Positions 1 through 64,000 of a stretch of 64,000 nt of DNA are shown here, in pieces. Below the pieces are notes generated by a model, which made no database searches, was not told the origin of the DNA, and was given only the letters and a program-made list of their open reading frames with translations. Made by a program: the position numbers and the translations under genes. Origin of the DNA: a virus; the IMG/VR virus record IMGVR_UViG_3300025405_000011, positions 62,001 through 126,000 of that record; one strand, 5' to 3'. Each line of letters begins with the position of its first letter. Positions within the stretch are counted from its first letter, which is position 1.

Positions 1-2305
1 TATAGGCACCACGGAAAGCTTTACCACTATCACTCATTGTTCTGAGTGCTTGATCACGTAGAGATTGTCCAGTGTTTCCCCCATCAGGTATATATCCAGC
101 AGTATAACCTACAACTCCTTCAGCAAGTCCTAGAGCTCCTTCAGCAATTCCCTTAACTGAATTACCAACACCCGCTGCAACTGTCTCTAGAAAACCCCCC
201 CACCCACTGCTATGTTTATGAGCAAGATCTGTAGTCATCTTCTTTTTAGCGGCATTTGCTTTCTTTTGTGGTTGATTACTATAGAAGTTCCAGAAATATT
301 CAGCAGCAGCCTTAGGAGTATCCATACTCTTCTTTAGGCCTACTGATTGACCAATCATCTGTAGCATTTGAGGGTTAGACCCGGACATAAACTGACCCTT
401 GGTGAGTCCTGGTTCAATACCAGCAAAGCCTATAATTTGCATAGCAACACTTCGTTCATCTCCAAGTAGAGTGGCTCCAGCATTATTGCCCATACTGTTT
501 AATTTTCCAGCCACTTCCATATAGCCCACACCCAGTTGCTGAGCTAGTAGTGCTGTACCCACTTGTGTATTGAGTATTTCACTTCCGTTAACTCCTTGTT
601 GCTGTAAGAACTGATTGCCTTGACCAAACATTGCTGAACCTTGACCAAATATACCTGCAGCTGCACCATTTAATCCTATACCGGCTCCAGTTATTGCTCC
701 GCCTTGAGCCGCTTGGTTAGTATAGGCTGTACTGGTATTGGTACCTTGCATACCGCCCAGTGCTCCACCAATCATACCGCCTACTTGGCTAAGACTCATA
801 CCGCCTAAAATACCAGCTTGTGCATATTGCTGACTGGCTTGATTGGTTAGACCATAACGAGCGAGATTGTTTAGAGCATAAGAGACATATTGACTATTGG
901 CATTACCTTGATAACCCAAACCCATTCCAGCCATTTGTGCTTGTACTACATCTTGTGAGCTTACAAATGGGTTGAGTCCAAATCCCGACTTAAACATAGC
1001 CTGTAGACCTAGACCCATAGCATTTTGTTGATTGTTAGCACCCGTCATACTACCATACTGTTCAGATACTTTCATAAACTGTTGTATTGGAGCCATTACT
1101 GCTCTAGCTGCATTATAGCCAAATGCAGCTACAGTAACTGCTTGTGTTAGTACTGGAATCTTATCTAGTAGAGTAAAAGCAAACTTGCCTATTGTGCCTT
1201 CTAGTCGAGAAATCATTTTTTCTTCATGTTTACCAAAAGGACTTGTACCTTTTTCAAACTTGCGTCCCACTGGCCCGACTTCTCCAGTTATAGGGTCAAC
1301 TCCTCCGTAAACAGAGTCTTCTGCAGTTTGCTGTTCACGAGCAATACGTCCAGCATAGTTTCTTAGAGTTCTACGAGCAAACTGTGCCATTAGTCCACCA
1401 CCCTGTGGACCACTAACACTACGTAGTGTTTCTTGACCGTACTTGACTAGTTCTCCAGCCGGATTAGTTATGTCCATGTTGTTCTTTTTAACTATATCAT
1501 AGACACTGGGATAGTTCTTTTTAAAGTATTCTTGGTAGGGGTTGTTGGCAGATGAGTTGTTGGGACTAACACTCAGTCTACGGTAACCGCGACTATTATA
1601 TTCATTGCTAAGGTCATCATCGTAGCCATCATCTCCACCGCCTCCACCGCCTCCACCGCCTCCTCCACTGCCACTGCCATTACCTCCAGCACCAGCACTA
1701 GCACCACCACCAGCTGTAGGAAGTCCTCCTCCAACTGTTTCAACTCGAGGACCTCTTCTGCCCCAGTTGACCACTCTTCGAGCATAACCGGCTCTATCAA
1801 TGCTTTCTGGAATACCGTTTATAGTGGTTTCTTGACGGCCTGGTAGATCGGGATTTGAGATTGAACCGGCATCAGGGTTATAGCTAGAGCCTCTGACCAT
1901 ATTGTTCATATTGCCAAATCCACCAAATGGAAGTCCATATTGACCTAGTGTACTAAGCACTTGGTTTCCATTAACACCTAGACTACGAGCGGCTGTTAAA
2001 AGTTCACGAATACTATTGACTGCATTAGAGAGAGCAGCAGAGTTAGACTGATTGAGAGAGACAATGCTTTCCATTACAGTCTTTATATCTTGACCAAGGC
2101 CCACTTCATCTTCAAGTGCAGCCTTAAACTTGATTAGACGTTCAATACTATTGTCAATGGCATTAGGAATAGCCTCTAGGTCTTTTCTAAGTTCATTAGC
2201 AATAGTGCCACTGGTTCTTAGGCCTGATTCAAGAGCGTTAGTATTACCATCTACCTCAAGATAGATGCGTTCAGTCTGATCACCTCTACCGGGAATATCA
2301 ACCAT
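1..2305 (-). CDS. Tail tape measure protein, N-terminal part (runs off the left edge)
   Basis: The frame is open from an ATG at 2305 to the edge of the window (about 768 codons), so the C-terminus is missing. It overlaps the end of the frameshifted chaperone ORF by 8 bases. The first 120 residues are helical and polar. Next come a glycine-rich linker (about residues 190-220), a long Ala/Gly/Gln-rich region with hydrophobic segments, and many GxxG and QQ runs, typical of tape measure proteins. Its place directly downstream of the chaperone pair and tail tube supports the call. It would set tail length and may enter the host envelope at infection. Low-complexity sequence rules out a family assignment by eye. 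Confidence 0.75.
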   Translation of the reverse strand, partial: MVDIPGRGDQTERIYLEVDGNTNALESGLRTSGTIANELRKDLEAIPNAIDNSIERLIKFKAALEDEVGLGQDIKTVMESIVSLNQSNSAALSNAVNSIRELLTAARSLGVNGNQVLSTLGQYGLPFGGFGNMNNMVRGSSYNPDAGSISNPDLPGRQETTINGIPESIDRAGYARRVVNWGRRGPRVETVGGGLPTAGGGASAGAGGNGSGSGGGGGGGGGGGDDGYDDDLSNEYNSRGYRRLSVSPNNSSANNPYQEYFKKNYPSVYDIVKKNNMDITNPAGELVKYGQETLRSVSGPQGGGLMAQFARRTLRNYAGRIAREQQTAEDSVYGGVDPITGEVGPVGRKFEKGTSPFGKHEEKMISRLEGTIGKFAFTLLDKIPVLTQAVTVAAFGYNAARAVMAPIQQFMKVSEQYGSMTGANNQQNAMGLGLQAMFKSGFGLNPFVSSQDVVQAQMAGMGLGYQGNANSQYVSYALNNLARYGLTNQASQQYAQAGILGGMSLSQVGGMIGGALGGMQGTNTSTAYTNQAAQGGAITGAGIGLNGAAAGIFGQGSAMFGQGNQFLQQQGVNGSEILNTQVGTALLAQQLGVGYMEVAGKLNSMGNNAGATLLGDERSVAMQIIGFAGIEPGLTKGQFMSGSNPQMLQMIGQSVGLKKSMDTPKAAAEYFWNFYSNQPQKKANAAKKKMTTDLAHKHSSGWGGFLETVAAGVGNSVKGIAEGALGLAEGVVGYTAGYIPDGGNTGQSLRDQALRTMSDSGKAFRGAY

Positions 2306-2741
2306 CTAAGTCTTCTCCAAACTTCTCTAGATCTAGATCAGGTAATAACTGTGTTGTTTCTACTTGACCAATATAGTTTTGTATTGAAGTTTCAGTTGTT
2401 TCTTCTCGTCGATTAATTCTTTCGACTTCAGAATCCATTCGTGCAAATAGTTTTTCAAGTTCACGAGCTTCTTCAATACTTTCAGGAGCACCCCAGAGTA
2501 CTCCTTCATTTTCTTGTGTTTCTTCTTGTCTCTTTTTCCAGTCCTGATAGAGTTCTGGCTGAGAAACCATAAAGTTATTTTCGAATCTCATCTCTTCTAA
2601 CTCTACTTCTTCTCTTCTCTTCTTAGAGAGATATAGTATTAGTAACTTTTCTTGGACCTCTCCAAGTTCAGTTCCAGAGAGTAGTCCTCGTTCATATGCC
2701 AATTCCATATGGAACTGTACGTAGGGGTCTACTTCCCACCT
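2298..2741 (-). CDS. Tail assembly chaperone, frameshift-only C-terminal extension
   Basis: This frame is entered by a -1 ribosomal slip at 2741-2747 from the upstream chaperone gene, giving a fusion of about 318 residues (171 + 147). The -1 frame is open from the slippery site through an internal ATG at 2708 to the stop at 2298. The first residues after the slip read RWEVDPYVQFHMELAYERG, and the rest is charged and helical. The internal ATG lacks an obvious ribosome binding site, which favours expression by frameshift. This is the lambda G/GT arrangement: the long form is made in small amounts and recruits the tape measure protein encoded next. Confidence 0.8.
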   Translation of the reverse strand, partial: RWEVDPYVQFHMELAYERGLLSGTELGEVQEKLLILYLSKKRREEVELEEMRFENNFMVSQPELYQDWKKRQEETQENEGVLWGAPESIEEARELEKLFARMDSEVERINRREETTETSIQNYIGQVETTQLLPDLDLEKFGEDLDG

Positions 2742-3253
2742 TTTGGGGTATCAATACCTTCATCATTATCTTCGAAGACATTTATTACTGGTGGGAGCTC
2801 TAGGATTCCTAACTCTTCTAACACTAGTACCACTTGATTCTCTAGGTCATCAATGGCATCAAATAGTATATCTGTTACTGCATCATACCAGTTGTTAATG
2901 ACATATTCATACTTTTGTCTTACTACATTTGTATTTCTATTGGTTGCAATCAGTGGCTTATGATCTACTGAAACTAGTCCTGCTGCTACTATAGCTGCTT
3001 TATAGGCTCTAGCGTATCCGATCGAGTCCATATAAGGTTTGCTTAGTAAAGACACTTCTAGTTTTTCGTTGACTGTAAGTGTTCTAACTACAAAGTGGTG
3101 GAATGGAATTTGAGTTATTTCTTTTTGAAGGTATCCTAGGTATAGGAGTCCTTCGAACTCATTTTTCCATTCATCAGGGAAACTGGTGCTATTGTTGGAA
3201 TCCTGAGCAGTGGTATTAGCATCTGCCCAGGATTCCCCATTGTTAATAGTCAT
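2729..3253 (-). CDS. Tail assembly chaperone, short form
   Basis: The 174-residue product lies immediately before the tape measure gene and ends 11 codons after a polar segment rich in Asp and Glu. Its central part (about residues 30-150) is helical. A -1 slippery heptamer sits four codons before its stop. Size, position and frameshift together identify it as the G-like chaperone that coats the tape measure protein during tail assembly. There is no recognisable enzyme motif. The call rests on gene order and the recoding signal more than on residues. Confidence 0.8.
   Translation of the reverse strand: MTINNGESWADANTTAQDSNNSTSFPDEWKNEFEGLLYLGYLQKEITQIPFHHFVVRTLTVNEKLEVSLLSKPYMDSIGYARAYKAAIVAAGLVSVDHKPLIATNRNTNVVRQKYEYVINNWYDAVTDILFDAIDDLENQVVLVLEELGILELPPVINVFEDNDEGIDTPKGGK
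2741..2747 (-). promoter_or_regulatory. Programmed -1 ribosomal frameshift site (CCCAAAA)
   Basis: On the minus strand the codons read ACC CCA AAA GGT GGG AAG TAG. The heptamer C-CCA-AAA fits the X-XXY-YYZ rule. After a -1 slip the P-site tRNA(Pro) re-pairs with CCC and the A-site tRNA(Lys) with AAA. Reading then continues AGG TGG GAA GTA without a stop into the downstream frame. I did not identify a clear downstream pseudoknot by eye. Confidence 0.85.
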
Positions 3254-3328
3254 TCTAACTCTCTCAGGTTCAGGACGAATAAAACGTCTATCTGATTATA
3301 TATACTTAATTACTAAAAGCTATTGATA

Positions 3329-4255
3329 CTAGTTCTTGTTAAGGAAACGGTTGTAAGGCTTCTTGACCTTACTTACACTACGAATGTCAGCTTGTACAAA
3401 TCCTGCACTAGTTGCAGTAAGAGCAGTACCGAATGTATTGTTGGCAAGAGCACTACCGGTAACTGTATTGTTACTAGCAACCACTACTGCAGTAGCAGGT
3501 TGTGCTTTAGCTTGTCCAAAATTACTAGTGTCTACACTAAGTGCATTACCGGCAGCAACTACACTAGAGCCTACATTGACCTGAGGGCAGAATCCTTCTG
3601 TTTGAATCCAACTAAATTGACCATCTGATGTAGAGTTGACTGCAACTCCAGCAAAACCACCCTGTGGTGTTATAGACTGAGTGTATTCTCCGGTCACTGT
3701 ATTGACTACATAAGGGGTTCCTTGACCGTCTTCTTTGACAACATAGTTTGCAGCAATGCCTGATGAAGTCTTAATTGCAATACCGTTAGACTCATCAAAC
3801 CATACCACTACATCACCAGCAGACCAGCCACCATCACAGTAGACTAGTACATAACGCTCTTGTGCAGGTCCTGTAAGACTCTTGAGCCCATTAGTGGCTC
3901 CAAGATAGAATTGATTGTCATTTGCTGTACCTGTAAGTCCAGTACCGGCAGCACCTTGACCAGCAAAACCAGCAATGTTAAGCTGAGCATCTGCAAGAGT
4001 AGCATAGTTCTGATTTAGTATATCAGCAAATGTAGGATTAGACGAAGATGTCTGAGCAGCATAGTTAGGTGTAGCTACACCATCTGCTTGTACTGAGACA
4101 ACTTGGATGACATTTTGACGAGCACCATTCGAGATTTTCTCGAAAGTCTCCCAGTCAATGACGTATTGTACTCCAGGGAGCATTTTACGGTGGTCAGGAA
4201 GGATGGCTTGGCCAATTCCTGGCTGTAATTGTACGATAAATGAACGAGCGGGCAT
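3329..4255 (-). CDS. Virion structural protein, unknown (tail-associated)
   Basis: The 308-residue protein lies between the tail tube gene and the chaperone pair. The N-terminal 70 residues look like an ordered domain (DWETFEKI). The rest is rich in Ala, Gly, Thr, Ser and Val with alternating beta-like stretches, as in decoration or tail-surface proteins. The end is basic (KVKKPYNRFLNKN). No catalytic motif is visible. Its position suggests an abundant tail component or a head or tail decoration protein, but I do not recognise the family. Confidence 0.6.
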   Translation of the reverse strand: MPARSFIVQLQPGIGQAILPDHRKMLPGVQYVIDWETFEKISNGARQNVIQVVSVQADGVATPNYAAQTSSSNPTFADILNQNYATLADAQLNIAGFAGQGAAGTGLTGTANDNQFYLGATNGLKSLTGPAQERYVLVYCDGGWSAGDVVVWFDESNGIAIKTSSGIAANYVVKEDGQGTPYVVNTVTGEYTQSITPQGGFAGVAVNSTSDGQFSWIQTEGFCPQVNVGSSVVAAGNALSVDTSNFGQAKAQPATAVVVASNNTVTGSALANNTFGTALTATSAGFVQADIRSVSKVKKPYNRFLNKN

Positions 4256-4280
4256 TTTGATTCCTTTTCTTTAATAAATA

Positions 4281-4787
4281 TTATTGGGGAAGAACTTCTG
4301 TTCTCTGTGTATACATTAGTGTAATGGACTTCGGTATAGTCATCGTACCGATTTGAATCATTTCATCAATTGTAACATTTTGGACTATACATCCAGCATA
4401 GTTAATTAGTCTCTGTCCACCACCAGGAATGGTGATAACTTTCTGACATGAGACTGGTCCTTTGGACAGCTGTGCTCGGTAAACACCCAAAAGGTCACTA
4501 GCAGTGTAGAAAGGGTTTGTAGTATCACCCAGGGCTAGTTCTGCCCACACTTCTGTAATCCACTGTTCATAGAAAGTAAGTTCAATAGTACCGGCTTGGA
4601 GTGCAGCTGGAAGTGCAATTTCAATTGGATACGGTTCATTCAATGGTTGAATAGGTGTAGCCTGAGCAACTGGCTGTGGAGCAGTCTCTCTGATCATCTG
4701 GCAGTAAGCTAGAACTTGATTGTTGTATTTGAAAGCTGTATAGCCTCCACCTACGCGGAAAGTTGATTGTGGTTTATTTGTAGCCAT
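4281..4787 (-). CDS. Tail tube protein
   Basis: The 168-residue protein is encoded 8 bases after the sheath gene. Sheath then tube is the conserved order in contractile-tailed phages. The size fits, and the sequence is beta-rich with a central region about an AELALGDTTNPFYTASDLLG loop and a C-terminal strand (IPKSITLMYTQRTEV), consistent with a tube-forming fold. It would stack as hexameric rings inside the sheath and carry DNA. Assignment rests mainly on position and size. Confidence 0.75.
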   Translation of the reverse strand: MATNKPQSTFRVGGGYTAFKYNNQVLAYCQMIRETAPQPVAQATPIQPLNEPYPIEIALPAALQAGTIELTFYEQWITEVWAELALGDTTNPFYTASDLLGVYRAQLSKGPVSCQKVITIPGGGQRLINYAGCIVQNVTIDEMIQIGTMTIPKSITLMYTQRTEVLPQ

Positions 4788-4795
4788 TTAATCTC

Positions 4796-6316
4796 CTAGG
4801 CAGTAGTGTAATTCGAACTTAGAGTACCTGTAGTAGTCAGCTGACCAGTGTTAGGGTTAAGACTCAGAGTTACATCGATGTAGTTAATTGGATAAGTTGG
4901 AGCATACTGGAATGTAATATAGATGGTGGTAGGATTAGGGTTTCCTGTAGTAGCAGTTAAGTTTTGGTAAGCCTGGATTAGTCCAGTCTGTACACTACTA
5001 ATTAGTTGGTTCTGTACGATACCTTGTGCTCCTGCAAAAGTCTGTGCAGTAAGTGGAGCACCGATAAGTCCACTACTAATTAAAGCTGCTTGAATGTTGT
5101 CGGCCAGTACGTCCCCGATGGCATTAATTGAAATTTCTTGTGTTAACCAGTTGCTAGTGTTAGTAGTTAGACCTTGCTGAACATACATATTGCCATTTCT
5201 ACGCTGTCTAATGACACATAGACCATTGGCTTGGTAGATACTGGTTGAGTCAACTGCACTAACCTGATTAGGCACTGCAGTAAATCCAAATACTTGCTTA
5301 TTAGTAATAGGAGTAGCAACACTAGGTTGACCTACAAATAGACCGGCTAGAGCAGCAGCCCCATAGCATCCGGCAATATTAATAAGTGTATTGGATAGAC
5401 CTGTAGTGGCATTTAAACCCGGGTTATAGGTAAGTGAACCTGGATAAGCTATACTAACTCTACTATTACTAAAAGCTGTAGCAAATGCTACAACTGCAGT
5501 AGAAGTGAGATTGTTAGCAGTTCCATCAATTCCAATAAAGAATCTTTGATATATTCCATTGTTAAATTGTGCAGTTAGATAACTGGTAATACCTGTAGAG
5601 ACTGCATCACTACTGTAAGTTACTACACCGGCACTAGTAGAGAATGGATAGGTAGGAACAACTACATCTACTCCCACCTGGTTATTTAGATAAGTTTCAT
5701 CACTACCGGTATTGCTGGTAGTAAGTGTACGAGACCAGTCACTGGTACTAGCGGTAGAACCCACAGTAATTCCATTGTAACTACTGGCTCGAGCAACTGG
5801 AAGTACAGTTACACTTGCTGCTCCATTAAGGAATGCAAGATAACTAGCTAGACTGGCTTGAGAAGAAACATTAGTTCCACTAACAGCAGGACCAAAAGCA
5901 GTACTTACTGCATTATAGTTAGTGTAAGTACCATATCCACCAAATGAGTGTTGATAGTTAAAGGTTGTAGTACCACTAATAGCGGGGCCACTGAACCCTG
6001 AAGTAGTGTAGATGGCAGTATAGATACCGGTTGGATTAGCACTACCATCTGAGTTGCATCGAACTGTACTAAAGTTTACACCGTTGGTACCAGTAATGGT
6101 AGAAGTGTAAGCAGTAATGGTACCTGAATTAACGAGTGGGGTACTGAGAACTCCGACTAGGGAACCACTGACAGCTACGTAAGTATCTGTATCATAGCCG
6201 CTCACTGTACTATCTGCTAGAATACAGATATTAAGTGTAGCATTACTTACAGAGACAAAAGAAGAGCCAGATTGGGTTACATAAACCCCTGGAGTCTGAT
6301 AATTAGAAATGGGCAT
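4796..6316 (-). CDS. Contractile tail sheath protein
   Basis: The 506-residue protein begins with NYQTPGVYVTQSGS, the typical N-terminal signature of phage tail sheath proteins. Its C-terminal portion has a QEISINAIGDVLADNIQ region and a final ITFQYAPTYPINYIDVTLSL segment. Both match the conserved C-terminal sheath domain, whose strands link neighbouring subunits. The middle is Ser/Thr/Gly-rich and probably forms the exposed variable domain. This gene is the main evidence that the virion is a myovirus. It lies directly upstream of the tube gene. Confidence 0.9.
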   Translation of the reverse strand: MPISNYQTPGVYVTQSGSSFVSVSNATLNICILADSTVSGYDTDTYVAVSGSLVGVLSTPLVNSGTITAYTSTITGTNGVNFSTVRCNSDGSANPTGIYTAIYTTSGFSGPAISGTTTFNYQHSFGGYGTYTNYNAVSTAFGPAVSGTNVSSQASLASYLAFLNGAASVTVLPVARASSYNGITVGSTASTSDWSRTLTTSNTGSDETYLNNQVGVDVVVPTYPFSTSAGVVTYSSDAVSTGITSYLTAQFNNGIYQRFFIGIDGTANNLTSTAVVAFATAFSNSRVSIAYPGSLTYNPGLNATTGLSNTLINIAGCYGAAALAGLFVGQPSVATPITNKQVFGFTAVPNQVSAVDSTSIYQANGLCVIRQRRNGNMYVQQGLTTNTSNWLTQEISINAIGDVLADNIQAALISSGLIGAPLTAQTFAGAQGIVQNQLISSVQTGLIQAYQNLTATTGNPNPTTIYITFQYAPTYPINYIDVTLSLNPNTGQLTTTGTLSSNYTTA

Positions 6317-6362
6317 AACTTCTCCTTCGTTACAATGTTGTGTTGACTAATAAGTTACAATG

Positions 6363-6977
6363 TTAAATACTGGGAATCTGTGGAGTTACCATAGTACCAC
6401 TGGCTACAATAGAAGATATAGATAGAAGACCATAGTTATACTTGTCTTCATAAAACTGGCCAACACACTTGATTCGAACACTGGCCTCGTAAGTCAACTC
6501 CTCAGGACTAAAAGGAGTTCCAGGACTAACTGTATCTCCAAGGGGTATTACAGTGTCAGGGAGTAAAGTTAATCCCACTAGATCATTAGAGTCTATGTGA
6601 TTATAGAATACATCTGAAGCTATAGAACCGGGACCCATTAGAACTAGGTTGGTAATTGCATCCCATAGCTTGTCTCGTTCTTCTGAGTGCATAGCCATAA
6701 TTTGTAAGTCTATGCTACCTTCAAAATAACCTGCACGATAGTTTATCCAATCAGCACCACTGGGTAGATATTGATCTGGCATTAGTCCAGTCCATTGTAC
6801 TTTTTCTGGTCTAAACTGTACAAAAATTGCAGGCCATGCTACTTCTTCTAGAGGATATTCAATGGTAACACTATTGGGCACTAGCTCCAGCCCGGTATTG
6901 CTAGGGGAACTAGAGATCTGTTGAAATCCTGCAATTAATGCTTCTACAATGGCAGTTTTAGTGGCGGTAATAAACAT
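6363..6977 (-). CDS. Tail terminator / neck protein candidate
   Basis: The 204-residue protein has an N-terminal helix (TKTAIVEALIAGFQQI) followed by alternating strands. An RDKLWDAITNLVL helix lies near the middle, and the C-terminal segment contains SVRIKCVGQFYED. This layout and the position between an HK97 gp10-like gene and the sheath fit a tail completion or terminator protein. Its start overlaps the stop of the upstream gene. The fold assignment is an inference. Confidence 0.55.
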   Translation of the reverse strand: MFITATKTAIVEALIAGFQQISSSPSNTGLELVPNSVTIEYPLEEVAWPAIFVQFRPEKVQWTGLMPDQYLPSGADWINYRAGYFEGSIDLQIMAMHSEERDKLWDAITNLVLMGPGSIASDVFYNHIDSNDLVGLTLLPDTVIPLGDTVSPGTPFSPEELTYEASVRIKCVGQFYEDKYNYGLLSISSIVASGTMVTPQIPSI

Positions 6978-7474
6978 TATTGAGGTCCTAGTAGGTTATT
7001 TACAGCATCTTTTGCATCACTATCTCTAAGCATACGAATGGTACTAGAATAGGTTAGTCCATTCTTCCATTCGGCAACTGCCATATTTACAGCTTTTTCA
7101 ATAAAACCCATTGGAGCTTCTCCCGGGTGAACCCACTGTACTTTAGAGCTAATGAGTTGACCCTGATTGGTTCGAGTGATTACTTTCTTTTGGCCTATAG
7201 TACTAGCACTCGCTCTACGAAAAGCTATACTACCGTCACTATTTCTAATCGGGATTACTTTTCCAGCTAGTCCAGTCATGGCATAAGGGTCCATACCCTT
7301 ATCTTCATAGTACATATAGGCTACATCTTGGGGTATGTCTATACCGACCATGCCATCATCTGATATAGGTACTAGTCTAGAAGCACCCTTACCACTCTTT
7401 TTGGGAGCAAACAATTGAACAAGTTCTCCAGCTCTACGAGAAATACTGAAAGTAACTGAACTAGGAAGTTTCAT
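6977..7474 (-). CDS. Head-tail joining protein, HK97 gp10-like
   Basis: The 165-residue protein has basic ends, a VPISDDGMVGIDIPQDVAYMYYEDKGMDPY core and a GEAPMGFIEKAVNMAVAEW helix. The combination of a proline-glycine turn before a helix with FIEKA resembles HK97 gp10-like and minor tail completion proteins (xxxPFLxPAL). It lies one base from the upstream gene and overlaps the downstream gene by one base. A connector role is likely but not proven. Confidence 0.55.
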   Translation of the reverse strand: MKLPSSVTFSISRRAGELVQLFAPKKSGKGASRLVPISDDGMVGIDIPQDVAYMYYEDKGMDPYAMTGLAGKVIPIRNSDGSIAFRRASASTIGQKKVITRTNQGQLISSKVQWVHPGEAPMGFIEKAVNMAVAEWKNGLTYSSTIRMLRDSDAKDAVNNLLGPQ

Positions 7475-8233
7475 TTAGATCACCGGAACCGAATAGTAAG
7501 GATGTCCAGGCCAAAGATTCTCTAGGGTTGCTGTTTGATTTACTATAATGGTAGTATTGGTATAAGGTTGTGACCCTACTCTATACGGGTATTGAGCACT
7601 AGGACCAGGACCAGTTCTAATAGTTACGGGACTAACCGCACTAACTTGAAAACGAGTAGAAGTAGCAGTAGCAGTATTGCCATTCCAACTTTCCACTCGA
7701 GTGACTAGATCACCGGTTCTAATCTGAGGATACCAAGAAAACTGCACTTGAGGGTTTTGTTGCCAAAATTGACCAGTAGAGAGATTTTTACGAACATCTG
7801 GAGTATCACTAGCCAGCATATATAGATGATAGGCTACCGGTTGAAATCCACCAGTAAAAGTAGTGCCGTAACAAGCGGGACAATAGCTATTGCCACTCTG
7901 ACGATAGACTTTACTAACTCGTGCTTGAATTGCTGGATTAGGCATGGTAGGGTTGGGACTATCTTGACATTCTTGACAGTAAGTGACCAATCCTGCAGCA
8001 GCATCTTCAGCACGCCAAAGCAAACGAACTATACACTCTTCTCCAAACCATTGTAGAGTTTCATCATGAAATCTTTGCTGGTCTACCTGTGTCCAATTTT
8101 CTCTCTGCTTGATTACTAGTAGAGGACTCTCCACTTGATAAGATAGAGTTTGAACAGGTGGTGTTGGAGGTATTACTGGACCCGGTTGTGGGTCAATTGG
8201 GCTTAGAGCGGGGTCTACCCAATTTGTAGACAC
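7475..8233 (-). CDS. Connector-region structural protein with a zinc-ribbon insertion
   Basis: The 252-residue protein begins with a proline-rich stretch (residues 9-27). CQEC (residues 86-89) and CPAC (118-121) lie 29 residues apart and form a four-cysteine zinc-ribbon candidate. The remainder is beta-rich (TGDLVTRVESW, TRFQVSAVSPV), as in head-tail stopper or adaptor proteins. Its start overlaps the stop of the upstream connector-like gene by one base. Such a zinc site might stabilise the neck. The family is not recognised. Confidence 0.55.
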   Translation of the reverse strand: MSTNWVDPALSPIDPQPGPVIPPTPPVQTLSYQVESPLLVIKQRENWTQVDQQRFHDETLQWFGEECIVRLLWRAEDAAAGLVTYCQECQDSPNPTMPNPAIQARVSKVYRQSGNSYCPACYGTTFTGGFQPVAYHLYMLASDTPDVRKNLSTGQFWQQNPQVQFSWYPQIRTGDLVTRVESWNGNTATATSTRFQVSAVSPVTIRTGPGPSAQYPYRVGSQPYTNTTIIVNQTATLENLWPGHPYYSVPVI

Positions 8234-9099
8234 TACATACCACCCATGTTTACAGCAGCATACTGGAAGTGAGGACGAGCTGGGTTAACAAACATACGAG
8301 GAATAAGTCCTCCAGCAACAAGTAGACTTCTCTTGGAACCGACCATAAACCAACGCTTCATTTGTCGCAGTTGCTTGTCAGCAATCTCTTTTTCAAAAGT
8401 ATAGAGACTCCACCAACGGTTATAGTAATCTCTACGATCCATCCAAGCGGCAGTCATACCTTGAGGAGTTGGCTGTTCAATGTAGTTACGAGCAATATGT
8501 TTGATAAAGTGAGCATAGGTTTGGGTAGCCAATACTCCATAGTACTGGATGGGCCATGGAGCCATTGCATTAATACCCACTTCATAGGCTGGTTGAAATA
8601 CCGGCTGGAATTCATAGTTACAATAATCCATGACTTCTGTAGACATTAAGAATGCTGTATCTTCATACATAGCAAACCCACTTTGCTGTAGTTCTTGTAA
8701 GTAAGGACCACCACTAGTAGAATCAAAACTTCGGTCTAGTCTATGAACGATACCGGTAACTAGTTCTTGTTGTTCAGTGGTGAGATTTTGCCAATAGGGC
8801 ATCTGACCACTAACAATATAGTAGTCTTCATAGTATCTGACTACTCCATTGACATAATAAGTCCAGAATACTGTATAGTTGTCTTCTACTGAAGTTTGAG
8901 TAGAGTCTAGCATATAGTTATATACACCGGTACTCTCTCGTGTAGCCAGAGTGCCACTGGGCACTAGAACAGTATTATTGTTGGTATTGGTAATGGTTAG
9001 AGTAACTGAGTCAGCATCTGGGTCAGTGAGTACTCCATTTACATAGATCATAATACCTACGGGTTCAACCGCATATTGAGGGATTGGACGTACTCTCAT
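8233..9099 (-). CDS. Head-tail connector-region protein with an Ig-like N-terminus
   Basis: The 288-residue protein starts with about 95 residues that look like a beta-sandwich (GIMIYVNGVLTDPDADSVTL through YYVNGVVRYYEDYYIV), similar to Ig-like or BppU-like domains. A helical region rich in Tyr, Trp and Arg follows (AWMDRRDYYNRWWSLYTFEKEIADKQLRQ). The C-terminus contains GLIPRMFVNPARP. It lies between the polyglycine fibre gene and the connector cluster. It is probably a neck or whisker-like structural protein. The exact function is unknown. Confidence 0.5.
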   Translation of the reverse strand: MRVRPIPQYAVEPVGIMIYVNGVLTDPDADSVTLTITNTNNNTVLVPSGTLATRESTGVYNYMLDSTQTSVEDNYTVFWTYYVNGVVRYYEDYYIVSGQMPYWQNLTTEQQELVTGIVHRLDRSFDSTSGGPYLQELQQSGFAMYEDTAFLMSTEVMDYCNYEFQPVFQPAYEVGINAMAPWPIQYYGVLATQTYAHFIKHIARNYIEQPTPQGMTAAWMDRRDYYNRWWSLYTFEKEIADKQLRQMKRWFMVGSKRSLLVAGGLIPRMFVNPARPHFQYAAVNMGGM

Positions 9100-9101
9100 T
9101 T

Positions 9102-11894
9102 TTAGACTCCGTTTGTTGCTGTACTTAAATATCGAATTATAACTATGCCTTGGTAACCGGCTCCACCAGTATTACCACCACCAGAACTACCGGTAGTTCC
9201 ACCACCGCCACCACTGCCGTAATAAGTGGCACTAGCACCTCCCGCCGAACCAATATACCCACCTCTACCACCACCACCAGTGCCACCAATACCGTTAACA
9301 TACCCGCCACCACCACCGCCACCAGCGACTATTCCTAGAGAGAGTGTATTAGTATAGTACCAGCTTTGAAAAGCATTGGTTCCGGTCCCACCATCACCAC
9401 CTTGAACATTGGCATTATAACCATTGGAAGAGTTAGTGTCAATTCCAACAGTTCCAACTGCACCAGTTCCACCACCACCTCCACCAGCAGGACCTAGGTT
9501 TGCTCCACCATGTTGACCATAAAAAGCGGTATAGCCTTGTGTAGAGCCCGGTTGATTGGCATTACCGCCGGTATCAGCACTAGAGCTATAGGCCACTACT
9601 CCACCACCACCTCCACCACAGCCACCATCATTACCACTCTGTCCAGCGGGAGCACCACCACCACCAGCTTGACCATAGACAGTAATTCCAGTGTTGATTT
9701 CAACAAAACTAGAGCTACTACCAGTGGCACCAGGGGTACCTGCTCCAGAACCACTTGATGCAGGTTGACCACCAGTAGTGCCACTACCTACAACAATATA
9801 GAAATTACCAGTATTTAGTATATATTTTTTATAACCAATTCCACCGGCTCCACCGCCACCACCACCACGACCACTAGCTGTAACAGTTCCACTAGTACCG
9901 GGACGATAACCGGCTCCTCCTCCACCGCCTGGACCCACTACCAGCACTTCTGCAAGTAATGAATTACCACTAAGACTAAAATTACTACTAACACTACCGA
10001 CTGTAAATACTCGATAGATGTAGCCGTCTCCAGGATTAACAATAGTTCCACCACTAGGCACTGGAAATACTCCAGTGACACTAAAGTTATAGCTAGTGGC
10101 ATAAGTGAGCGAGTTTCCAGCACTATCGGTCACTTTAAAGGATATATTATTGGCACTAATTGTACTGGTTCCTGTATTGGCAGCAGTTCCAGTTAGTGCA
10201 CCTGAACTATTAAGCCCCAGTCCCAGTGTACTTAGAGCAACTCCCCCACCGTCTACTTCAGCCCAAGTGTAACCGGAACCTGTACCACCTGTAGCACTAA
10301 AGCTACCACTAGCAGCATCACCATTGTTATAAGAGGTCTTTATAGAGTTTGGAGTAATTACCAGTGCTGGGTAACCGCTTACAGTTACTGTAGTTACCAC
10401 AGATGCTGCATAATTACCGTAGATATCAGTTGCTGTAAAGTATACACCAGTGGCAGTTTTACTACTAGTTGTTGTATTGGTAGCTGTTCCACTAATGGTT
10501 AGAGTCGAGTATGGACTACTGCCAGCACTAAGGGTTAATCCCAGTGTACTAAGAGCAACTCCCCCAGTGTCTCCTTCAGCCCAAACATATGGAGATTGAC
10601 CACCCGTAACACTAAAGCTACCGTTACCGGGATTACCATTACCATAACTACTGGACATACTTCCGGTAACTGACATTGCAGTTAAACTTGTTACACTAAA
10701 ACTAATGGCACTAGAGAGGGCTGTCTGACCCAATCCGTCGGTTACACTAAAAGTTGTAGTATTACTTACACTACTGGTTGTATTGTTGGTTGCAGTTCCA
10801 GTTAATGCACCTGTACTGGTACTAAAACTTAGTCCCATATTGGTTAGACTAGTGCCAGTAGAACTATAGATTGCATAAGTATAAGTACCGGTACCGCCTG
10901 CTCCAGCTACACTGCCATTATATGCAGTCTGTCTGGTTAGTGCAGTAGTACCGAGATTGTTAGTGAGTGTCACTCCCGGGTAGGCTTTGAAAGTTACAGT
11001 GCTACTGGTTGCAGTATTGTTGGTTGTAGTGTCAGTTACTGTAAAGGTTACCGGATAGCTAGTGATAGTGGCTGGAGCAGTGACTGTACCAGAAAAAGTA
11101 CCACTAGAGGTAAGACTAATTCCACTAGGCAGAGTGCCACTGACAGTATAGGTGTAGTTGCCACTACCACCACTTGCAGTAACTCTACCGGTCATACTAC
11201 TGCCACTTATTAAGGTAGTATTAGCAGTGACATTTACTGCACTAGTATTGATGGATAGAATTGTTGGAGAGACTGTAAAGGTAACAGGGCTACTGTTACT
11301 AGTGGCTGCAGTAGTATTGTCAGTGACTCTAAAAGTTGCTGTAGAAGTAACGGGTACATATGATTGAGTCACTGTACCAGTAATGGCTCCTGTACTAGAA
11401 CCGAGATTCATACCGGTAGGCAGTGTACCACTAACTATAGTATAGGTATAGCTATTACTACCACCAGTTGCTGTAAGAGTTCCAGCACTAGTAGTTCCAC
11501 TGGTAAGAGTGGTAACTAGACTACTGGTACTAATAGTCAATTGAGCGGCAACATTGAAAGTAACTGGAGTACTAGTTGCACTCTGGTGAGTACTACTATC
11601 GGTTACTCCAAAAGTAACAGTAAAACTAGTGGGACTGCCACTGGCAATTACTACCCCACTAATAACTCCGGTACTACTATTTATAGTCAATCCATTGGGT
11701 AGACTACCGGTAGCAACACCATAGATGTAGGGTCCAGCTCCACCGGTTACTGAAACTTGCCCTCCACTGGTACTGCCACCGTATAGAGTGGTAGTGAACC
11801 CGGTAGCATTGACTACAAGTTTGGCATAGTGCTTTCCTGTATTTAGACCAAACCCTCTTGCGGAGTCAGCTCCAAAGCTACCCAGTAATGGCAT
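9102..11894 (-). CDS. Tail fibre/adhesin with Ig-like repeats and polyglycine C-terminal domain
   Basis: The chosen start is the ATG at 11894, directly after the stop of the upstream fibre gene; the longer frame would need a TTG inside that gene. The product is about 930 residues. Residues about 45-610 contain repeats of the putative-Ig type (GGxGxYxYxVxSGxLPxGLxLxSxxGxIxG). Residues about 615-930 are glycine-rich, with several GGGGG blocks and a final YQGIVIIRYL motif. Polyglycine C-termini of this kind occur in receptor-binding adhesins of large phages such as the gp38 adhesin of T-even-like phages. Receptor binding is therefore the likely role. Confidence 0.75.
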   Translation of the reverse strand: MPLLGSFGADSARGFGLNTGKHYAKLVVNATGFTTTLYGGSTSGGQVSVTGGAGPYIYGVATGSLPNGLTINSSTGVISGVVIASGSPTSFTVTFGVTDSSTHQSATSTPVTFNVAAQLTISTSSLVTTLTSGTTSAGTLTATGGSNSYTYTIVSGTLPTGMNLGSSTGAITGTVTQSYVPVTSTATFRVTDNTTAATSNSSPVTFTVSPTILSINTSAVNVTANTTLISGSSMTGRVTASGGSGNYTYTVSGTLPSGISLTSSGTFSGTVTAPATITSYPVTFTVTDTTTNNTATSSTVTFKAYPGVTLTNNLGTTALTRQTAYNGSVAGAGGTGTYTYAIYSSTGTSLTNMGLSFSTSTGALTGTATNNTTSSVSNTTTFSVTDGLGQTALSSAISFSVTSLTAMSVTGSMSSSYGNGNPGNGSFSVTGGQSPYVWAEGDTGGVALSTLGLTLSAGSSPYSTLTISGTATNTTTSSKTATGVYFTATDIYGNYAASVVTTVTVSGYPALVITPNSIKTSYNNGDAASGSFSATGGTGSGYTWAEVDGGGVALSTLGLGLNSSGALTGTAANTGTSTISANNISFKVTDSAGNSLTYATSYNFSVTGVFPVPSGGTIVNPGDGYIYRVFTVGSVSSNFSLSGNSLLAEVLVVGPGGGGGAGYRPGTSGTVTASGRGGGGGGAGGIGYKKYILNTGNFYIVVGSGTTGGQPASSGSGAGTPGATGSSSSFVEINTGITVYGQAGGGGAPAGQSGNDGGCGGGGGGVVAYSSSADTGGNANQPGSTQGYTAFYGQHGGANLGPAGGGGGGTGAVGTVGIDTNSSNGYNANVQGGDGGTGTNAFQSWYYTNTLSLGIVAGGGGGGGYVNGIGGTGGGGRGGYIGSAGGASATYYGSGGGGGTTGSSGGGNTGGAGYQGIVIIRYLSTATNGV

Positions 11895-11895
11895 A

Positions 11896-12699
11896 TTAGT
11901 ATGCAGTCCACGCAGCAAAGACTCTAACAGTTGAAGTACTATCCTTAGTAACTGTTATAGTATAAGTATCATATCCACTACTACTACCATAAGTTGGAGC
12001 AGCTCCTCCACCACCCCAATAGACTGTAGCAACTCCACCATCTACAGTTACTGTTCCACAATAGCCATTATTGACAGCAGTTGCTACTACAGTAGTTATA
12101 GACTGATTGGTCTGTAGATAGTTAATAAGACTTCCGGTACTGGCAGTAACATTAATAGTAAATCCCGTTACTGTAGTGGCTCCTGTAAACAAGTGTACAC
12201 TAGTGCTATCAGCATTGATTGATACCGAGTTTCCGATTGTACTAGCATGAGTAGTAAAGTTTTCTACCGGACTAGTGAGAGTTAAATTGTTGGTCCAATA
12301 AGGAAAACTAGCACCACTTGCAGTAGACATTAATAGTTGTCCACTTGCACTAGGGGTAGGAAAGTCTCCATTGACCATTCCACTCTGTACTGTAAAGTCA
12401 CTGGCCAGTAGACCCGAAACCCATGGAACAGAAGTTGCACTAGTAATACCACTAGTGGTCTCTTGTGCACGAGTAACTGAAGCAATTCCTACACTACCAC
12501 TACTAGTGATACTATTAACATAAACAATTTCTGGGTTTAGTACAGAACCTAGGTAACCTGGAGCCAAAATAATTGGTAAATAGGTACCACTAGGGACTGT
12601 AATTCCATAGAAACCTGAACTAGTAATGGTAGTATCACTACTACTTATACCACTTGCAGTAAGTCCATAAAGAAAGTTTTTGCGAAATCTAGTGGTCAT
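11896..12699 (-). CDS. Tail fibre or baseplate-attached structural protein
   Basis: The 267-residue protein begins with a basic segment (MTTRFRKNFLYGL). Beta-rich Thr/Ser/Gly sequence typical of fibre N-terminal anchoring regions follows (GITVPSGTYLPIILAPG, EIVYVNSITSSGSVGIASVTRAQE). The C-terminal 100 residues look like a compact beta-sandwich ending in DSTSTVRVFAAWTAY. It lies between the NlpC/P60-like gene and the polyglycine fibre. A fibre-attachment role is plausible, and no enzyme motif is seen. Confidence 0.6.
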   Translation of the reverse strand: MTTRFRKNFLYGLTASGISSSDTTITSSGFYGITVPSGTYLPIILAPGYLGSVLNPEIVYVNSITSSGSVGIASVTRAQETTSGITSATSVPWVSGLLASDFTVQSGMVNGDFPTPSASGQLLMSTASGASFPYWTNNLTLTSPVENFTTHASTIGNSVSINADSTSVHLFTGATTVTGFTINVTASTGSLINYLQTNQSITTVVATAVNNGYCGTVTVDGGVATVYWGGGGAAPTYGSSSGYDTYTITVTKDSTSTVRVFAAWTAY

Positions 12700-12705
12700 T
12701 TAATC

Positions 12706-13197
12706 CTACTTAGTGGGTGGTGTGTGACTCGAATTTGCATTAATTGCATTAGTATTAAAACGTAGATAAGTTTGTGGTTTTCGTCCATCTTGATTAACAT
12801 GGCAGTAGCTGGGGTCACCCTGCTGACCCATTGAAATAGTCAAGGGATTAGAAGCATTAGCACCAGTTACATCTACAATTAGAGCAGTATGCCAACCGGT
12901 ACCGGGTCCGTAGACAATTACATCTCCGGGTTGTACGTCTTTAAGAGCAATCTTTTGCCCATGAGCAAGAAGTGTACCAGTATAGCCCGTGTGATTGTAG
13001 CTTTGACCGTTAGGGTCAGGAGCTCCAGCCCAGTTGTAGCAAAGAGTTACAAAGGCCGAGCAATCGGAGACAACTGGTAGTTTACCAGCATGTCCAATTC
13101 CAGACATACGCTGAGGACCTTCTGAATAAGTAAATTTTGCATGATTAGTAGCAGCCCACTTGGCCCAAGCTACAATAACAGAACGAACATCTGACAT
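12706..13197 (-). CDS. NlpC/P60-like peptidoglycan hydrolase
   Basis: The 163-residue protein has the NlpC/P60 arrangement: catalytic Cys46 in VSDCSAFVTL, QPGDVIVY at 89-96 and catalytic His103 in GWHTALIVDV. A third polar residue is likely further on. Family members cleave bonds in peptidoglycan stem peptides. The gene sits among fibre and tail genes and not with the holin-like genes, so it may be a tail-associated enzyme that opens the wall during entry. It has no signal peptide. A cell-lysis role is the alternative. Confidence 0.8.
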   Translation of the reverse strand: MSDVRSVIVAWAKWAATNHAKFTYSEGPQRMSGIGHAGKLPVVSDCSAFVTLCYNWAGAPDPNGQSYNHTGYTGTLLAHGQKIALKDVQPGDVIVYGPGTGWHTALIVDVTGANASNPLTISMGQQGDPSYCHVNQDGRKPQTYLRFNTNAINANSSHTPPTK

Positions 13198-13255
13198 AAT
13201 TCTCCTTATGGACTCGTATAACTCTTATGTGAAAACAAGAGTCTAGTACATTCTA

Positions 13256-16200
13256 TTAACTAGTAGGTTCTGTGTGACTATTAGAATTTCCATTACCAGA
13301 AGAGTAGTTACCGGTAGTGTTATTGGGTTGTTGTTCAGCATAGTCAGCGACTCTGTTTTGGGTAAAGGTATTGACATCTGTATTTTCAACTAGTCTAACA
13401 TTCATTAGTCTCTTGACATTAAATCGTATTAGACTAGTGGCAGTGGCAATAGCTTGTCTAATTGCAGTTCTACGTCTACTAGTGCCAATCTGATAACTAA
13501 CTGTTACACTAGCACCACGATATTTACCCTTAGCCTTGGTAACAGTAGCACTAACCACTTGTGCTGCTTGAGCAGTCTTGTGTTTACCCTTACCTCTAAA
13601 GGCACGACCCAAGAATACAGCTACAGGACGAACACTCCAGTAAATTCCACGGGTAAAAGCTCCAAGCATTACTACTGGAATTCTAACTGTAGTTCTTAAT
13701 GCTTTATTGGAACGCACTAGAGAGAATGAAGTAGAAAATACAAGCTTGAGTCTATTAAAGATCTTGCTATTGGTTACTAGAGCCATAGAGTTTGCAATAG
13801 CGGTCTTGGGTCTATTTATAGTCTTAGTTCCAAAGGCAATATTGATTAGATTTATTACCGAGCTTCTAAAACTATTGACTATCTTAAGTGAACGACCCAC
13901 ATTAACTCCTAATGCACGAGCCAAACGCAGATGAGTGGCTGTTCTAGATACCGTAGCTAGACCAAAGAAACGAGCTGTAGCCCATCGATAGAGTGCAGTA
14001 ATAGGGCCCTGTACACTAGACTGTATTACTAGTGCACTAGCTCTACGGAAACTGACTACAGTTCTACTAGCTATGGCTCTATTTACTACACTTGCACTAG
14101 ATCTACGAATTGCTCTTACTAGTCGAGTATTACTGGTCAATTGTATTCCAGTGGCAATTGAATGTCTAAGCTTACGAGCAAAGTTAGTGGTCTGTACTAT
14201 AGAGAACGATACTACTGTACTGTTTCTAAACTTAACAGCATACTTGACTGTAGTTATTGCAAGTGAACTAGTAGCAATAGAGTATCTAAGTTTATTGGCT
14301 TTTTTAGTTGTAGAAATTAACTCTACAAAAGTGGCTCGAGCGTATCTATAGAGTCTGGTAAATGGAATTTCATAACCAGCAAGCAGTGTTTGTTGAGCAA
14401 CTGAACTTCGTATCTTAGTTGCAAATTTATTACTAGATACTAAACCAAATACTCTAGCCTGGGCATATTTAAAGAAACGTCCAATGGGATTGTCACTAGC
14501 TAACGATACTACCGTAGCAATAGCATAACGTAATTTATTGGCAGTCTTGTTATTGTTGGCCAAGTTGACTAGTGTAGCTCGAGCATAACGAAATAGACGA
14601 GCAAAAGGAATCTCTGGACTAGCAAGTAGTAGTGTTGTTACTCTACTGTAGCGAACTTTTTGAGCAAATTTATTGTTAAGTACTAGATTGAATAATGAAA
14701 CTATAGAGTGTTTAAGTTTATTGGCAATCTTGATGTTACTGGACAGAGATATAAAAGTAATTCGAGCGTAACGAAGCAATCTATCAAATCTAAAATCCCC
14801 AGCTCTCTGTACCACAGTAGCTATAGCATAACGTAGTTTACGAGCGGTATTAGTAGAAGTAACTAGACTAACTAAGCTGGCTTGAGCAAATCTAAATAGA
14901 CGAGTAAATGGTATTTCAGGACTGGCCAACCAAATTTGTAAGACTGTACTGTATCTAAGTTTTCGAGCAGTATTGGTAGTGGCTATAGAATTGATAATAT
15001 TGACTACTGAGTGTCTAAACTTGTTTGCTGTTTTATTCAAAGAGGCCAATGGAGTAAGAGCGGCTGTTCCTATTCGCAAGAATACTCCACGTTTACTGAC
15101 ACTAACTAGAGCAAATGCTCGAGCGGTAGCCCATCGGTATAGAGCAGTAATAGGGCCCTGTCGAGTGAGTGAGATTACAGTAGCTAGTGCTCTACGTAAG
15201 TATACACCAGTACGAGTTACTTGTACGGTATTAATAACTGTACCTATACCCCTACGAACATACCGTCCAACTCTACTGGTCACTACAAAGCTAGTAGCAA
15301 TAGCAGTTGCTCTACGAACTTTGTTGGCTACTCTAGAACTACTAACTAACTGTATAGTAGAAGCAATAGCATAAGTAAAGAAGTGCCCAACTCTTACACA
15401 TCTAGTAAGAGATATTTGTACTACTGCACTAGATCGAATCTTTCGAGCAAACTTAGAACTAGCTATAGTTGTAATAGATAGTGCACTAGAGAATCTAAAG
15501 CTAACAGTTCTACGAGTAGTAGAAGCAAGATATATAGCAGTTACTCTAGCACGACGAAGCAAACGGGTAAACGGTATTTCAGGACTAGCCAAAAATACTT
15601 GTATGATATTACTGTAGCGAAGTTTTTGAGCAAACTTATTATTACTTGTTAGAGATATAAAGGTGGCTCGAGCATATCTAAATAGTTTTGTAAACGGTAT
15701 TTCTGGACTAGCTAGCAATGTCTGTATTACTATACTAGAACGAATTTTTTGTGCATATTTATTATTGTTTACTAGACCAATTGCTAGTGCACGAGCATAA
15801 CGGAATAATCTATCAAATGGTTTTTCTGGAGAAACAAGCCAAACTTGTACTATATTGCTATAGCGTAGTTTATTAGCATACTTACTGTTAGTACTTAAAA
15901 CAATGAAAGTTGCTCTAGCACGACGAAACAGTCTAGTAAATGGCACTTCAGGACTAGCAAGCCAAGTTTGAATTACTGTACCGTAACGAAGTTTTTGAGC
16001 ATAGTTGTTAGTAACTATAGAGTTAATATAGTTTACTACTGAGTATCTAAGCTTGTAAGCAAAATTGGTTGAAGCTACTGATAGTATATTGGTAATCGTA
16101 GAAAAACGAGAGTGAGTAGCAGTACGAGTAGTTGTTACTAGAGCAAATACTCGAGCGGTAGCACGTCGATAGAGTGCAGTAATAGGACCTTGTCGAGTGA

Positions 16201-18568
16201 GATTGACTACAGTAGACAATGCTCTACGAATATGAGTGGCTGTTCTTGTAGAAGAGACAAGACCAATAGTAGTAGCAATACTTCTACGAACATTTCTAGA
16301 CAGTTTACTATTACTAGCGAGATTTATAGCATTAGCAAGAGCATAACGCATCTTGGCTTTAATATTAAATATCTGAACTAGTGGTACTTGTACTACTGTA
16401 CTATATCTAAGTTTACGAGCATATTTGATATTGTTTATGACTGGAGTAAGTAGTGCTAGAGCAAAACGGAAGAAATGATCTAGCTTAAATTCTCCAGCTC
16501 TCTGTACAGTTGTAACTAGTGCATTACGAACTTTATTGGCTGTTCTACTGTTATTGGCTAGAGATACAAAGGTAGCTCGAGCAAAACGAAGCAATCGAGC
16601 GAATGGAATTTCTGGACTAGCCAATAGTGTTTGAGCTACTGTACTGTATCTAAATTTAACAGCACGATTGGTAGTTTTAATTAAACTCACTGCCAATGCA
16701 ATTGCATATTTAATATAGTGCTCTATACCGTTTGATGTACGAATCATAGAGATGTTTATTGAACGAGAATATCTAAGTAACCGAGTGTATCTCTGTACTG
16801 TAATAGAAGCAATAGTGCTGACTAGAGAACTACGAACAAATACTCCACGCTTACTAGTAGAGACTAATGCAAATGCTCTTGCAGTAGCTCTTCTAAAGAA
16901 TTGACCAATTGGTCCCTCAACAGTAAGACTAACAGTAACTGCTATGGCCCTACGCAAGAGAGTGGTAATACGAGTACTAGAAACTAATGAAATCATAGTA
17001 GAGACAGACTCTCTAAAATGTATGGTTCTCCTAGTGCTATTGACTAGTTGTACAGCAGTAGCAAGAGCATAACGTAGCTTAGTTCTAGTACTAGATATCT
17101 GTATTAGTGATGTTTGTATTACTGTACTGTATCTAAGTTTTCGAGCGAACTTATTGTTACTCGTTAGAGATGTAAAAGTGGCTTGAGCATAACGAAATAG
17201 TCTAGTAAATGGAATTTCTGGGCTGGCAAGTGATGTTTGTATTACGGTACTAAAACGAATCTTTCGAGTAAACTTAGAACTATTAGCTAACTGAATAAAG
17301 GTAGCTCGAGCAAATCTAAACAATCGAGCAAATGGTACTTCAGGACTGGCCAGTAATATTTGTGTTACACTACTATACCTAAGCTTACGTGTATACTTAC
17401 TAGCAACAATTAGAGATATAAAAGTAGCTCGAGCAAATCTAAATAGACGAGTGAAAGGAATCTCTGGACTAGCAAGAAATACTTGTACTATATTTGAGCT
17501 TCGTATTTTAGTTGCAAATTTATTATTATTAGACAAATTAATTAATACAACTCGAGCATAACGAAACAATCGAGCAAACGGGACTTCAGGAGCAGCAAGT
17601 GATACTTGTACTGCATTTGAATTTCGTAATTTATGTGCAAATTTACTAGTGGTTACTAGTCCAAATATTCTAGTAGTAGCATATTTAAAGAAATGTCCAA
17701 CTGGACTATCACTAGCTGACTGTATTGTAGTGACTAGTGAATATCTCAGTTTATTGGCAGACTTAGTATTGTTAGTTAGACTAATTAATGTAGCTCGAGC
17801 GTAACGAAATAATCTTGCAAAAGGAATCTCAGGTGCAGCAAGAGATGTCTGTACAGCTCTAGCAATTCGAAACAGTACAGTTCTTCTAGTAAGAGAAACT
17901 AGAGAAGTTAACTGTACACTAGCATATTTAAAGAAACGTCCAACGGGACTGTCTAGTGCCCTATTGACAACGGTGACAGTGGCGTATCTAGGTTTGTAGG
18001 CTCGTTTAGAAACAGCAACCGTAAAGATACTAATGGCTCTAGAGGTTCGTGTAAACACTCCTCTACGGGTTGTAGAAACTAATGCAAATGTTCGAGCGGT
18101 AACACGTTTAAATAGCTCGTCAATACGACCCTGTCGTATCAATGATACAGATGCTACCGTAGAGTGACGTATCTTGTCTGCAACAAATCTTGCAGCAATA
18201 GCCGAGACTTGTACAGCTACAGCAAGTTTGAATCTAATATTGTATTTTTGTACAGAAATATAGTTGGTCGAAAGAGCTCTACTGCTCTTGTTTCTGGTAA
18301 AAGTTCTATTGTTCTCTACAAATAGTGTAGCTAGTGCTATAGAATTTTTTAGATAGTGTATAAATGGCGATAATGGCCATTGACCTTTTCTATAGCCCAA
18401 CTCGTAGGCATTGGTATTGGGGCTATAGTAGGCTCTAGTAAAAGAGTGTGGACGACTATTGTACGGTGGGTAAACTGGACTAGCACCACCACGGTAACCT
18501 TCAATAACATTGGCAGAGGGAGAGTGATAGCCCTTCTGAATATTATTCTTGGGAACTTTAACGGCCAT
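13256..18568 (-). CDS. Giant basic tandem-repeat protein, unknown (candidate fibre)
   Basis: The 1770-residue protein consists of roughly 80 tandem repeats of about 20-21 residues from residue 90 to 1700. The loose consensus is (F/L)R(Y/R/F)(A/S)xAxxxxLxxxxxxxxK. Two spacer types recur: TSNNKFARK and SPEIPFTRL. Arg, Lys, Tyr, Ser and Val dominate and acidic residues are rare, so the protein is strongly basic. No signal peptide or enzyme motif is seen. The C-terminus is Asn/Ser/Gly-rich. Its place between the NlpC/P60-like gene and other fibre genes suggests a virion component, perhaps a solenoid. I do not recognise this family. Confidence 0.7.
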   Translation of the reverse strand: MAVKVPKNNIQKGYHSPSANVIEGYRGGASPVYPPYNSRPHSFTRAYYSPNTNAYELGYRKGQWPLSPFIHYLKNSIALATLFVENNRTFTRNKSSRALSTNYISVQKYNIRFKLAVAVQVSAIAARFVADKIRHSTVASVSLIRQGRIDELFKRVTARTFALVSTTRRGVFTRTSRAISIFTVAVSKRAYKPRYATVTVVNRALDSPVGRFFKYASVQLTSLVSLTRRTVLFRIARAVQTSLAAPEIPFARLFRYARATLISLTNNTKSANKLRYSLVTTIQSASDSPVGHFFKYATTRIFGLVTTSKFAHKLRNSNAVQVSLAAPEVPFARLFRYARVVLINLSNNNKFATKIRSSNIVQVFLASPEIPFTRLFRFARATFISLIVASKYTRKLRYSSVTQILLASPEVPFARLFRFARATFIQLANSSKFTRKIRFSTVIQTSLASPEIPFTRLFRYAQATFTSLTSNNKFARKLRYSTVIQTSLIQISSTRTKLRYALATAVQLVNSTRRTIHFRESVSTMISLVSSTRITTLLRRAIAVTVSLTVEGPIGQFFRRATARAFALVSTSKRGVFVRSSLVSTIASITVQRYTRLLRYSRSINISMIRTSNGIEHYIKYAIALAVSLIKTTNRAVKFRYSTVAQTLLASPEIPFARLLRFARATFVSLANNSRTANKVRNALVTTVQRAGEFKLDHFFRFALALLTPVINNIKYARKLRYSTVVQVPLVQIFNIKAKMRYALANAINLASNSKLSRNVRRSIATTIGLVSSTRTATHIRRALSTVVNLTRQGPITALYRRATARVFALVTTTRTATHSRFSTITNILSVASTNFAYKLRYSVVNYINSIVTNNYAQKLRYGTVIQTWLASPEVPFTRLFRRARATFIVLSTNSKYANKLRYSNIVQVWLVSPEKPFDRLFRYARALAIGLVNNNKYAQKIRSSIVIQTLLASPEIPFTKLFRYARATFISLTSNNKFAQKLRYSNIIQVFLASPEIPFTRLLRRARVTAIYLASTTRRTVSFRFSSALSITTIASSKFARKIRSSAVVQISLTRCVRVGHFFTYAIASTIQLVSSSRVANKVRRATAIATSFVVTSRVGRYVRRGIGTVINTVQVTRTGVYLRRALATVISLTRQGPITALYRWATARAFALVSVSKRGVFLRIGTAALTPLASLNKTANKFRHSVVNIINSIATTNTARKLRYSTVLQIWLASPEIPFTRLFRFAQASLVSLVTSTNTARKLRYAIATVVQRAGDFRFDRLLRYARITFISLSSNIKIANKLKHSIVSLFNLVLNNKFAQKVRYSRVTTLLLASPEIPFARLFRYARATLVNLANNNKTANKLRYAIATVVSLASDNPIGRFFKYAQARVFGLVSSNKFATKIRSSVAQQTLLAGYEIPFTRLYRYARATFVELISTTKKANKLRYSIATSSLAITTVKYAVKFRNSTVVSFSIVQTTNFARKLRHSIATGIQLTSNTRLVRAIRRSSASVVNRAIASRTVVSFRRASALVIQSSVQGPITALYRWATARFFGLATVSRTATHLRLARALGVNVGRSLKIVNSFRSSVINLINIAFGTKTINRPKTAIANSMALVTNSKIFNRLKLVFSTSFSLVRSNKALRTTVRIPVVMLGAFTRGIYWSVRPVAVFLGRAFRGKGKHKTAQAAQVVSATVTKAKGKYRGASVTVSYQIGTSRRRTAIRQAIATATSLIRFNVKRLMNVRLVENTDVNTFTQNRVADYAEQQPNNTTGNYSSGNGNSNSHTEPTS

Positions 18569-18580
18569 TGTTTACTTTCA

Positions 18581-18943
18581 CTAGACTTCTAAGGCCGACC
18601 ACTTTCCCAGTGGACAAAAAGCCTCAGCTAATTTAACTTTTGCAGTCATAATACAACCACATTCTTTGCATTGCATAAGTTTCTTACGAAGTCGAGGACA
18701 GTCCTTACAGATGTCTAGTCGTTGTTCTTGTATCTCTTCTGGGACTCGTTCTTTGTTAGGATTAAGTAAGTCCCAAGGACGAACCTGTCTTGGTTTTTCT
18801 TGTTCCTGCTCTTCTAATAAAGCATAAAAAGGTTCTGGGCTTTTTGTAGATATGGGTATTTCTTTAACTTCATTGTGTATTTCTAGAAATTTTCTTTCTT
18901 TTTCTAGATATAGATCCCAAGGTCTTGGACTCTGATCAGACAT
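18581..18943 (-). CDS. Small zinc-ribbon protein with CPLGKW C-terminus
   Basis: I chose the ATG at 18943, two bases after the upstream stop; an upstream in-frame TTG would add 20 residues. The 120-residue product has an acidic, Trp-Asp-Leu-containing N-terminal half (RPWDLYLEKE, RPWDLLNPNKE). Its C-terminal zinc-binding region has the pattern CKDCPRL - QCKECGCIM - FCPLGKW. This C-terminal pattern is widespread in phage structural regions, where its function is unknown. The paired PWDL motifs may be docking sites. Confidence 0.7.
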   Translation of the reverse strand: MSDQSPRPWDLYLEKERKFLEIHNEVKEIPISTKSPEPFYALLEEQEQEKPRQVRPWDLLNPNKERVPEEIQEQRLDICKDCPRLRKKLMQCKECGCIMTAKVKLAEAFCPLGKWSALEV

Positions 18944-18945
18944 TT

Positions 18946-19170
18946 CTAGCCTATCGTGTCGTTTACTGGAGCTTGAAAACCTGAGTCTTTGGAGTAAGTC
19001 CAACCGATACTTATTTCTCCCACTAGTGCTGGTTCAACAGCAACAATAACTGGGTTACTGGTTAGTAATGCAGCAAAACGCTCTTGCGTAGTCATTACTT
19101 CTTGAACTTGTCCGTCTATAACAAAGGCAACGGTTTCAGTCATACTGGGTACTGCTGGATTATCAGACAT
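18946..19170 (-). CDS. Small phage protein, unknown
   Basis: The 74-residue protein has an AFVIDGQVQEVMTTQERFAALLTSNP region followed by VEPALVGEISIGWTYSKDSGFQAP. The IGWTYxxxxFxAP ending recurs in small proteins next to tail-fibre genes in many phages. It is preceded by a good ribosome binding site (AGGAGAC). Its position between the Cys-rich fibre-like gene and the zinc-ribbon gene suggests a tail-fibre accessory or assembly function. Confidence 0.65.
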   Translation of the reverse strand: MSDNPAVPSMTETVAFVIDGQVQEVMTTQERFAALLTSNPVIVAVEPALVGEISIGWTYSKDSGFQAPVNDTIG

Positions 19171-19204
19171 TTTGTCTCCTGTTAGTAGTTAGTACCATTA
19201 TATA

Positions 19205-20698
19205 TTATTGACCCGTAAAGGTTCCAATTGTTGTACCCTGAGTAAGTCCACCGGGAGTTAGTGCAACGCCTACTCCTGCAGTTGCGGCAGAGGGTATACC
19301 AGTAGTAGCAGTATAGCTAGTGGTACCCAGGCTGGCTGTTAACGCTGTATCGGTATATGGAGTCACTACAATTACTCCAGTGGTGGCATTGGTGGTAACA
19401 CTCAAAGAGTTAATGTAGGGAGTACTACTGGTATTGGTCCAGCTGGTACTCCATACACTAGTGATGGTATTTGCTACTGATCTCCATAGATTAACTGGCC
19501 ATACATAGTAGGTTGTAGTGTATCCAGCTGTACAACCATAGGCAGTGCAACCGTTGGCAGTGCAACCGTTATTGTTGGCAGTACAACCGTTAGTACAGCA
19601 ACCACTAGTAGTACAACCGTAACCGGCACAGTTACTGCCATTATAGGCATTGCAGCAACCGTTACCACAACTACCATAGGTGGGGTTAGAAGCATTGTAC
19701 CCAGTACAACCAGTACCAGTACAGCCATAACCAGCACATTCATAACCACCACAGGTAAAGGTCGTACAGATAGTATTGTAGCCAGTCTGACAACCGCTAC
19801 CACAAGAACCATAGATGGCATTACTGGCATTATAGGCATTGCAGCAACCGTTACCACAACTGCCATAGTTAGCATTACCACCAGTTTTGGTCTTGGCATT
19901 GTAAGCATTGTATCCAGTAACACAACCGGTACCACAACTACCACTGGTCTTGCAGTTACTGGCATTGTAGCCATTGAGACAACCGTTACCACAACTACCA
20001 TAGGTTGCATTACCCTGACCATAAGCATTGCAGTAATAAGTCTGACAAACAATAACGGCACAACCGGTACTAGTACAACCATTAGTAGCACAAGTGGCAG
20101 CATTGTAGCCAGTCTGACAACCGTTGCCACAACTACCACTGGTCTTGCAGTTACTGACATTATAACTGGTACAGCCAGTAGCACAGCAACCGGAACTAGT
20201 ACAACCGTAGGTGGCACAACCGGTTACTCCATAGGCAGTGCAGCCGTTGGCGGTACAACCATTAGCAGTGCAGGTATAGGTATTGTAAGTGGAGCTAGGT
20301 CCAGTGGACAGTACATAGAAATCACCAGAGCTGGTTTGCCAAAAAGCAACTCCAGCACCCTGACTGACACTCTGTGCACTAATTGTAGCACTGGTTTTAA
20401 AGGGAGTTGTAGCCAGTGGAAAACTGGTATTGGACACTGTACTTGAACTAGTGGCCACTCCACTATTACTGTACCAAATTCCAATGATATTGCTCCAGGT
20501 ATTGCCGGTATTACTGGTGCCTAGACTACCGCTTGTAACTCGAGCCCAAGTGTCAAGGATGTTGCTTTGATACCAAGTTTTCCAGGCTCCACCAATATTG
20601 ATAAAGCTCTGTGTAATCGAGTGCCAAGTTCCGCCAATATTTACTGACATTCCATTGGTAGAGTGCCAGTTTCCGCCTACGTTAAGATTTCCTGCCAT
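19205..20698 (-). CDS. Cysteine-rich repeat adhesin-like protein
   Basis: The 497-residue protein has three regions. The N-terminus contains three repeats of the form NxGGxWHS (residues 5-40), as found in fibre anchoring segments. Residues about 140-405 contain about 42 cysteines in short repeats such as GCTAN, YGSCGNGC and TGYNASN. A beta-rich C-terminal domain follows. There is no Lys/Arg-rich region or enzyme motif. Regular Cys spacing could form disulphides once the particle is outside the cell, or bind metal. The neighbouring genes are all fibre-like. I do not recognise the Cys-rich domain. Confidence 0.75.
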   Translation of the reverse strand: MAGNLNVGGNWHSTNGMSVNIGGTWHSITQSFINIGGAWKTWYQSNILDTWARVTSGSLGTSNTGNTWSNIIGIWYSNSGVATSSSTVSNTSFPLATTPFKTSATISAQSVSQGAGVAFWQTSSGDFYVLSTGPSSTYNTYTCTANGCTANGCTAYGVTGCATYGCTSSGCCATGCTSYNVSNCKTSGSCGNGCQTGYNAATCATNGCTSTGCAVIVCQTYYCNAYGQGNATYGSCGNGCLNGYNASNCKTSGSCGTGCVTGYNAYNAKTKTGGNANYGSCGNGCCNAYNASNAIYGSCGSGCQTGYNTICTTFTCGGYECAGYGCTGTGCTGYNASNPTYGSCGNGCCNAYNGSNCAGYGCTTSGCCTNGCTANNNGCTANGCTAYGCTAGYTTTYYVWPVNLWRSVANTITSVWSTSWTNTSSTPYINSLSVTTNATTGVIVVTPYTDTALTASLGTTSYTATTGIPSAATAGVGVALTPGGLTQGTTIGTFTGQ

Positions 20699-21054
20699 TA
20701 GCTATACTGAATCCAGATGTCTCCGTTAGCCCCACCTGAGGGAGTAACTGTTCCACTAACTACCCAAATGTTTCTTACGACTCCAAGACCACTAGATGTA
20801 GTGGCAGTTGTCACTACTGTACCACTACCGGCAGTGTAAGAGAGATTAATCTGTGCACCGGGGACCCAAGTTCCTGGAGAACCGGGGGAGGTACAGACCC
20901 AAGTGTTGCCATTCTGTCCAATTAGAAAGTCACCGGCTACATAGGTACCACTAGTTGGAGCACCACTAACGGTTGCTCCTACATAACGTGTCCCTTGGGT
21001 TGCTCCAGGAAGACCGGTAGCACTATAACTCTCTCGGGTTATTGATTCAGCCAT
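20698..21054 (-). CDS. Small fibre-associated protein
   Basis: The 118-residue protein is Gly/Ser/Thr-rich with collagen-like turns. It contains SGTYVAGDFLIGQNGNTWVC, a pattern seen in carbohydrate-binding or fibre-tip modules. It ends in GGANGDIWIQYS, a common ending of phage fibre domains. It starts 10 bases after the giant fibre gene and its stop overlaps the next start (TAATG). A role as a fibre tip or accessory is likely. It could also be a detached C-terminal domain of the 2057-residue fibre. Confidence 0.65.
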   Translation of the reverse strand: MAESITRESYSATGLPGATQGTRYVGATVSGAPTSGTYVAGDFLIGQNGNTWVCTSPGSPGTWVPGAQINLSYTAGSGTVVTTATTSSGLGVVRNIWVVSGTVTPSGGANGDIWIQYS

Positions 21055-21063
21055 AATTTATCC

Positions 21064-24000
21064 TTAAGTTAGCTTCATGTGTAGATTATATTGCATTGCA
21101 GTGGCACCACTACTTGCATATGCTACAGAGTAAGAGATGTTGGTTCCACTCTTGGCATAGAATTGGAAACTTCCGTAGACTGCACTAGAAGTGGTATTTG
21201 CACTAGTGGAGTCATCGGTGAGAGTTATTGTAGTTCCATCGGGGTCAGTAAAGATTACACTCACGGGACCTAGGGTACTAGACGTAGTTGCAGCAGTAGT
21301 GACCTTACCATAAAAGTTTAGATTGTACAGTTGAGCAGTCGGAGTAGAGTATATGAGAGTGGTACCAATAGCGGCACTTTGTGTAGTCAAGTCTACTAGT
21401 CCATAGTATTCTATGTCATTGACTGGAGCCCACTGAGTTCCATTGTAGGTTAGTACACTGCCACTTGCTGGAGCAGTATTGCTTATGGCAACACCTTGAA
21501 TTTTGGCTACAGTTGGGTTTGGAAGTGTACCCGTTAGATCTCCACCAACACTGGCACTAAGTGTACCGGTAACAGTTAGACCACTAGCAGCAACCACTAG
21601 GCCGGCACTAGTAATGGTCATAGAATCATTGGAGCTATTATTGTTTACAAAGTGTATAGAGTTGGCAGTATAGGTACCCAGTGTAACATCACCATTGGCA
21701 GCACCCACATAGACGGCATTGGGGATATTGAACCCACCGGTACCGGCATAGTTACTGGAGTTCATTCCAAACTCACCATAGTAACTGCTTGCAGTTGCTA
21801 GATTATTACTGACATTAAAGTTAGTACTACTAGTGGTTCCCGAGTTGGTATTTTGCATAACCATCTGGTTGTAATTACCAACATTACTGGAGAACCCGGC
21901 CATAATATTTACATCAGAATAGTTAAGAGAGCCATTGTTAATTGGTGGAGTATTGGTACCACTACTTGCACTAACTGTATAGGGAACACTTAGAATACCG
22001 GTTACAGTTACGTTACCGGTTACGGTTACACTGCTATTAGAGTAGAGTGGACCAGTGAGACTTCCACCGGCAAGAGGTAGTTTGGTAGAGTCCAGTGGAG
22101 CACTTGTAGTTACTCCTGTCACTCGACCCTTACTGTCAGTTGTAATAACTGGTACTAGAGTAGCACTACCGTAGGTACCGGCAGTTCCAACTCCACTGAG
22201 TGTTGGGTTCGGATAGCTACCGGTAAGGTCACCACCGGCTGTACCATTGGGTGGTAGAGCCGTAGGAATTTGACCAAAGGCTGCAGCATCTGAGGCAGCT
22301 GAGCCATTTGCAAGTCCTGTAATCTTGTTACTACCCATTGCAATAGCACCAGACATGGTACCACCGGCTTTAGGTAGAGCAGCAGCAGCAACTCCACTAA
22401 CAGTTGCAATATTTGTATTGGCAGTGACCATCTGCCCGCTAAGTGTGGCTATGTTACTGTTTGCAGTGACCATTTGGCCACTTAGAGTGGCAATATTGCT
22501 CTCGTCTGTAATTTGTTTGCCACTAATGGTCGAGACATTGCTATTGGTGGTCACTATACTGCCACTATTGGTGGCAATATTGTTATTTGCAGTGATCATT
22601 TGACCACTTAATGTTGCAATATTGCTATTAGCAGTCACCATTTGACCACTGAGAGTGGCTATATTTGTTTCGTCTATAACTTGCTTGCCAGAGATGGTGT
22701 TTACAACACCACTGGTAGTGGCATATTGACCCGAGAGAGTTGCATATTGTCCACTAAGACTGGCTAGGTTACTGTTGGTAGTATTGAGACTACCACTAAG
22801 TGTAACTAGATTGCCACTTAATGTTGCAATATTGTTTTCGTCTGTAACTTGCTTACCGGAGATGGTGTTTACAACACCACTAGTGGTGACATATTGTCCA
22901 CTAAGGGTTACAAGTGACCCACTGGTAGATGCAATGTTTGCATTGGCAGTGACCATTTGACCCGATAGGGTAGCAATATTACTTGTATTAGTGGTTACAA
23001 TTCCTGAGGTGGTAACATATTGACCACTGAGTGTTGCAAGATTGCTATTGGTTGTAGTGATTGAACCACTCAATGCTGACAAGTTTCCAGAAAGACCAGT
23101 TACTTGACTTTGGTTAATTTGTACACCAGTTACAGTTACAGTCGAACGACCATAGGTATCTGTTGTAATTACTGGAATACCACTAGTAGTACCGTATGTA
23201 CCAGGAGTACCGTAGGTTTGTAGTTCAATATCTGTTTGACCAGGAGCAACCAAGTAATTAACAGCAAGTGAGTTACTAGTCAATGGTTGGATAGCAGTAT
23301 CCCATGAAAGAGTAGTTGTAGCTACACCTTCCCAATAACTAGTTGGTGGTAACCAAATGGGTGCTCCGGTTGAACCATTGTCAATGTATGCTGTTGGTTG
23401 TGGGTAAACAAGAAGCCAACTAGTTAGATCTTCGTTGTGAATTTGCATCCATTGACCGTTATATGTTGGCGTAGGAAGAATAACTCCTGTACCAGATGCT
23501 GTGTTACCTGAAGCAGTAGCACCAGTTACTGGGGCATATGTGCTAAGAGTAAGTGGAGTCGCAGTAGCAGCATTAGTACCACTAGCAGCAACTGCATTGA
23601 CTGTGTATGTACCCGTTTGGTTGTACATAATTTGAGAAACAGATACAAATACTCCAGGAGCAGTTGGGTAGTTGGCACCAGAGGCAATAGTTTTAATAGT
23701 AGTGTCAGTGTTGGTTGGCATCCACATGATTTGGAAGTTGTCATTACCACTTGCAGTAATTATATGTGTTACAGCAGCAGTTACAGCACTTCCAGCAGGA
23801 CCATTTGGTACTGCAAATGTTGCATTGGTATTTGGAACATTAACACCATTTTTACGGAACCAAATATCTACGTTTCTAGAAGCATTGGAAGAAGTAAATA
23901 ATTGAACTGTATAGGCAACCAAGTAAGTACCAGTATAACCAAATGTAATTGTTCCACTAGCCGATCTAGTTATACCATTGGCAGTAAATGTACTACCAAT

Positions 24001-27000
24001 TGCTACAACATTTCCACTTGTAGTGCTTGTAGCAGTTTGAGTGGTAGTAGTGTCATAGAAGGCACCATAGTAACCATTAGCTCCACCAGGACCAGGTGTT
24101 CCTACTCCACTTGATGTAATAGGAGTCCATACTCCACCGACTGATGCAAGAACTTGACCAGTGTTTGGAGGGGTAGAGCTTACAGGTGTACCATTGAGAT
24201 AAGAAACTGTTGGGTTAGGATAAGTTCCGGTAAGATCTCCACCAGCAGTGTCACCAAAGTTATTGCTACTAATTAACCATTCTGTTCTAACAGAATCATA
24301 ATAGAATTCTACTGAGTTAAATACTCCGTTACCAGCTAGAACAAAACTGCCATCACCTGCAATATTGTCACTACCACTTGCAACAATAGTAACATCATAG
24401 GTACTTGTAGTTTGACTGGCAACTGCAATGACTGAACCATTGGCAGGAGCATTGGTTAGAGTGACTGTCATTGCACCAGCAGTTGCATTACATACTACAT
24501 AGTCATTGGGAACTGCTGTATAGTTACCACTCTTGGTGGTAGTTGGGAATAGAGCATTACCCGTACCAGCATACCAAGTGCCAGATGTAGTACTGTAACG
24601 TAGAACTTGGTTATTGGTTGGAGCTGTTGGACTTATGGAAATACCCTGGATTTTAGCTACAGTTGGGCCTGGGTAAGTACCCGAAAGATCACCAGTAGCA
24701 TTCGTACCAGAGAAGATTGTTCTTCCACTAGTAGTTGCAAATTGACCACTCAAACTTACAATATTGCCCGAGTTGGTTGCTATGTTACTGTTTGCAGTGA
24801 CCATTTGGCCACTGAGTGTAGCTATATTGATTGTATTAGTTGCAGCAACTCCACTAACAGTAGAGATGTTTGCTTCATCTGTCACTTGCTTACCTGATAT
24901 GGTATTTACAACACCACTAGTAGTTGCATACTGCCCACTAAGAGTAGTAAAGTTGCCACTAATGGTTGCAATATTGGCTTCGTCTGTAACTTGATTACCA
25001 GAGATGGTAGCAATATATCCAGACTGGTCTGTAACAAGGCCTGAAGTAGTAACATATTGGCCACTGAGTGTTGCAAGACTACCTGACAATGATGCAATAT
25101 TGGAAGTATTAGTAACTACTTGACCACTAATGGTTGCAATATTGGCTTCATCAGTGGATACATCACCCTCTAATAAAATAAGGTTTTGATTTGTTGTATA
25201 CCAATAGCCAGAGAGAGTAGAAATGTTGCCAGAGTTGGTTGCAATATTTGTATTTGCAGTAACCATTTGGCCACTTAAAGTGGCAATATTGCTTTCGTCA
25301 GTGATCTGATTGCCACTTATAGTTGCAACATTATTGGTAATTGTAACTACTTGTCCACTAATAGTGGCAATATTTACTTCATCAGTAACTTGCTTGCCAG
25401 AGATGGTGTTTACAACACCACTGGTAGTGGCATATTGACCCGAGAGGGTGACAAAATTACCACTAATAGTGGCTATATTGCTTTCATCGGTCACTTGTTT
25501 GCCACTTATAGTTGCTATGTTGGCTTCGTCAATCGCTTGTTTGCCACTAATGGTGGCTATGTTACTTGCATCAGTAATCTGTAGTCCACTTAGAGTGGCT
25601 ATATTGCCTTCGTCAGTAACTTGCTTGCCTGAGATAGTTGCTACATAACCACTAAGAGTACTAGTGCCATTTTGTAGTGCAGTAATATTAACTGCATCTG
25701 CAGCTTGTCGTCCACTAAGACTAACAATATTATTATTAGTGATATCGAGACTGCCACTGAGAGTGACTATGTTGCCCGAGTTAGTGGCAATATTACTATT
25801 GGCAGTAACCATTTGACCCGAGAGAGTCGATATGTTGGTCTCGTCAGTTACTTGCTTACCGGAGATGACTCCAATGCTATTGCCTTGATTGGCAACTTGA
25901 CCACTTAAGGTTACAAAGTTACTTTCATCGGTCACTTGCTTACCACTTATAGTTGCAATATTGCTGTTTGCAGTGACCATTTGGCCTGAGAGTGTTGAGA
26001 TATTACTAGAGTTAGTAACTATCTGACCCGAGTTAGTTGCAATATTACTGTTTGCAGTAACCATTTGACCACTAAGTGTGGCTATGTTATCTTCATCCGT
26101 GGCTTGATTACCACTAATGGTGGCTATATTACTATTGGCAGTAACCATTTGGCCACTTAAGGTGGCAATGTTAACTTCATCAGTGATTTGATTATTGACA
26201 ACACCACTTAGAGTACCACTTATAATGACCACTTGTCCACTAAGTGCAGCTATATTGCTTTCATCAATGGATTGATTGCCACTAAGTGTAACAAATTGTC
26301 CACTTAATGTAGTAAAGTTATTGGTAAGTGTAGTGAGATTTCCACTAAGAGTGGCTACTTTAGTATTTGTAGCAATTATTTGACCCGACAGTACTGCTAT
26401 ATTGTCTTCATCAGTGGCTTGATTACCACTAATTGTAGAAACATAGCCACTTAGTACTACAGAATTTTGATTTAAAAGATCAATATTGTCGTTGGCAATG
26501 CCTAAACCAATACCTAGATTAGTTATGGCATCTTCGTCTGTAACTTGCTTGCCAGAGATAGTGGCAATCTGTCCACTCATAGTAGTTTGATTACCACTAA
26601 TTGTTATTAGATTTGTAGTAAGGTTAGTGACTTGACTTTCAGCAATCTCGATCTCATTGACATAGGTGTCAATTACTCGACCTTTATTGTCAAGTGTAAG
26701 AGTTAAAGAGCTAGCATTATTACCGTAAGTGCCACTTGTAGACACTGGAGGTAGTGTTGGATTTGGGTAGCTACCTACTAGATCTCCACCGGCAACACTG
26801 CCACTAATAACGGCATCAGCGGTTATATAGTTAAACTGTGCTTGCTCTATGGCAGTAGAGACTGGAAAGACATTAAAGTTATCAGGAAATCCTGCAGCAT
26901 GTGGTTGAGCAAGTGTACCGTCATAGCCTCGACCATTAGTGCCACTGACATTATAGATATTAATAACAGTATTGAGGCCTAGTGCAATGGCACCACTGGC

Positions 27001-27237
27001 ACAAAGAATTTTTTCTTCTGAACCCAAACCATAGTCAACAACCAGTGTATAGGGTCCACTGGTTCCCAGAGGATTGGTGGTATTATAGCCATAGGGGCTA
27101 ACTTCATACCAACCGGTGGTGTTGGCTACGGTTAATGTTTGGTTAGAAACATAACCACTAGCAACTGTAGCTACAAGATATGTAGGAGCCGCACCACCGG
27201 GGTATGAACGTATTACACTGGAATCAGGAAGGGCCAT
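21064..27237 (-). CDS. Giant tail fibre with 14-residue coiled-coil repeats and C1q-like domain
   Basis: The 2057-residue protein starts with a beta-rich anchoring domain (residues 1-175). Two long arrays of a 14-residue repeat follow (about 180-870 and 1380-1620), with units such as NIATLSGQMVTANS and NIATISGKQVTDEA. Hydrophobic residues recur at 3-4 spacing, giving a probable trimeric coiled coil. GGDLTGTYPNPTV elements recur as domain linkers (near 870, 1000, 1670 and 1900). Residues about 1045-1215 look like a C1q/TNF-like beta-sandwich (GTYLVAYTVQLF, GNDNFQIMWMP). A beta-rich tip ends the protein. It is the likely long host-binding fibre. Confidence 0.85.
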   Translation of the reverse strand: MALPDSSVIRSYPGGAAPTYLVATVASGYVSNQTLTVANTTGWYEVSPYGYNTTNPLGTSGPYTLVVDYGLGSEEKILCASGAIALGLNTVINIYNVSGTNGRGYDGTLAQPHAAGFPDNFNVFPVSTAIEQAQFNYITADAVISGSVAGGDLVGSYPNPTLPPVSTSGTYGNNASSLTLTLDNKGRVIDTYVNEIEIAESQVTNLTTNLITISGNQTTMSGQIATISGKQVTDEDAITNLGIGLGIANDNIDLLNQNSVVLSGYVSTISGNQATDEDNIAVLSGQIIATNTKVATLSGNLTTLTNNFTTLSGQFVTLSGNQSIDESNIAALSGQVVIISGTLSGVVNNQITDEVNIATLSGQMVTANSNIATISGNQATDEDNIATLSGQMVTANSNIATNSGQIVTNSSNISTLSGQMVTANSNIATISGKQVTDESNFVTLSGQVANQGNSIGVISGKQVTDETNISTLSGQMVTANSNIATNSGNIVTLSGSLDITNNNIVSLSGRQAADAVNITALQNGTSTLSGYVATISGKQVTDEGNIATLSGLQITDASNIATISGKQAIDEANIATISGKQVTDESNIATISGNFVTLSGQYATTSGVVNTISGKQVTDEVNIATISGQVVTITNNVATISGNQITDESNIATLSGQMVTANTNIATNSGNISTLSGYWYTTNQNLILLEGDVSTDEANIATISGQVVTNTSNIASLSGSLATLSGQYVTTSGLVTDQSGYIATISGNQVTDEANIATISGNFTTLSGQYATTSGVVNTISGKQVTDEANISTVSGVAATNTINIATLSGQMVTANSNIATNSGNIVSLSGQFATTSGRTIFSGTNATGDLSGTYPGPTVAKIQGISISPTAPTNNQVLRYSTTSGTWYAGTGNALFPTTTKSGNYTAVPNDYVVCNATAGAMTVTLTNAPANGSVIAVASQTTSTYDVTIVASGSDNIAGDGSFVLAGNGVFNSVEFYYDSVRTEWLISSNNFGDTAGGDLTGTYPNPTVSYLNGTPVSSTPPNTGQVLASVGGVWTPITSSGVGTPGPGGANGYYGAFYDTTTTQTATSTTSGNVVAIGSTFTANGITRSASGTITFGYTGTYLVAYTVQLFTSSNASRNVDIWFRKNGVNVPNTNATFAVPNGPAGSAVTAAVTHIITASGNDNFQIMWMPTNTDTTIKTIASGANYPTAPGVFVSVSQIMYNQTGTYTVNAVAASGTNAATATPLTLSTYAPVTGATASGNTASGTGVILPTPTYNGQWMQIHNEDLTSWLLVYPQPTAYIDNGSTGAPIWLPPTSYWEGVATTTLSWDTAIQPLTSNSLAVNYLVAPGQTDIELQTYGTPGTYGTTSGIPVITTDTYGRSTVTVTGVQINQSQVTGLSGNLSALSGSITTTNSNLATLSGQYVTTSGIVTTNTSNIATLSGQMVTANANIASTSGSLVTLSGQYVTTSGVVNTISGKQVTDENNIATLSGNLVTLSGSLNTTNSNLASLSGQYATLSGQYATTSGVVNTISGKQVIDETNIATLSGQMVTANSNIATLSGQMITANNNIATNSGSIVTTNSNVSTISGKQITDESNIATLSGQMVTANSNIATLSGQMVTANTNIATVSGVAAAALPKAGGTMSGAIAMGSNKITGLANGSAASDAAAFGQIPTALPPNGTAGGDLTGSYPNPTLSGVGTAGTYGSATLVPVITTDSKGRVTGVTTSAPLDSTKLPLAGGSLTGPLYSNSSVTVTGNVTVTGILSVPYTVSASSGTNTPPINNGSLNYSDVNIMAGFSSNVGNYNQMVMQNTNSGTTSSTNFNVSNNLATASSYYGEFGMNSSNYAGTGGFNIPNAVYVGAANGDVTLGTYTANSIHFVNNNSSNDSMTITSAGLVVAASGLTVTGTLSASVGGDLTGTLPNPTVAKIQGVAISNTAPASGSVLTYNGTQWAPVNDIEYYGLVDLTTQSAAIGTTLIYSTPTAQLYNLNFYGKVTTAATTSSTLGPVSVIFTDPDGTTITLTDDSTSANTTSSAVYGSFQFYAKSGTNISYSVAYASSGATAMQYNLHMKLT

Positions 27238-27267
27238 TTAAATGGACTCCGAGGGTTTCGTATTCTC

Positions 27268-27819
27268 TTAGTAAGGGTACGAAGCCGACTGCCAGGTAGG
27301 AGTTACTGTAAGGGAGTCACCACTAGCAAGTGTCACTGTTGAAAGGTCACTGAATGGAGCATACCATAGAACTGCACCGTCTCCACCAGGGCCCGAAGGG
27401 TTACCGGCACCATTAAAAGTAGCAACAAAGATACCGTTAATGTCACTAGCAGTATCTGGACCAGTATTAGTCCAAGTAAGTGCACCACTGTATGTAGTCT
27501 GCTCTACTGGAATGTTGCTTTCACCATTAATGGTAATTACTGTACTGGTAATGGCTTGCCATCCACTGGCAGCAAGAGGAATACGTGCATAACCATCAAG
27601 GTCACTCACTTCCAATACATCATAGCCGGAATCACCATTGTTTAGATAGATTGGAAGGTCTCCACCACTGACCCAACCACTAATTGTTGACCAAGGAGTT
27701 GCAGTAAGTCCAAGGTAGGTAGTGGTAGGAGCTGCTTGTGTTCCACGTGGAAGAACATTCAACATGTAGTCGAGTCCTTCAGCTGGGAAGAAGAAAGTAG
27801 AATTGAAGTTTGCTGTCAT
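27268..27819 (-). CDS. Virion structural protein, unknown
   Basis: The 183-residue protein opens with MTANFNSTFFFPAEGLDYMLNVLPRG, has a good ribosome binding site (GGAGATAAAATT before ATG) and is otherwise a beta-rich Ser/Thr/Gly/Trp protein. The first 60 residues resemble short structural proteins that precede fibre genes. It is encoded just upstream of the giant fibre, so it may anchor that fibre to the baseplate. No motif supports an enzymatic role. Confidence 0.6.
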   Translation of the reverse strand: MTANFNSTFFFPAEGLDYMLNVLPRGTQAAPTTTYLGLTATPWSTISGWVSGGDLPIYLNNGDSGYDVLEVSDLDGYARIPLAASGWQAITSTVITINGESNIPVEQTTYSGALTWTNTGPDTASDINGIFVATFNGAGNPSGPGGDGAVLWYAPFSDLSTVTLASGDSLTVTPTWQSASYPY

Positions 27820-27830
27820 AATTTTATCTC

Positions 27831-28436
27831 CTAGATAAATTGTATACTAACGTTGAACTGCATTGAGTCTCCGGGAGTTAAACTAACTACAGGAAAACTA
27901 CTTTTTAAGAACATGGTTCCTGCAACTCCCGTTACCGGGGTATATGTAGGAATTATAGAAGTAGAACGGGTTGAACCGTTATACCCCCTTGTTACATAAA
28001 ACGTATCGGTCCCATTGCCCGAAGTAACTAACATTACTTCAGTTGAAACCTGTACTTCAAACGGAAACGAGTTCCCGTAGGTACCATATAAGTTAACTCG
28101 AATACTGGTATCACCGGGATTAACCTGTGAAGTTAACTGTCCATTAGGAGCAGTTAGACCACTATCGAATAGACCAATATTGCTAACCGTTTGGTATATA
28201 TCAGAATTTATTGTTCCAATACATAGATAAGTGTCTCCAGAAGTTACAATGGTCTCTTTCGAGATTGTGCACCTTACCGGATTAAGAGTTGGACTAAATA
28301 ATGCTACATCTGTAGGTGAAACTGTTTGTGTTCCAGACCCCCACGCCATATATTGTATGGGTGCTAATCCGAAACCCGAACCTAGAATACAATTAACTAG
28401 ACTAGTTCTGCCCTGTGTCGTTAGTAACGAGATCAT
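27831..28436 (-). CDS. Virion structural protein, unknown
   Basis: I chose the ATG at 28436, preceded by a purine-rich GAAGAAGAGA; a TTG at 28454 would add six residues. The 201-residue product starts MISLLTTQGRTSLVNCILG and becomes a beta-rich protein with PGDTSIRVNLYGTYGNSF and FEVQVSTEVMLV segments. This resembles baseplate or fibre-attachment proteins. It overlaps the small upstream gene by about 35 bases. The function is inferred from position only. Confidence 0.55.
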   Translation of the reverse strand: MISLLTTQGRTSLVNCILGSGFGLAPIQYMAWGSGTQTVSPTDVALFSPTLNPVRCTISKETIVTSGDTYLCIGTINSDIYQTVSNIGLFDSGLTAPNGQLTSQVNPGDTSIRVNLYGTYGNSFPFEVQVSTEVMLVTSGNGTDTFYVTRGYNGSTRSTSIIPTYTPVTGVAGTMFLKSSFPVVSLTPGDSMQFNVSIQFI

Positions 28437-28548
28437 TCTCTTCTTCAGTCCCAACCCTTACTAGGTCGATGTCACCATATACTTCTTGTGTGCCATCGGC
28501 TCTAGTAACAGTTGCGTTAACTTTTATAGTAAAGGGTTTGTAATTCAT
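28402..28548 (-). CDS. Small acidic protein, unknown
   Basis: I chose the ATG at 28548, one base after the upstream stop. The 48-residue product (MNYKPFTIKVNATVTRADG...) has a short strand-rich start and an acidic C-terminus (VGTEEENDLVTNDTGQN). It overlaps the next gene by about 35 bases. A longer reading from 28647 would overlap the upstream structural gene in another frame and is less likely. It may be a small fibre-module component. Confidence 0.5.
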   Translation of the reverse strand: MNYKPFTIKVNATVTRADGTQEVYGDIDLVRVGTEEENDLVTNDTGQN

Positions 28549-28549
28549 A

Positions 28550-29233
28550 CTAGCACTGTTGTTGCTTAGTATTCCTCTGCTGAGTCTGATTAAGGTTACC
28601 CTGGTACTTAGTGTAATAAGCGGCCCATTGCTGAGTCTCTGATCCACCGTCTGGGCCTTCGCCTGTATTGATTTGACGAACTTGTACTTGAACTACCTTA
28701 GTAGTATCTTGTACTACAGCTCCACCACCGTTAACTGGGTAGGCGTGTACTGTAGCATCATCAATCCAAGTAGGATTAGCATTAGGAGTACCAACATAGT
28801 TAGGGTAAGAAACATTTTCACTAGCAAGTGTTATATTGGTAATAACTGGAGTACGACCAGTTCCACTAATTACTGTAAGTACATCTCCAGCACCAGCACC
28901 AAAAATGATGTCTGTCTTATTACCGGCAAGGAATTGATTTCCATTGGTATCAGTAGTTAGATTTACTGTAGAAGGCTCAACTGCTTGAAGAGCTGTAATT
29001 AGATTTCCAGCAGTAGAGAGTCCACTTAGTGTACTAGTCTTTAGGTGAGTTGTACCACCACTAATAGTAAAAGTGCAAGTGGGGTCAGTTACAGACAATG
29101 ACCAGAGTCCATTGGTTGCATAACCAGCATCAATTACACTTTTTGGATTAGCAGTATAGGAGTTGGCTCCACCACGAGTGTTGGAACGTACTGTCTGCTT
29201 GGTACTTTGTTCTAATGGGACATTAACAGTCAT
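28550..29233 (-). CDS. Virion structural protein, unknown
   Basis: The 227-residue protein has a Thr/Gly/Asn-rich beta-like core (CTFTISGGTTHLKTSTLSG, ITNITLASENVSYPNYVG) and a C-terminal tail rich in Gln and Asn (NLNQTQQRNTKQQQC). It lies between the short protein at 29236 and the small gene at 28402 in the region between the capsid and fibre genes. It could be a fibre or baseplate component. There is no recognised motif. Confidence 0.6.
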   Translation of the reverse strand: MTVNVPLEQSTKQTVRSNTRGGANSYTANPKSVIDAGYATNGLWSLSVTDPTCTFTISGGTTHLKTSTLSGLSTAGNLITALQAVEPSTVNLTTDTNGNQFLAGNKTDIIFGAGAGDVLTVISGTGRTPVITNITLASENVSYPNYVGTPNANPTWIDDATVHAYPVNGGGAVVQDTTKVVQVQVRQINTGEGPDGGSETQQWAAYYTKYQGNLNQTQQRNTKQQQC

Positions 29234-29235
29234 AA

Positions 29236-29523
29236 TTAGAATCCTCTCTGAGTTGTATTGTACTGACCAGCTTGATAAACAAAACCACCAAGGTTTTGAC
29301 TACCGTAACCAGTGGCTTCTGGGTCTACTGTAAGTACATTATAGGTTTGTGGTAGCCATGGGTAAAACCAGTTAGTATTAGAATAGGTCAAAGTATCTTG
29401 ATCTGCATCAACCACAATCCCTACGGGACCAGCTGACTTTACTGGCTCGGCCTTGAGTTCAGAGACAGCCTTTTTTGGGGCCTCTGTCTCAATTACATTT
29501 GTGTTTACTGTCTCTTCGCTCAA
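29236..29523 (-). CDS. Short structural-region protein with TTG start
   Basis: The start codon at 29523 is TTG, with AAGGAG seven bases upstream and no nearby ATG. The 95-residue product has a charged N-terminal half (EETVNTNVIETEAPKKAVSE) and a compact aromatic C-terminal half (YSNTNWFYPWLPQTYNVLT). The split suggests a flexible tail on a small folded unit, as in capsid or baseplate accessory proteins. The function is unknown. Confidence 0.6.
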   Translation of the reverse strand: MSEETVNTNVIETEAPKKAVSELKAEPVKSAGPVGIVVDADQDTLTYSNTNWFYPWLPQTYNVLTVDPEATGYGSQNLGGFVYQAGQYNTTQRGF

Positions 29524-29541
29524 TTTAAGCTCCTTGTAGAA

Positions 29542-29557
29542 CGGGAGCGGGCTCCCG
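29542..29557 (-). other. GC-rich hairpin in the leader of the 29236 gene
   Basis: A perfect 6-bp stem (CGGGAG/CTCCCG) with a four-base loop lies between the stop of the gene at 29562 and the ribosome binding site of the next gene. It has no following run of T on the minus strand, so it is a poor intrinsic terminator. A role in mRNA processing, stability or translation of the TTG-started gene is possible. Confidence 0.5.
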
Positions 29558-29561
29558 ATTA

Positions 29562-30116
29562 TTATTTAAGGTTTTGCGGTTTATTAGAGTCACCCCAGAT
29601 TTGAGCTGGAGTTTGTCCTGGTCCCTTAGGTTCTGCTTCATCAGGCAATGAAATTTTGTACATTCCATTGTTCTCACTGGCAGTTGGTCCAAGAGACTCC
29701 ATAAGGTGATTCAAGTGATTTTCACTTTCACTTGACTCATCTGCGAGTTCATTAATTCTATTCATGGCATCATCATCATTCAAGAAGCGAATCTTACCAC
29801 GTTGTACTGCTCGAAGAATAAAAGGATCTCTTCTAAGTGCTTCATCAATAGTTTGTACACTACCGTGTAGACCGTTAGCCTTAAGTTTAAAGCTACCTTT
29901 AGGACTACTAAATACTGTACTAGCTGTTGTTAGATTCTCAATCCAACCACCGGTTTCTACATCCTGCATTCCTTTAAAAGCAGTTGGAACTGGTGTTCTG
30001 GCTGCTGCTAAGTCTTGTGGATCTGCCTTGTGATCTTCGATGTAACCGTCCTCATAGGGGACTGCTACTGGAACACTTTGACCGTTATCTCCGGATCGTG
30101 ATACTGTTTTTGCCAT
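29562..30116 (-). CDS. Capsid-adjacent protein, unknown
   Basis: The 184-residue protein follows the capsid gene. Its N-terminal 50 residues are polar and flexible. The middle contains FKLKANGLHGSVQTIDEALRRDPFILRAVQRGKIRFLND, a helical region with a strand-like KIRFL. The end is Pro- and Gly-rich with PAQIWGDSNKPQNLK. Its position matches head completion or tail-assembly proteins encoded just after the major capsid gene. I do not recognise it. Confidence 0.6.
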   Translation of the reverse strand: MAKTVSRSGDNGQSVPVAVPYEDGYIEDHKADPQDLAAARTPVPTAFKGMQDVETGGWIENLTTASTVFSSPKGSFKLKANGLHGSVQTIDEALRRDPFILRAVQRGKIRFLNDDDAMNRINELADESSESENHLNHLMESLGPTASENNGMYKISLPDEAEPKGPGQTPAQIWGDSNKPQNLK

Positions 30117-30229
30117 TTTATTTTCCTATCTTCAAGGGAGACTTTTTTTATCTCCTAAATAGGTACGAGATATTCATACCTAGTTGTTACATCAAGGGTA
30201 TTTCTTTACTACAAAAATTTTACAACTTA

Positions 30230-30264
30230 GTGGAGCTTGAGCCATTTATAGACCCAAGCTCCAC
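30230..30264 (-). terminator. Hairpin terminator candidate after the capsid gene
   Basis: A perfect 10-bp stem (GTGGAGCTTG/CAAGCTCCAC, 30230-30239 and 30255-30264) with a 15-base loop lies 19 bases past the capsid stop. On the minus strand it is followed by TAAG and, after a few bases, AAAATTTTTG. The T-run is not directly attached, so it may act as an attenuator or 3'-end stabiliser as much as a full terminator. It would separate abundant capsid mRNA from the downstream gene. Confidence 0.6.
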
Positions 30265-30282
30265 CAAATGTAAATGTTAAGA

Positions 30283-31296
30283 CTAAGCCTTAACGATCTT
30301 ACCAAGACCACGTGGGTTCAATACGATCTCTGAAACGAGCTCGTCCATTACCCATCCCTTGTGGAACTTCTCAGGGGTGTGGTTCTCTTCTACATCGAGT
30401 GAGTACATAACTGGGAATACACCGAGGAACTCTGGTGATGGAGTCATGTAAACTGTTCCCTGTGGAACTTCGATTGAACGCTGTACTTGGAAGCCACCGA
30501 ACTGAACAATACGCTCACCGGCAACAACACGGTCCTTAAAGGCCCAACCTGTTTGGTTAATGTCCCACTTGTAGAGGTCACGGTAGTCGATTGGGTTAAA
30601 CAAAAGACGACTGGCTTCCAACTGGTGGACTTCAATCAATGCTACGAGGTCATAGAGCGAATCAGGAGTAATGTATCCTGAAAGTTCGTTAACTACGTGG
30701 TTAGGTGATACTGTGTGGTTAGGGTCGACAGCATAGTTGTTAATTGCAGCTTCAAGAACTGTAATTAGACGAGCGTCTTCCTGCATCATAATAGCCTGCT
30801 TGGACATGTCCTGAGCATATTCTACGATGTTAACACGCAAGTACCATAGGTCTTCCTTCTTAATTTGAGGGAATGTAGCGATACGGAACAAACGGACCGG
30901 AACCTTCTTACCTTCGAATGGAGTAACGCGGACTTCGCCTTCGTTACCACTCAAGATGTAGGCCTGACCATATTCGTCAAGTACGTCGTACATAACTGGT
31001 ACACCAGGTGTTAGTGGATCTTCCAGAAGAACGTTACGAGTCATACCTTGGTAACGAAGCTTAAGCTGGATAGGACCAATCATACCCTGACCAAGACGAA
31101 CCATGTAGTTGTCCTTGTCGGCGAGGATTCCAGCAAGACGACGCTGCTTTTCCTCACGGGTGGCTGTCTTACGACCAGTTGCAGCAGCGAGACGCTCTTG
31201 AGCCTCTACAATGTTTGCAACATAATCATCAGACTTCTTTGCGGTACGAGGAGCCAAGTGTTCAGCTACTGCACCATTAGGAGTGATTGAACTCAT
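30283..31296 (-). CDS. Major capsid protein, HK97-fold type
   Basis: The 337-residue protein lies in the portal-protease-scaffold-capsid order. It has an N-terminal helical arm (residues 20-60, VEAQERLAAATGRKTATREEKQRRL). The body is consistent with a HK97-fold capsid protein, including LRVNIVEYAQDMSKQAIMMQEDARLI and a C-terminal FLGVFPVMYSLDVEENHTPEK. Codons look more GC-ending than in neighbouring genes, as expected for a very highly expressed gene. It has a good ribosome binding site (AAGGAAATATCC). It forms the capsid shell. Confidence 0.85.
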   Translation of the reverse strand: MSSITPNGAVAEHLAPRTAKKSDDYVANIVEAQERLAAATGRKTATREEKQRRLAGILADKDNYMVRLGQGMIGPIQLKLRYQGMTRNVLLEDPLTPGVPVMYDVLDEYGQAYILSGNEGEVRVTPFEGKKVPVRLFRIATFPQIKKEDLWYLRVNIVEYAQDMSKQAIMMQEDARLITVLEAAINNYAVDPNHTVSPNHVVNELSGYITPDSLYDLVALIEVHQLEASRLLFNPIDYRDLYKWDINQTGWAFKDRVVAGERIVQFGGFQVQRSIEVPQGTVYMTPSPEFLGVFPVMYSLDVEENHTPEKFHKGWVMDELVSEIVLNPRGLGKIVKA

Positions 31297-31328
31297 TATG
31301 GATATTTCCTTTCTTTACCAGTAACTAA

Positions 31329-31853
31329 CTAGTTCTGTGGGTTAACGTTGTTAACGAGGCGAATAACGATCTGTGTTGGACTAACAACATCGATCAATTC
31401 AGCAACGACTACACCGTATTGGTTACTACCAGAAACACTTGTAAGAGCACCTGGGTTAACAGAGCTAGCATACAGGAACTGACGTGATCCGTTAGTTGGA
31501 ACCGTGTAAGCCGCTGCAGTGTCGAATGCTGGAGCACCGATGGTGAAGAAAGCATTGCTTCCTCCGAGCCATACAGCCCAAGCATTTACACCAACTTGAC
31601 TAATGTCGTCAATGTTAGGGTTACGGTCCAAGCATGAGAGTCCAAATGGTTGTGCAGCTGTACTTGTGCAAGCAGCTCCACCCAAAAGGGCCACTGTATC
31701 CGGGCCAGTCTTAGCCATGATCATACCAGAGTAAACGTTACCGGTCTCTGCTGGATCAAGGAATGTGTTGTATGGTGTAGCCTCGTACTTTTCGTACAAT
31801 GGAGTGCACGTACGGTGTACCCCAACGTTTGCTACGCTATTAAGTTGCAGCAT
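31329..31853 (-). CDS. Capsid decoration protein candidate
   Basis: The 174-residue protein lies between scaffold and capsid genes, the usual location of decoration (head-stabilising) proteins. The sequence is beta-rich (NVYSGMIMAKTGPDTVALLGG, GSNQYGVVVAELIDVVSPTQIVIRLVN) with the pattern VSGSNQYGVVVAELIDV near the end, suggesting a compact beta-tulip or OB-like domain. The ribosome binding site is strong (AAGGAGAAATAAATT). Codon use resembles the capsid gene, suggesting abundant expression. Specific family not recognised. Confidence 0.65.
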   Translation of the reverse strand: MLQLNSVANVGVHRTCTPLYEKYEATPYNTFLDPAETGNVYSGMIMAKTGPDTVALLGGAACTSTAAQPFGLSCLDRNPNIDDISQVGVNAWAVWLGGSNAFFTIGAPAFDTAAAYTVPTNGSRQFLYASSVNPGALTSVSGSNQYGVVVAELIDVVSPTQIVIRLVNNVNPQN

Positions 31854-31883
31854 AATTTATTTCTCCTTAGTAGGGGATTGTGG

Positions 31884-33161
31884 TTAAAGTGTCATCAACC
31901 AATCGTCAGACAAAAGGTCCTGACGAGTAACTGATGAGGCCGTCGTCATACGACCCATTTCGGGCAAACGGTTGTTACCGCTGGCCACTTTTTGGCTCCG
32001 AGGCTGACGGGCCCCAGACTCTTCGAGCATATCGAGACTAGCTTTAAATCCTTCAAGCTTAGAATCTGACATTTGCTCAAACTTTGCGATGTGCTTAGCA
32101 CGGTCATTATTGTTGACCATTCCAAGCTTCTCGAGACGCTCTACAACTTGTAGGGCTTCAAAAATCTTTTCACGACTGGCCTGTACGGCAGCAACCGTTC
32201 CTTGATACCCAACGAGTGCAGGGTTAGTGCCATCGAAAGGCCAAGGGTTGTTGTCATCGTCGACCTGAGGAGTCTTACCAGTTTCGGCTCCGTCGTTGTA
32301 GTAGTCTACATAACCGGCATCTTCTCCGTTTACATTTTCAGCTACTTCCACATTTGTTATGTGGTCAGGAGTCATTGCATCTTCTTTGGTAAAGTGACTG
32401 CCCGAATCATCCAAGTCACGAACGTCAGTTACCTGAAGTGTCTCTTGGTTACCGTTAGTAGCAATACGCTTTTCACGTTCTGCAATACGATCGGCAATAG
32501 TTTCTGTCTTAGAAGCAGTGGCTTTCATGGCATCATCTTCGTCATTGTCACTCTTATCTTTCTCCATCATAGCATCTGCACTATCTGCAGCAACCTTATT
32601 AATGGTTTCGGTCAAACTTTCGAGTGCCTTAAGGTCTTCGTAGGCTTGCTTATAGTTAGAAGTAACTACTAGTTCGTTCTCAATGTCGTTAACAATACCG
32701 GCAATAGTACCTACAGTGTGTACTAGATCTTGCTCGGTAGAAGCTGTTCTTACAAAATCATTGGCTTCTGCAGCAGCAGTAAAGAGACCCGAGAAGTCAA
32801 AGTCTTGTTGAGCATCAATAGCATCACGAATTTCACGACTAGCCTTATAGACCGAGTAGAGACTTTCTTCTACAGCAGCATACTGTGGTCCCTTTACAGT
32901 GTAGACTGCACTAGAACCAGGTCCACCAACAACATCAGTGTCCACTGAATCAAGATCAGTTACATCAATTGCTGATCCACCTGGGTCTCCGGCTTTCCAA
33001 TCATCAAGCTCCTCAGCTACAGGAAGTTGATCCGGAAGAATAGCTCCCGGGAAAGGGTTAGTAGTTTGGTCATAGTGCTCACCAGTTGTTGGCTTTGGTG
33101 CACCACTCTGTTGCCAAGCATTTTCTGCTGTCTTAGTTAGCTCGTTGTCGAATCGACTCAT
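31884..33161 (-). CDS. Prohead scaffold/core protein
   Basis: The 425-residue protein is strongly acidic and largely helical, with coiled-coil-like segments (AAVEESLYSVYKASREIRDAIDAQQ; MMEKDKSDNDEDDAMK). It lies between the prohead protease-linked zinc protein and the capsid module, where scaffold genes sit in such phages. Scaffold proteins form the internal core on which the capsid assembles and are then cleaved. The C-terminal 30 residues are Arg/Ser-rich and may be the capsid-binding tail. An enzymatic domain is not seen. Confidence 0.7.
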   Translation of the reverse strand: MSRFDNELTKTAENAWQQSGAPKPTTGEHYDQTTNPFPGAILPDQLPVAEELDDWKAGDPGGSAIDVTDLDSVDTDVVGGPGSSAVYTVKGPQYAAVEESLYSVYKASREIRDAIDAQQDFDFSGLFTAAAEANDFVRTASTEQDLVHTVGTIAGIVNDIENELVVTSNYKQAYEDLKALESLTETINKVAADSADAMMEKDKSDNDEDDAMKATASKTETIADRIAEREKRIATNGNQETLQVTDVRDLDDSGSHFTKEDAMTPDHITNVEVAENVNGEDAGYVDYYNDGAETGKTPQVDDDNNPWPFDGTNPALVGYQGTVAAVQASREKIFEALQVVERLEKLGMVNNNDRAKHIAKFEQMSDSKLEGFKASLDMLEESGARQPRSQKVASGNNRLPEMGRMTTASSVTRQDLLSDDWLMTL

Positions 33162-33163
33162 CG

Positions 33164-33805
33164 CTACTCCTGTTCTTCGTCGGAGCCTTTTTGGCCCTCT
33201 TGCTTGTTCTTAAAAAACTTTTGCTCTGCACTATCTCTTAATGCGTTCATGCCTCTGGTAATTTCAGCGTCACGAACCACACTAACATCATCTAGTTCAT
33301 CACTGCCTAGACTTTGATCTGCGGAAGACTTCTTATTGTTTAGTTTATCTTGTTGCTTTTTGATTTTAACTCCGGCAGGACTTAAAAATCTAAACTTTTT
33401 GCTCTTTAAAAGCTTTTCACTAGGACCAATAAAAGTAGTATTGATGTCTAGTTGAAGCTTAGGGTTAGCATAATCTTTGACACATTGATCATCATCGCAA
33501 CTAATGGCATCTTCATCCATTTTGTGCCCACAAGGACCCTTGATCTTTTTTACCTTCTTTTGAGTATTTTCAAACAACATATCAGCAAAAGAAAATCTTG
33601 CTGCTGCTGCTTTCATACCTTGAGACTGTTGCCAGGCTTGTATTGCCTGTAATACTTCTTCAGCAATATACTGACAATCTTCACAAACTCCATTACGATA
33701 AGCATTGCCTTGGCACTGTGGACAATCTCCAAGAATAGTAATGTTAAGTCTCATGACTTCCATTGCTATTTTTTCTAGGTCAGAAGATACTTTTAGAATT
33801 GGCAT
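33164..33805 (-). CDS. Zinc-ribbon protein between protease and scaffold
   Basis: The 213-residue protein contains CPQCQGNAYRNGVCEDC (residues 28-44), a four-cysteine zinc ribbon. A second Cys/His set follows (CGHKMDEDAISCDDDQC). The C-terminal third is highly charged and helical (KIKKQQDKLNNKKSSADQ ... KNKQEGQKGSDEEQE). The gene starts one base after, and overlaps, the protease gene and ends just before the scaffold. It may be a core or assembly protein processed with the scaffold. Confidence 0.65.
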   Translation of the reverse strand: MPILKVSSDLEKIAMEVMRLNITILGDCPQCQGNAYRNGVCEDCQYIAEEVLQAIQAWQQSQGMKAAAARFSFADMLFENTQKKVKKIKGPCGHKMDEDAISCDDDQCVKDYANPKLQLDINTTFIGPSEKLLKSKKFRFLSPAGVKIKKQQDKLNNKKSSADQSLGSDELDDVSVVRDAEITRGMNALRDSAEQKFFKNKQEGQKGSDEEQE

Positions 33806-34467
33806 TAATTAACCATTCTTTTCTGTAGCAACCAAGCACTTTCGTCGGCCGGTTCGAATACAAAACTTAACTCGAAGAAGTTAGGCTTTACACACGATTC
33901 GTAAACCAAAGACTCAATTCTCTTTCCCTGTTTATAAACCGTTACTGTACGTCCCTTTAATGCCGGGATGTGTGTACAATATTCTGCAGGCTTGCTAGCA
34001 TACTTGCCACAAGCACTACAAGCTGTTCCTTCTACGTCGGCTCCCATACTTACTGCATTTAGATTTCCTTCCATGATGGCTTTTGCCAACTTGGGGAAAG
34101 TCTGTGCATCTACTTCCATAAGACAGTAGACACTTGCATCGGTAATTCCTGAAGCCAACTTCGTTTCTTTATACACTGCATCGAGGATTACTCCACGAGC
34201 ACGATCTGGATCACTGTTATTGTGCTCCACATAAATTGGTCTACCTACGAAGGTTTTATAGGACTGCTTAATCTCGTCTACGGGCCATCCGTCGTAGTTA
34301 GCATTGACTCTAGAACTAATAGCTCTAGAAACTACATATAGATAACCACTGGCCATTTTAAAATCAAAATCGTCAAAAGTTACTGCATGTAGAGCAATGG
34401 GCTCCGAGTTTGCTGTGAGAGAACTACGTCCCATTAGGCTAACAGTCGGAGCACCAAATTTAATCAT
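33805..34467 (-). CDS. Prohead maturation serine protease with a zinc-finger insertion
   Basis: The 220-residue protein has the phage prohead protease signature. Catalytic His82 lies in YVEHNNSD, with GRP six residues before it. Catalytic Ser140 lies in NAVSMGADV, followed by the strand-like region ending SFVFEPAD. A C-C-C-H cluster (Cys150, Cys153, Cys164, His166) follows the active-site serine and probably binds zinc. This enzyme cleaves scaffold and capsid proteins during head maturation. It lies upstream of the scaffold and capsid genes, as expected. Confidence 0.85.
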   Translation of the reverse strand: MIKFGAPTVSLMGRSSLTANSEPIALHAVTFDDFDFKMASGYLYVVSRAISSRVNANYDGWPVDEIKQSYKTFVGRPIYVEHNNSDPDRARGVILDAVYKETKLASGITDASVYCLMEVDAQTFPKLAKAIMEGNLNAVSMGADVEGTACSACGKYASKPAEYCTHIPALKGRTVTVYKQGKRIESLVYESCVKPNFFELSFVFEPADESAWLLQKRMVN

Positions 34468-34534
34468 ATGTATACCTTAACTCTATTGGTTCTGAACACT
34501 CTTTACATTGTTGTAATCGTAAAAAGAACGAATC

Positions 34535-34852
34535 TTATAATTCTTCTGCTTCTTTTTGGCCTTTGTGCCAACCAATATGTTCGACTAAAATCTCTCGAGT
34601 CTTTGCACCTTCGGCTCTAAGTTCGGCTAATATTAACTTCATTTCAATTATTGAATCTTCTGTTCGTGCTGCGATGTCACCTATGTTCTGTGTATTTTTT
34701 CCATTGGGAGATACTTTGTAATTGATATCTTTAAGATCTGATGCAATTGTCTTAACAATGATTTTTTTAAGAAAGAAAAGAATAGAGCCCGCTGAAGTAA
34801 TGATGATGAGTATATTGGCCCACCATGCTGAATTCCAGACAGTCCCTAACAT
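34535..34852 (-). CDS. Single-span membrane protein, holin-like
   Basis: The 105-residue protein has one hydrophobic segment (about residues 8-29, WWANILIIITSAGSILFFLKK). A polar helical tail follows with an EMKLILAELRAEGAKTREIL coiled-coil-like region. This layout (N-terminal transmembrane helix, cytoplasmic coiled coil) occurs in small phage membrane proteins next to portal genes, including some holins. Its stop is followed after 68 bases by the protease gene. Lysis function is only an inference. Confidence 0.5.
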   Translation of the reverse strand: MLGTVWNSAWWANILIIITSAGSILFFLKKIIVKTIASDLKDINYKVSPNGKNTQNIGDIAARTEDSIIEMKLILAELRAEGAKTREILVEHIGWHKGQKEAEEL

Positions 34853-34853
34853 T

Positions 34854-35042
34854 CTACTCGTTCTCTATCTTTTCATAAATAGAGTTAGAGAGATCTAGCT
34901 TGGAGGCATTACGACATTTACGTCCTTCACCCTCTTTAATTATATCGAGCTTGATTAGAGGACTAACAATATTAAATGAAGTCTTGGCATAACCTACCTT
35001 GGGCAGTATGCGAGGCTTTGGGGAATTAAAGGGATTATTCAT
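34854..35042 (-). CDS. Small basic protein, unknown
   Basis: The 62-residue protein has a ribosome binding site (AAGAGG) and abuts the following membrane-protein gene with one base between its stop and the next start. It is basic with a repeated KxxxPK pattern at the start (SPKPRILPKVGYAKTSF) and a helical end. No motif is recognised. Confidence 0.6.
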   Translation of the reverse strand: MNNPFNSPKPRILPKVGYAKTSFNIVSPLIKLDIIKEGEGRKCRNASKLDLSNSIYEKIENE

Positions 35043-35081
35043 TATACCTCTTAGTTAGGGAAAGTAAAGGTATTACATTAT

Positions 35082-37424
35082 TTACTGAATAATGGTTGGA
35101 CTATTAAATCCATCTGAGCCATCATGATGCTTTTCTGTCATGCCATCTAGGGCTACATTCCCGTCATTAACTGTAGGGATTTCCATTTCTTCTTGCTTAC
35201 CAACAGTATCGGTCATAGTATCTAGTACACTGGCCAGGTGTTCTTTGAATTCGTCTTCATTGAACTTTTCATAACTATCGTCTACAATAATCTTCATACC
35301 CTTAGCAAGCTTCATACGCTTGCGTTTCTTTTGCTCGAAGGGTACAGCAAACTTCATACGATCACCATAGGTAACGGTCTCGAATGGGTCTTCGTCTTCA
35401 TCATCCCAACCGGCTACACTAGCTGTCTTCTTCTTGGGTCCATTCTTAGGACCTTTCTTGGATGGCTTAGGTTGACTCTTTTTCTGTTCGTAAGAGATCT
35501 CTGGACGTTGACGTTCTTGAGGACCACTAGGATACATATCGGGCACTTGACTAACATCACTAGCGGGACCATTTCCGGTCATATTAGGGGCAGCAGGCAT
35601 ACTGGTAAGTCCGGCCATGGCTCCTGGAGCTAGTTGAGCAGCCATAGCAGGATCTTCTAGCATCATTAGGTAGGCCTGGTATTCCTGCATATATTCTGGC
35701 GGGATTGGAAGTCCTAGAGTCATTAGACGGTTAAAGAGGTCTTTCTTAAATTGCTGTTCAGCAATAACTGTCTTGATCTTTTCATCCTTACGAGCTTCAA
35801 CTTCATCATCAAAGTCGATTGGAATATTAACTGCAAGTGTAGCAAGAGAGATTGGGAACCCACTAGCCTGTAGTTGTTGTAGAAACCCTCGTTCTACTGA
35901 TTCATCTCGGAGGTTCATACTACGGAATCGTACCTCTGGAATAGCCAACTTTGGACGTTCTTCTACAAACTCAGCACCAGTTTCTTCATCGACCATGAGA
36001 ACAGTTTCCATAACTGGAACCATCTGTCCACCAACATTACGGTACTCATAGTGTCCTTGTCGTTCTGCAACTGGTTCCATACGACTACGAATAAATTGCT
36101 CGATCTTGTGTTGATAAGTAGAGAGCATTTGAGTAATAAGTTCTCGGTTAAGAGCACCCGAAGCGTAAGTACCACCCTGTCCACCCTGAATAAGATCACT
36201 ACCAATACCGAATACTCCCATAACATTGGTCTGTACTCGCATAAAGTCTTGATCTAGTCTAGGCATACTTTCACGACCAAAAGCATTCTGAATCTGTAAT
36301 CCATGGTGATAGGTCATCAAACGGAAGTCCGAGTTAATGGCCATAGCTAGGTCATCTCTTAGACTCTGTAGTTCTTGAGCATCCGGAATCCATGGACCGT
36401 CTTGGTCTACATCTGGAAGTCCAAGTGTAGCTAGAATTAATGGGCTATATAGTCGGTCAGCAATGGCATCTTGAGCAGCATTGAGACTTTCTTCCAGCAT
36501 AAGCATACGGAAAGCACGAAGTAGAATAGGAGTACCGTGTTCACTCCAAGGATTAGTCTTAAACTTGATCTGCTTCATAATGACATCAGAGACTGGAATC
36601 TCTTTGTCTTGACGAGCCCAAGCTACAACATCCGGGTAGAGTTGCATAAGCATAGCATACTCTTCAGGAGGGTCACGACGTTCAATTAGACGCTTGATCT
36701 CTTCTGGAACCTTAATGTGATATTGATAGGTTCTTAGTGCACGATTTTTAGCCACGATAACATCATTAGGATTAATGATTTCATCTTCTTCCCAAGCACC
36801 AATACCATCATGCCAAGAACCCATAGCAAATACTTCTCCTACGGTCCAGTGTTCACGACCTAGGTCGAAGAGGAACTCTTGATAGTTAAGTCCATCGAAG
36901 AATAGTTCATTATAGAATTCACTAATTCTCTTGTCCGGGTGTATTAGTTCAATGTCTAAGAGTGGGAATCTCGTATAGATATCAATAAGTCCAGGAACCA
37001 AATGATGAGTCGTGTAGAGAAGTCTGGCCCAGTCTCTAATTTTACGTGTTTGTTCATCTGGGTCCTCCATATTGAACCACCAGGTGCGTTCACGCCAGTA
37101 TTCAAATGGGTCATGTAGTTTAGGCCAAGCCCACTGTGCATCACTACCAGTAGCAGCACCCGTTCTGCGGTTAGCAGTATTGGATACTCCACCTTCAAGA
37201 ATCATATTGTTCTTAAGGCTATTAAGTCTCTCTCGACCCTGAGGAGGACCACCTAGTGCTGTAGCCATAGGGCCAATTTCACTAGCCATTGCACCTGGAG
37301 TTTTAGCTCTAGTGAGCATATCTCTGGCGGCTACACGAGCGGCCATAGGATTTTTGGGGAGAGTAAGTCCCGCTTGCCTCATTCTATTAAACTCAGATGA
37401 AGCACTCCAGTCCTGAGGAGACAT
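35082..37424 (-). CDS. Portal protein
   Basis: The 780-residue protein has features of a portal: a Trp-rich N-terminal region (DPFEYWRERTWWFNMEDP), a long helical region with RLIERRDPPEEYAMLMQLYPDVVAWARQ, and a central KFKTNPWSEHGTPILLRAFRMLMLEE segment. A QGGTYASGALNRE loop lies before the long stem helix. The C-terminal 200 residues are Pro/Lys/Met-rich and disordered, as seen in many portals. It lies upstream of the protease and capsid genes. It would form the dodecameric DNA gate at one capsid vertex. Confidence 0.85.
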   Translation of the reverse strand: MSPQDWSASSEFNRMRQAGLTLPKNPMAARVAARDMLTRAKTPGAMASEIGPMATALGGPPQGRERLNSLKNNMILEGGVSNTANRRTGAATGSDAQWAWPKLHDPFEYWRERTWWFNMEDPDEQTRKIRDWARLLYTTHHLVPGLIDIYTRFPLLDIELIHPDKRISEFYNELFFDGLNYQEFLFDLGREHWTVGEVFAMGSWHDGIGAWEEDEIINPNDVIVAKNRALRTYQYHIKVPEEIKRLIERRDPPEEYAMLMQLYPDVVAWARQDKEIPVSDVIMKQIKFKTNPWSEHGTPILLRAFRMLMLEESLNAAQDAIADRLYSPLILATLGLPDVDQDGPWIPDAQELQSLRDDLAMAINSDFRLMTYHHGLQIQNAFGRESMPRLDQDFMRVQTNVMGVFGIGSDLIQGGQGGTYASGALNRELITQMLSTYQHKIEQFIRSRMEPVAERQGHYEYRNVGGQMVPVMETVLMVDEETGAEFVEERPKLAIPEVRFRSMNLRDESVERGFLQQLQASGFPISLATLAVNIPIDFDDEVEARKDEKIKTVIAEQQFKKDLFNRLMTLGLPIPPEYMQEYQAYLMMLEDPAMAAQLAPGAMAGLTSMPAAPNMTGNGPASDVSQVPDMYPSGPQERQRPEISYEQKKSQPKPSKKGPKNGPKKKTASVAGWDDEDEDPFETVTYGDRMKFAVPFEQKKRKRMKLAKGMKIIVDDSYEKFNEDEFKEHLASVLDTMTDTVGKQEEMEIPTVNDGNVALDGMTEKHHDGSDGFNSPTIIQ

Positions 37425-37436
37425 CGATTATCCTAT

Positions 37437-37622
37437 CTAGTTATTGCAGCAGCCAATGCCGGGAGCAAGTTCTGCCATGCAAGTCGGGCAGATACTAGCA
37501 CCACGACCGAGCATAATAGTTCCACCACTACCCTCACCGGAAATAATTTCATTACCACCAAGAGTGAAGTTGGCACCAACTCTACGAGTATTAGCAGTAC
37601 GTATATTTTGGTTTCTTTCCAT
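37437..37622 (-). CDS. Small CxxC protein upstream of the portal
   Basis: I chose the ATG at 37622 with AGGAG nine bases upstream; a longer frame would need a TTG and overlap the preceding gene. The 61-residue product has a Gly/Ser/Arg body and ends CPTCMAELAPGIGCCNN. Four or five cysteines at the C-terminus suggest a small metal site. No known function. Confidence 0.6.
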   Translation of the reverse strand: MERNQNIRTANTRRVGANFTLGGNEIISGEGSGGTIMLGRGASICPTCMAELAPGIGCCNN

Positions 37623-37650
37623 AATTAAATCAACTCCTATTATAGTATAT

Positions 37651-38340
37651 TTATTGACCGATGTAGGTGTGGTCAGCGTTGGTATTTGAATAAGGGGTTG
37701 GACCATCAATTTCACTAACAATGGCTCCACCACTAATACTGATATTTTGAGGATTAGCAATATTCATTTGACCAATTCCACCATTGGCTGCAGTAGCATT
37801 CTTACCGACTCCCATAGCACTAAGGTCGGTAAACATACCGCCCAGTGACCAATCGATAATTCCATTACCACCACTGGCGGTTAAACGATAGGCATTGTAG
37901 AGATTTCCACTAACACCAACTAGACTAATAACATAGGGAACATTGGCACTAGTCACTGTAACTGAACCAAGAGTATGCCAGTTGGTGGAAGAGTAGACAT
38001 TTAGTCCACCATAACGGTTACCGGTACCTTGTAGTCTAACTACACAAGAACCACTCCACGCAGTCTCTGCAGTAAGTACGGCACCAGTACATTCGATGTC
38101 TTGTATACTAGTAGTAGAGTCAGGGGTGCATACATACCCTACATCAGTTCCCCCACTTACAACTACTAGTCCTGGAACTAGACTTCCCGGTACATTTCCA
38201 GAGATTACTGGAGAAGTAGGATAGGGTACTGGGGCTGGGTTAACATTACTTGCACTTCCGTTACCATAAAGAGTAACAAACTGACCCAATACATATGGGG
38301 TCTTTGCTTGCTTGGGACCTTTACCTTCTGCGAAATTCAT
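37651..38340 (-). CDS. Beta-rich structural protein, unknown
   Basis: The 229-residue protein is Gly/Ser/Val-rich and beta-like throughout, with a repeated pattern of short strands (VVRLQGTGNRYGGLNVYSS, SVTVTSANVPYVISLVGVSG). It resembles a jelly-roll or C2-type binding module more than an enzyme. It is encoded just before a small CxxC gene and the portal. A decoration or head-fibre role is plausible but not shown. Confidence 0.55.
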   Translation of the reverse strand: MNFAEGKGPKQAKTPYVLGQFVTLYGNGSASNVNPAPVPYPTSPVISGNVPGSLVPGLVVVSGGTDVGYVCTPDSTTSIQDIECTGAVLTAETAWSGSCVVRLQGTGNRYGGLNVYSSTNWHTLGSVTVTSANVPYVISLVGVSGNLYNAYRLTASGGNGIIDWSLGGMFTDLSAMGVGKNATAANGGIGQMNIANPQNISISGGAIVSEIDGPTPYSNTNADHTYIGQ

Positions 38341-38348
38341 AATTGCTC

Positions 38349-38945
38349 CTATAGACTTAGGTAGTCGATACCCAAATCATCACTTTGTGACTCTTGTAAA
38401 AATTTCATAGCATTTAATGCTATTTGATCATCCGCAACTGAAGTCATCGGTACTTCTATCGACTCTCTGTTTTGCATAGACGGTTGTACTGTGCTAGGCT
38501 TAGGAGATGAAACTTCTGGTCTAGAAATCATTTGTGGACGAATAGTAGATGACTTCTCTATCTTATCTTCCAAGGCCTTGAGTCCTTTTGTAAGGGTTAT
38601 GTCAAGGTTTTTATAGTGCTTCTCTAGGATAGGTTCTATCTTAGACTCAATCGTAGTTTCCGGATCACTAAACATCCCTTCTAGAACTCGAGTGGCACTA
38701 TCCCAGATAAACTGTGAAGATAAGGAACCAACTAGTCTACACAGACGTTTCTGTTGATCGTCCCATTCGAATTCATATGTTCTACCGTCATAGTCTGTTA
38801 CTGACCCATAGTGTATATACTTTACTGAACCTTCAACAGTTGCAAAGTCTATGGCTACGAGTTCTTTAGTGACGGGGACTTGCTTAACCTCAAGGACCTC
38901 TTCTACCGGGGTAGAAACAATCTTAGTTTTTTTAAAGTTGAACAT
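38349..38945 (-). CDS. Uncharacterised phage protein with coiled-coil-like region
   Basis: The 198-residue protein has a beta-rich N-terminal half (YIHYGSVTDYDGRTYEFEWDD), a helical middle (EPILEKHYKNLDITLTKGLKALEDKI) and a Ser/Pro-rich C-terminus. The first half reads like a small regulatory or binding domain. It overlaps no neighbour and lies in the minor-virion cluster upstream of the portal. I do not recognise it. Confidence 0.55.
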   Translation of the reverse strand: MFNFKKTKIVSTPVEEVLEVKQVPVTKELVAIDFATVEGSVKYIHYGSVTDYDGRTYEFEWDDQQKRLCRLVGSLSSQFIWDSATRVLEGMFSDPETTIESKIEPILEKHYKNLDITLTKGLKALEDKIEKSSTIRPQMISRPEVSSPKPSTVQPSMQNRESIEVPMTSVADDQIALNAMKFLQESQSDDLGIDYLSL

Positions 38946-38949
38946 TGTC

Positions 38950-39453
38950 TTAGTTCTGAACTACCAATTCATAGTCGTTTTTACGCTCTACTGAAGCCGT
39001 ACGGTCATCCCAGATGACGGCAAACTCTGCATCACCTACGGCAACTACAGTACCGGCAATCTTTACAGATGGAGTTTCTGTATAGACACGACTACCTACG
39101 AGAGTTGCAGCAGTTGAGCTGGCAATAACTCCCATTGTAAAGTCTTCACGAGTCTGTTGACGACTAAAACCTTTGCTTTGCATAACAAGCTGACCATAAG
39201 GTGCTGTCTGCTGTGCTGGGTTCTTAAATTCATTTACTTTGTCTGTGTGCTCTACAATAGCATCATTCTTGTCAAAGCGTTGTGCAAGACCTTGCTGTTG
39301 TTCTTTGTAAGCCTGCTCATTTTGATCATAGTCAAGACTGTCAGCATCCATATAGTCATTGGGCATTTGCTTACCCGGCATAATGAAGTCTACGTCAACT
39401 GGACTAGGTCCGTCAAATAGATCGGCGATTTTAATATTTAAACGTGGTTCCAT
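38950..39453 (-). CDS. Uncharacterised phage protein with SH3-like C-terminus
   Basis: The 167-residue protein has an acidic N-terminal half (DYMDADSLDYDQNEQAYKEQQQG) and a C-terminal small domain (VKIAGTVVAVGDAEFAVIWDDRTASVERKNDYELV) that looks like an SH3-like barrel. Comparable tails are found in phage minor head proteins. It is transcribed with the portal-proximal cluster. Function unknown. Confidence 0.55.
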   Translation of the reverse strand: MEPRLNIKIADLFDGPSPVDVDFIMPGKQMPNDYMDADSLDYDQNEQAYKEQQQGLAQRFDKNDAIVEHTDKVNEFKNPAQQTAPYGQLVMQSKGFSRQQTREDFTMGVIASSTAATLVGSRVYTETPSVKIAGTVVAVGDAEFAVIWDDRTASVERKNDYELVVQN

Positions 39454-39522
39454 GATTTCTCTTTCACTAGTATAGATTGAGATCTATACGCTATAGTTAA
39501 CTACTACCTTAAATTACATTTA

Positions 39523-39933
39523 TTATTGGTGAGGCGGGATAAACTTACCGGGCTGTGGTGGTTTGGCTTTAGGAGTTGGTGCAGGGACTCCTACCCCATC
39601 TTCCATATTAGTTGCTTCTACTGAAGTCATAGGGGATACTTCAGGAGAAGCATAGGTCATGTGTTCTACTTTTAGTACATCTCCGAGACTAGTAAGAAAC
39701 GGTGGTTCTATTGGAGTTGGGGGAATGTGTCTAAAGTTTTGCATAAAAGCAAACGGATCAGACTCACATTCAGTGTGTGCAAATAATGCAGTTCCATCAG
39801 GGGCAGTAGAGGTTTGCTTTACTGCTCCTTTACCATTGTCATTAGGCGGATCATCACAAAATCTACAAGGCTGAGCTATACTCTGCTCTGAGTTAAGATC
39901 TTTGGGTTTCATATAACCGATTTTTTCTATCAT
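39523..39933 (-). CDS. Small CxxC-containing protein, unknown
   Basis: The 136-residue protein has CRFCDDPPNDNGKG near its N-terminus and a later Cys-His pair (HTECESD), together a possible four-ligand zinc site. The C-terminus is Pro-rich (PAPTPKAKPPQPGKF). It overlaps the stop of the large zinc-motif protein. Its neighbours are also rich in zinc motifs. Confidence 0.55.
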   Translation of the reverse strand: MIEKIGYMKPKDLNSEQSIAQPCRFCDDPPNDNGKGAVKQTSTAPDGTALFAHTECESDPFAFMQNFRHIPPTPIEPPFLTSLGDVLKVEHMTYASPEVSPMTSVEATNMEDGVGVPAPTPKAKPPQPGKFIPPHQ

Positions 39934-42900
39934 ACTCGACTATTAAACTTTCTACTAGAGGTCCTAGGTTTAAAACTATCTACGATGTCTTCGACTTTAT
40001 GACCCCTATTAACTAGTCTATCGGCAACATCCATTTTTTCTTCTAGACTAAGATCACGACCAATTGATTTGGAAACATGCTCTACGGCTTCACTACCAGA
40101 CATGGTGGCTTTTGGAGCTTCTGTACTAGTTGTGGAGCTAGGAGTACTAGGAGTAAACTTTTTAAACTTAGGCGACATATGTCCGGTGTCTCCCATAAGA
40201 CCTGTTTCTGGACTAGTTTCCACTGCTCGAGTAAACCCACTACGATCATTGTGCTCTTGTGCAGCACTAAGTATACCGGTAACCCCATTGCGTATTTCTG
40301 GGTCAGGGTGTCTAGTAGCTAGATCACGAAGAGCGTCACCACCGAATGGGTTAGGTGCTATACTACGCTCTTCTCCTGTTATATTCTTGTCTAGTTCTTC
40401 ATTTGTAGGTGGAGTCTGTCTTCTACGCCCTGGAAAAGTACGAGCAGGAGCTGTAATTGTATGAGTACCAAAGTCTAGCAAGTGAGGTAATACAGCATTG
40501 TCAACGTGTACTACATCATCTTTGTGAACTCCTCTAACAATATTATATTGCCAGTTGCTTGCTGCTTTTACCTTGTCGGGGTTAACATTCTTAGGGAAGT
40601 TTCTACGTGATTCACTAGGTATATAGGCTTGTAGAACATCATGAGTACCATTATCATATGTATGTAGAATCATACCTAGAGTACGTTCTCCACTAGAAGC
40701 AAACTCAGCAGGATTTTGACCCAAGTGACCTGGCATATGTACTACGTGACCTGGAGTACAAGCTTTACCATCAGTGGGATCATGCTCAGTGTGTCTGGCT
40801 AGTCCTACTGGGATGGGATCAAAACTACCACTAATACGATATGGTCTTTGATAGTGTGTATCAGATTTATGTAATTTTGCACCGGGGATAGACAATATCT
40901 TGTTACGTATTTTATCTAGCTTAGATCTATATGGGCAGTCAGCCATACAACCTACACTACGTCTACCAGAAGAAAGCATTCTACCCGGTTCACAGTAGTT
41001 CATGTGATAGTCTAGATCTGCATTGTTTTTAATCATTGTACTTCTACGAACAGTCTCACCTGAACGAGGTTCATAACCTGTACCACCACAGCTAGGGCAG
41101 TTTGATTTATCAGTCCCTAGACAACTGAGGCAAGGACTATTCTTTTTAAGTGACTTAGTAATACCACTATAGGTTTCACGTAGTCCAGACATATATTTGG
41201 CTACACCTTGACGCCAACTTTCACGAGCATCTTGGTTAGCAGCCACATCTGGACGAGTGGCTCTTAAATGTCTACTCTGTTCATCAAGTGAACGCAAACG
41301 ATCTTCATAACCGGGTTCACCCTTTTTAAGTACAGTCGGTCCTGGAATACTTACTTCTTGTTGACCTTCTCCATAGTCTTTTAGAGTAGGGGTAAGCTTT
41401 ACTGAAGGAGTATTGGAGCTTGAACTTTCTTCCATTTCATCTTCATAGCCAGATGCAAGCTTGAGAGCATTAAATATTCTACGGAAGTAAGAGCCTACCT
41501 TTTGTGAAGTAGACATAGTGTAAGGGTTTTCAGTACTAGGAACAGCCATGGGAAGTGTTCCATTATTCCTACTTAAAAAACCTCTTAGGCTCTTTAGATA
41601 TCTACCGGTCTTACCGTACTGTGAGCCAGAACTAATTGAAGTCTCTTTCTTTAATTCTGAATCATTCCAGTCTACTCCGGGAGTTAGAAAGCCAGTAGGG
41701 ATTCTCTCTCTACTTCTAGTACCAAAGTTTTTTTCTGAACGATCTTCTAGTTGTATACGTGAACGAGGGGTTATAGATGTACCAGTAGCATTCTGCTCTG
41801 TATCATTACTGGGTAGACTCTCTGTACTAAGATGGGTCTGTACAGATTCTGGTGAACTAGCAAAGTGCTTTATAAAGGCCATTGGAACAGCATTTCCAGG
41901 CATATCGGGTACATAGGCTCTATTAGGTTTTGACTTGCCTTCCTCAACATGACCTGAGTGACCGGCTCTACAGCTACAAGGTTTTCCATTGCTCTTGACA
42001 TAATCGTCATTACCCTTACAAACTGGGCATTCTGGGTTAGCTGTGTCTTTATAATGAACATCTTGCTCATCATGAGGGCATCTAATAGAAGTAATAGGGT
42101 TACCGAACCCAGTAATACGTTGTAGTATTTTTTTAGCACGGTGTTTAACAATTTTTGTTATTGCTCCAGTGCCACCACAAGGTTTGTGGGTATTGTCTGG
42201 AGTAGTAGAAATTGAACCAGTAGAAGACATAGAACCTTCACTGTCCGGTTGTGAACAGTTTTCACAAGAGTGTAGTCCATTCCCTAGTGTTGGTTCAAAT
42301 CCTTCACCTTTACATTCAGGGCATCTTACATATTTACCAGCAGGAGAGAATTTGGTTCCTGGTTCATAAACTTCACCATGATGAGATGCATCACCGTGTG
42401 TTGAAATACAAGTTTTGCATTTACGAGGAGCAACTTCTTGACCTTGCTCGTTAAGAACTGGTTTTACTAGTCCAGGACCAGCACCTGTACTAACATGCTC
42501 TAGAGTAGTCTTACCTTCATCACTAGTTACTGGACGATAATTTTTATGACCAAGTGTACATTCATCACAAGGCTCTGAATTTTCTCTGGCATTATTATTG
42601 GTTTTACCACTCTTACAACTACACTGCTCAGTTTTAGTAGTATCCGGCTTACCTTCCAGTCTAGTCTGCCATCTTTGAAACCATCTAGGGCTTCCAGTAC
42701 TTACTACTTCAATACGATTAGATTTTTGATATTCGTGCCTTGCAGGGTCCTTGTGTTCTTCTTTGAGTTTTCCACAAGAACAAGGAGCTGCCCAGTTACC
42801 ATTAGAGTCTTTTTCAGTATCGTGTAGCCAACAACTGTCATTTCTATCAGCAGACTTTTCAGATCCTATGTAGGGGTGTGGTCCTACTGTACCATCTACT

Positions 42901-43541
42901 TCATGTATGTTGGGGTGAGCTTCTTTAGGATGTCCACACTCTAGACAACCAGTCTTCTTTTCAGGAGTAGAGTCATTAGAAGAGATACCTCTAAGTACAC
43001 TCTTAAATAGTCCCTTAGGATTAAAGTTTGTAGTTAGTGTAGCTTTTTTAGTTACGATTCGAGTTTGTTGAGCACTAACGGGAATAAAGGCTGGAAGATG
43101 CTCATAGCCTTCGATCCCATGACCCGTGTGCTCTGTATAGCGGTTTGTGTCTTTAAGCCCTGAAATAACTTGTTCATAGTTGGGCTTAATTCTTTCATCA
43201 CTAGGGTCTATGTGTACCCAAGTAGGTGGACGCACTGACCCTTCAGAAAAAGTAGTGTCTATATCTGATTTAAAATCTGGGTGACCAGTAAGTAAGAGTA
43301 CACCCTTACTGTATGGAGCCATACGTTCTTTACTGGGTCGATTTTGTCTACGACGCTCTACTGGTTGAGTTACTGAACGCTCTAGTTCAAGTCTCTGTTC
43401 TCCTCTAGGGCTAACATATCGACTGGGTCCTTTATTTAGAAAAGTACGAGTGGGGACCGAAGTCTCTTCACGCCATTGTTGCTCTTCTGCTTTGACCTTT
43501 TTCTTTTTGGCCGAGTCTTTGTTAAAAGTGAATCTAGCCAT
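39930..43541 (-). CDS. Large multi-zinc-motif protein, unknown (virion-associated candidate)
   Basis: The 1203-residue protein begins with a basic segment (KDSAKKKKVKAEEQQW). Cys/His motifs start at residue about 199 and include CLECGH, CSCGKLKEEH, CDECTLGH, CKTC, CPECKGEGFEP, CENC, CPVCKG and CSCRAGH. A DnaJ-like pair (CLSCLG...CPSCGGTG) lies near residue 810. A C-terminal region contains LSLEEKMDVADRLVNRGHKVEDIV and ends SRKFNSRV. At least ten CxxC-type pairs suggest many structural zinc sites. The start overlaps the preceding stop (TAATG). I do not recognise a domain of known function. Confidence 0.65.
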   Translation of the reverse strand: MARFTFNKDSAKKKKVKAEEQQWREETSVPTRTFLNKGPSRYVSPRGEQRLELERSVTQPVERRRQNRPSKERMAPYSKGVLLLTGHPDFKSDIDTTFSEGSVRPPTWVHIDPSDERIKPNYEQVISGLKDTNRYTEHTGHGIEGYEHLPAFIPVSAQQTRIVTKKATLTTNFNPKGLFKSVLRGISSNDSTPEKKTGCLECGHPKEAHPNIHEVDGTVGPHPYIGSEKSADRNDSCWLHDTEKDSNGNWAAPCSCGKLKEEHKDPARHEYQKSNRIEVVSTGSPRWFQRWQTRLEGKPDTTKTEQCSCKSGKTNNNARENSEPCDECTLGHKNYRPVTSDEGKTTLEHVSTGAGPGLVKPVLNEQGQEVAPRKCKTCISTHGDASHHGEVYEPGTKFSPAGKYVRCPECKGEGFEPTLGNGLHSCENCSQPDSEGSMSSTGSISTTPDNTHKPCGGTGAITKIVKHRAKKILQRITGFGNPITSIRCPHDEQDVHYKDTANPECPVCKGNDDYVKSNGKPCSCRAGHSGHVEEGKSKPNRAYVPDMPGNAVPMAFIKHFASSPESVQTHLSTESLPSNDTEQNATGTSITPRSRIQLEDRSEKNFGTRSRERIPTGFLTPGVDWNDSELKKETSISSGSQYGKTGRYLKSLRGFLSRNNGTLPMAVPSTENPYTMSTSQKVGSYFRRIFNALKLASGYEDEMEESSSSNTPSVKLTPTLKDYGEGQQEVSIPGPTVLKKGEPGYEDRLRSLDEQSRHLRATRPDVAANQDARESWRQGVAKYMSGLRETYSGITKSLKKNSPCLSCLGTDKSNCPSCGGTGYEPRSGETVRRSTMIKNNADLDYHMNYCEPGRMLSSGRRSVGCMADCPYRSKLDKIRNKILSIPGAKLHKSDTHYQRPYRISGSFDPIPVGLARHTEHDPTDGKACTPGHVVHMPGHLGQNPAEFASSGERTLGMILHTYDNGTHDVLQAYIPSESRRNFPKNVNPDKVKAASNWQYNIVRGVHKDDVVHVDNAVLPHLLDFGTHTITAPARTFPGRRRQTPPTNEELDKNITGEERSIAPNPFGGDALRDLATRHPDPEIRNGVTGILSAAQEHNDRSGFTRAVETSPETGLMGDTGHMSPKFKKFTPSTPSSTTSTEAPKATMSGSEAVEHVSKSIGRDLSLEEKMDVADRLVNRGHKVEDIVDSFKPRTSSRKFNSRV

Positions 43542-43999
43542 TAGCTCTCATCCCCACTTATTCGATCGTTTTCTTCTCTTAGTTTGTCTTTTGCTTTGAG
43601 TTTACGGTTACGGAATTTTTTAATAGTAGCATCTTCACTACCCTGTAGACCTTCTAGTTCCTTGTCCATCTCATAGTCCATACGTCTAGATTCATTTTTA
43701 TTGCCTCTACCCACTAGACTACGAACTATATCCATACTGCCAGAGCCTTGTGGATTTGGGAAGAATGCATTTTTTAATAGTGCATGATGTTCACGACAAA
43801 CTGGAATACCATTGTCTCTAATTGTAAATAGTTCTGAGCTAGGGCGATTGCTATTGAATCGTCCTTGTTCTTCATCCTGAGCTCCATATCTACAAGGAGT
43901 AAGCTCTCCATCTCCAATAACTGATTTTAGTAGAGTTGGGTGATCACGAAGTTCATCAAAAATGCATGGACTTTTTTCGTCATGTATGTGATCTGTCAT
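43541..43999 (-). CDS. Small CxxC/H-containing protein, unknown
   Basis: I chose the ATG at 43999, which overlaps the preceding stop (TAATG) and has GGTGGAG upstream. The 152-residue product contains CRYGAQDEEQG, CREHHALLKNAF and a highly charged C-terminal half (RRMDYEMDKELEGLQG, KLKAKDKLREEND). Cys and His residues could bind zinc (Cys at about 35 and 68 with HH). It belongs to the zinc-motif cluster. Function unknown. Confidence 0.6.
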   Translation of the reverse strand: MTDHIHDEKSPCIFDELRDHPTLLKSVIGDGELTPCRYGAQDEEQGRFNSNRPSSELFTIRDNGIPVCREHHALLKNAFFPNPQGSGSMDIVRSLVGRGNKNESRRMDYEMDKELEGLQGSEDATIKKFRNRKLKAKDKLREENDRISGDES

Positions 44000-45408
44000 T
44001 ATTGTTCTCCACCCGAGCATTCAGTGCAGGCTAGATTCTTTCGTACTATACCAGGCATTTCACTAACAGGAGCATTTTTAATCTGACTCTTGAATTCTGG
44101 ACTTTGTTCTATTTCTCGATAATTAGATTTTTTACCGGAACCATTACAGGTACCACAAGAACTCTTAATAGAAGTAGTAGGCCTAGTTCCAGATTCTGCA
44201 GGTTCTTCTTCAGGTTCTTCTTCAGGTTTTTCTTCTAGAGTACGAGGGTTATCTAGTCCAGGTCCTTCTATTTCTTTTTTAGGAGCTTCTACCTTAGTTT
44301 TAGGAGCTTCATATTCCGGCTCATTACCGTCTTCATCTAGTAAAGGCAAGTCCTCTTCGTCATCTTCATCTTCATCTTGTCTACTCTCTTCGTGAGGTAT
44401 AGAAGCAGGAGTTTTGTGTACTGCTGGAGTAAACTTTTTCTTTTCCAAAATCTCAGAAGATACCTTGTTGCCTTGACAAGTAGGACATACATCTGGGTGA
44501 TCAGGGAGTGAGCAGTTGCTACAAGCGGTCTTGCCCTTCTTAGGGTCTATAACAAGTCCAGAACCTTCACAGTTCTTACACTTACCCCAGTTGCCATCTT
44601 TATCTTGTTCTAAGTGATGATTTTTTCCACTACCCAGACAGTTTTCACATTCAGGGGTATCCGAAGCGACTGAACCAGTATTTTTACAAGCTGGACAGCC
44701 TTCTTCCCCCGTAGGGCGATGATAAGTATAGGTCTTGCCTTCGTCTAGAATTTTTTGTCCTGAAAATTCACTAAGTCCTTTGCAGGCTGGGCATTCTTTG
44801 TAGTCTTCATGTTCTACTTCAGGGCTGTGGTGTTCTTCAAGCTCTACTTGATGGAATCCTCCAGGGCCTTCTCCAATACCACCAGCATGCTCTATTGGGT
44901 GTTCAACTTGAAACCAGGGTTCAGAAGTGTCTTCTTCGTCAAAGTTGGGTTCTATGTCAGAGTTGGCTGTAAAATGAAATTTGACATTGGCACGACGTAT
45001 AGTTCCGTTCAATACTAAGTCGTCTTTTAGAATCTTATCGTAAGCACCGGTTCCATAGTCACTAGAGTCTAGTCTAGTGTGTGGACCCTCTCTATGGGTT
45101 CTACCTTCCATACCTCGAACTCCAAATTGCAAAGGAGCATTACGATGTCTAGGCATACAGGTATTGGAACCGTTTACAAAAGGATTACATATAGTTGTCT
45201 TGCCCAGAGTAATCAGTACCGGTTGGCTACGAGGGTGGTCATCAGGAGCATGCATTTCTTGCTGTCCACAAAATTCACAAGTTCTTCCAGAGACACTAGA
45301 GACAGGTCCTTCAGGAGAATATTGAGCAGGATACTTGTTCCACCAAACATTCGGGTGAAGGGTGGCTCCTTCTTCTAATTCAGAGGATGCATTGCGTGAA
45401 TTAAACAC
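43999..45408 (-). CDS. Multi-zinc-motif protein with DnaJ-like CxxCxGxG repeats
   Basis: The 469-residue protein starts MFNSRNASSELEEG. It contains CEFCGQQEMHAPDDH early, then DnaJ-like pairs: CPACKGLSEFSG, CPACKNTGS, CENCLGSGK, CKNCEGSGL, CSNCSLPDH, CPTCQGNK and CGTCNGSGKK. Between these pairs lies a strongly acidic Glu/Asp/Pro region (residues about 330-410). The CxxCxGxG pattern usually means two-zinc modules that bind unfolded polypeptide, but sequence alone does not show that here. It may be a minor capsid or packaged protein. It shares FNSR and APLQFG motifs with three other genes. Confidence 0.65.
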   Translation of the reverse strand: MFNSRNASSELEEGATLHPNVWWNKYPAQYSPEGPVSSVSGRTCEFCGQQEMHAPDDHPRSQPVLITLGKTTICNPFVNGSNTCMPRHRNAPLQFGVRGMEGRTHREGPHTRLDSSDYGTGAYDKILKDDLVLNGTIRRANVKFHFTANSDIEPNFDEEDTSEPWFQVEHPIEHAGGIGEGPGGFHQVELEEHHSPEVEHEDYKECPACKGLSEFSGQKILDEGKTYTYHRPTGEEGCPACKNTGSVASDTPECENCLGSGKNHHLEQDKDGNWGKCKNCEGSGLVIDPKKGKTACSNCSLPDHPDVCPTCQGNKVSSEILEKKKFTPAVHKTPASIPHEESRQDEDEDDEEDLPLLDEDGNEPEYEAPKTKVEAPKKEIEGPGLDNPRTLEEKPEEEPEEEPAESGTRPTTSIKSSCGTCNGSGKKSNYREIEQSPEFKSQIKNAPVSEMPGIVRKNLACTECSGGEQ

Positions 45409-45433
45409 TTGACTAATCTATCTGGTCTAGTGA

Positions 45434-45982
45434 TTAGTTGTCAGAAGACTTGGCTGAGTTTGCTTTTTCTTCTTTAATGGCTTTATCAACTGCACCAGCA
45501 TGTTCTTCTTCACTGGACTCTAGCTCTCCATCACCATCATAGTCTTTATCAGCTTTATCAGCTTTAGAAGCTTTCCTAGATTGACAACCAGCGCCTGATG
45601 GACAGTGCCATCCCTGGCTGGATTTATGTCCAGTATTGCCCTTACAAGATGCACAAGAGCCTACATTATCACCAAAGTTGTGAGAATCAGCAAGTTTACA
45701 CATTTGACAATTGGCATGACGAATCTTCCACTCTTCATGAAGTGCTCTTACAAGCTTGGCTTTAGAGTCACTTACCGTAGCCATACGTCTACGAGCAACA
45801 CGCTCAATATCTTCTTCAATCATTTGACAACGAAAAGCAAACTCTTTGTCACTGTGAGCGAGAAACAAAAATTCTCCGGTTTGTGTTAGTAATTCATGTT
45901 TTGCAGTGATAATGTTCTTGCCGGCCGTTTTGGCTTCAAAAACAAGATTGACTGAATCGTCATAATCGAACATCGAGGTCAT
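45434..45982 (-). CDS. Zinc-motif protein with helical N-terminus, unknown
   Basis: The 182-residue protein has CGGAG before its ATG. The first 90 residues are helical (ETAKHELLTQTGEFLFLAHSD, QMIEEDIERVARRRM). Then come CQMCKLADSHNF and CASCKGNTGH, and CPSGAGC, forming a probable zinc-binding region of six Cys and several His. The C-terminus is highly charged. It lies upstream of the membrane-protein gene and belongs to the zinc-motif cluster. No family recognised. Confidence 0.6.
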   Translation of the reverse strand: MTSMFDYDDSVNLVFEAKTAGKNIITAKHELLTQTGEFLFLAHSDKEFAFRCQMIEEDIERVARRRMATVSDSKAKLVRALHEEWKIRHANCQMCKLADSHNFGDNVGSCASCKGNTGHKSSQGWHCPSGAGCQSRKASKADKADKDYDGDGELESSEEEHAGAVDKAIKEEKANSAKSSDN

Positions 45983-46077
45983 GATGTGCTCCGTATTCTG
46001 CCATTTCTGGCGCTGGACTAAAGTAATACACTACCTAGTCTATTGTCACTAGTAGTTTACATGGTAGAAGGTACTAT

Positions 46078-46359
46078 TTACTCTTCTTTTTCAAGGTTTG
46101 GTATATCTGGGTGGTGTTTAATAATATGGTTTAGTTTATTGTGTAGTTCTTCGTGCTCAGACTTAATGTGTCTTTTTACAAAAGCTTCAATTGCTCTACG
46201 AACTGTTGGGTAGACTATGCTAGTGACAGTGGCTACGATTACTGCCCACCAAACTCCAGCACCAATATTGGTTTTAACTGGTTCCCAAGCCATAGTAGAA
46301 ATAGTTTCATGCCTAAGTAAGTCGAGATAGTGTATAAATAGATGGAAATACCAATGCAT
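46078..46359 (-). CDS. Holin-like small membrane protein
   Basis: The 93-residue frame has one transmembrane helix (about residues 35-56, WWAVIVATVTSIVYPTVRRAIE) preceded by a short N-terminal stretch. A polar helical tail rich in His, Glu and Lys follows. The WWAVIVATVTSxVYPTxRRAIExFV arrangement is typical of small holin-like proteins of actinophages. The second ATG (46293) would give the classic short form; neither start has a strong ribosome binding site, so the start is unsettled. It could form membrane lesions for lysis. Confidence 0.6.
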   Translation of the reverse strand: MHWYFHLFIHYLDLLRHETISTMAWEPVKTNIGAGVWWAVIVATVTSIVYPTVRRAIEAFVKRHIKSEHEELHNKLNHIIKHHPDIPNLEKEE

Positions 46360-46391
46360 ATTACTAAATTGACACTATTAGAGTTTTACAG

Positions 46392-46462
46392 TTCCGGGGC
46401 TAGGGCTCGAACCTAGAATGACAGATTCAAAGTCTGTAGTGTTGCCATTACACTACCCCGGA
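46392..46462 (-). tRNA. tRNA-Gln (anticodon UUG)
   Basis: The 71-base cloverleaf reads on the minus strand. The acceptor stem is TCCGGGG paired with CCCCGGA, discriminator A. The anticodon loop is CTTTGAA in a five-base stem (ACAGA/TCTGT), so the anticodon is UUG. The T-arm is CTAGG-TTCGAGC-CCTAG. CCA is not encoded. It serves CAA codons. Confidence 0.9.
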
Positions 46463-46467
46463 TTGCC

Positions 46468-47226
46468 CTAACGATAACTTTTTTTCTTCCAGATGTTTTT
46501 ACGGTACCAACCGTCTAGTAGTTCATCTAATTTAGGTGAAGATGAACTCCACGTCTCTGATCTACTTTCATGCCACATACTGGGATTTTGTTTAAGTTTC
46601 CACTCTTCACGTCTAAAAGGTATAACTTGAGCGATTGGAGTTCCAGCTGGAATAGTCCCTTCAAAGTCTTTTCTAAGGTAAAAACTGGCATTTGCTCCAG
46701 GCATGGCATAGTCATCCACTACTCCAGTAAGAGTATAGAAAGGTAACTCAAATCGATTAAACGGATGAGTTATAATCATACTATAACCGTCTGGGGGTCT
46801 AATACTTACATGTAGGAACCAATGAAAATGTTCAAATTCATCTCCATATCCTGCAGGACCCACCATGGGGTTGGTAACATGTGGTGGCCTAGCTTCTAGT
46901 GGGCGGCCTAGTTCATCTTCTAGTTTTTTGTCCCATTCAACAACTATACGTCCATCTACTCTCTTAAAAGTTACATCTTGATCTAGTAATATATAATACC
47001 CTAAACCAAGAGCATCAAGGAAGGGCATACAGTGCTTAAGACCCGGCCACTCAGGCATTCCATAATTTAAATCTTCTGGTATTTCTACCCAACGCTTGGT
47101 TTGTTTATACCAGTCAGGAGTCATAGTTACTGCTGGGCGTACTATTTTACTATACCCACTACTCGAGTCATATTCTAGAATAGTTTTGGGTACAGTTAGT
47201 TTTTGTTGTTTCTTCTTTTTAAACAT
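46468..47226 (-). CDS. Uncharacterised phage protein, first of two paralogues (possibly DUF6065-like)
   Basis: The 252-residue protein has a basic start (MFKKKKQQKLTVPKT). It shows a pattern shared with the next upstream gene: a TPDWYKxxxRWV motif, KxCMPFLDALGLGYYI, a GYSMIITHPFNRFELPFYTLTGVVD core and a C-terminal IPxGTPIAQVIPFRREEW. This core resembles, from memory, an uncharacterised family common in cyanophage and environmental phages (DUF6065-type). That name is unverified. It ends with W-K-K-K-S-Y-R. Beta-rich with one helix. The function is unknown. Confidence 0.6.
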   Translation of the reverse strand: MFKKKKQQKLTVPKTILEYDSSSGYSKIVRPAVTMTPDWYKQTKRWVEIPEDLNYGMPEWPGLKHCMPFLDALGLGYYILLDQDVTFKRVDGRIVVEWDKKLEDELGRPLEARPPHVTNPMVGPAGYGDEFEHFHWFLHVSIRPPDGYSMIITHPFNRFELPFYTLTGVVDDYAMPGANASFYLRKDFEGTIPAGTPIAQVIPFRREEWKLKQNPSMWHESRSETWSSSSPKLDELLDGWYRKNIWKKKSYR

Positions 47227-47909
47227 TATTTATAGCTCTTTTTCTTCCAACCAAGTCTACGATACCAGTCATGTGGCCCTTTTCTTTCATGATCTCTAGC
47301 TTCTCGTACTAGATTCTTGTCTTCTTTACTGACCCATTCTTCTCTCTTAAAAGGTATCACTTGAATAATTGGAGTACCTTTGGGTATTAACCCTTCAAAC
47401 CCTTGCTTTAGATACCAGGGCACATTACCCCCAGGTATAGCAGCATCACCATCAATAATTGCACTTAGAGTATAGAATGGTAAATCAGTTCTATTTAAAG
47501 GGTGTGTATAGAGTGCACTATAGCCATCGGGAAGTTTAATTGCTGCTCCATAAATCCAAGTAAAATGATAATCCTCATAGCCAGTAGGAGTAGGCATAGG
47601 GTCAGTCTGTAGACTGCTTCTAGCACCTATTCTACCGCTCTTAAATCTTATAATGGGCTCATTGTCTTCGTTTCTTTCAACTAGTATATCGGTCCATAGA
47701 TTGATAGTATAGCCAGTTGTTAGTGAATCAAGAAAGGGTACACATGCTTTTACTGATAACTGTTCTTCATGTTCTCCAGAAATTATGACCTTACGAGGTA
47801 TTTTTCTATACCAGTCTGGGGTATTTTTAACTGCAGGAGTAAACTCATCTGGAAAATGTTCACTGTGATAGAATACTATTTGTTTAGTGTTAGTTTCTTT
47901 TTTTGACAT
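47226..47909 (-). CDS. Uncharacterised phage protein, second paralogue
   Basis: The 227-residue protein is a clear relative of the downstream gene: TPDWYRKIPRKV, KACVPFLDSLTTGYTI, GYSALYTHPLNRTDLPFYTLSAIID and a final IPKGTPIIQVIPFKREEW and WKKKSYK. Its start is separated from the preceding kinase-like gene by one base, and its stop overlaps the paralogue's start. The shared YSxxxTHPxNRxxLPFYTLxxxxD signature suggests a common fold. The pair arose by duplication. No catalytic site can be named. Confidence 0.6.
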   Translation of the reverse strand: MSKKETNTKQIVFYHSEHFPDEFTPAVKNTPDWYRKIPRKVIISGEHEEQLSVKACVPFLDSLTTGYTINLWTDILVERNEDNEPIIRFKSGRIGARSSLQTDPMPTPTGYEDYHFTWIYGAAIKLPDGYSALYTHPLNRTDLPFYTLSAIIDGDAAIPGGNVPWYLKQGFEGLIPKGTPIIQVIPFKREEWVSKEDKNLVREARDHERKGPHDWYRRLGWKKKSYK

Positions 47910-47910
47910 A

Positions 47911-48327
47911 CTAACCTAACTCTCTCATAACTAGTTCTACTTCTTCATCTATAGTTAGCCCATCTTTAATGTGAACATTAACCATATTAGAAGGGTCTTG
48001 CCACATTAAGTTGGTATCTTCATATCTACCGGCCTTGATGCGATCTACCCATACTACTAGATCAGATTCTCCAAATGCTCTTCTAGTGTCTTCAGTAGGG
48101 CAAATAAAATCTACTACTACATAGTAGTCTTGTTCTTTTAATAAACGAGCCATTCCACCCAAACGACGAGAATGTTCAATTCGATCTTCATGAGAGAAAC
48201 CTAAATCATAATTGACAAAATCTCTTACCTGATCGGCATTAAGATGTATTGCTTTGATCTGCTCTGCTAGTGCTTGTGCAAGAGATGTCTTACCGGCTCC
48301 GGGCAGTCCAATAATTTGAATAATCAT
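47911..48327 (-). CDS. APS-kinase-like P-loop kinase
   Basis: I chose the ATG at 48327, which has AAAGGAG upstream and lies clear of the tRNA-Asn gene. The 138-residue product has the P-loop GLPGAGKTS (residues 7-15), HLNADQVRD (28-36) and a Walker-B-like VVVDFICPTEDTRRAF. This resembles the adenylylsulfate kinase (CysC) fold, although the full APS-binding set cannot be confirmed by eye. It could phosphorylate a nucleotide or a small hydroxyl substrate. The neighbours give no pathway clue. Confidence 0.65.
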   Translation of the reverse strand: MIIQIIGLPGAGKTSLAQALAEQIKAIHLNADQVRDFVNYDLGFSHEDRIEHSRRLGGMARLLKEQDYYVVVDFICPTEDTRRAFGESDLVVWVDRIKAGRYEDTNLMWQDPSNMVNVHIKDGLTIDEEVELVMRELG

Positions 48328-48344
48328 ATTGCTCCTTTTGACAG

Positions 48345-48416
48345 CTCCCTGGGATGGATTCGAACCACCGACCAAGTCATTAACAGTGACCCGCTCTGCC
48401 GCTGAGCTACCAGGGA
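48345..48416 (-). tRNA. tRNA-Asn (anticodon GUU)
   Basis: The 72-base cloverleaf reads on the minus strand: acceptor TCCCTGG/CCAGGGA with discriminator G, D-arm GCTC/GAGC, anticodon loop CTGTTAA (GUU) and T-arm GGTGG-TTCGAAT-CCATC. It lies between the kinase-like gene and the secreted protein gene. CCA is not encoded. Confidence 0.9.
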
Positions 48417-48426
48417 ATAAAACTAT

Positions 48427-49038
48427 TTATGAATTTGAAAGAATTTGAGCCACAATTGGGTTGGGTATACCCTTGGGAGCTTCTGTCCAAGTTCTAGTGC
48501 CAAACTTAATTGGTTTGTTGTTAATATTCTCCATCATAGGACCTTTACAGATTGCAACTCTAAACTTAGTTCCATCGGTTGCAGTTAATGTTCTGGGCTC
48601 TACTACACAAGGAAAAGACCATTGATTACTACTTCCACCACCAGGTGTTATAGTGTTTTTAAAGTTACGGTGTACCGGGGTCATATTGACCCAACTGCCA
48701 TCGGTTTGCTTGATGGGGAAAGTACTAGGCACTCCAAACAATGACCATACTGTTGCAAATGTTCCGTCTGGAGTTAGTTTACTATTAGTAAGATCTAGAT
48801 TAGCAAATGAAGCACCCGTAGTGATAATTGGGCACTCAGAAAGTCCTAGTCGATACCTAACACCATTAATAATAATGTGTTGATTAAGAGGTTTAGTGCC
48901 ACTAGCAGCACAAAGTGCATAAGGTAGATCATTATACTGCTTTAGTTTAATACCTGTACTTTTTGTAGAGATACCGACTGTAAATACTCCTACAGCAATA
49001 AGTATAACCGTAGCTATAGCAATTATTCTTTTTGACAT
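48427..49038 (-). CDS. Secreted or membrane-anchored protein, unknown
   Basis: I chose the ATG at 49038, because the 16-residue upstream extension overlaps tRNA-Asp. The 203-residue product starts MSKRIIAIATVILIAVGVFTVGIS, a signal peptide or membrane anchor. The rest is extracellular-like with Cys residues at about 39, 60, 152 and 166 that could form disulphides. The region GIKLKQYNDLPYALCAASG reads as a folded domain. No enzyme motif is recognised. It may act at the host envelope, for example in superinfection exclusion, but that is speculation. Confidence 0.6.
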   Translation of the reverse strand: MSKRIIAIATVILIAVGVFTVGISTKSTGIKLKQYNDLPYALCAASGTKPLNQHIIINGVRYRLGLSECPIITTGASFANLDLTNSKLTPDGTFATVWSLFGVPSTFPIKQTDGSWVNMTPVHRNFKNTITPGGGSSNQWSFPCVVEPRTLTATDGTKFRVAICKGPMMENINNKPIKFGTRTWTEAPKGIPNPIVAQILSNS

Positions 49039-49061
49039 ATTGATTTCTTTCTTTAAAGTGG

Positions 49062-49135
49062 CGACCTTGATGGGACTTGAACCCACGACATCCAGCTTGA
49101 CAAGCTGGCGCTCTAACCAACTGAGCTACAAGGCC
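49062..49135 (-). tRNA. tRNA-Asp (anticodon GUC)
   Basis: The 74-base cloverleaf reads on the minus strand: acceptor GGCCTTG/CAAGGTC with discriminator G, anticodon loop TTGTCAA (GUC) in the stem CCAGC/GCTGG, and T-arm GTGGG-TTCAAGT-CCCAT. It is the first tRNA of a short, gene-interspersed tRNA cluster. CCA is not encoded. Confidence 0.9.
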
Positions 49136-49141
49136 TAAAAA

Positions 49142-49420
49142 CTAAGCCTTCTTTGTAGCTGCAGCTTTCTTAGCAGGAGCTGGTACTGGAGCAACAGCTG
49201 GAGCTGCTGGAAGTGCACCAAGAAGCCATGAAAGCTTTGGGTATTTCTTTTCTGCAGCACGAATGGCACCATAGTAAACTGTTGAGAATACTGGAGCAAG
49301 AACAGCAAACTGTCCACTCTTGAGACTCCAACCTTTACTTGCAAACCAGGCCACTACTGTACCTACTGCAACTGGAACACCAGTTCTTACAACATTACGG
49401 ATATACGCTTGTGTATTCAT
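49142..49420 (-). CDS. Holin-like small membrane protein with Ala/Pro/Lys tail
   Basis: The 92-residue protein has an N-terminal polar stretch and two hydrophobic helices (VPVAVGTVVAWFASKG; AVLAPVFSTVYYGAIRAAE). A tail of Ala, Pro and Lys follows (PAAPAVAPVPAPAKKAAATKKA). The layout (two short membrane segments around SGQFAVLAPVFSTVYYGAIRAAEKKYP) matches small actinophage holin-like proteins. It sits close to the permuted-papain hydrolase gene, which is consistent with a lysis cassette. Confidence 0.6.
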   Translation of the reverse strand: MNTQAYIRNVVRTGVPVAVGTVVAWFASKGWSLKSGQFAVLAPVFSTVYYGAIRAAEKKYPKLSWLLGALPAAPAVAPVPAPAKKAAATKKA

Positions 49421-49432
49421 ATTTTCTTCTTT

Positions 49433-49591
49433 CTATTGATCTTTGTATTTCAAAGAAACTTGGACATTGTTCACTTGGGTTCTGAGGCTATTGGCCAGTC
49501 CAGTGATAGTTTCGGTAATTTCAGAATTAGCGAGTTCATCACTTTGTAGATTCATAGCATCATAACTAATTGTAATGGTTATTTTTTTCAT
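49433..49591 (-). CDS. Small protein of 52 residues, unknown
   Basis: An ATG at 49591 opens a 52-residue frame (MKKITITISYDAMNLQ ... VNNVQVSLKYKDQ) ending at 49433, just after the holin-like gene start. It alternates short strands with an ETITGLANSLRTQV helix and has no low-complexity bias, so a real gene is likely. The ribosome binding site is weak (TTAAG). No function is known. Confidence 0.55.
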   Translation of the reverse strand: MKKITITISYDAMNLQSDELANSEITETITGLANSLRTQVNNVQVSLKYKDQ

Positions 49592-49641
49592 AAAACTAAC
49601 TTAATACCTTATTTTAAAGAAATCAAGTTTTTTAAGAATTT

Positions 49642-50193
49642 TTAATTTTCATTAACTTTAGTGCTGTCTACATCAAAAGCTGAAGCAAGGTCAGCTGGCA
49701 TCATCTGGTATGGATTGCGGTTAAAGACTATTCCACCGGCCCAGAGACTTTGTGCAACTACAGCACTACAAATCATACTGTTGTTTAAAGAAAATTGCAA
49801 TTTAATTCCGGTTAAAAGTTCTAGAGTAATACTGGCAATAGTGAACCAACCGTATTGGTCTTTAAGAAAACTCTTACAGGCCAATACTGCTTGATCTCTA
49901 CTCTGCTTGTTGAGCTTGGTGTTAACCAGATAGTATTGAACATTTTTGTATTCGTCAATATGACCATAGCTAACTCCACGGCCTACTGCTTCTATAAGAG
50001 CGCCATCTTCACTTACTATCATAGCAGCATGGTTCCAAAAAGAAAAGTTTTTCATCTTGCCATGATATCTAAGAAACTGACCTAGTCTAATGATCTTGGC
50101 TGGAATACCATTGGTACTAACCAGTATAAAGTCTCCCGGGGTAAATTTCTTAGGACTAGTACCGGCTTCGTATACCTTATAGTTCTGAGTCAT
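49642..50193 (-). CDS. Permuted papain-like cell-wall hydrolase (YiiX/LRAT-like)
   Basis: The 183-residue protein has the circularly permuted NlpC/P60-like order: FTPGDFILVS (residues 17-26), catalytic His55 in WNHAAMIV, Glu68 in GALIEAVGRGV, and catalytic Cys142 in MICSAVVAQSLW. Family members cleave peptide, amide or ester bonds. It overlaps the preceding gene by 17 bases and lies near two holin-like genes. This makes an endolysin or wall-modifying role the best guess, but lipid or peptide substrates cannot be excluded. Confidence 0.7.
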   Translation of the reverse strand: MTQNYKVYEAGTSPKKFTPGDFILVSTNGIPAKIIRLGQFLRYHGKMKNFSFWNHAAMIVSEDGALIEAVGRGVSYGHIDEYKNVQYYLVNTKLNKQSRDQAVLACKSFLKDQYGWFTIASITLELLTGIKLQFSLNNSMICSAVVAQSLWAGGIVFNRNPYQMMPADLASAFDVDSTKVNEN

Positions 50194-51271
50194 CTATATC
50201 ACTTTCATATGTATAGTATTCGTTTATTCCAAAGTGTACTGAACCGGTTGTAGCTTCATTACTGAACCAACCTTCTACATCACTGCCATTGCCCAGAGTG
50301 GGTCTAGGCCCCATTTCGGCTGAATCATTAACTACTTCTAGCCCTTCATGCTTTTCTGTACTAGCACCAATACCGAACTGTAAGGGAGCACTCTTGGCTC
50401 TACTCTTGGTAGCGAAACTATCATCCTGTACATTTCCTACAGGTTGTTCATCATAAAAACTACCAAAGTTTATAGCAGGAGCAGTGCCTAAATCTGGGTC
50501 ATCTTTTAGTCGTCTAGTGGGTCCTGTAGTTTTGGGTGGGCCAGCTGTTACATCTATTCCATACTCGTGAGCTACTGCAGCAGGATCTCCAAAAAAACCA
50601 CCTTCGGCATCTCCACCACCGAGTGCAGTGTGTACGGAGCCTATAGGCATTATCTTAGATACTGGTTCAGCAGTGTCTTTTTTGAGATCGGTAATGTCAC
50701 TTAGTACTTCAGGGTTAACGGGTTCTCCTACTTCATTATGAGCAAAAGGAATCATATCAGTTTCTGTGGGGTCAGCATAACGACTATTAAAGCTTCTAGT
50801 TCTAGAGCCCTTACGTCTTAATGGAGGCCCATCTGGACGATCACCCATGTCTATTTTATATTCTGTATGTTCCATGGGTTCTCCATCAATCCACATAACC
50901 TCGTCTACACCGGTCCTGCGTTCAGGTCCAACTTCAGGTCCGAAACCACCTACTGAACCTTCGCCTAACTCTCTTGATTCCTTGTTCCAGGAAGTCGTCT
51001 TGGGGAGTCTAAGTATCTGTATAGATCTTATAGCTTCTTGTGTAGAAACAGTTTGGATAAAATAATTCCATAGTAGTTTTTCACGAATTCCAGAGGGAGT
51101 TAGATCACTACTAGTGTTTATGGAGATAATTAATCCATCATCCAGTACGGTAACCTCAGGGTCAGCATCATAGCCTTGGAATTGTGCAATTAGACTCTTT
51201 ACAACTGAGTCACGATTCTCTGAAGTAACATAAGGGTTAAATTTACACTTAAAGTTTTTACGACCAGCCAT
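50177..51271 (-). CDS. Uncharacterised protein with FNSR motif, candidate minor virion protein
   Basis: The 364-residue protein has AGGAG before its ATG. Residues 1-100 contain ordered sequence (VVKSLIAQFQGYDADPEVTVLDDGL). The rest is Gly/Pro/Asp-rich and likely disordered. It contains RSFNSRYADP near residue 165 and SAPLQFGIGASTEKHEG near 300, both shared with other genes here, and GSVHFGINEYYTYESD near the end. Such disordered virion proteins are often processed by the prohead protease. The function is unknown. Confidence 0.55.
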   Translation of the reverse strand: MAGRKNFKCKFNPYVTSENRDSVVKSLIAQFQGYDADPEVTVLDDGLIISINTSSDLTPSGIREKLLWNYFIQTVSTQEAIRSIQILRLPKTTSWNKESRELGEGSVGGFGPEVGPERRTGVDEVMWIDGEPMEHTEYKIDMGDRPDGPPLRRKGSRTRSFNSRYADPTETDMIPFAHNEVGEPVNPEVLSDITDLKKDTAEPVSKIMPIGSVHTALGGGDAEGGFFGDPAAVAHEYGIDVTAGPPKTTGPTRRLKDDPDLGTAPAINFGSFYDEQPVGNVQDDSFATKSRAKSAPLQFGIGASTEKHEGLEVVNDSAEMGPRPTLGNGSDVEGWFSNEATTGSVHFGINEYYTYESDIDDSEL

Positions 51272-51311
51272 AGTACTCCTAGATTACAAACTTATTGAGT
51301 TCGTAGAGTTT

Positions 51312-52166
51312 TTACAGGTTGGGATACTTTTTAGACATAAAGTTCTCTAGACTAGAACCTTCATAGCGTCGGCATAAGTAGTCTAGAGAAATAAACATAG
51401 GGTCATAACTACCATTCTTGACTTGATGTTTAACTATGATTCCTCGCCAGTGGGCATTTCCTTGAGGTCCTTTGTAGTCTTCGTCGTGAAGATAACACGC
51501 GCCTGCAACCAATCCGTGTTGTGATTTTCCCGCCACGAACCGCAAACCGTACATAAGGGTCTGTTGATGTCCCATACTGAATGTATGCCCAATTGTCTTG
51601 AGTCTTGTTTCGATGTTTTGTCCACCATAGGGTTTTCCAGTCATAGGGTTATAGAAATAGTGACTATAGAAGACTCCGTCTAAACAGATGGGCTGAGTAT
51701 AGTCACTGACTCTCCAACCACTCTTTTCATAGTCTAGTTTATCTAGAGAAAGCATTCCCTCTAGTTGAGGATTAGCATCTATGGTACGATTGATTCTATC
51801 TTCATGATTACCGAGTGTAATATAGCGTTCAGGGTTCCAGATTTTTTGTTTGGTCTTTTTACGTCCTTCATTAAAATCATAAAGAGGTTGATTAAGAACT
51901 CTCCAGGCTTCATTAGCCGAGTCAAGGTCGTCTTGATAACGACGTCCTTCCATCTTCTTTTTACCGGCATCCCAGTGTGATAGAGAAGGCATATCTGCAT
52001 GATCACCAATATGGACTATTTTAATATTTTTATTGTGATACTCTTCAACAATAAACATACCAATCCAATTGAGGTGGTCTGTAGGTACATCAAGCTTGGC
52101 TTGTGTATCTGGAATCATAATGTGTGTTACGGGTAAGGCTTCTACTTCGGAAATCGGTTCGGTCAC
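51312..52166 (-). CDS. Calcineurin-like metallophosphoesterase
   Basis: The 284-residue protein carries the metallophosphoesterase core. IPDTQ (Asp20), HIGDHADMPSL (Asp55) and LGNHEDR (Asn120, His121) match the three metal-binding blocks, and a later GHTFSMGHQQT supplies a fourth, metal-binding pair. It would cleave phosphoesters using a two-metal site. Related phage proteins are thought to act on nucleotides or RNA ends. Its start overlaps no neighbour and it follows a run of small genes. Confidence 0.8.
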   Translation of the reverse strand: MTEPISEVEALPVTHIMIPDTQAKLDVPTDHLNWIGMFIVEEYHNKNIKIVHIGDHADMPSLSHWDAGKKKMEGRRYQDDLDSANEAWRVLNQPLYDFNEGRKKTKQKIWNPERYITLGNHEDRINRTIDANPQLEGMLSLDKLDYEKSGWRVSDYTQPICLDGVFYSHYFYNPMTGKPYGGQNIETRLKTIGHTFSMGHQQTLMYGLRFVAGKSQHGLVAGACYLHDEDYKGPQGNAHWRGIIVKHQVKNGSYDPMFISLDYLCRRYEGSSLENFMSKKYPNL

Positions 52167-52174
52167 TATATTCC

Positions 52175-52324
52175 TTAGCTTGGTAGATTATCCCCATCAG
52201 CATTGGGGTCATTAGTATTGTCTGGGTCTTCTGCTTGAGCTTTTGTTACTTTCTGATCAGTAAGTGTTGCACTATTTGGGTCTAGTGGTTGACTATACTT
52301 AATTGGTTGGCTGTATCTAATCAT
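52175..52324 (-). CDS. Small acidic protein of 49 residues, unknown
   Basis: An ATG at 52324, with AAAGG eleven bases upstream, opens a 49-residue frame: MIRYSQPIKYSQPLDPNSATLTDQ... then a polar acidic tail (DPDNTNDPNADGDNLPS). It fills the otherwise unused gap between the phosphoesterase gene and the gene at 52330, with normal spacing. The SQP repeat and acidic tail suggest an unstructured accessory peptide. No function known. Confidence 0.55.
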   Translation of the reverse strand: MIRYSQPIKYSQPLDPNSATLTDQKVTKAQAEDPDNTNDPNADGDNLPS

Positions 52325-52329
52325 AGAAT

Positions 52330-52623
52330 TTAATGCCTTTCTAAATGGAAATCAACTTTTTTCTTTAATGCATCTTGCAGAAACTTTTCTGCTTTATTTT
52401 TATCTTTGGGTAAAGCACCCTGCCAAGAAATGGCTTGGTTACCTGAAACTTTTATCTGGCCTGAATGTCTGCCACCTTCTCCGATGAGTAGTGCTTCGAA
52501 CTGTAGTTCACACTTGGGACATTTCCAAATTTGAGTGGTATCAAATGGAAGTTCAATAGAGGTGTCTACGGCATTATACTTATTAAAAGTGACACCCTCA
52601 GGCAATTGTAAAGGTTCTGACAT
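52330..52623 (-). CDS. Small zinc-ribbon-like protein, unknown
   Basis: The 97-residue protein contains WKCPKCELQFEALLIGEGG with a single CxxC, which could form half of a zinc ribbon; the other half is not obvious. A basic helical C-terminus follows (KDKNKAEKFLQDALKKKVDFHLERH). It lies in a run of small genes with tight spacing. No function is known. Confidence 0.55.
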   Translation of the reverse strand: MSEPLQLPEGVTFNKYNAVDTSIELPFDTTQIWKCPKCELQFEALLIGEGGRHSGQIKVSGNQAISWQGALPKDKNKAEKFLQDALKKKVDFHLERH

Positions 52624-52624
52624 A

Positions 52625-52855
52625 CTAGATGGACTTAAATGCCGACATTCCTAGATCTTCGAGATAGTCCTGTACAGTACGTCCATTGGAATCAGCAATG
52701 GCATTTAATGCACTAAGTAAAATTCCAGTCAAGCAACTGAATAGTTCAATCGGGTCCGACTCCAATACCATTTCGTAAGCTAGTTCTTCTTGCTCACTAA
52801 GTATTGCTGTTAGGATTCCAACAACATTCCTGATGTTTTCTGCGGTGGTATCCAT
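52625..52855 (-). CDS. Small helical protein, unknown
   Basis: I chose the ATG at 52855, which overlaps the preceding stop (TAATG) and has AGGGGAG upstream. The 76-residue product is mostly helical (TTAENIRNVVGILTAILSEQEELAYEMVLES), with a leucine-rich pattern that may form a helical bundle or dimer. No known motif. It may work with the Dps-like protein immediately upstream. Confidence 0.55.
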   Translation of the reverse strand: MDTTAENIRNVVGILTAILSEQEELAYEMVLESDPIELFSCLTGILLSALNAIADSNGRTVQDYLEDLGMSAFKSI

Positions 52856-53358
52856 TATCTCTCCCCTAAAGAAGCTTTGAGCTGCCAATCCCACTTTTGA
52901 TGCATATCAATTCGTTCAGCTATAAAGTTAGCTACACCTTGTTCATTCTCTTTATTGGCAATATCAAAAGTCTTCTTGAGTGTTTCTATTACTCTGGTAT
53001 TCTTCTCTTTAAGATTACGAGCTAATATTATAGGCTCGGTCTCCGTAGTTACAACTTCAGTGATATTGGCCATCTCGACTAGAGATTTTAGAGAGATGGG
53101 CGCACTGTAACCGAGTTTTAAAATGTTTTCAGCAATAGCATCAATGCTCTCGTATACATCAGAATAGATGGCTTCAAAAAGAGCGTGATACTGAGCAAAG
53201 TCAGTGCCTTTAACATTCCAGTGTGAAGAATGAGACATATAATAGAAAACAGTAACATCTGATAGAGTTACTTGAAGTGAATGAACTAGAGAATCTTTTG
53301 AAGACTCTTCTTGAGGTTCCTCAGCGGCTAGAACCTTAAACCCGTTCCATTGTTCCAT
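52855..53358 (-). CDS. Dps-like ferritin protein
   Basis: The 167-residue protein has the Dps signature SSHWNVKGTDFAQYHALFEAIYSDVYESIDAIAENI. The ferroxidase ligands are all present: His46, His58, Asp73 and Glu77. Dps proteins form dodecamers, oxidise and store iron, and often bind DNA. In a phage the role could be to protect phage DNA or to handle iron, which is an inference. The N-terminus (first 20 residues) is acidic and not the Lys-rich DNA-binding tail of E. coli Dps. It overlaps both neighbours by one base. Confidence 0.8.
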   Translation of the reverse strand: MEQWNGFKVLAAEEPQEESSKDSLVHSLQVTLSDVTVFYYMSHSSHWNVKGTDFAQYHALFEAIYSDVYESIDAIAENILKLGYSAPISLKSLVEMANITEVVTTETEPIILARNLKEKNTRVIETLKKTFDIANKENEQGVANFIAERIDMHQKWDWQLKASLGER

Positions 53359-54068
53359 TATAGCCAGTTAAGGTCTTCTCCGAAAGATTCATTGACTGAA
53401 TTCTCTACAAAAGTAGCAGCCAACTTGTTTATACGTCCGGCTTCAATACTTCTAAGAGTGCTACCTTCTTTTTTAGCTCTACGGCAAATCTCTGCATTGT
53501 CTACAAAATTGTCGATGATTGCTGCTCGCTTTTCTACATCGAGAATTGGCAGTGTCTTTTGCTCTACATAGAATACAGCAGCTTCACGAGTGTTAATCTG
53601 ATCACTGAGAAGTTGTGAAGTCTGATCTTCTACCCAAACTTCTGCACCGGCAGTTACAAAATTAATCCAGTCGGCATCTTCAAACTCATCTTCAATTGAT
53701 CTTGCTGTACGGTATAGAAGTGAGCCATCGTCTTCTCCGAGGTCACTGGTACCGGCACTACTAACACGATAGACACTGGCAACAGTTCCACCTGGAAGAC
53801 TCTGTAAGTAGTCTTCAGTGTCAAAGTCTACCCATTCACTGGCTACTTTTTCTAGTGCTTCTTTTTCGGCATCTGTAGCAGTAATAATGTTAGTGAACTC
53901 ATCTAGTTCGGCTTGACTAACATTAGGGTTAGAAGCGGCCATACGTGTAGTTTCGAGTAGTTCTTGTAGTCGGTCTAGTCTATTAAAGATACTGTCCGAG
54001 CTGCCATTGAACCACTGGGTATCTGCGGTCACTTTACTGGCTGTTCTTAGGAGATCATTATTGTCCAT
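53358..54068 (-). CDS. Uncharacterised protein, helical and acidic
   Basis: The 236-residue protein is mostly helical and acidic (RLDRLQELLETTRMAASNPNVSQAELDEFTN; SVNESFGEDLNWL). It has a Ser/Gly-rich middle (YRVSSAGTSDLGEDDG) and a helix containing DQINTREAAVFYVEQKTLPILDVEKRA. Spacing and overlap suggest the same operon as the Dps-like gene. Fold and role are unknown. Confidence 0.55.
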   Translation of the reverse strand: MDNNDLLRTASKVTADTQWFNGSSDSIFNRLDRLQELLETTRMAASNPNVSQAELDEFTNIITATDAEKEALEKVASEWVDFDTEDYLQSLPGGTVASVYRVSSAGTSDLGEDDGSLLYRTARSIEDEFEDADWINFVTAGAEVWVEDQTSQLLSDQINTREAAVFYVEQKTLPILDVEKRAAIIDNFVDNAEICRRAKKEGSTLRSIEAGRINKLAATFVENSVNESFGEDLNWL

Positions 54069-54130
54069 GTCAGATTCTTTCTCTGTTCTTGTTGTCTATA
54101 GGTTAGTGCGAATAAAAATTACAATACAGC

Positions 54131-54721
54131 TTACATATTTTGATTAAGTGTAGATTCAGAACCATTTTGATTACTGAGTCCTTGGATACCATTTGCATCT
54201 ACGCCTATACCGGCTCCACCGGCTCCACCACCACCAGGACCAAACTGTCCTATACCTGGATTAGATACTGTAGAGGGTCTAGGGGGTTGATGGGCATCAA
54301 GACCGGGGTCAGTTTGTGCAGCCATATTGGCTGCGGGTGCAACTGATTCAAAATTGGTATTACTAGTGTCAAGAGGCATAGCGGTAGAACCACCACCAAA
54401 CTGTCCTGCTTGTCGAGCTAAAGAGGCAACATGGCTTTTCTTTTGTTTCATGTAGGCCGATTGCTGAGCTTTTTGCATTGCCTTTTTCTTTTGTTCATCA
54501 TTGCCCTGAGTATAGCCATGGCATACTGCTTTATCTCCGGGTCCCTTGTAGCCTGGAAAACCATCAGCAGTCTGACATTCAGTAACACCAACACCAGTAG
54601 CAAATTTAAAGTCTAGAGTCACTGAGGATAGAACCGCTTTACAGCCTATGCACCAAGCGTCTTCTCCAATACTACTGACTCTAACTATTACTTGTCCGTC
54701 ACAAAGTGGGCAGTTATTCAT
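54131..54721 (-). CDS. Zinc-ribbon protein with low-complexity tail
   Basis: The 196-residue protein begins CPLCDGQVIVRVSSIGEDAWCIGC, a four-cysteine zinc ribbon (residues 4-27). A charged helical middle (KKKAMQKAQQSAYMKQKKSH) follows, and then a Gly/Pro/Ser/Asn-rich tail (GPGGGGAGGAGIG). Such a zinc ribbon with a flexible tail could bind nucleic acid or another protein. It lies directly before the gene at 54721. Function unknown. Confidence 0.6.
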   Translation of the reverse strand: MNNCPLCDGQVIVRVSSIGEDAWCIGCKAVLSSVTLDFKFATGVGVTECQTADGFPGYKGPGDKAVCHGYTQGNDEQKKKAMQKAQQSAYMKQKKSHVASLARQAGQFGGGSTAMPLDTSNTNFESVAPAANMAAQTDPGLDAHQPPRPSTVSNPGIGQFGPGGGGAGGAGIGVDANGIQGLSNQNGSESTLNQNM

Positions 54722-55578
54722 TAGTTCTCCAAAAACTTTAAGACTACATCAATAGGGAGACCCTTACCGGCAGTTGCACGGTTAGTGCCATCAGTTAGTT
54801 CATTAGGGCCACGATCTGCATCTGTTTGCATTATAGGCTTTCTAGGGATATTATTACTATTGGGCTTAATATCAAAAAGCTTTTGTTCAGCACTAACTTG
54901 AGCTGGTTGGTGGTAATACTTGGCCTGGTCATATCCATGGAAATAGTCATCACTCAATAGAGCTAGATCTTCATCTAGTGTCTTACCGTCAATTCCATCC
55001 ATATAACCCTTGTAGTAGAGTTCACTGTCACTAGAGGTTTTTTGAAATAGATCTATATAGTCACTGGTACTGGCCAATACAGTATCTGGCTTTTTAGGGG
55101 CTTCTTTGATAATGTCTTCTTGGTTCACTTCGGGTTCCTCTGCTAGGTCTCTGGCCACTAGTGTAAAGTGGTCGATGTTCTTTTTAGGTATGTATTGTCC
55201 ATCTTCTTCAGTATAGTCTGTAAAACCTTCGGCATCCGGACAGTCCGGAAAACCACAATGGGCTGTGTGTATATGTCTACTGGCCGTTTCTATCATTGTA
55301 GATAGACTGCCAATGTTAGGACTACTTAGTCCATCATTTCTTGTCTTTTTAGGTTCTCCTATAAGATCAATAGTGTCTACTCCAGTAGGTGCTGTAACTT
55401 CTGTAGCATTTTCATCTTGGTTAAAACGATCTGCAACTACTAGTGAACCAGTAATTACTGTACCCGGTAACCTAAAACCTTCTTCGTCTTCTATCGCTTG
55501 ACCGTCTTCTTTTGAAAGAGTGTCATTATTAGTAGTAGGCATATTAGCCTGTCTATAACGCTCTTCAAATTTATTCAT
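54721..55578 (-). CDS. Uncharacterised acidic protein with Cys/His motif
   Basis: The 285-residue protein begins MNKFEERYRQANMPTT, similar to the starts of two nearby genes. It is acidic overall and contains HTAHCGFPDCPDAEGFTDY (a possible zinc knuckle) near residue 105. The C-terminal half includes DSELYYKGYMDGIDGKTLDEDLALLSDDYFHGYDQAKYY, aromatic-rich repeats. It may be a packaged minor virion protein. I do not recognise it. Confidence 0.55.
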   Translation of the reverse strand: MNKFEERYRQANMPTTNNDTLSKEDGQAIEDEEGFRLPGTVITGSLVVADRFNQDENATEVTAPTGVDTIDLIGEPKKTRNDGLSSPNIGSLSTMIETASRHIHTAHCGFPDCPDAEGFTDYTEEDGQYIPKKNIDHFTLVARDLAEEPEVNQEDIIKEAPKKPDTVLASTSDYIDLFQKTSSDSELYYKGYMDGIDGKTLDEDLALLSDDYFHGYDQAKYYHQPAQVSAEQKLFDIKPNSNNIPRKPIMQTDADRGPNELTDGTNRATAGKGLPIDVVLKFLEN

Positions 55579-55627
55579 CTATTGTCCTAGTTCTTAATTA
55601 TAGTATAAACTATACCCGTGATTACAT

Positions 55628-56551
55628 TTATCTAAAGTCGTCTTCAACAGACTCATCAGAATATGTAGGGTCACCGAACTCATCTTCATTCGACTTACCG
55701 GCATCATCGTCATCACCATCATGTTCATGAGCTGTTACCCAAGTGCTAATTTTACTAGCAGCTAGACCTAGTGGAGCTTCCGGCTTATTGCTTTCTCCTG
55801 GCATAGCAAACTGACCGTGATTGGTTTTTGCAGCCCAGTCATCGTGTTCACTATTGTGCTTTAGAATTTCTGGTAGAGTTTCTCCTGTACCCATAAATCC
55901 TTTATTGCAACCTTGACCTGGAGCACAGATTGACATACCGTGAAAAGTACCGGCTGCACTAGGATCTCCACAAGAACCACAGTTGTCACTATTTTGTGTA
56001 GAATTAGAGCAACAGCCTTCTCCAGGAGTACAGTGAGGCATATTATTAAACATACTGTGAGCTTTTTGCCCACAACCACAAATCATACTCTCTAGTTTTT
56101 CTACTAGTTGCATTAGTGGGTTGGCTCTCTTAGAGGCCAGTGCTGGCTCTTTTAGAGGAGCCCATTCTGGTGGTACAGTGTCTGGGACTACTGGACCTTT
56201 AGGAACTACATAGGGAGTCTGTGTAGTTCCTGCATTACCCGATGGTCCTTGCTGTACAGAAATTGGTATAACTGTACTCGGGACTCGAAATTTAGCATTT
56301 TCTGTTTGAGGTGGCATAGGCTTTGTAGCTACAGGTTCAGTTGACTTAGGCTTTGAAATGTTCTCTTTACCGTCATCAGCTCCAAGGTTGCCTTTGCCTT
56401 TATTGTATAGAGGGACATGTTGAGCACCCGTTAGGTTGGTCCACTGCTCCAACATATTATTAGTGTGATTGGTAACATCAAGTCCAAGTAGTGCTGTTTT
56501 GGCCTCTAGATGTTCTTGTAATACTTCTTCTGTTCTCTTGGGTATAGTCAT
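55628..56551 (-). CDS. Cysteine-containing Pro-rich protein, unknown
   Basis: The 307-residue protein has a helical N-terminus, a Pro/Thr/Val-rich middle (residues about 60-145) and a cysteine cluster: ESMICGCGQKAH, HCTPGEGCCSNS, NCGSCGDP and CAPGQGCNKG. An acidic C-terminus follows (HDGDDDDAGKSNEDEF). The stop is followed by a TATAAT-containing AT-rich gap before the next gene. The Cys cluster could bind metal. Function unknown. Confidence 0.55.
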   Translation of the reverse strand: MTIPKRTEEVLQEHLEAKTALLGLDVTNHTNNMLEQWTNLTGAQHVPLYNKGKGNLGADDGKENISKPKSTEPVATKPMPPQTENAKFRVPSTVIPISVQQGPSGNAGTTQTPYVVPKGPVVPDTVPPEWAPLKEPALASKRANPLMQLVEKLESMICGCGQKAHSMFNNMPHCTPGEGCCSNSTQNSDNCGSCGDPSAAGTFHGMSICAPGQGCNKGFMGTGETLPEILKHNSEHDDWAAKTNHGQFAMPGESNKPEAPLGLAASKISTWVTAHEHDGDDDDAGKSNEDEFGDPTYSDESVEDDFR

Positions 56552-57327
56552 TATAATTGCTCTATATCTGCTAGTAGTTCAGCCAAACGAAGTTGTCCGT
56601 ATTGACCTTTGGTTACGATTTCTGGAGCTATAATAGCCCAACTCTCTTGCATATAGCTTAGGAGCCAGTTCCATTCAATGGCTTGTACTTTGCCCCAGGT
56701 AATACCATATACATAATCTTTATCATATCCAACAAGTATAATACAGTGTCCACCAAGAATATTATCATCGGCTGGAGTATTGGTCAATGCCCAAGGTTTA
56801 TGTTCAGCAAATTGTCTTTCACATGGTGCGGGTACTTCTATACCGATATACACTAGACCATAGGCTGCAATAATACTTTTTAGTTCATCATGATCTGCTG
56901 GGTCAGTGGGTGCATATGCAGCAACTTTACCGCTAAAGATTTCATTTTGTTGCCAAAATTTAAGTAGGTTGGCCTCTACTGCCCCTACATCTTGTCCATT
57001 AGTAAAAGACAAGTAGGCTTTAACCACTTGATCGGTAGTGGGACCTGGTTCAGTGAGCCCTAGAACTTGTGCAATAGCCATTTCAGCATGAGCTATACCG
57101 GCAAAAGTACAGTCTCCGTATTTGTCATTACCCAGCATACCCCAGTCAGCAACTGCTGGAACAGCTACACTGTCTGGAGCTTTGGGTAGAGGGTTGTGCT
57201 GATAGAATGACAGCATATGTAGTCCTTGAGGACGTTGGGCCGGTAGACGGCCTAGTAAACCAACTTTACGATCGGTCATATTATTTTCCCACATTCTTTC
57301 TCGAATATATTTTTCATTCCACTGCAT
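56551..57327 (-). CDS. Papain-like cysteine peptidase, missing the usual Asn
   Basis: I chose the ATG at 57327 because the resulting start MQWNEKYIRERM matches the N-terminus of the neighbouring gene; a later ATG at 57279 is also possible. The 258-residue product has a catalytic-Cys-like motif (DKYGDCTFAGIAHAEM) and a catalytic-His-like motif (GGHCIILVGYDKD). In papains a conserved Asn follows in an NSWG-type motif; here the equivalent reads ITWG. Activity is therefore uncertain. A cell-wall or virion-processing role is possible. Confidence 0.65.
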   Translation of the reverse strand: MQWNEKYIRERMWENNMTDRKVGLLGRLPAQRPQGLHMLSFYQHNPLPKAPDSVAVPAVADWGMLGNDKYGDCTFAGIAHAEMAIAQVLGLTEPGPTTDQVVKAYLSFTNGQDVGAVEANLLKFWQQNEIFSGKVAAYAPTDPADHDELKSIIAAYGLVYIGIEVPAPCERQFAEHKPWALTNTPADDNILGGHCIILVGYDKDYVYGITWGKVQAIEWNWLLSYMQESWAIIAPEIVTKGQYGQLRLAELLADIEQL

Positions 57328-57328
57328 A

Positions 57329-57748
57329 CTAGAATAAGCTAGGTCCCGAAGTTCCAGGCATCCACCCGTTATTCTCTTCTCCACCAACATAGCCGGGAGA
57401 ATATTTCATTCGTTCATTATTGATACGTCTTTTTTGTGCCGGAAACTGTGCGGGAGTTTCTGATTCTTTGGGTAGTTCAGTGGCTGCAGAAGCTTCATGG
57501 GCCTCTCTTAGTTCTCCCCACCAGTTGGCTATTGCATGATCTAAGCCATGTCCACCATTTCGTGCATTATCACGAATTCTATTTTGATTGTCTTGGGAGA
57601 TTTCGGCTTTGGAAGAGTGCCCATCGGCTCTGTGATATTGATCAAGAGCAGTCAGGTGTTGAGGAGTTATAGATCTCTGAGTAATTTTATCAACCAAGGT
57701 ACTGATACTATCACCCTTGGCCATAGAGTAGCGTTCATTCCAGTTCAT
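57329..57748 (-). CDS. Small protein with WNERY start, unknown
   Basis: The 139-residue protein begins MNWNERYSMAKG, and the next gene downstream starts similarly. It is helical and polar in the first half (TLVDKITQRSITPQHLTALDQYH) and ends Gly/Pro-rich (KYSPGYVGGEENNGWMPGTSG). The shared N-terminus with its neighbour suggests a common anchoring or packaging segment. No known domain. Confidence 0.55.
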   Translation of the reverse strand: MNWNERYSMAKGDSISTLVDKITQRSITPQHLTALDQYHRADGHSSKAEISQDNQNRIRDNARNGGHGLDHAIANWWGELREAHEASAATELPKESETPAQFPAQKRRINNERMKYSPGYVGGEENNGWMPGTSGPSLF

Positions 57749-57780
57749 ATCTCTATGATGGGCTATACCCGAAAATACAT

Positions 57781-58425
57781 TTATGCTGGGATGTAGTAAT
57801 CGTCTACACTAGAGACAGATTCAAAGATTCGCTTGTAACCTTTACGTGTCATTAGATCAAATAGTCTAGTTCGATTTTCTTGATGATGATTGTGCTCTAC
57901 TGTAACTAATCCAAAAGTTCTACTAAAATCATAGGCATTGAGTATTTCGAACTCACTACCTTCAGTGTCCACAGACATATAGTCAATGTGTTTTGGGGCT
58001 TCATATTCATCGAGTAAATCACCGAGACTCACGGTTGGGACATAGTAACTACGGATTCCGGTATCCCATGGAAAGAACTCCTTAATCCCGGAATGACCAC
58101 TTGTAGAACTCTCTTGGAACTCTATCGTACTATTGCTCTCGGTATAGACACATCTACTATCAGTGTAACAAGTTCTATTGTCACGTAATGCCGGTAAATA
58201 ACTACTCTGAGGTTCAGCCAGTATACCGGTCCAGTTGTATTCTCGTTCCAAAAGTAGAGTGTTGGAGTTTTCTATTCCATCACTGGCTCCAAACTCTACA
58301 AAATAACCGTCGGTTTTAAATTCAGTGAGGTACAGAGCCAATATATCTTGTCCAAATTGTGAATGGCGCTCTCTGTGGTTTTTATAGAATTCAAATTCTG
58401 CCTGTAATAGACTAGTCTTCGTCAT
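57781..58425 (-). CDS. FkbM-family methyltransferase
   Basis: The 214-residue protein has the FkbM methyltransferase core: GYFVEFGASDGIENSNT (residues 40-56, AdoMet-binding), ILAEPQSSYLPAL with an acidic residue at the ribose-binding position, and IDYMSVDTEGSEFEIL. FkbM enzymes usually methylate hydroxyls of sugars or small metabolites. In a phage it could modify host surface glycans, DNA-derived sugars or fibre glycans; this is an inference. Its start overlaps the end of the next gene. Confidence 0.8.
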   Translation of the reverse strand: MTKTSLLQAEFEFYKNHRERHSQFGQDILALYLTEFKTDGYFVEFGASDGIENSNTLLLEREYNWTGILAEPQSSYLPALRDNRTCYTDSRCVYTESNSTIEFQESSTSGHSGIKEFFPWDTGIRSYYVPTVSLGDLLDEYEAPKHIDYMSVDTEGSEFEILNAYDFSRTFGLVTVEHNHHQENRTRLFDLMTRKGYKRIFESVSSVDDYYIPA

Positions 58426-58843
58426 CGTCCATGTCTTCGATTAGACTGTCCAAGTCTACTAAACCTACAACTGGGTAGAGAGTTTCATCGTCTTCTTCTT
58501 CGTAACCGATGTCAATCTGTAGTCCAAAATATTCTGCAAGTATATTGGCAAAATCAAAGACATCGATGTCCTGCTCAAAACGTATGTGATACCCGTCGGA
58601 AGTGCCACCATCGGTTAATATGATTTTATAGGTTTTAGGAGTTTTTTTACCTAAAAACAATGATTTATTACTAAAATTCTTGGAAAACTCCTGAAAATTA
58701 AACTTTTTTGCCTGATTTTCATTATTTTTAGGTAATTTTTCACGAATTTCTTCGATTTCTTCCTTATAGGATGCCTTTATATTTGGGTCATTTTTAAGGG
58801 ATTTTTTACAGGTACAATCGTTACAATTACAATCTTCAGGCAT
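58412..58843 (-). CDS. Cys-rich N-terminus plus acidic domain protein, unknown
   Basis: The 143-residue protein starts MPEDCNCNDCTCKKSL, with four closely spaced cysteines that may bind metal. A helical basic region follows (FQEFSKNFSNKSLFLGKK). The C-terminal half is a beta-rich acidic domain (TYKIILTDGGTSDGYHIRFEQDIDVFDFANIL) ending in a run of Asp and Glu. It overlaps the FkbM gene by 14 bases. Family not recognised. Confidence 0.55.
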   Translation of the reverse strand: MPEDCNCNDCTCKKSLKNDPNIKASYKEEIEEIREKLPKNNENQAKKFNFQEFSKNFSNKSLFLGKKTPKTYKIILTDGGTSDGYHIRFEQDIDVFDFANILAEYFGLQIDIGYEEEDDETLYPVVGLVDLDSLIEDMDDDED

Positions 58844-58917
58844 CTACTTATCTCCTGTTAGAGTTTCTTAAGTTTTATTATATATGTAGCCCGTGATAAA
58901 AAATCAACCCGTTATTT

Positions 58918-60192
58918 TTATCTGGGGCCACCGTCACTAATTTTGGGAGTAGGAGTAACTTCGTCATTGGTCTCATAGTCTTTGAAGCCTTTAGGCGGAA
59001 CCATAGTTGGAGTAGGCTTGCCCTTAGCAACTTCATCACGTACAGTTTCGGCCAGACGCTTGCCACCTAGTTGGTGACTTGTATACTTCTCGTGTGGGTG
59101 ATCTCCAAAGTATTTGGGTCCGATCTCTCGAAGTATAGGGTCACTGCTATTGTGCATTTCAGCGTGAGCACTACGATCTGTTACTGTTCGTAGTCCCTCT
59201 TGACCTTCTCTTAATGCACAGTGTTGACATTGACAGAAATGAGGGTCAAAAGTGTCTAGTTCACTGGCTACATCACGGTCATGATAGTGCCAGGGTCTAA
59301 ACTGACTTCTAATGCCTTTGATTACAGTTTTAAGGTTGGTGTCCAATCTCCAGGGTTTATTGTCATCTAGTCCTTGCCAGCTCTCTACTCGAGAGACACT
59401 ACGACCGGTAGCGGGATCTGTTTGCATACTGCGATTGGCTATTCCGTGTACTTTGGCATGTACCGCTTCTCGAGCCTGGGAGAGACGTGAGTGTATATTG
59501 CCCACTCCACGAGTCAAGGCTGTTTGATGAGCTAGAGTTCTAAGAGCCACTGCTTTACCGAGCTGTGACATAGGATTACTTCCCTTTACTCCACGAGCGG
59601 TTTCTGTCGGATTACCGAGTTCGGTTCCGCCTTCTGGTTTGGAAAAAGGATTACTGAGTAGTTCGTGTAGACTAAAGTGATTGCGTCCACTGTACATACC
59701 GGGAGCTTCAAATCCACGAGTGCCACCGGGGGCTTGAAAACGAATGGAAGCATACTCGCTCAATCTCTTGCCAATGAGTCGTGGGTCGCATGTACGTCTA
59801 GTACCCGGCATCCATTCTCCGGTTTTGGGATGCTGTCTAAGTCCCAGTTTGCTTATGGCCTCTTCACTGGGCTCTTGTCCGGCTTCTGCAGCACTCTGTA
59901 GATAGTGTCTTCCAGCACGACGCACTTGCCAAGCGTTAAAGTTTTCCGGACGATCTCGCAATAGACGAAAGTCACTGTTGCCTTGTTGAGTATTGCCGCC
60001 TGCAACATTGGGACTCTCAATGCTCTTGCCCGTAGTCCAACGAGGAGCCTTGCGAACGCCCGTAGAGGCATCGTCAGTTTGTACACTCGGGGTCGATGTG
60101 GGTTCGGGCGCGGACTGTACCTCTTGCATCATCTGGCTCAGTGGCTTACCGCCGGGTCCTATGATCTCGCCGGCTATTCGACTATTAAACAT
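58918..60192 (-). CDS. Candidate minor virion protein, first gene of the minus-strand block
   Basis: I chose the ATG at 60192, preceded by CGGAGA. The 424-residue product begins MFNSRIAGEI, followed by a Ser/Thr/Pro/Gln-rich region, then a large basic region containing RPENFNAWQVRRAGRHYLQ, and a late CQCQHC motif. It carries the FNSR motif shared with three other genes in this block. As the first gene after the divergent region, it sets the direction of the whole late cluster. The function is unknown. Confidence 0.6.
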   Translation of the reverse strand: MFNSRIAGEIIGPGGKPLSQMMQEVQSAPEPTSTPSVQTDDASTGVRKAPRWTTGKSIESPNVAGGNTQQGNSDFRLLRDRPENFNAWQVRRAGRHYLQSAAEAGQEPSEEAISKLGLRQHPKTGEWMPGTRRTCDPRLIGKRLSEYASIRFQAPGGTRGFEAPGMYSGRNHFSLHELLSNPFSKPEGGTELGNPTETARGVKGSNPMSQLGKAVALRTLAHQTALTRGVGNIHSRLSQAREAVHAKVHGIANRSMQTDPATGRSVSRVESWQGLDDNKPWRLDTNLKTVIKGIRSQFRPWHYHDRDVASELDTFDPHFCQCQHCALREGQEGLRTVTDRSAHAEMHNSSDPILREIGPKYFGDHPHEKYTSHQLGGKRLAETVRDEVAKGKPTPTMVPPKGFKDYETNDEVTPTPKISDGGPR

Positions 60193-60655
60193 ACTGTCTC
60201 CGTTCTTGTTGTTCCGGTGCTGCATTAAAAAGGGGCCCCGCGCGTAGTTTCGGCATTTTTATTTTGCTTAGCTCGAGTCTTCCCCGAAAATCGGGAAAAC
60301 AGACGTGACCATGTACGGGGTCTGTAGGCCGCCTACTGCCGGCGGCGTGCGCTGTAAATACACACGTACAAGTCCCGTACATACTCGTGTAGTCTAGGGC
60401 CGAGAGTACATTAGAGACACCCCACGCAGGATTCCGAGATCCCGCTCGCACGTTTTTTTGAGACCCCGTGTCGTCCCTCTCGTGCCCACTGTATAGGTAC
60501 TACAAGTACCCGCCGCCCACATGAGACATGTAGAACCCGTTGTCCACGGAATTGGTGCTCCCGCTCGTGGTTTTAGAAAGCTTACATTGGCAGATACAAC
60601 TGTCGATTGGAGAGGTTATGAACTTCTCTCAGACATCCCATGAAAGGGGATAACA
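60193..60655. other. Divergent GC-richer intergenic region with nested inverted repeats
   Basis: No convincing gene is present. The GC content is visibly higher than on either side. ATGTACGGG (60311-60319) and CCCGTACAT (60374-60382) form a 9-bp inverted repeat that encloses a second, GCCGCC/GGCGGC (60328-60346). Smaller perfect hairpins occur at 60496-60510 (GGTACT/AGTACC, loop ACA) and 60519-60531 (ACATG/CATGT). A GAGAGGTT/AACTTCTC hairpin and ATCCC/GGGAT pair lie in the leader of the first plus-strand gene and could cover its ribosome binding site. Both gene blocks are probably transcribed from here, but no clear sigma-70 promoter stands out. An origin is also possible. Confidence 0.5.
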
Positions 60656-61030
60656 ATGAAGCGAGACATCAATACATCAGTGCAGTTGCGTGCTGGATCT
60701 TGTGGTATGGAGGTAGCAGAGCAACTAACTAAGGTTGATGCAGTACCATGTGTGGGCCTTGGTGCCTACTGGCTGGACTCCAGGACTCAGTTCCAGGACC
60801 ACGAGGTAGTCATTAGGGACATTGTAAGGTCACCCAAAGGCAAAGTCAACAACTATCTGTTGAGTTTCCGTGCAGTTGACCCCTACACCGCACAACCCGT
60901 TGGTGGCTGGATTGAGGCCAAGAGCAAGTACACTTGGAACCAACTCAACGGTCACTTTTACACCATGGCCTCGTTTGTGGCCTTGGTTGAACGCATCAAT
61001 GAACGGACAGTTGAAAACTTGATAAAGTGA
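60656..61030 (+). CDS. Small protein, unknown, first plus-strand gene
   Basis: The 124-residue protein has a ribosome binding site (AAAGGGGATAAC) before its ATG. It starts MKRDINTSVQLRAGSCG and contains the aromatic segment WNQLNGHFYTMASFVALVERIN near its end. Codon use is more mixed than in the minus-strand block. The stop is followed 20 bases later by a 12-bp hairpin. No family is recognised; it is probably an early or regulatory protein. Confidence 0.6.
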   Translation: MKRDINTSVQLRAGSCGMEVAEQLTKVDAVPCVGLGAYWLDSRTQFQDHEVVIRDIVRSPKGKVNNYLLSFRAVDPYTAQPVGGWIEAKSKYTWNQLNGHFYTMASFVALVERINERTVENLIK

Positions 61031-61049
61031 TCAACTAGGCAATTGGTCG

Positions 61050-61146
61050 GGGTGGTGGTTGTTCGCGCAACCATCATCCACTATGTTCTGGTACAAAGCC
61101 AGGCAGAAGGTAGCCCATGCCTCCCATGGGCACAACAACAAGGGAG
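61050..61146 (+). promoter_or_regulatory. Structured intergenic leader, copy 1
   Basis: Elements in order: hairpin H1 (61050-61061 with 61068-61079, 12 bp with two G-U pairs, loop TTCGCG), a CACTATG segment, hairpin H2 (CTGG 61088-61091 with CCAG 61099-61102), CAGAAGGT, hairpin H3 (GCCCATG 61113-61119 with CATGGGC 61125-61131, loop CCTCC) and AACAACAAGGGAG (61134-61146), which contains the ribosome binding site of the next gene. The same order occurs at 63864-63953. Confidence 0.7.
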
Positions 61147-61152
61147 ATAACC

Positions 61153-61704
61153 GTGTCAATTGCTATTGATGGCGTTATTTACAAGGCAGCTGGAAGCCAG
61201 ACGATTGCTCGTCAGGCCAACCAGAAGGGCATCAACTTGACCGCTGAGTTGGAGACAGCCACAGTCAGTAACCTGGTAACAGGTGAACTGTACTATTGGT
61301 TTGACTACAGCACACAGCGTGAGTTGAAGGCGCTTCAGTCAGACGAGACATACACTGATGGTGGTGTCTCTGTCCCTGAAGTATTCCAGTTGGCAGGCCA
61401 GCCGGCTGCACGCAAGAAGAGCATCATTGTGCCTCTTAACTTTGCACGTGTCAATGTTGCAGATGGATCACTAACATGGTTCACCAATGACGATGGCACA
61501 CTCAAGGTGTACGAGCGCACAGTGAAGCTCATTGCTGACCGTGCACGTGATTACTTCCGGAGCATTGCTGTTCTGCAGCGTGTGCTTGACACGGAAGTGG
61601 TGGACTCTGACAGTGGTTTGTCAGGTACATATGTCATGTTCGACACTGCCATGGGTACAGTGGGATCAATCACTGACGCTGAAGCAGAAGTCAGCACAAA
61701 GTAG
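61153..61704 (+). CDS. Uncharacterised phage protein with GTG start
   Basis: I chose the GTG at 61153, seven bases after AGGGAG; an ATG at 61117 lies inside the H3 hairpin of the leader and lacks a ribosome binding site. The 183-residue product has a mixed alpha-beta look with SQTIARQANQKGINLTAELETA, GELYYWFDYSTQRE and a long C-terminal helix region (VKLIADRARDYFRSIAVLQRVL). Its stop is followed directly by a 12-bp hairpin. Function unknown. Confidence 0.65.
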   Translation: MSIAIDGVIYKAAGSQTIARQANQKGINLTAELETATVSNLVTGELYYWFDYSTQRELKALQSDETYTDGGVSVPEVFQLAGQPAARKKSIIVPLNFARVNVADGSLTWFTNDDGTLKVYERTVKLIADRARDYFRSIAVLQRVLDTEVVDSDSGLSGTYVMFDTAMGTVGSITDAEAEVSTK

Positions 61705-62069
61705 TACAAAGCCATGGGACGTTGTCATGACGTCTCATGGCCCTGGGACAGTGTGTGTGTTGCGGTGTGTTCGACACGCGGGCACATGTGTCATATTGTA
61801 TGGAGACAATGGTAAGCATTGCACTATACAAGCGTACATGTATTCATATGGACACTGTACAAACAGCAACCGTACACTGTACAGACAACAACCGTACAGA
61901 CACACGTGTATCCATGGTACAATATTCCAATGTGGCCATGTGTATGCGACACCATGATCAGTGGGTTCACTTCACCCTTTCGTGAGCTCATTCATCCGTT
62001 TCGCATACACATGAGCATGCTGGGAAGCATCTGTTTGCAGTACAATCAAACAATAACAAGGGAGCAAAT
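61705..62069 (+). other. Gene-free region: post-stop hairpin, tandem repeats and leader of the next gene
   Basis: No coding frame is convincing. A 12-bp hairpin (GCCATGGGACGT 61711-61722 with ACGTCTCATGGC 61730-61741) follows the preceding stop. The middle contains many GTAC/TGTACA motifs and a 22-bp tandem repeat (61854-61897). The right end has ATGCT-GGGA-AGCAT (62017-62030), TGTTTG/CAAACA (62032-62052) and AATAACAAGGGAG (62052-62064) before the ATG at 62070. A weak TTGCAC/TATTCA promoter-like pair lies about 61829-61856. Confidence 0.5.
61854..61897. repeat. Tandem 22-bp direct repeat (two copies)
   Basis: The two units begin ACTGTAC and end CAACCGTAC, and match at 20 of 22 positions (61854-61875 and 61876-61897). 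Partial TGTAC/GTACA echoes lie on either side. With only two full units and no spacers it is not a CRISPR array. Operator or iteron function is possible. Confidence 0.65.
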
Positions 62070-62453
62070 ATGATACAAACATTGGTCAAGAGCCATTGTC
62101 AACATTGGACATGTGGTGGGCTAGAAGATGGGAATCCATTCCATTCACTCACTGCAGAACGTCATGTACATTTGTATCTCAATGCTGAGGTAGATGCCAT
62201 GTTTGGTCTCTACACAGTGGAGAGTGGTACATTTGGCAATGAGTCTCAACCATGGAACATAAGCAATGGGATATTTGTGCCCTCCATAGTTCAGGCCCAG
62301 AACTTGTTCTTTTCAGCGGTCAAGATGTTGAGTGACAGCCGCAAGAGCAGTGTCAATGTCCATAACTTGGAGTGGTGCAAGACCCAAGAATATTTACAGT
62401 TGCTGAATGCAACCATTGATTTACAGATGGCCATTCAAGCGTACAGACTGTAG
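62070..62453 (+). CDS. Small protein, unknown
   Basis: The 127-residue protein has a strong ribosome binding site (AACAAGGGAGCAAAT). It starts MIQTLVKSHCQHWTCGGLEDG and has a His-Leu-Tyr segment, then helical sequence (AQNLFFSAVKMLSDSRK, LQLLNATIDLQMAIQAYR). Three cysteines are scattered and do not form a zinc pattern. It is followed six bases later by the next gene, so the two are probably co-translated. Confidence 0.6.
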   Translation: MIQTLVKSHCQHWTCGGLEDGNPFHSLTAERHVHLYLNAEVDAMFGLYTVESGTFGNESQPWNISNGIFVPSIVQAQNLFFSAVKMLSDSRKSSVNVHNLEWCKTQEYLQLLNATIDLQMAIQAYRL

Positions 62454-62459
62454 GTCAAT

Positions 62460-62630
62460 ATGTTTACATGGATCAATAAAAAGATAACATTGCGCCGCAT
62501 TAGTATGGTGGATGAAATCGAAGAACAAATCATTCTCAACTTGGGACGCAATGTTAAGATTGCTGAGCTCAAGCGTATAAATGATGCCTTTGAGCTGATC
62601 AGACAGGAACTATTGTTCTCGATCAGTTGA
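62460..62630 (+). CDS. Small helical protein of 56 residues, unknown
   Basis: An ATG at 62460 opens a 56-residue frame (MFTWINKKITLRRISMVDE ... ELIRQELLFSIS). It is strongly helical with a heptad-like pattern of hydrophobic residues (VDEIEEQIILNLGRNVKI), so a small coiled-coil dimer is likely. It begins only 6 bases after the upstream stop and has a weak GGTCA site, consistent with translational coupling. A hairpin follows four bases after its stop. Confidence 0.55.
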   Translation: MFTWINKKITLRRISMVDEIEEQIILNLGRNVKIAELKRINDAFELIRQELLFSIS

Positions 62631-62633
62631 AAG

Positions 62634-62713
62634 ATGCAACCATTGAAGGTTGCATGGGATACATATGTAATTGATCTAATCAATGTCCCCCCAGGACACA
62701 TATGTATCCCATG
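62634..62713 (+). promoter_or_regulatory. Long nested hairpin in the leader of the Rpf-like gene
   Basis: A perfect 16-bp stem (62653-62668 with 62698-62713) closes a 29-base loop that itself contains a 6-bp hairpin (ATTGAT 62670-62675 with ATCAAT 62679-62684). A separate 8-bp hairpin (ATGCAACC 62634-62641 with GGTTGCAT 62648-62655) shares three bases with the large stem, so the two compete at their edge. GGGAT/ATCCC pairing continues downstream. The ribosome binding site (GAAGGAGCACC) lies about 30 bases after the stem. Confidence 0.7.
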
Positions 62714-62751
62714 GGATCTTCAAAAATCCCAAACAAACAAGAAGGAGCACC

Positions 62752-63285
62752 ATGGATGCACTGCGAAAAATGTGTATTTGTGCTCTATTGACAATTGGTA
62801 TACTAGTTCCATCTGTTGCGGGAGCAACTGACAAATGGAAAGTTCAAAATGGACATGTATATCAAGTTCAGACAGTGACTAAGTCCAACTTACACTGGTA
62901 TAGTAACATTATGCCAACAGTGGTTAAGAATGAATCACATGCTCTGATGCAATGGAACACAACTAGCACAGATGTAACAGCCACGTGGCCTGATGCAACT
63001 GACCCTACAAGAAAGTTACCAATAAAAGCACAAGTAACATTTGCTTGTATTAGGTATCATGAAAGTAGAAATCATCTGACCAGTGTTGAGATACACTCTT
63101 ATGCCGGTGGATGGTATCAGTTTATTCCATATATATGGAATTTTGCAAGAGGACACATACCTGGGCTACCAGCAAAACCCCAAATGGCTACAGCACATCA
63201 ACAATCTGCTGTGGCTGTCTGGTATTACCAACGCAATCATGGTTTTTACCCAGAATGGGGTGGAGACATGAAAGTTTGTGGCTAA
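62752..63285 (+). CDS. Secreted Rpf/transglycosylase-like protein
   Basis: I chose the ATG at 62752, with AAGGAG close upstream. The 177-residue product starts with a signal peptide (MDALRKMCICALLTIGILVPSVAGA). The C-terminal 80 residues resemble the lysozyme-like fold of Rpf proteins: CIRYHESRNHL with catalytic Glu104, SYAGGWYQFIPYIWNFARG and a final CG, with Cys99 and Cys176 in position for a disulphide. Rpf-like enzymes cleave peptidoglycan glycan strands and are typical of actinobacteria. The 70-residue middle has no known match. Confidence 0.75.
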   Translation: MDALRKMCICALLTIGILVPSVAGATDKWKVQNGHVYQVQTVTKSNLHWYSNIMPTVVKNESHALMQWNTTSTDVTATWPDATDPTRKLPIKAQVTFACIRYHESRNHLTSVEIHSYAGGWYQFIPYIWNFARGHIPGLPAKPQMATAHQQSAVAVWYYQRNHGFYPEWGGDMKVCG

Positions 63286-63288
63286 TGG

Positions 63289-63347
63289 AGGTGGTATGGA
63301 GTCAAATCCATACCATCTACTATGCAGAAATGCATAATAACAAGGAG
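63289..63347 (+). promoter_or_regulatory. Structured intergenic leader, copy 2 (short form)
   Basis: H1 is a 12-bp hairpin (AGGTGGTATGGA 63289-63300 with TCCATACCATCT 63307-63318, one G-U pair, loop GTCAAA). H2 is TATGCA-GAAA-TGCATA (63321-63336) with a GNRA-type loop. AATAACAAGGAG (63336-63347) follows, with the ribosome binding site of the next gene. The H3 hairpin of the other copies is missing. Confidence 0.7.
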
Positions 63348-63352
63348 AATGT

Positions 63353-63859
63353 ATGAGTGACATGAATACACTAACCTGGTTTAGTGAGAGATGGTATGGT
63401 GAACCCAAATACAGATCTACAAGGTATACAAATGCCAAAGTGGATCTTGGTTTTACCATACAAGAAGATGTCAAGGGTGATGTCTTTTTACAAATTAGAT
63501 CAGTGAGGACAGGTAAAAAGAATGCTGACTGGGAAGTTGGTATTTTTAAATGTCTCAATGAAACTATGTCTTCTGCTAAAAAAGCCATTAAAAAAGCATG
63601 GGTGACTATGCAGAATTCTAGTGAAGATGAGATGAAATCATTCAATACCTTTTGGGATACATTGGTATCATATGGGTGGCTTCCAGCAATGGAGATGCCT
63701 TGCCATCATGGTATGATGTCAGTTTGTTTTTGTGGTAGAAAGGCAATTGCTTCATGGGCCACTACTCGTAGTACAATTCATCATACTACATTGAAGACAG
63801 TGTTGGAAGTTGAAGAAGAAAACAAGCTTGAACCATTGATCTTTGCATGGCCTGAGTGA
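63353..63859 (+). CDS. Small protein with Cys/His cluster, unknown
   Basis: The 168-residue protein has a ribosome binding site (AAGGAGAATGT) before its ATG. It contains TWFSERWYGEPKYRSTRYTNAK near the start, a helical middle and a late Cys/His set, CHHGMMSVCFCGRKAIASW, that may bind metal. C-terminal sequence is helical and acidic. No family is recognised. The stop is followed by the third structured leader. Confidence 0.6.
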   Translation: MSDMNTLTWFSERWYGEPKYRSTRYTNAKVDLGFTIQEDVKGDVFLQIRSVRTGKKNADWEVGIFKCLNETMSSAKKAIKKAWVTMQNSSEDEMKSFNTFWDTLVSYGWLPAMEMPCHHGMMSVCFCGRKAIASWATTRSTIHHTTLKTVLEVEEENKLEPLIFAWPE

Positions 63860-63863
63860 TAAA

Positions 63864-63953
63864 GGATGGTATGGAGTCAAATTCATACCATCCACTATGT
63901 ACTTGACAGTACAGAAGGTGATCATTGCCTACCAATGATAAATAACAAGGGAG
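63864..63953 (+). promoter_or_regulatory. Structured intergenic leader, copy 3
   Basis: H1: GGATGGTATGGA (63864-63875) with TTCATACCATCC (63882-63893), 12 bp with one G-U pair, loop GTCAAA as in copy 2. H2: TGTACT/AGTACA (63898-63913, loop TGAC). CAGAAGGT, then H3: ATCATTG (63921-63927) with CAATGAT (63933-63939), loop CCTAC. AATAACAAGGGAG (63941-63953) contains the ribosome binding site. Order and spacing match copy 1 although most stem bases differ. Confidence 0.75.
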
Positions 63954-63959
63954 ATTAGT

Positions 63960-64000
63960 GTGAAAACTAACACTTCAATCCAATCAGCAACCGAACAGAT
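63960..64000 (+). CDS. Start of a plus-strand gene, cut by the window edge
   Basis: A GTG at 63960 (in-frame VKTNTSIQSATEQ) lies seven bases after AGGGAG of the third structured leader, matching the arrangement of the GTG-started gene at 61153. Only 13 codons are visible, so no function can be assigned. Confidence 0.5.
   Translation, partial: MKTNTSIQSATEQ

Follow-up and report, generated by a model that had tools for sequence, protein, structure and literature searches.

By sequence comparison, one locus in a set of related phages behaves like an accordion, encoding products that range from an acidic protein of 87 residues to a strongly basic protein of 1,770 residues. The repeat family behind this range is undescribed in the sources that we searched, and the series of lengths and charges at a single locus is the chief new result of this work and its most notable one. 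The longest version lies in the window, that is, the whole stretch of 64,000 nucleotides analyzed here, which is part of a virus record of 132,618 bases. The coordinates that the preliminary description had given for the gene were correct; the strand, which it had left out, is minus. The features on which the following argument draws are:

12706..13197, minus strand: NlpC/P60-like (or CHAP-like) wall hydrolase, the next gene downstream (Pfam and PHROG matches)
13256..18568, minus strand: whole gene of the hyperbasic repeat protein, 1770 aa (open frame and translation; 98%-identical copy; dN/dS 0.41)
18353..18568, minus strand: N-terminal segment, residues 1–72 (matches the N-terminus of the array-less orthologue)
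18470..18496, minus strand: YRGGASPVY, residues 25–33, candidate virion-docking motif (counterpart in the 2057-aa fibre)
13751..18352, minus strand: repeat array, residues 73–1606, 74 units of 20–21 residues, net charge +216 (autocorrelation and profile scan)
13469..13750, minus strand: conserved basic C-terminal segment, residues 1607–1700, QVVSATVTK...SVTVSYQIGTS... (common to the long members)
13256..13468, minus strand: non-basic Asn/Ser-rich tail, residues 1701–1770, net charge +1 (tail alignment and charge split)
21064..27237, minus strand: repetitive fibre protein of 2057 aa that also carries this N-terminal motif, Y12–Y20 (sequence, motif scan and weak PHROG hits)

The 1770-aa product has a pI of 11.95 and a net charge of +242, with 15.7% Lys and Arg against 2.0% Asp and Glu. 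It is therefore as basic and acid-poor as had been described, and Ala, Thr and Val, which the earlier account of its composition omitted, are abundant besides Arg, Lys, Tyr and Ser. That account also had the protein consisting almost entirely of about 80 tandem repeats of 20 residues. The repeat is genuine, as self-similarity at lag 20 confirms (+0.20 versus −0.64 on average in shuffled sequences, sd 0.04), and additional peaks appear at lags 40/41, 60/61 and 81; in a second test over lags 12–45, the best of 200 shuffles reached −0.46. A profile scan revised the count to 74 units of 20–21 residues, and the first ~72 and last ~160 residues do not belong to the regular array. Nearly all units are spaced 20 residues apart, while 14 of the 74 are followed by a step of 21 residues, in most cases with SPEIPFTR as the insert; these steps generate 41-residue pairs. 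The unit has the consensus F/L-R-Y-A/S-x-A/V-T-x-I/V-S/N-L-A/V-S-x-x-K-x-A-x-K/R, in which R2, A/S4, A/V6, I/V9, L11, A/V12, K/R16 and K/R20 are the most conserved positions. It is strongly patterned, with hydrophobic residues at positions 1, 6, 9, 11 and 12, and carries about three positive charges.

The preliminary description had allowed that the protein might have no homologue; relatives were found in IMG/VR. Directly before the NlpC/P60-like gene, related phages encode family members of 87, 109, 462, 577, 739, 932, 1043 and 1770 aa. The other long members have pI values of 10.5–11.4 and net charges of +65 (462 aa), +67 (577 aa), +105 (739 aa), +105 (932 aa) and +132 (1043 aa). The dominant repeat period of the long members is 20, except for a period of 18 in the 1043-aa member, and some steps of 38 residues (20 + 18) occur within 20-residue arrays. 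Cousins that lack a long version have a protein of 87 or 109 aa in the same place, without an array and acidic (pI 4.1–4.3, net charge −5 to −9), which reads M-L-G-N-RGYYSANAKVYEGYRG, followed by about 20 residues and a tail ending EPxxPxGEDVVPS. Among the phages with a comparable capsid gene, capsid DNA is ~82–100% identical to that of the window, a comparison that leaves out the 462- and 577-aa members, for which the stretch examined contained no capsid gene.

The short and long forms are joined through their ends. Hidden Markov models of the long members' tails matched the short forms at E values of 1e-12 to 1e-19, and a model of their N-termini did so at 2e-4 to 2e-3, in both cases among 9,777 frames. 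A short form aligned with the 739-aa member over 67 C-terminal residues (BLASTP E 6e-14) and shared with it the N-terminal RGYxSxNxKVxEGxxG, while the N-terminus of the 1770-aa protein was identical to that of a short form at 10 of 16 positions. Because the ends are related in short and long members, the chain between them spans from about the length of one unit to 74 units across related phages. The body between these ends can be absent as an array (87–109 aa), replaced by another body (174 aa) or expanded into arrays (462–1770 aa). The 174-aa version (L091:1817-2341, minus strand) keeps the acidic tail but has an unrelated middle of ~100 residues that contains no basic repeats. The 932-aa member has, in place of the N-terminus, ~220 residues that are beta-sandwich-like by eye and have no family match, and the 1043-aa version likewise has a different N-terminus. 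Exchange of the body with retention of the ends is usual for fibre and receptor-binding genes.

Within residues 1–72 of the 1770-aa protein, the motif (K/R)(G/A)Y(Y/H)S-x-N/A-x-x-YE-G/L-Y-R occurs twice (residues 12–27 and 45–60). The sequence YRGGASPVY at residues 25–33 resembles YPGGAAPTY at residues 12–20 of the neighbouring 2057-aa fibre. Among 4,874 distinct frames, the pattern Y.GGA.P.Y, which was picked after inspection of the sequences, was confined to the 1770-aa protein, to the 2057-aa fibre with its relatives and to one further gene of the fibre block, always near the start of the protein. The looser Y.GGA was found mostly close to the N-terminus (within ~30 residues) of numerous fibre-block proteins that otherwise differ, in the form PYSxNSYxGGA. 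The position of the motif is suggestive of a common docking site, while the 932- and 1043-aa members lack it. At the other end, the C-terminal segment of the long members (QVVSATVTK..VTVSYxIGTS) is 42–51% identical to that of the 1770-aa protein over ~57 residues. The tail is acidic in the relatives, ending EP..xGEDVVPS, and only weakly recognizable in the 1770-aa copy (HMM E 0.013).

Purifying selection indicates that this is a working gene. A second IMG/VR contig carries a 98%-identical copy, and between the two 1770-aa-type copies dN/dS was 0.41, with the frame intact over 5.3 kb in both phages; between two copies of the 739-aa relative it was 0.22. The closest pairs of internal 41-residue repeats differed by a dS of ~1 (mostly 0.7–1.4) and a dN of ~0.25 (0.1–0.3), and the repeats are therefore old and maintained at the protein level rather than a product of recent slippage. 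The simple repetitive composition and the lack of a family in libraries could bring to mind a spurious or decaying frame without function, an idea that is hardly credible and that we rejected given both dN/dS values and an internal-repeat dS far above dN.

The repeat gene belongs to the fibre block, with capsid genes to one side and neck/tail genes to the other. It starts 11 bases after the preceding gene, with fibre-type genes, including that of the 2057-aa fibre, on one side and, 58 bases further downstream, the NlpC/P60 gene on the other, in agreement with the surroundings of fibre and wall-hydrolase genes described earlier. The hydrolase matched Pfam NLPC_P60 at E 1e-4, just under the curated cut-off, and a PHROG tail protein with lysin activity at E 4e-4. 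The family gene was followed by the hydrolase gene in all 12 of the 12 family loci tested. Relative to the hydrolase of the window, that of the array carriers with 462-, 577-, 739-, 1043- and 1770-aa proteins was 83–99% identical, that of the 932-aa type 53%, and those of the short types 44–51%. In a capsid tree, the 1770, 739 and 1043 types grouped together and the 932 type fell elsewhere. The linkage of arrays with one hydrolase type may simply reflect shared ancestry; the array may also have originated or moved repeatedly, or recombination may have relocated it.

The window belongs to an uncultivated phage, a cousin of the actinobacterial group Bixzunavirus. By sequence comparison, its major capsid protein is ~64% identical to those of Bixzunavirus (cluster C) mycobacteriophages and 57–65% identical to those of Rhodococcus E3, Gordonia and other actinophages, with few and far weaker matches to other phages. 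Sheath-like, portal-like and fibre-like genes are also present in the window, mostly assigned by eye from sequence. Given that the capsid relatives are actinophages, the host is probably an actinobacterium; the low G+C content of the window (~42%) would suit freshwater actinobacteria of low GC, although this is a guess. The window also contains three phage tRNA genes at 46391–49135 on the minus strand (Gln-TTG, Asn-GTT and Asp-GTC).

The preliminary description knew of no described phage protein with this repeat, and this held in every library searched. Long, short and intermediate members found nothing significant in Pfam or PHROGs, including no significant known fibre, tailspike or carbohydrate-binding domain; phrog_3330 appeared at E 0.0018 with no stretch significant by itself. 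There was no match in the PDB, either by sequence or by repeat profile, and no match came from 50,697 phage records searched by tblastn with the 109-aa member and three of the long ones. Scanning the C-terminal segment against the genome collection yielded no relative, and no description of the repeat was found in the literature available as open-licence papers.

The 20-residue unit has no relative in the libraries searched, and we assign it no fold from low-confidence models. AlphaFold2 predicted an all-beta structure for eight units with eleven alignment rows, with one strand of 13–15 residues per unit (mean pLDDT 50), while the other four models of that run were near pLDDT 30; for the full 577-aa member with five rows it predicted mostly helices (pLDDT 31). 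The two runs disagree, neither is reliable, and no fold is claimed; the solenoid suggested in the preliminary description is neither supported nor contradicted. Indirect hints of beta structure are the high Val/Ile/Thr content and changes of unit length by two residues. A Foldseek search with the pLDDT-50 model gave nothing below E 0.7. Its top but non-significant rows were curli CsgA and FapC amyloid, which also have short tandem repeats of ~20 residues; with E values of 0.77 and 1.2, TM-scores near 0.1 and no sequence match, this likeness is not evidence of kinship. We also considered the right-handed quadrilateral beta-helix of pentapeptide-repeat proteins, suggested by the exact 20-residue period and by positions 4, 6, 9 and 11, which are small or hydrophobic and follow a 2+3 spacing. 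This fold was not adopted, as one of the four core positions, position 16, is Lys/Arg rather than a core residue in most units, so that A(D/N)LXX does not occur on all four faces; 18-residue units also occur in other members, and there was no Pfam match.

At the level of sequence, we could establish the repeat, its charge, purifying selection, orthology at one locus, the range of lengths, the fibre-type N-terminal motif and the linkage to the hydrolase gene. For the function, the preliminary description had offered a whisker, a packaged DNA-binding protein or a host-surface binder. The position in the fibre block, the shared N-terminal motif and the long, short and rebuilt versions in close relatives favour a whisker or surface binder, a reading that is plausible but unproven. 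In our estimate there is about an even chance that the protein is an accessory fibre or adhesin, attached to the virion and adjustable in length, the polycationic repeat of which binds envelope polyanions beside the wall hydrolase. The related terminal segments, which stand nearly alone in the 87–109 aa orthologues, would hold the protein on the particle; between them the 20-residue basic unit has multiplied, here to 74 copies, into a long polycationic array. The targets of this array would be polyanions in the host envelope, for example teichoic-type polymers of the wall or other glycopolymers that are acidic, with no need for a single exact receptor. The virion, if it carries the protein, and the neighbouring wall hydrolase, if the two cooperate, would thereby be kept at the cell surface. 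More tentatively, we propose that the protein represents an appendage of a new class in phages, namely a polycationic tether tuned in length and charge, in which the number of 20- or 18-residue units between related docking ends would vary so that related phages differ in stickiness to acidic envelopes.

In tailed phages, DNA is packed by a motor and a condensing protein is normally not needed, which speaks against a DNA-binding or -condensing virion protein that is packaged with the phage genome or coats it. The net charge of +242 and the three positive charges in each unit would suit such a protein, and large basic repeat proteins that condense viral DNA do exist, as in ascoviruses (PMC6163548). 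However, related phages do without the array, their orthologue being an acidic protein of 87–109 aa, which argues against a function essential for packaging; moreover, the gene has its place among fibre genes, and its product has an N-terminal motif in common with a fibre. The ascovirus protein P64, from an insect virus, has a pI of 12.2 and 14 Arg/Ser repeats and was shown to bind DNA (PMC6163548). P64 and the 1770-aa protein are alike as large basic viral proteins (pI ~12) with a tandem basic repeat, but P64 combines vs2C-ad motifs with a short Arg/Ser repeat (PMC6163548), whereas the unit described here is longer and has a hydrophobic pattern unlike that of protamine-like Arg/Ser repeats. 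Neither feature was recognized in the 1770-aa protein, which had no Pfam match and a repeat that differs by inspection, and we regard the DNA-binding reading as unlikely.

It also seems quite unlikely that the array is an internal protein ejected with the DNA and threaded into the cell, where it would act on membrane, nucleic acid or ribosomes. A highly charged chain of variable length that lacks a recognized binding domain would suit unfolded travel, and the acidic tail could be a sorting signal, yet the gene adjoins fibre genes rather than known inner-head genes and carries the fibre-type N-terminal motif, and no signature of an internal protein was noticed. That same motif, together with the location within the structural block, makes it improbable that the product is a non-virion polycation released at lysis, for example one clumping debris or binding free DNA and cell walls, despite the hydrolase gene next to it.

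Repeat-bearing structural genes are already known in phages. In crAss-like phages, a structural-block protein has tandem BACON-domain repeats that are described as an evolutionary hot spot (PMC6949934). The likeness is that of a structural-block phage protein with tandem repeats; the BACON repeats are recognized globular domains (PMC6949934), whereas the unit of the 1770-aa protein has 20 residues, is strongly basic and belongs to no known family. In contrast to BACON, the units of the 1770-aa family vary in number at a single locus, from no copy in some homologues up to 74. With an acidic protein of 87 aa at one extreme and an extremely basic one of 1,770 aa at the other, these homologues look like a natural series of length and charge. 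Provided that the protein is located on the virion, one could use the series to test directly how much non-specific electrostatic attachment contributes to adsorption, a contribution that is usually difficult to tell apart from specific receptor binding.

Other genes around this locus are also repetitive or variable. The 2057-aa fibre contains many repeats of the type TLSGQMVTANSNIATxSG and differs in length between cousins, its relative in L001 having strong periods of 14 and 28 residues. The window further encodes, at 19205–20698 on the minus strand, a 497-aa protein made largely of Cys-rich short repeats (xxxGC/TAYGCT), disulphide-rich by look and without a Pfam or PHROG match; a shorter protein resembling it, with a period of 8/12, is found at L086:4299-5426. 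For the frame at 18581–19003 (minus strand) the listed TTG start is probably wrong, and the ATG at 18942 would give a small CxxC protein beginning MSDQSPRPWDLYLEKE..., which matched PHROG 13558 at E 1e-16 and DUF6171 just below the cut-off. Immediately upstream of it is another, separate small gene, the product of which begins MSDNPAVPSM. Between the fibre block and the 739-aa relative, L086:5443-10902 (plus strand) holds a cassette, absent from the window at the corresponding place, that encodes an adenylylsulphate kinase (E 7e-18), a sulfotransferase (E 6e-5), an Asp/Asn beta-hydroxylase (E 1e-12) and a 2OG-Fe(II) oxygenase (E 3e-17), and it might modify structural proteins or host glycans.

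Follow-up and report, generated by a model that had tools for sequence, protein, structure and literature searches.

Between the genes of its rightward, early-gene operon, this phage carries a repeated RNA element whose core is a 12-bp hairpin (H1) that stands directly past stop codons, occurs on the transcribed strand, keeps its pairing while its sequence changes, and at one corresponding site is replaced in one relative by a hammerhead ribozyme. We favor, with moderate confidence, the reading that the element punctuates a long early transcript between its genes as a signal for RNA processing, with H1 as a minimal tRNA-like form. According to this model, a 7-bp acceptor stem and a 5-bp T stem would be stacked as one helix and closed by a T-loop-like loop, and host RNase P would cut at the 5′ edge of this acceptor stem. 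The message of the upstream gene would be released shortly after its stop codon, and that of the downstream gene would begin with a folded, protected 5′ end, such that the long transcript would be cut into separate gene messages. In the main sub-variant, the cut would be made by RNase Z at the 3′ side, while the hammerheads in relatives would cut themselves.

The window, i.e., the whole stretch of DNA that was analyzed (64,000 nt; positions 62,001 to 126,000 of IMG/VR record IMGVR_UViG_3300025405_000011), contains the following features.

61050..61079, plus strand: H1 copy 1, 12-bp hairpin with loop TTCGCG, then ACTATG; putative tRNA acceptor/T minihelix
61088..61102, plus strand: H2 copy 1, CTGG..CCAG, followed by CAGAA at 61104-61108
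61113..61131, plus strand: H3 copy 1, GCCCATG-CCTCC-CATGGGC
61140..61146, plus strand: Shine-Dalgarno-like sequence of copy 1, AAGGGAG, ahead of the GTG start at 61153
61711..61741, plus strand: additional 12-bp hairpin with loop TGTCATG, 6 nt past the stop codon of a gene that ends at 61704
62634..62730, plus strand: large structured leader of the gene starting at 62752, made up of a hairpin and a long branched stem (z −5.4)
63289..63318, plus strand: H1 copy 2, 12-bp hairpin with loop GTCAAA, then ACTATG; 3 nt past the stop at 63283-63285
63321..63336, plus strand: H2 copy 2, TATGCA-GAAA-TGCATA, with a GNRA tetraloop
63342..63347, plus strand: Shine-Dalgarno-like sequence of copy 2, AAGGAG, ahead of the ATG at 63353
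63864..63893, plus strand: H1 copy 3, 12-bp hairpin with loop GTCAAA, then ACTATG; 4 nt past the stop at 63857-63859
63898..63913, plus strand: H2 copy 3, TGTAC-TTGACA-GTACA, with CAGAA at 63912-63916
63921..63939, plus strand: H3 copy 3, ATCATTG-CCTAC-CAATGAT
63947..63953, plus strand: Shine-Dalgarno-like sequence of copy 3, AAGGGAG, ahead of the GTG at 63960

The preliminary description of this DNA had reported copies 1 to 3, which exist where it placed them, each with an H1 of 12 bp directly adjoined by ACTATG, with AAGG(G)AG 5–6 nt ahead of the start, with the H1 loop shared by copies 2 and 3, and with a 7-bp H3 in copies 1 and 3 (loops CCTCC and CCTAC). The common order that it proposed holds for H1, ACTATG and the start motif, but not for CAGAA, which in copy 2 lies inside H2 rather than after it. 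Nor are there only three copies: it did not list the hairpin at 61711-61741, and five more perfect 12-bp hairpins lie to the right of the window on the same contig. The leader at 62634..62730 has a different architecture from the H1 element and is only a candidate relation. In general, H1 comes right after a stop codon, and 3′ of it lie a purine-C, in most cases the small hairpin H2, and the ribosome-binding site of the next gene; the sequences directly 3′ of H1 are ACTATG, ACGATG, GCTC, CCTATG or CCTGGG.

This arrangement might also serve translational control of the downstream gene, either by pairing of the Shine-Dalgarno sequence with the tail 3′ of H1 (GCTCC..) or by binding of a phage or host protein to H1 and H2. 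Folding predictions for two leaders beyond the right end of the window do pair a GCUC(CC) tail with the Shine-Dalgarno region, and H2 loops are often GNRA or AAGTW (16 of 44, vs. a background of 1.5%). However, the ACTATG class, including copies 1 to 3, has no anti-Shine-Dalgarno tail, and the T-loop and the hammerheads described below would be left unexplained, making such control very unlikely.

Perfect 12-bp hairpins with loops of 6–7 nt occur 12 times on the plus strand of the operon (nine of them intergenic) and not once on its minus strand, vs. a mean of 0.075 and a maximum of 1 in shuffled operon sequence; the scripted scan of the contig, which left out bases 60001-62000, found five in the remaining 122.7 kb, both strands together. 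Because G-T pairs become A-C on the complementary strand, such a one-sided distribution suggests RNA from the transcribed strand. The length is also constrained, as the intergenic perfect hairpins of the operon are either 7–9 bp or 12–14 bp, with none of 10–11 bp, and most of those with 13–14 bp merely gain pairs within the loop. By descriptor, a tRNA-like structure or minihelix is present in only some of the intergenic gaps (seven of 12 here, and 0–5 of 5–23 in relatives), which counts against the punctuation reading.

The compensatory change that the preliminary description had taken as evidence for selected RNA structure is borne out by the alignments. Among seven aligned H1 copies, 100% of cells are paired (57.9% in shuffles), two-sided changes affect all 12 pairs (36 such cells vs. 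10.6 in shuffles), and the covariation score of 1.34 (vs. 0.36) was reached by none of 500 shuffles. Likewise, the A2 helices are 97.8% paired, with two-sided changes at 10 of 12 pairs and a covariation score reached by 0/500 shuffles. These data bear on the idea that the elements are decaying phage tRNA relics, or recombination sites kept as exchange points between gene cassettes. Near-full tRNA-like forms do exist in relatives, and one relative, L114, lacks one gene and one element that L093 has before the gene for an AAA-ATPase, as if two elements had recombined. However, relics would not stay paired in both stems through two-sided changes, or hold one strand and the same place past stop codons, and we regard this origin as highly improbable.

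The 12 bp of the nine intergenic copies match the sum of the 7-bp acceptor stem and the 5-bp T stem of a tRNA; in relatives, the two stems are separable as 7 + 5 with an insert between them. The loops in this genome (GTCAAA, TTCGCG, GTCATG, TTCATTG) are 6–7 nt long and mostly NTCA-like, and the helix usually has a purine-C next to its 3′ end. Sequence prediction gives a 12-bp acceptor/T helix with a single-stranded 5′ leader, as in RNase P substrates. Of the 3′ RCC(A) that RNase P contacts in its substrates, position 73 is a purine in 36 and position 74 a C in 39 of 41 elements, whereas C75 occurs in only four; CCA is absent from the elements, and C74 may be just a linker ahead of H2. The canonical 7-nt T-loop TTCRANY (RF00005) is present in L093, L110, L113, L114 and L016, but not in the hairpins of this window (6-nt GTCAAA and TTCGCG; TGTCATG), which also lack a D arm and an anticodon arm (7-nt loop, U33) and were not matched by a model of the tRNA-like elements (R1). 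In most relatives, the D/anticodon region has shrunk to 10–26 nt, and the near-full forms have anticodon loops of 4–6 nt or without U33, suggesting that the tRNA-like elements are probably unable to decode. An Rfam scan of this operon matched no family beyond chance, and "Plastid-ycf2" matches on the opposite strand were discarded as mirror images of the tRNA-like elements.

In 162 kb of relatives, tRNA-like structures with a TTCRA T-loop and inserts of at most 20 nt were found 21 times on the plus strand and never on the minus strand, compared with 0.35 in shuffles. R1 detects a tRNA-like element outside its building set (L111:7636, E 7e-11), has no significant match among unrelated phage loci, which account for most of the 1.16 Mb searched, and in whole records is confined to the end and the strand of the early operon. 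A covariance-model search, which the preliminary description had proposed for further copies in related phages, succeeded at one site in two relatives (L093:7817 and L114:10257, E 0.0013), directly past the stop of the gene 3′ of the AAA-ATPase gene, a place that is likewise occupied by one of the hairpins of this genome; its other matches were copies of the operon studied here. With a model of the minihelix (R2), almost no matches were obtained in 32 further records, many of which may not reach the operon; therefore, the exact minihelix form is not widespread among them. No closer relatives were found with the VWA-like protein and a 143-aa protein as queries. A search by portal protein gave 76 loci, and the nearest cultivated phages by portal protein are the Ceeclamvirinae (Bxz1-like) mycobacteriophages, at 40% identity.

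The site 5′ of the AAA gene holds a near-full tRNA (56–62 bits, RF00005) in L019, L095/L113, L096, L110 and L111, reduced forms of 41–57 nt in L093, L114, L016 and L018, and a 30-nt minihelix in this genome. In G020, it is taken by a type II hammerhead ribozyme that scores 49.0 bits; the AAA proteins of G020 and this genome share 47% identity. Rfam hammerhead matches, seven in G025 and three in G020, all lie on the operon strand, and type II hammerheads (RF02276; CUGANGA/GAAA core, three stems) occur in relatives at the same kind of site with up to 49 bits, while this genome has no match. Both the tRNA-like nature in relatives and the hammerhead replacement are beyond what could be seen in the preliminary description. 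We infer that the tRNA-like elements are cleaved by host RNase P (or RNase Z) and that the hammerheads cleave themselves. The weakest link of this chain is the putative role of the window minihelices, with their 6-nt non-canonical loops, as RNase P substrates. Their tRNA ancestry would rest on site, length, tail and loop resemblance, and they may have arisen independently, since in the AAA tree this genome falls outside those relatives that have canonical forms.

Alternatively, H1 might be an RNase III-type cut site or a hairpin stabilizing 3′ ends, its likeness to a tRNA minihelix being incidental in this genome. Such roles would suit a hairpin immediately past the stop codon whose loops here are not canonical T-loops, as well as the relatives' hairpins past the VWA-like gene, which have unrelated loops and no T-loops. 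Nevertheless, the strict 12-bp length, the 6–7 nt, mostly NTCA-like loops, and the canonical tRNA-like forms of relatives at two corresponding sites (one past the gene that starts at 62752, the other before AAA) make this explanation unlikely.

The position directly past stop codons would also fit a terminator without a U tract, of the type claimed for some actinobacteria, with an own promoter downstream for each gene, and in the lake phage DSL-LC01 the genes of a comparable AAA/VWA-type operon are preceded by a hairpin and a promoter-like TAAAG..GTTATAAT (22 matches in the operon). In the operon studied here, however, no U tract follows the 12-bp H1, a loose terminator pattern is found in only one of nine (the first copy), promoter-like sites are not enriched (30 vs. 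25 ± 5), and no TTATAAT motif is present. Intrinsic terminators (GC-rich hairpin plus U tract) with per-gene promoters are unsupported by the same evidence. As the T-loops, reduced tRNAs and hammerheads at such sites would also be left unexplained, we consider termination with separate promoters distinctly unlikely.

The elements, read as processing punctuation, are a variant of known ideas. In mitochondria, tRNAs between genes mark the cuts of a polycistronic transcript. Plant mitochondrial t-elements are tRNA-like structures between genes that mark transcript cuts (PMC8003010). A tRNA-like fold between genes is what was found here as well, but a t-element stands at an experimentally mapped mRNA end, whereas the elements here are known from their predicted fold; they also differ in belonging to a DNA phage, in being reduced down to a 30-nt acceptor/T minihelix, and in having a hammerhead at the same site in one relative. 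RNase P cleaves hairpins made of acceptor stem, T stem and T-loop, its RNA cutting at the canonical site, and among mRNAs, that of T4 gene 32 was the first to be reported as a substrate of the enzyme (PMC11143913). Those model hairpins share the 7 + 5 bp helix closed by a T-loop, but are synthetic, while the natural copies are devoid of CCA and those of this genome have variant loops. Type II hammerheads are known from phage intergenic regions, with a pseudoknot between loop I and the 3′ tail described for the class (PMC3088659); the relatives studied here differ by their arrays, with several hammerheads overlapping the stop codon (one relative has an operon with about a dozen, of which seven start within a stop codon).

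The preliminary description also saw a likeness to start-associated sequences of actinophages. Those of cluster K mycobacteriophages (SAS/ESAS) are likewise repeated elements just 5′ of starts with inverted repeats, but ESAS repeats are conserved at the sequence level (PMC3203893), whereas the elements here keep pairing only and their stems differ freely; the 13-bp GGGATAGGAGCCC with at most three mismatches has six matches, not above the 8.8 expected. The Ceeclamvirinae phage Ava3 carries real tRNAs in large arrays and has no minihelix array. A link to Ro/Y-RNA, considered as Ava3 carries a Ro-like gene, was dropped because the VWA-like protein had no convincing match in Pfam (TROVE included) and Rfam scans of early-operon loci reported no Y-RNA family.

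Our search of the literature on phage tRNA-like processing elements and tRNA punctuation in a phage found no description of such a system. Some of these elements are listed by tRNA finders as phage tRNA genes, though they are probably non-decoding. If the proposed mechanism is true, one corresponding site would offer a natural gradation between a near-complete tRNA and a minimal minihelix, with natural counterparts of the hairpin substrates used in RNase P studies, and a case in which an enzyme-made cut is replaced by a self-cutting ribozyme; the share of phage mRNA matured by RNase P would become a testable question. More broadly, there may be an even chance that an uncultivated phage family punctuates its early operon with interchangeable RNA-cutting modules, either tRNA-like RNase P targets, which would have shrunk to 30-nt minihelices in this genome, or hammerheads in others, so that the transcript would be cut gene by gene as in mitochondria.

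The contig is 132,618 bases long, of which the window covers bases 62001–126000; its genes run leftward as far as window position 60225, and from there a rightward operon continues to the contig end (gene calls in our scripts were simple ones). The preliminary description of three intergenic copies in this operon, each with a 12-bp hairpin (H1) after the stop codon, a small hairpin (H2) and then CAGAA, matches the sequence except in copy 2, where CAGAA sits within H2. The following hairpins were also found in the operon:

Window 61711–61741: fourth hairpin
Contig 126410, 128799, 129143, 129702 and 131022, past the window, plus strand: five further perfect 12-bp hairpins
Near contig 130398, 131456 and 132500, past the window: imperfect hairpins

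Perfect 12-bp hairpins number 12 on the plus strand of the 10-kb operon (9 of them intergenic) and none on the minus strand, with an average of 0.075 in shuffles and a total of 5 over the 245 kb of strand in the remaining contig. Intergenic perfect hairpins of the operon are 7–9 or 12–14 bp long, 10–11 bp being empty, and the extra pairs of those with 13–14 bp fall inside the loop in most cases. In a gap-free alignment of seven H1 copies with 6-nt loops, 84/84 cells are paired, a percentage that is biased because the copies are paralogues chosen by pairing; sliding the partners by 1–3 columns lowers it to 38–46%. Two-sided changes occur at 12/12 pairs, which the choice of copies by pairing does not account for, and no shuffle reached the covariation score. 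Separately, a strongly folded branched leader (window 62634–62730, z −5.4), a long stem with two small hairpins, precedes the gene starting at window 62752.

Relatives were collected via the AAA-ATPase gene, the gene starting at 62752 (lysozyme-like by eye; a family match was sought and none found) and the portal gene, whose search by itself gave 76 loci; many of these contigs are incomplete. Their rightward operons carry tRNA-like structures on the plus strand only, mostly directly 3' of stop codons, comprising a 7-bp acceptor, a 5-bp T stem and a canonical TTCRANY-type T-loop, with the D and anticodon arms replaced by 10–26 nt. Examples from five relatives' loci, all on the plus strand, are:

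L093: 2857, 4817, 5402, 11807 and 12288, tRNA-like structures
L110: 13861, 15164 and 15827, tRNA-like structures
L113: 14075, 14606, 15924 and 16588, tRNA-like structures
L114: 7866, 14271 and 15142, tRNA-like structures
L016: 8769 and 9448, tRNA-like structures

With inserts of ≤20 nt, 162 kb contained 21 such structures on the plus strand and 0 on the minus strand (shuffles, 0.35). The two stems covary (97.8% paired, two-sided change at 10/12 pairs), position 73 is a purine in 36/41 and position 74 is C in 39/41. A covariance model built from 15 structures also detected ones left out of its building and, among the unrelated loci scanned with it, matched none significantly; in whole records, every match below E 0.01, a rough value since the models were calibrated short, lay at the early-operon end on a single strand. 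It did not match the window's hairpins, whose loops are non-canonical. Two unannotated reduced tRNA-like elements, with inserts of 23 and 12 nt, were also seen within the tRNA cluster of the Bxz1-like Mycobacterium phage Ava3 (L126:43420 and L126:47645).

The form found at corresponding sites varies from phage to phage. Ahead of the AAA gene, L019, L095/L113, L096/L109, L110 and L111 have a near-full tRNA-like form (RF00005, 56–62 bits; in L109 detected with a descriptor and ARAGORN only), with anticodon loops of 4–6 nt, or of 7 nt without U33. Reduced forms stand there in L016/L018 (57 nt), L093 (44 nt) and L114 (41 nt), and this genome has a 30-nt minihelix, whose 12-bp helix would correspond to acceptor and T stem combined. 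In the genome G020, whose AAA protein is 47% identical to this genome's, a type II hammerhead (49.0 bits) occupies the site, at a distance of 11 bases upstream of the AAA start. The gene starting at 62752 is followed here by the GTCAAA minihelix (copy 2) and in L093 by a tRNA-like form with an 11-nt insert. The VWA-like gene, named from a MIDAS-like motif and the annotation of phage DSL-LC01 (a convincing Pfam match was absent), is followed by a minihelix in this genome and, by eye, by a hammerhead-like sequence in G020 and hairpins of ~11–14 bp in other relatives. In an AAA tree that did not include G020, this genome lies on a long branch outside the clade with canonical forms, and its minihelices may reflect a single reduction, several reductions or an independent origin. 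A gene and a tRNA-like element of L093:4811–5545 are both missing from L114:7859–8040, a difference that would fit recombination between two elements.

Both the type II class of hammerheads and the occurrence of hammerheads between phage genes are already known (PMC3088659). RF02276 matched L095/L113 (40 bits, over the gathering score), L110, L114 and others; G020 has three by Rfam on the operon strand and one more by pattern, and a search of this genome found none. G025 (IMGVR_UViG_3300006104_000014) has seven Rfam matches on one strand within 10.5 kb, or about a dozen in one operon with pattern additions included (L204, 54000–72000), and seven begin within the upstream gene's stop codon (uAG UCGAAAC). 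No description of such arrays was found in open-licence literature.

Because hammerheads, which cut RNA, take the same intergenic site, and because the tRNA-like shape is one recognised by RNase P, the tRNA-like elements plausibly also mark an RNA cut. If the cut falls at the 5' edge of the acceptor, the upstream message would extend only a few bases beyond its stop codon, and the downstream message would begin with a folded end. The portal protein is nearest to those of Cluster C mycobacteriophages (40% identity), and therefore an actinobacterial host is likely.

Other candidate structures were observed in these operons. Downstream of the VWA-like gene, a noncoding stretch of ~600–1000 nt contains repeated CTCATxATGAGGGGAAGCTCATG and further 12-bp hairpins; it had no Rfam match and is possibly a large structured RNA. 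A likely H-type pseudoknot (stem, loop cTGGGTA, then aaacTRCCCA), its copies changing in matching fashion, lies directly upstream of start sites, and in a second pseudoknot-like leader, GGTATGGGTTCCACC .. ACGGGCCCAC, changes preserve pairing. In L096, several small hairpins precede starts in intergenic gaps, with a constant AAGTA pentaloop and variable stems.

L009:7294–7892 (this genome, contig 128793–129391), L018:8200–8850, L093:8657–9228 and L019:3300–4290: long noncoding stretch
About L009 7846 and 10015; L018 2310, 8780 and 10310; L093 9200; L096 17590: likely H-type pseudoknot
About L018 4580; L019 6860; L095 10570; L096 10540; L098 6300: second pseudoknot-like leader

The lake phage DSL-LC01, an Actinomycetia phage, has a similar AAA/VWA-type operon (L123), in which a repeated promoter-like TAAAG..GTTATAAT (22 matches) stands before small genes, whereas promoter-like sites are not enriched in this genome's operon. 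Since DSL-LC01 has these motifs and three real tRNAs but neither tRNA-like nor minihelix elements, the comparison suggests two solutions for expressing many small genes.
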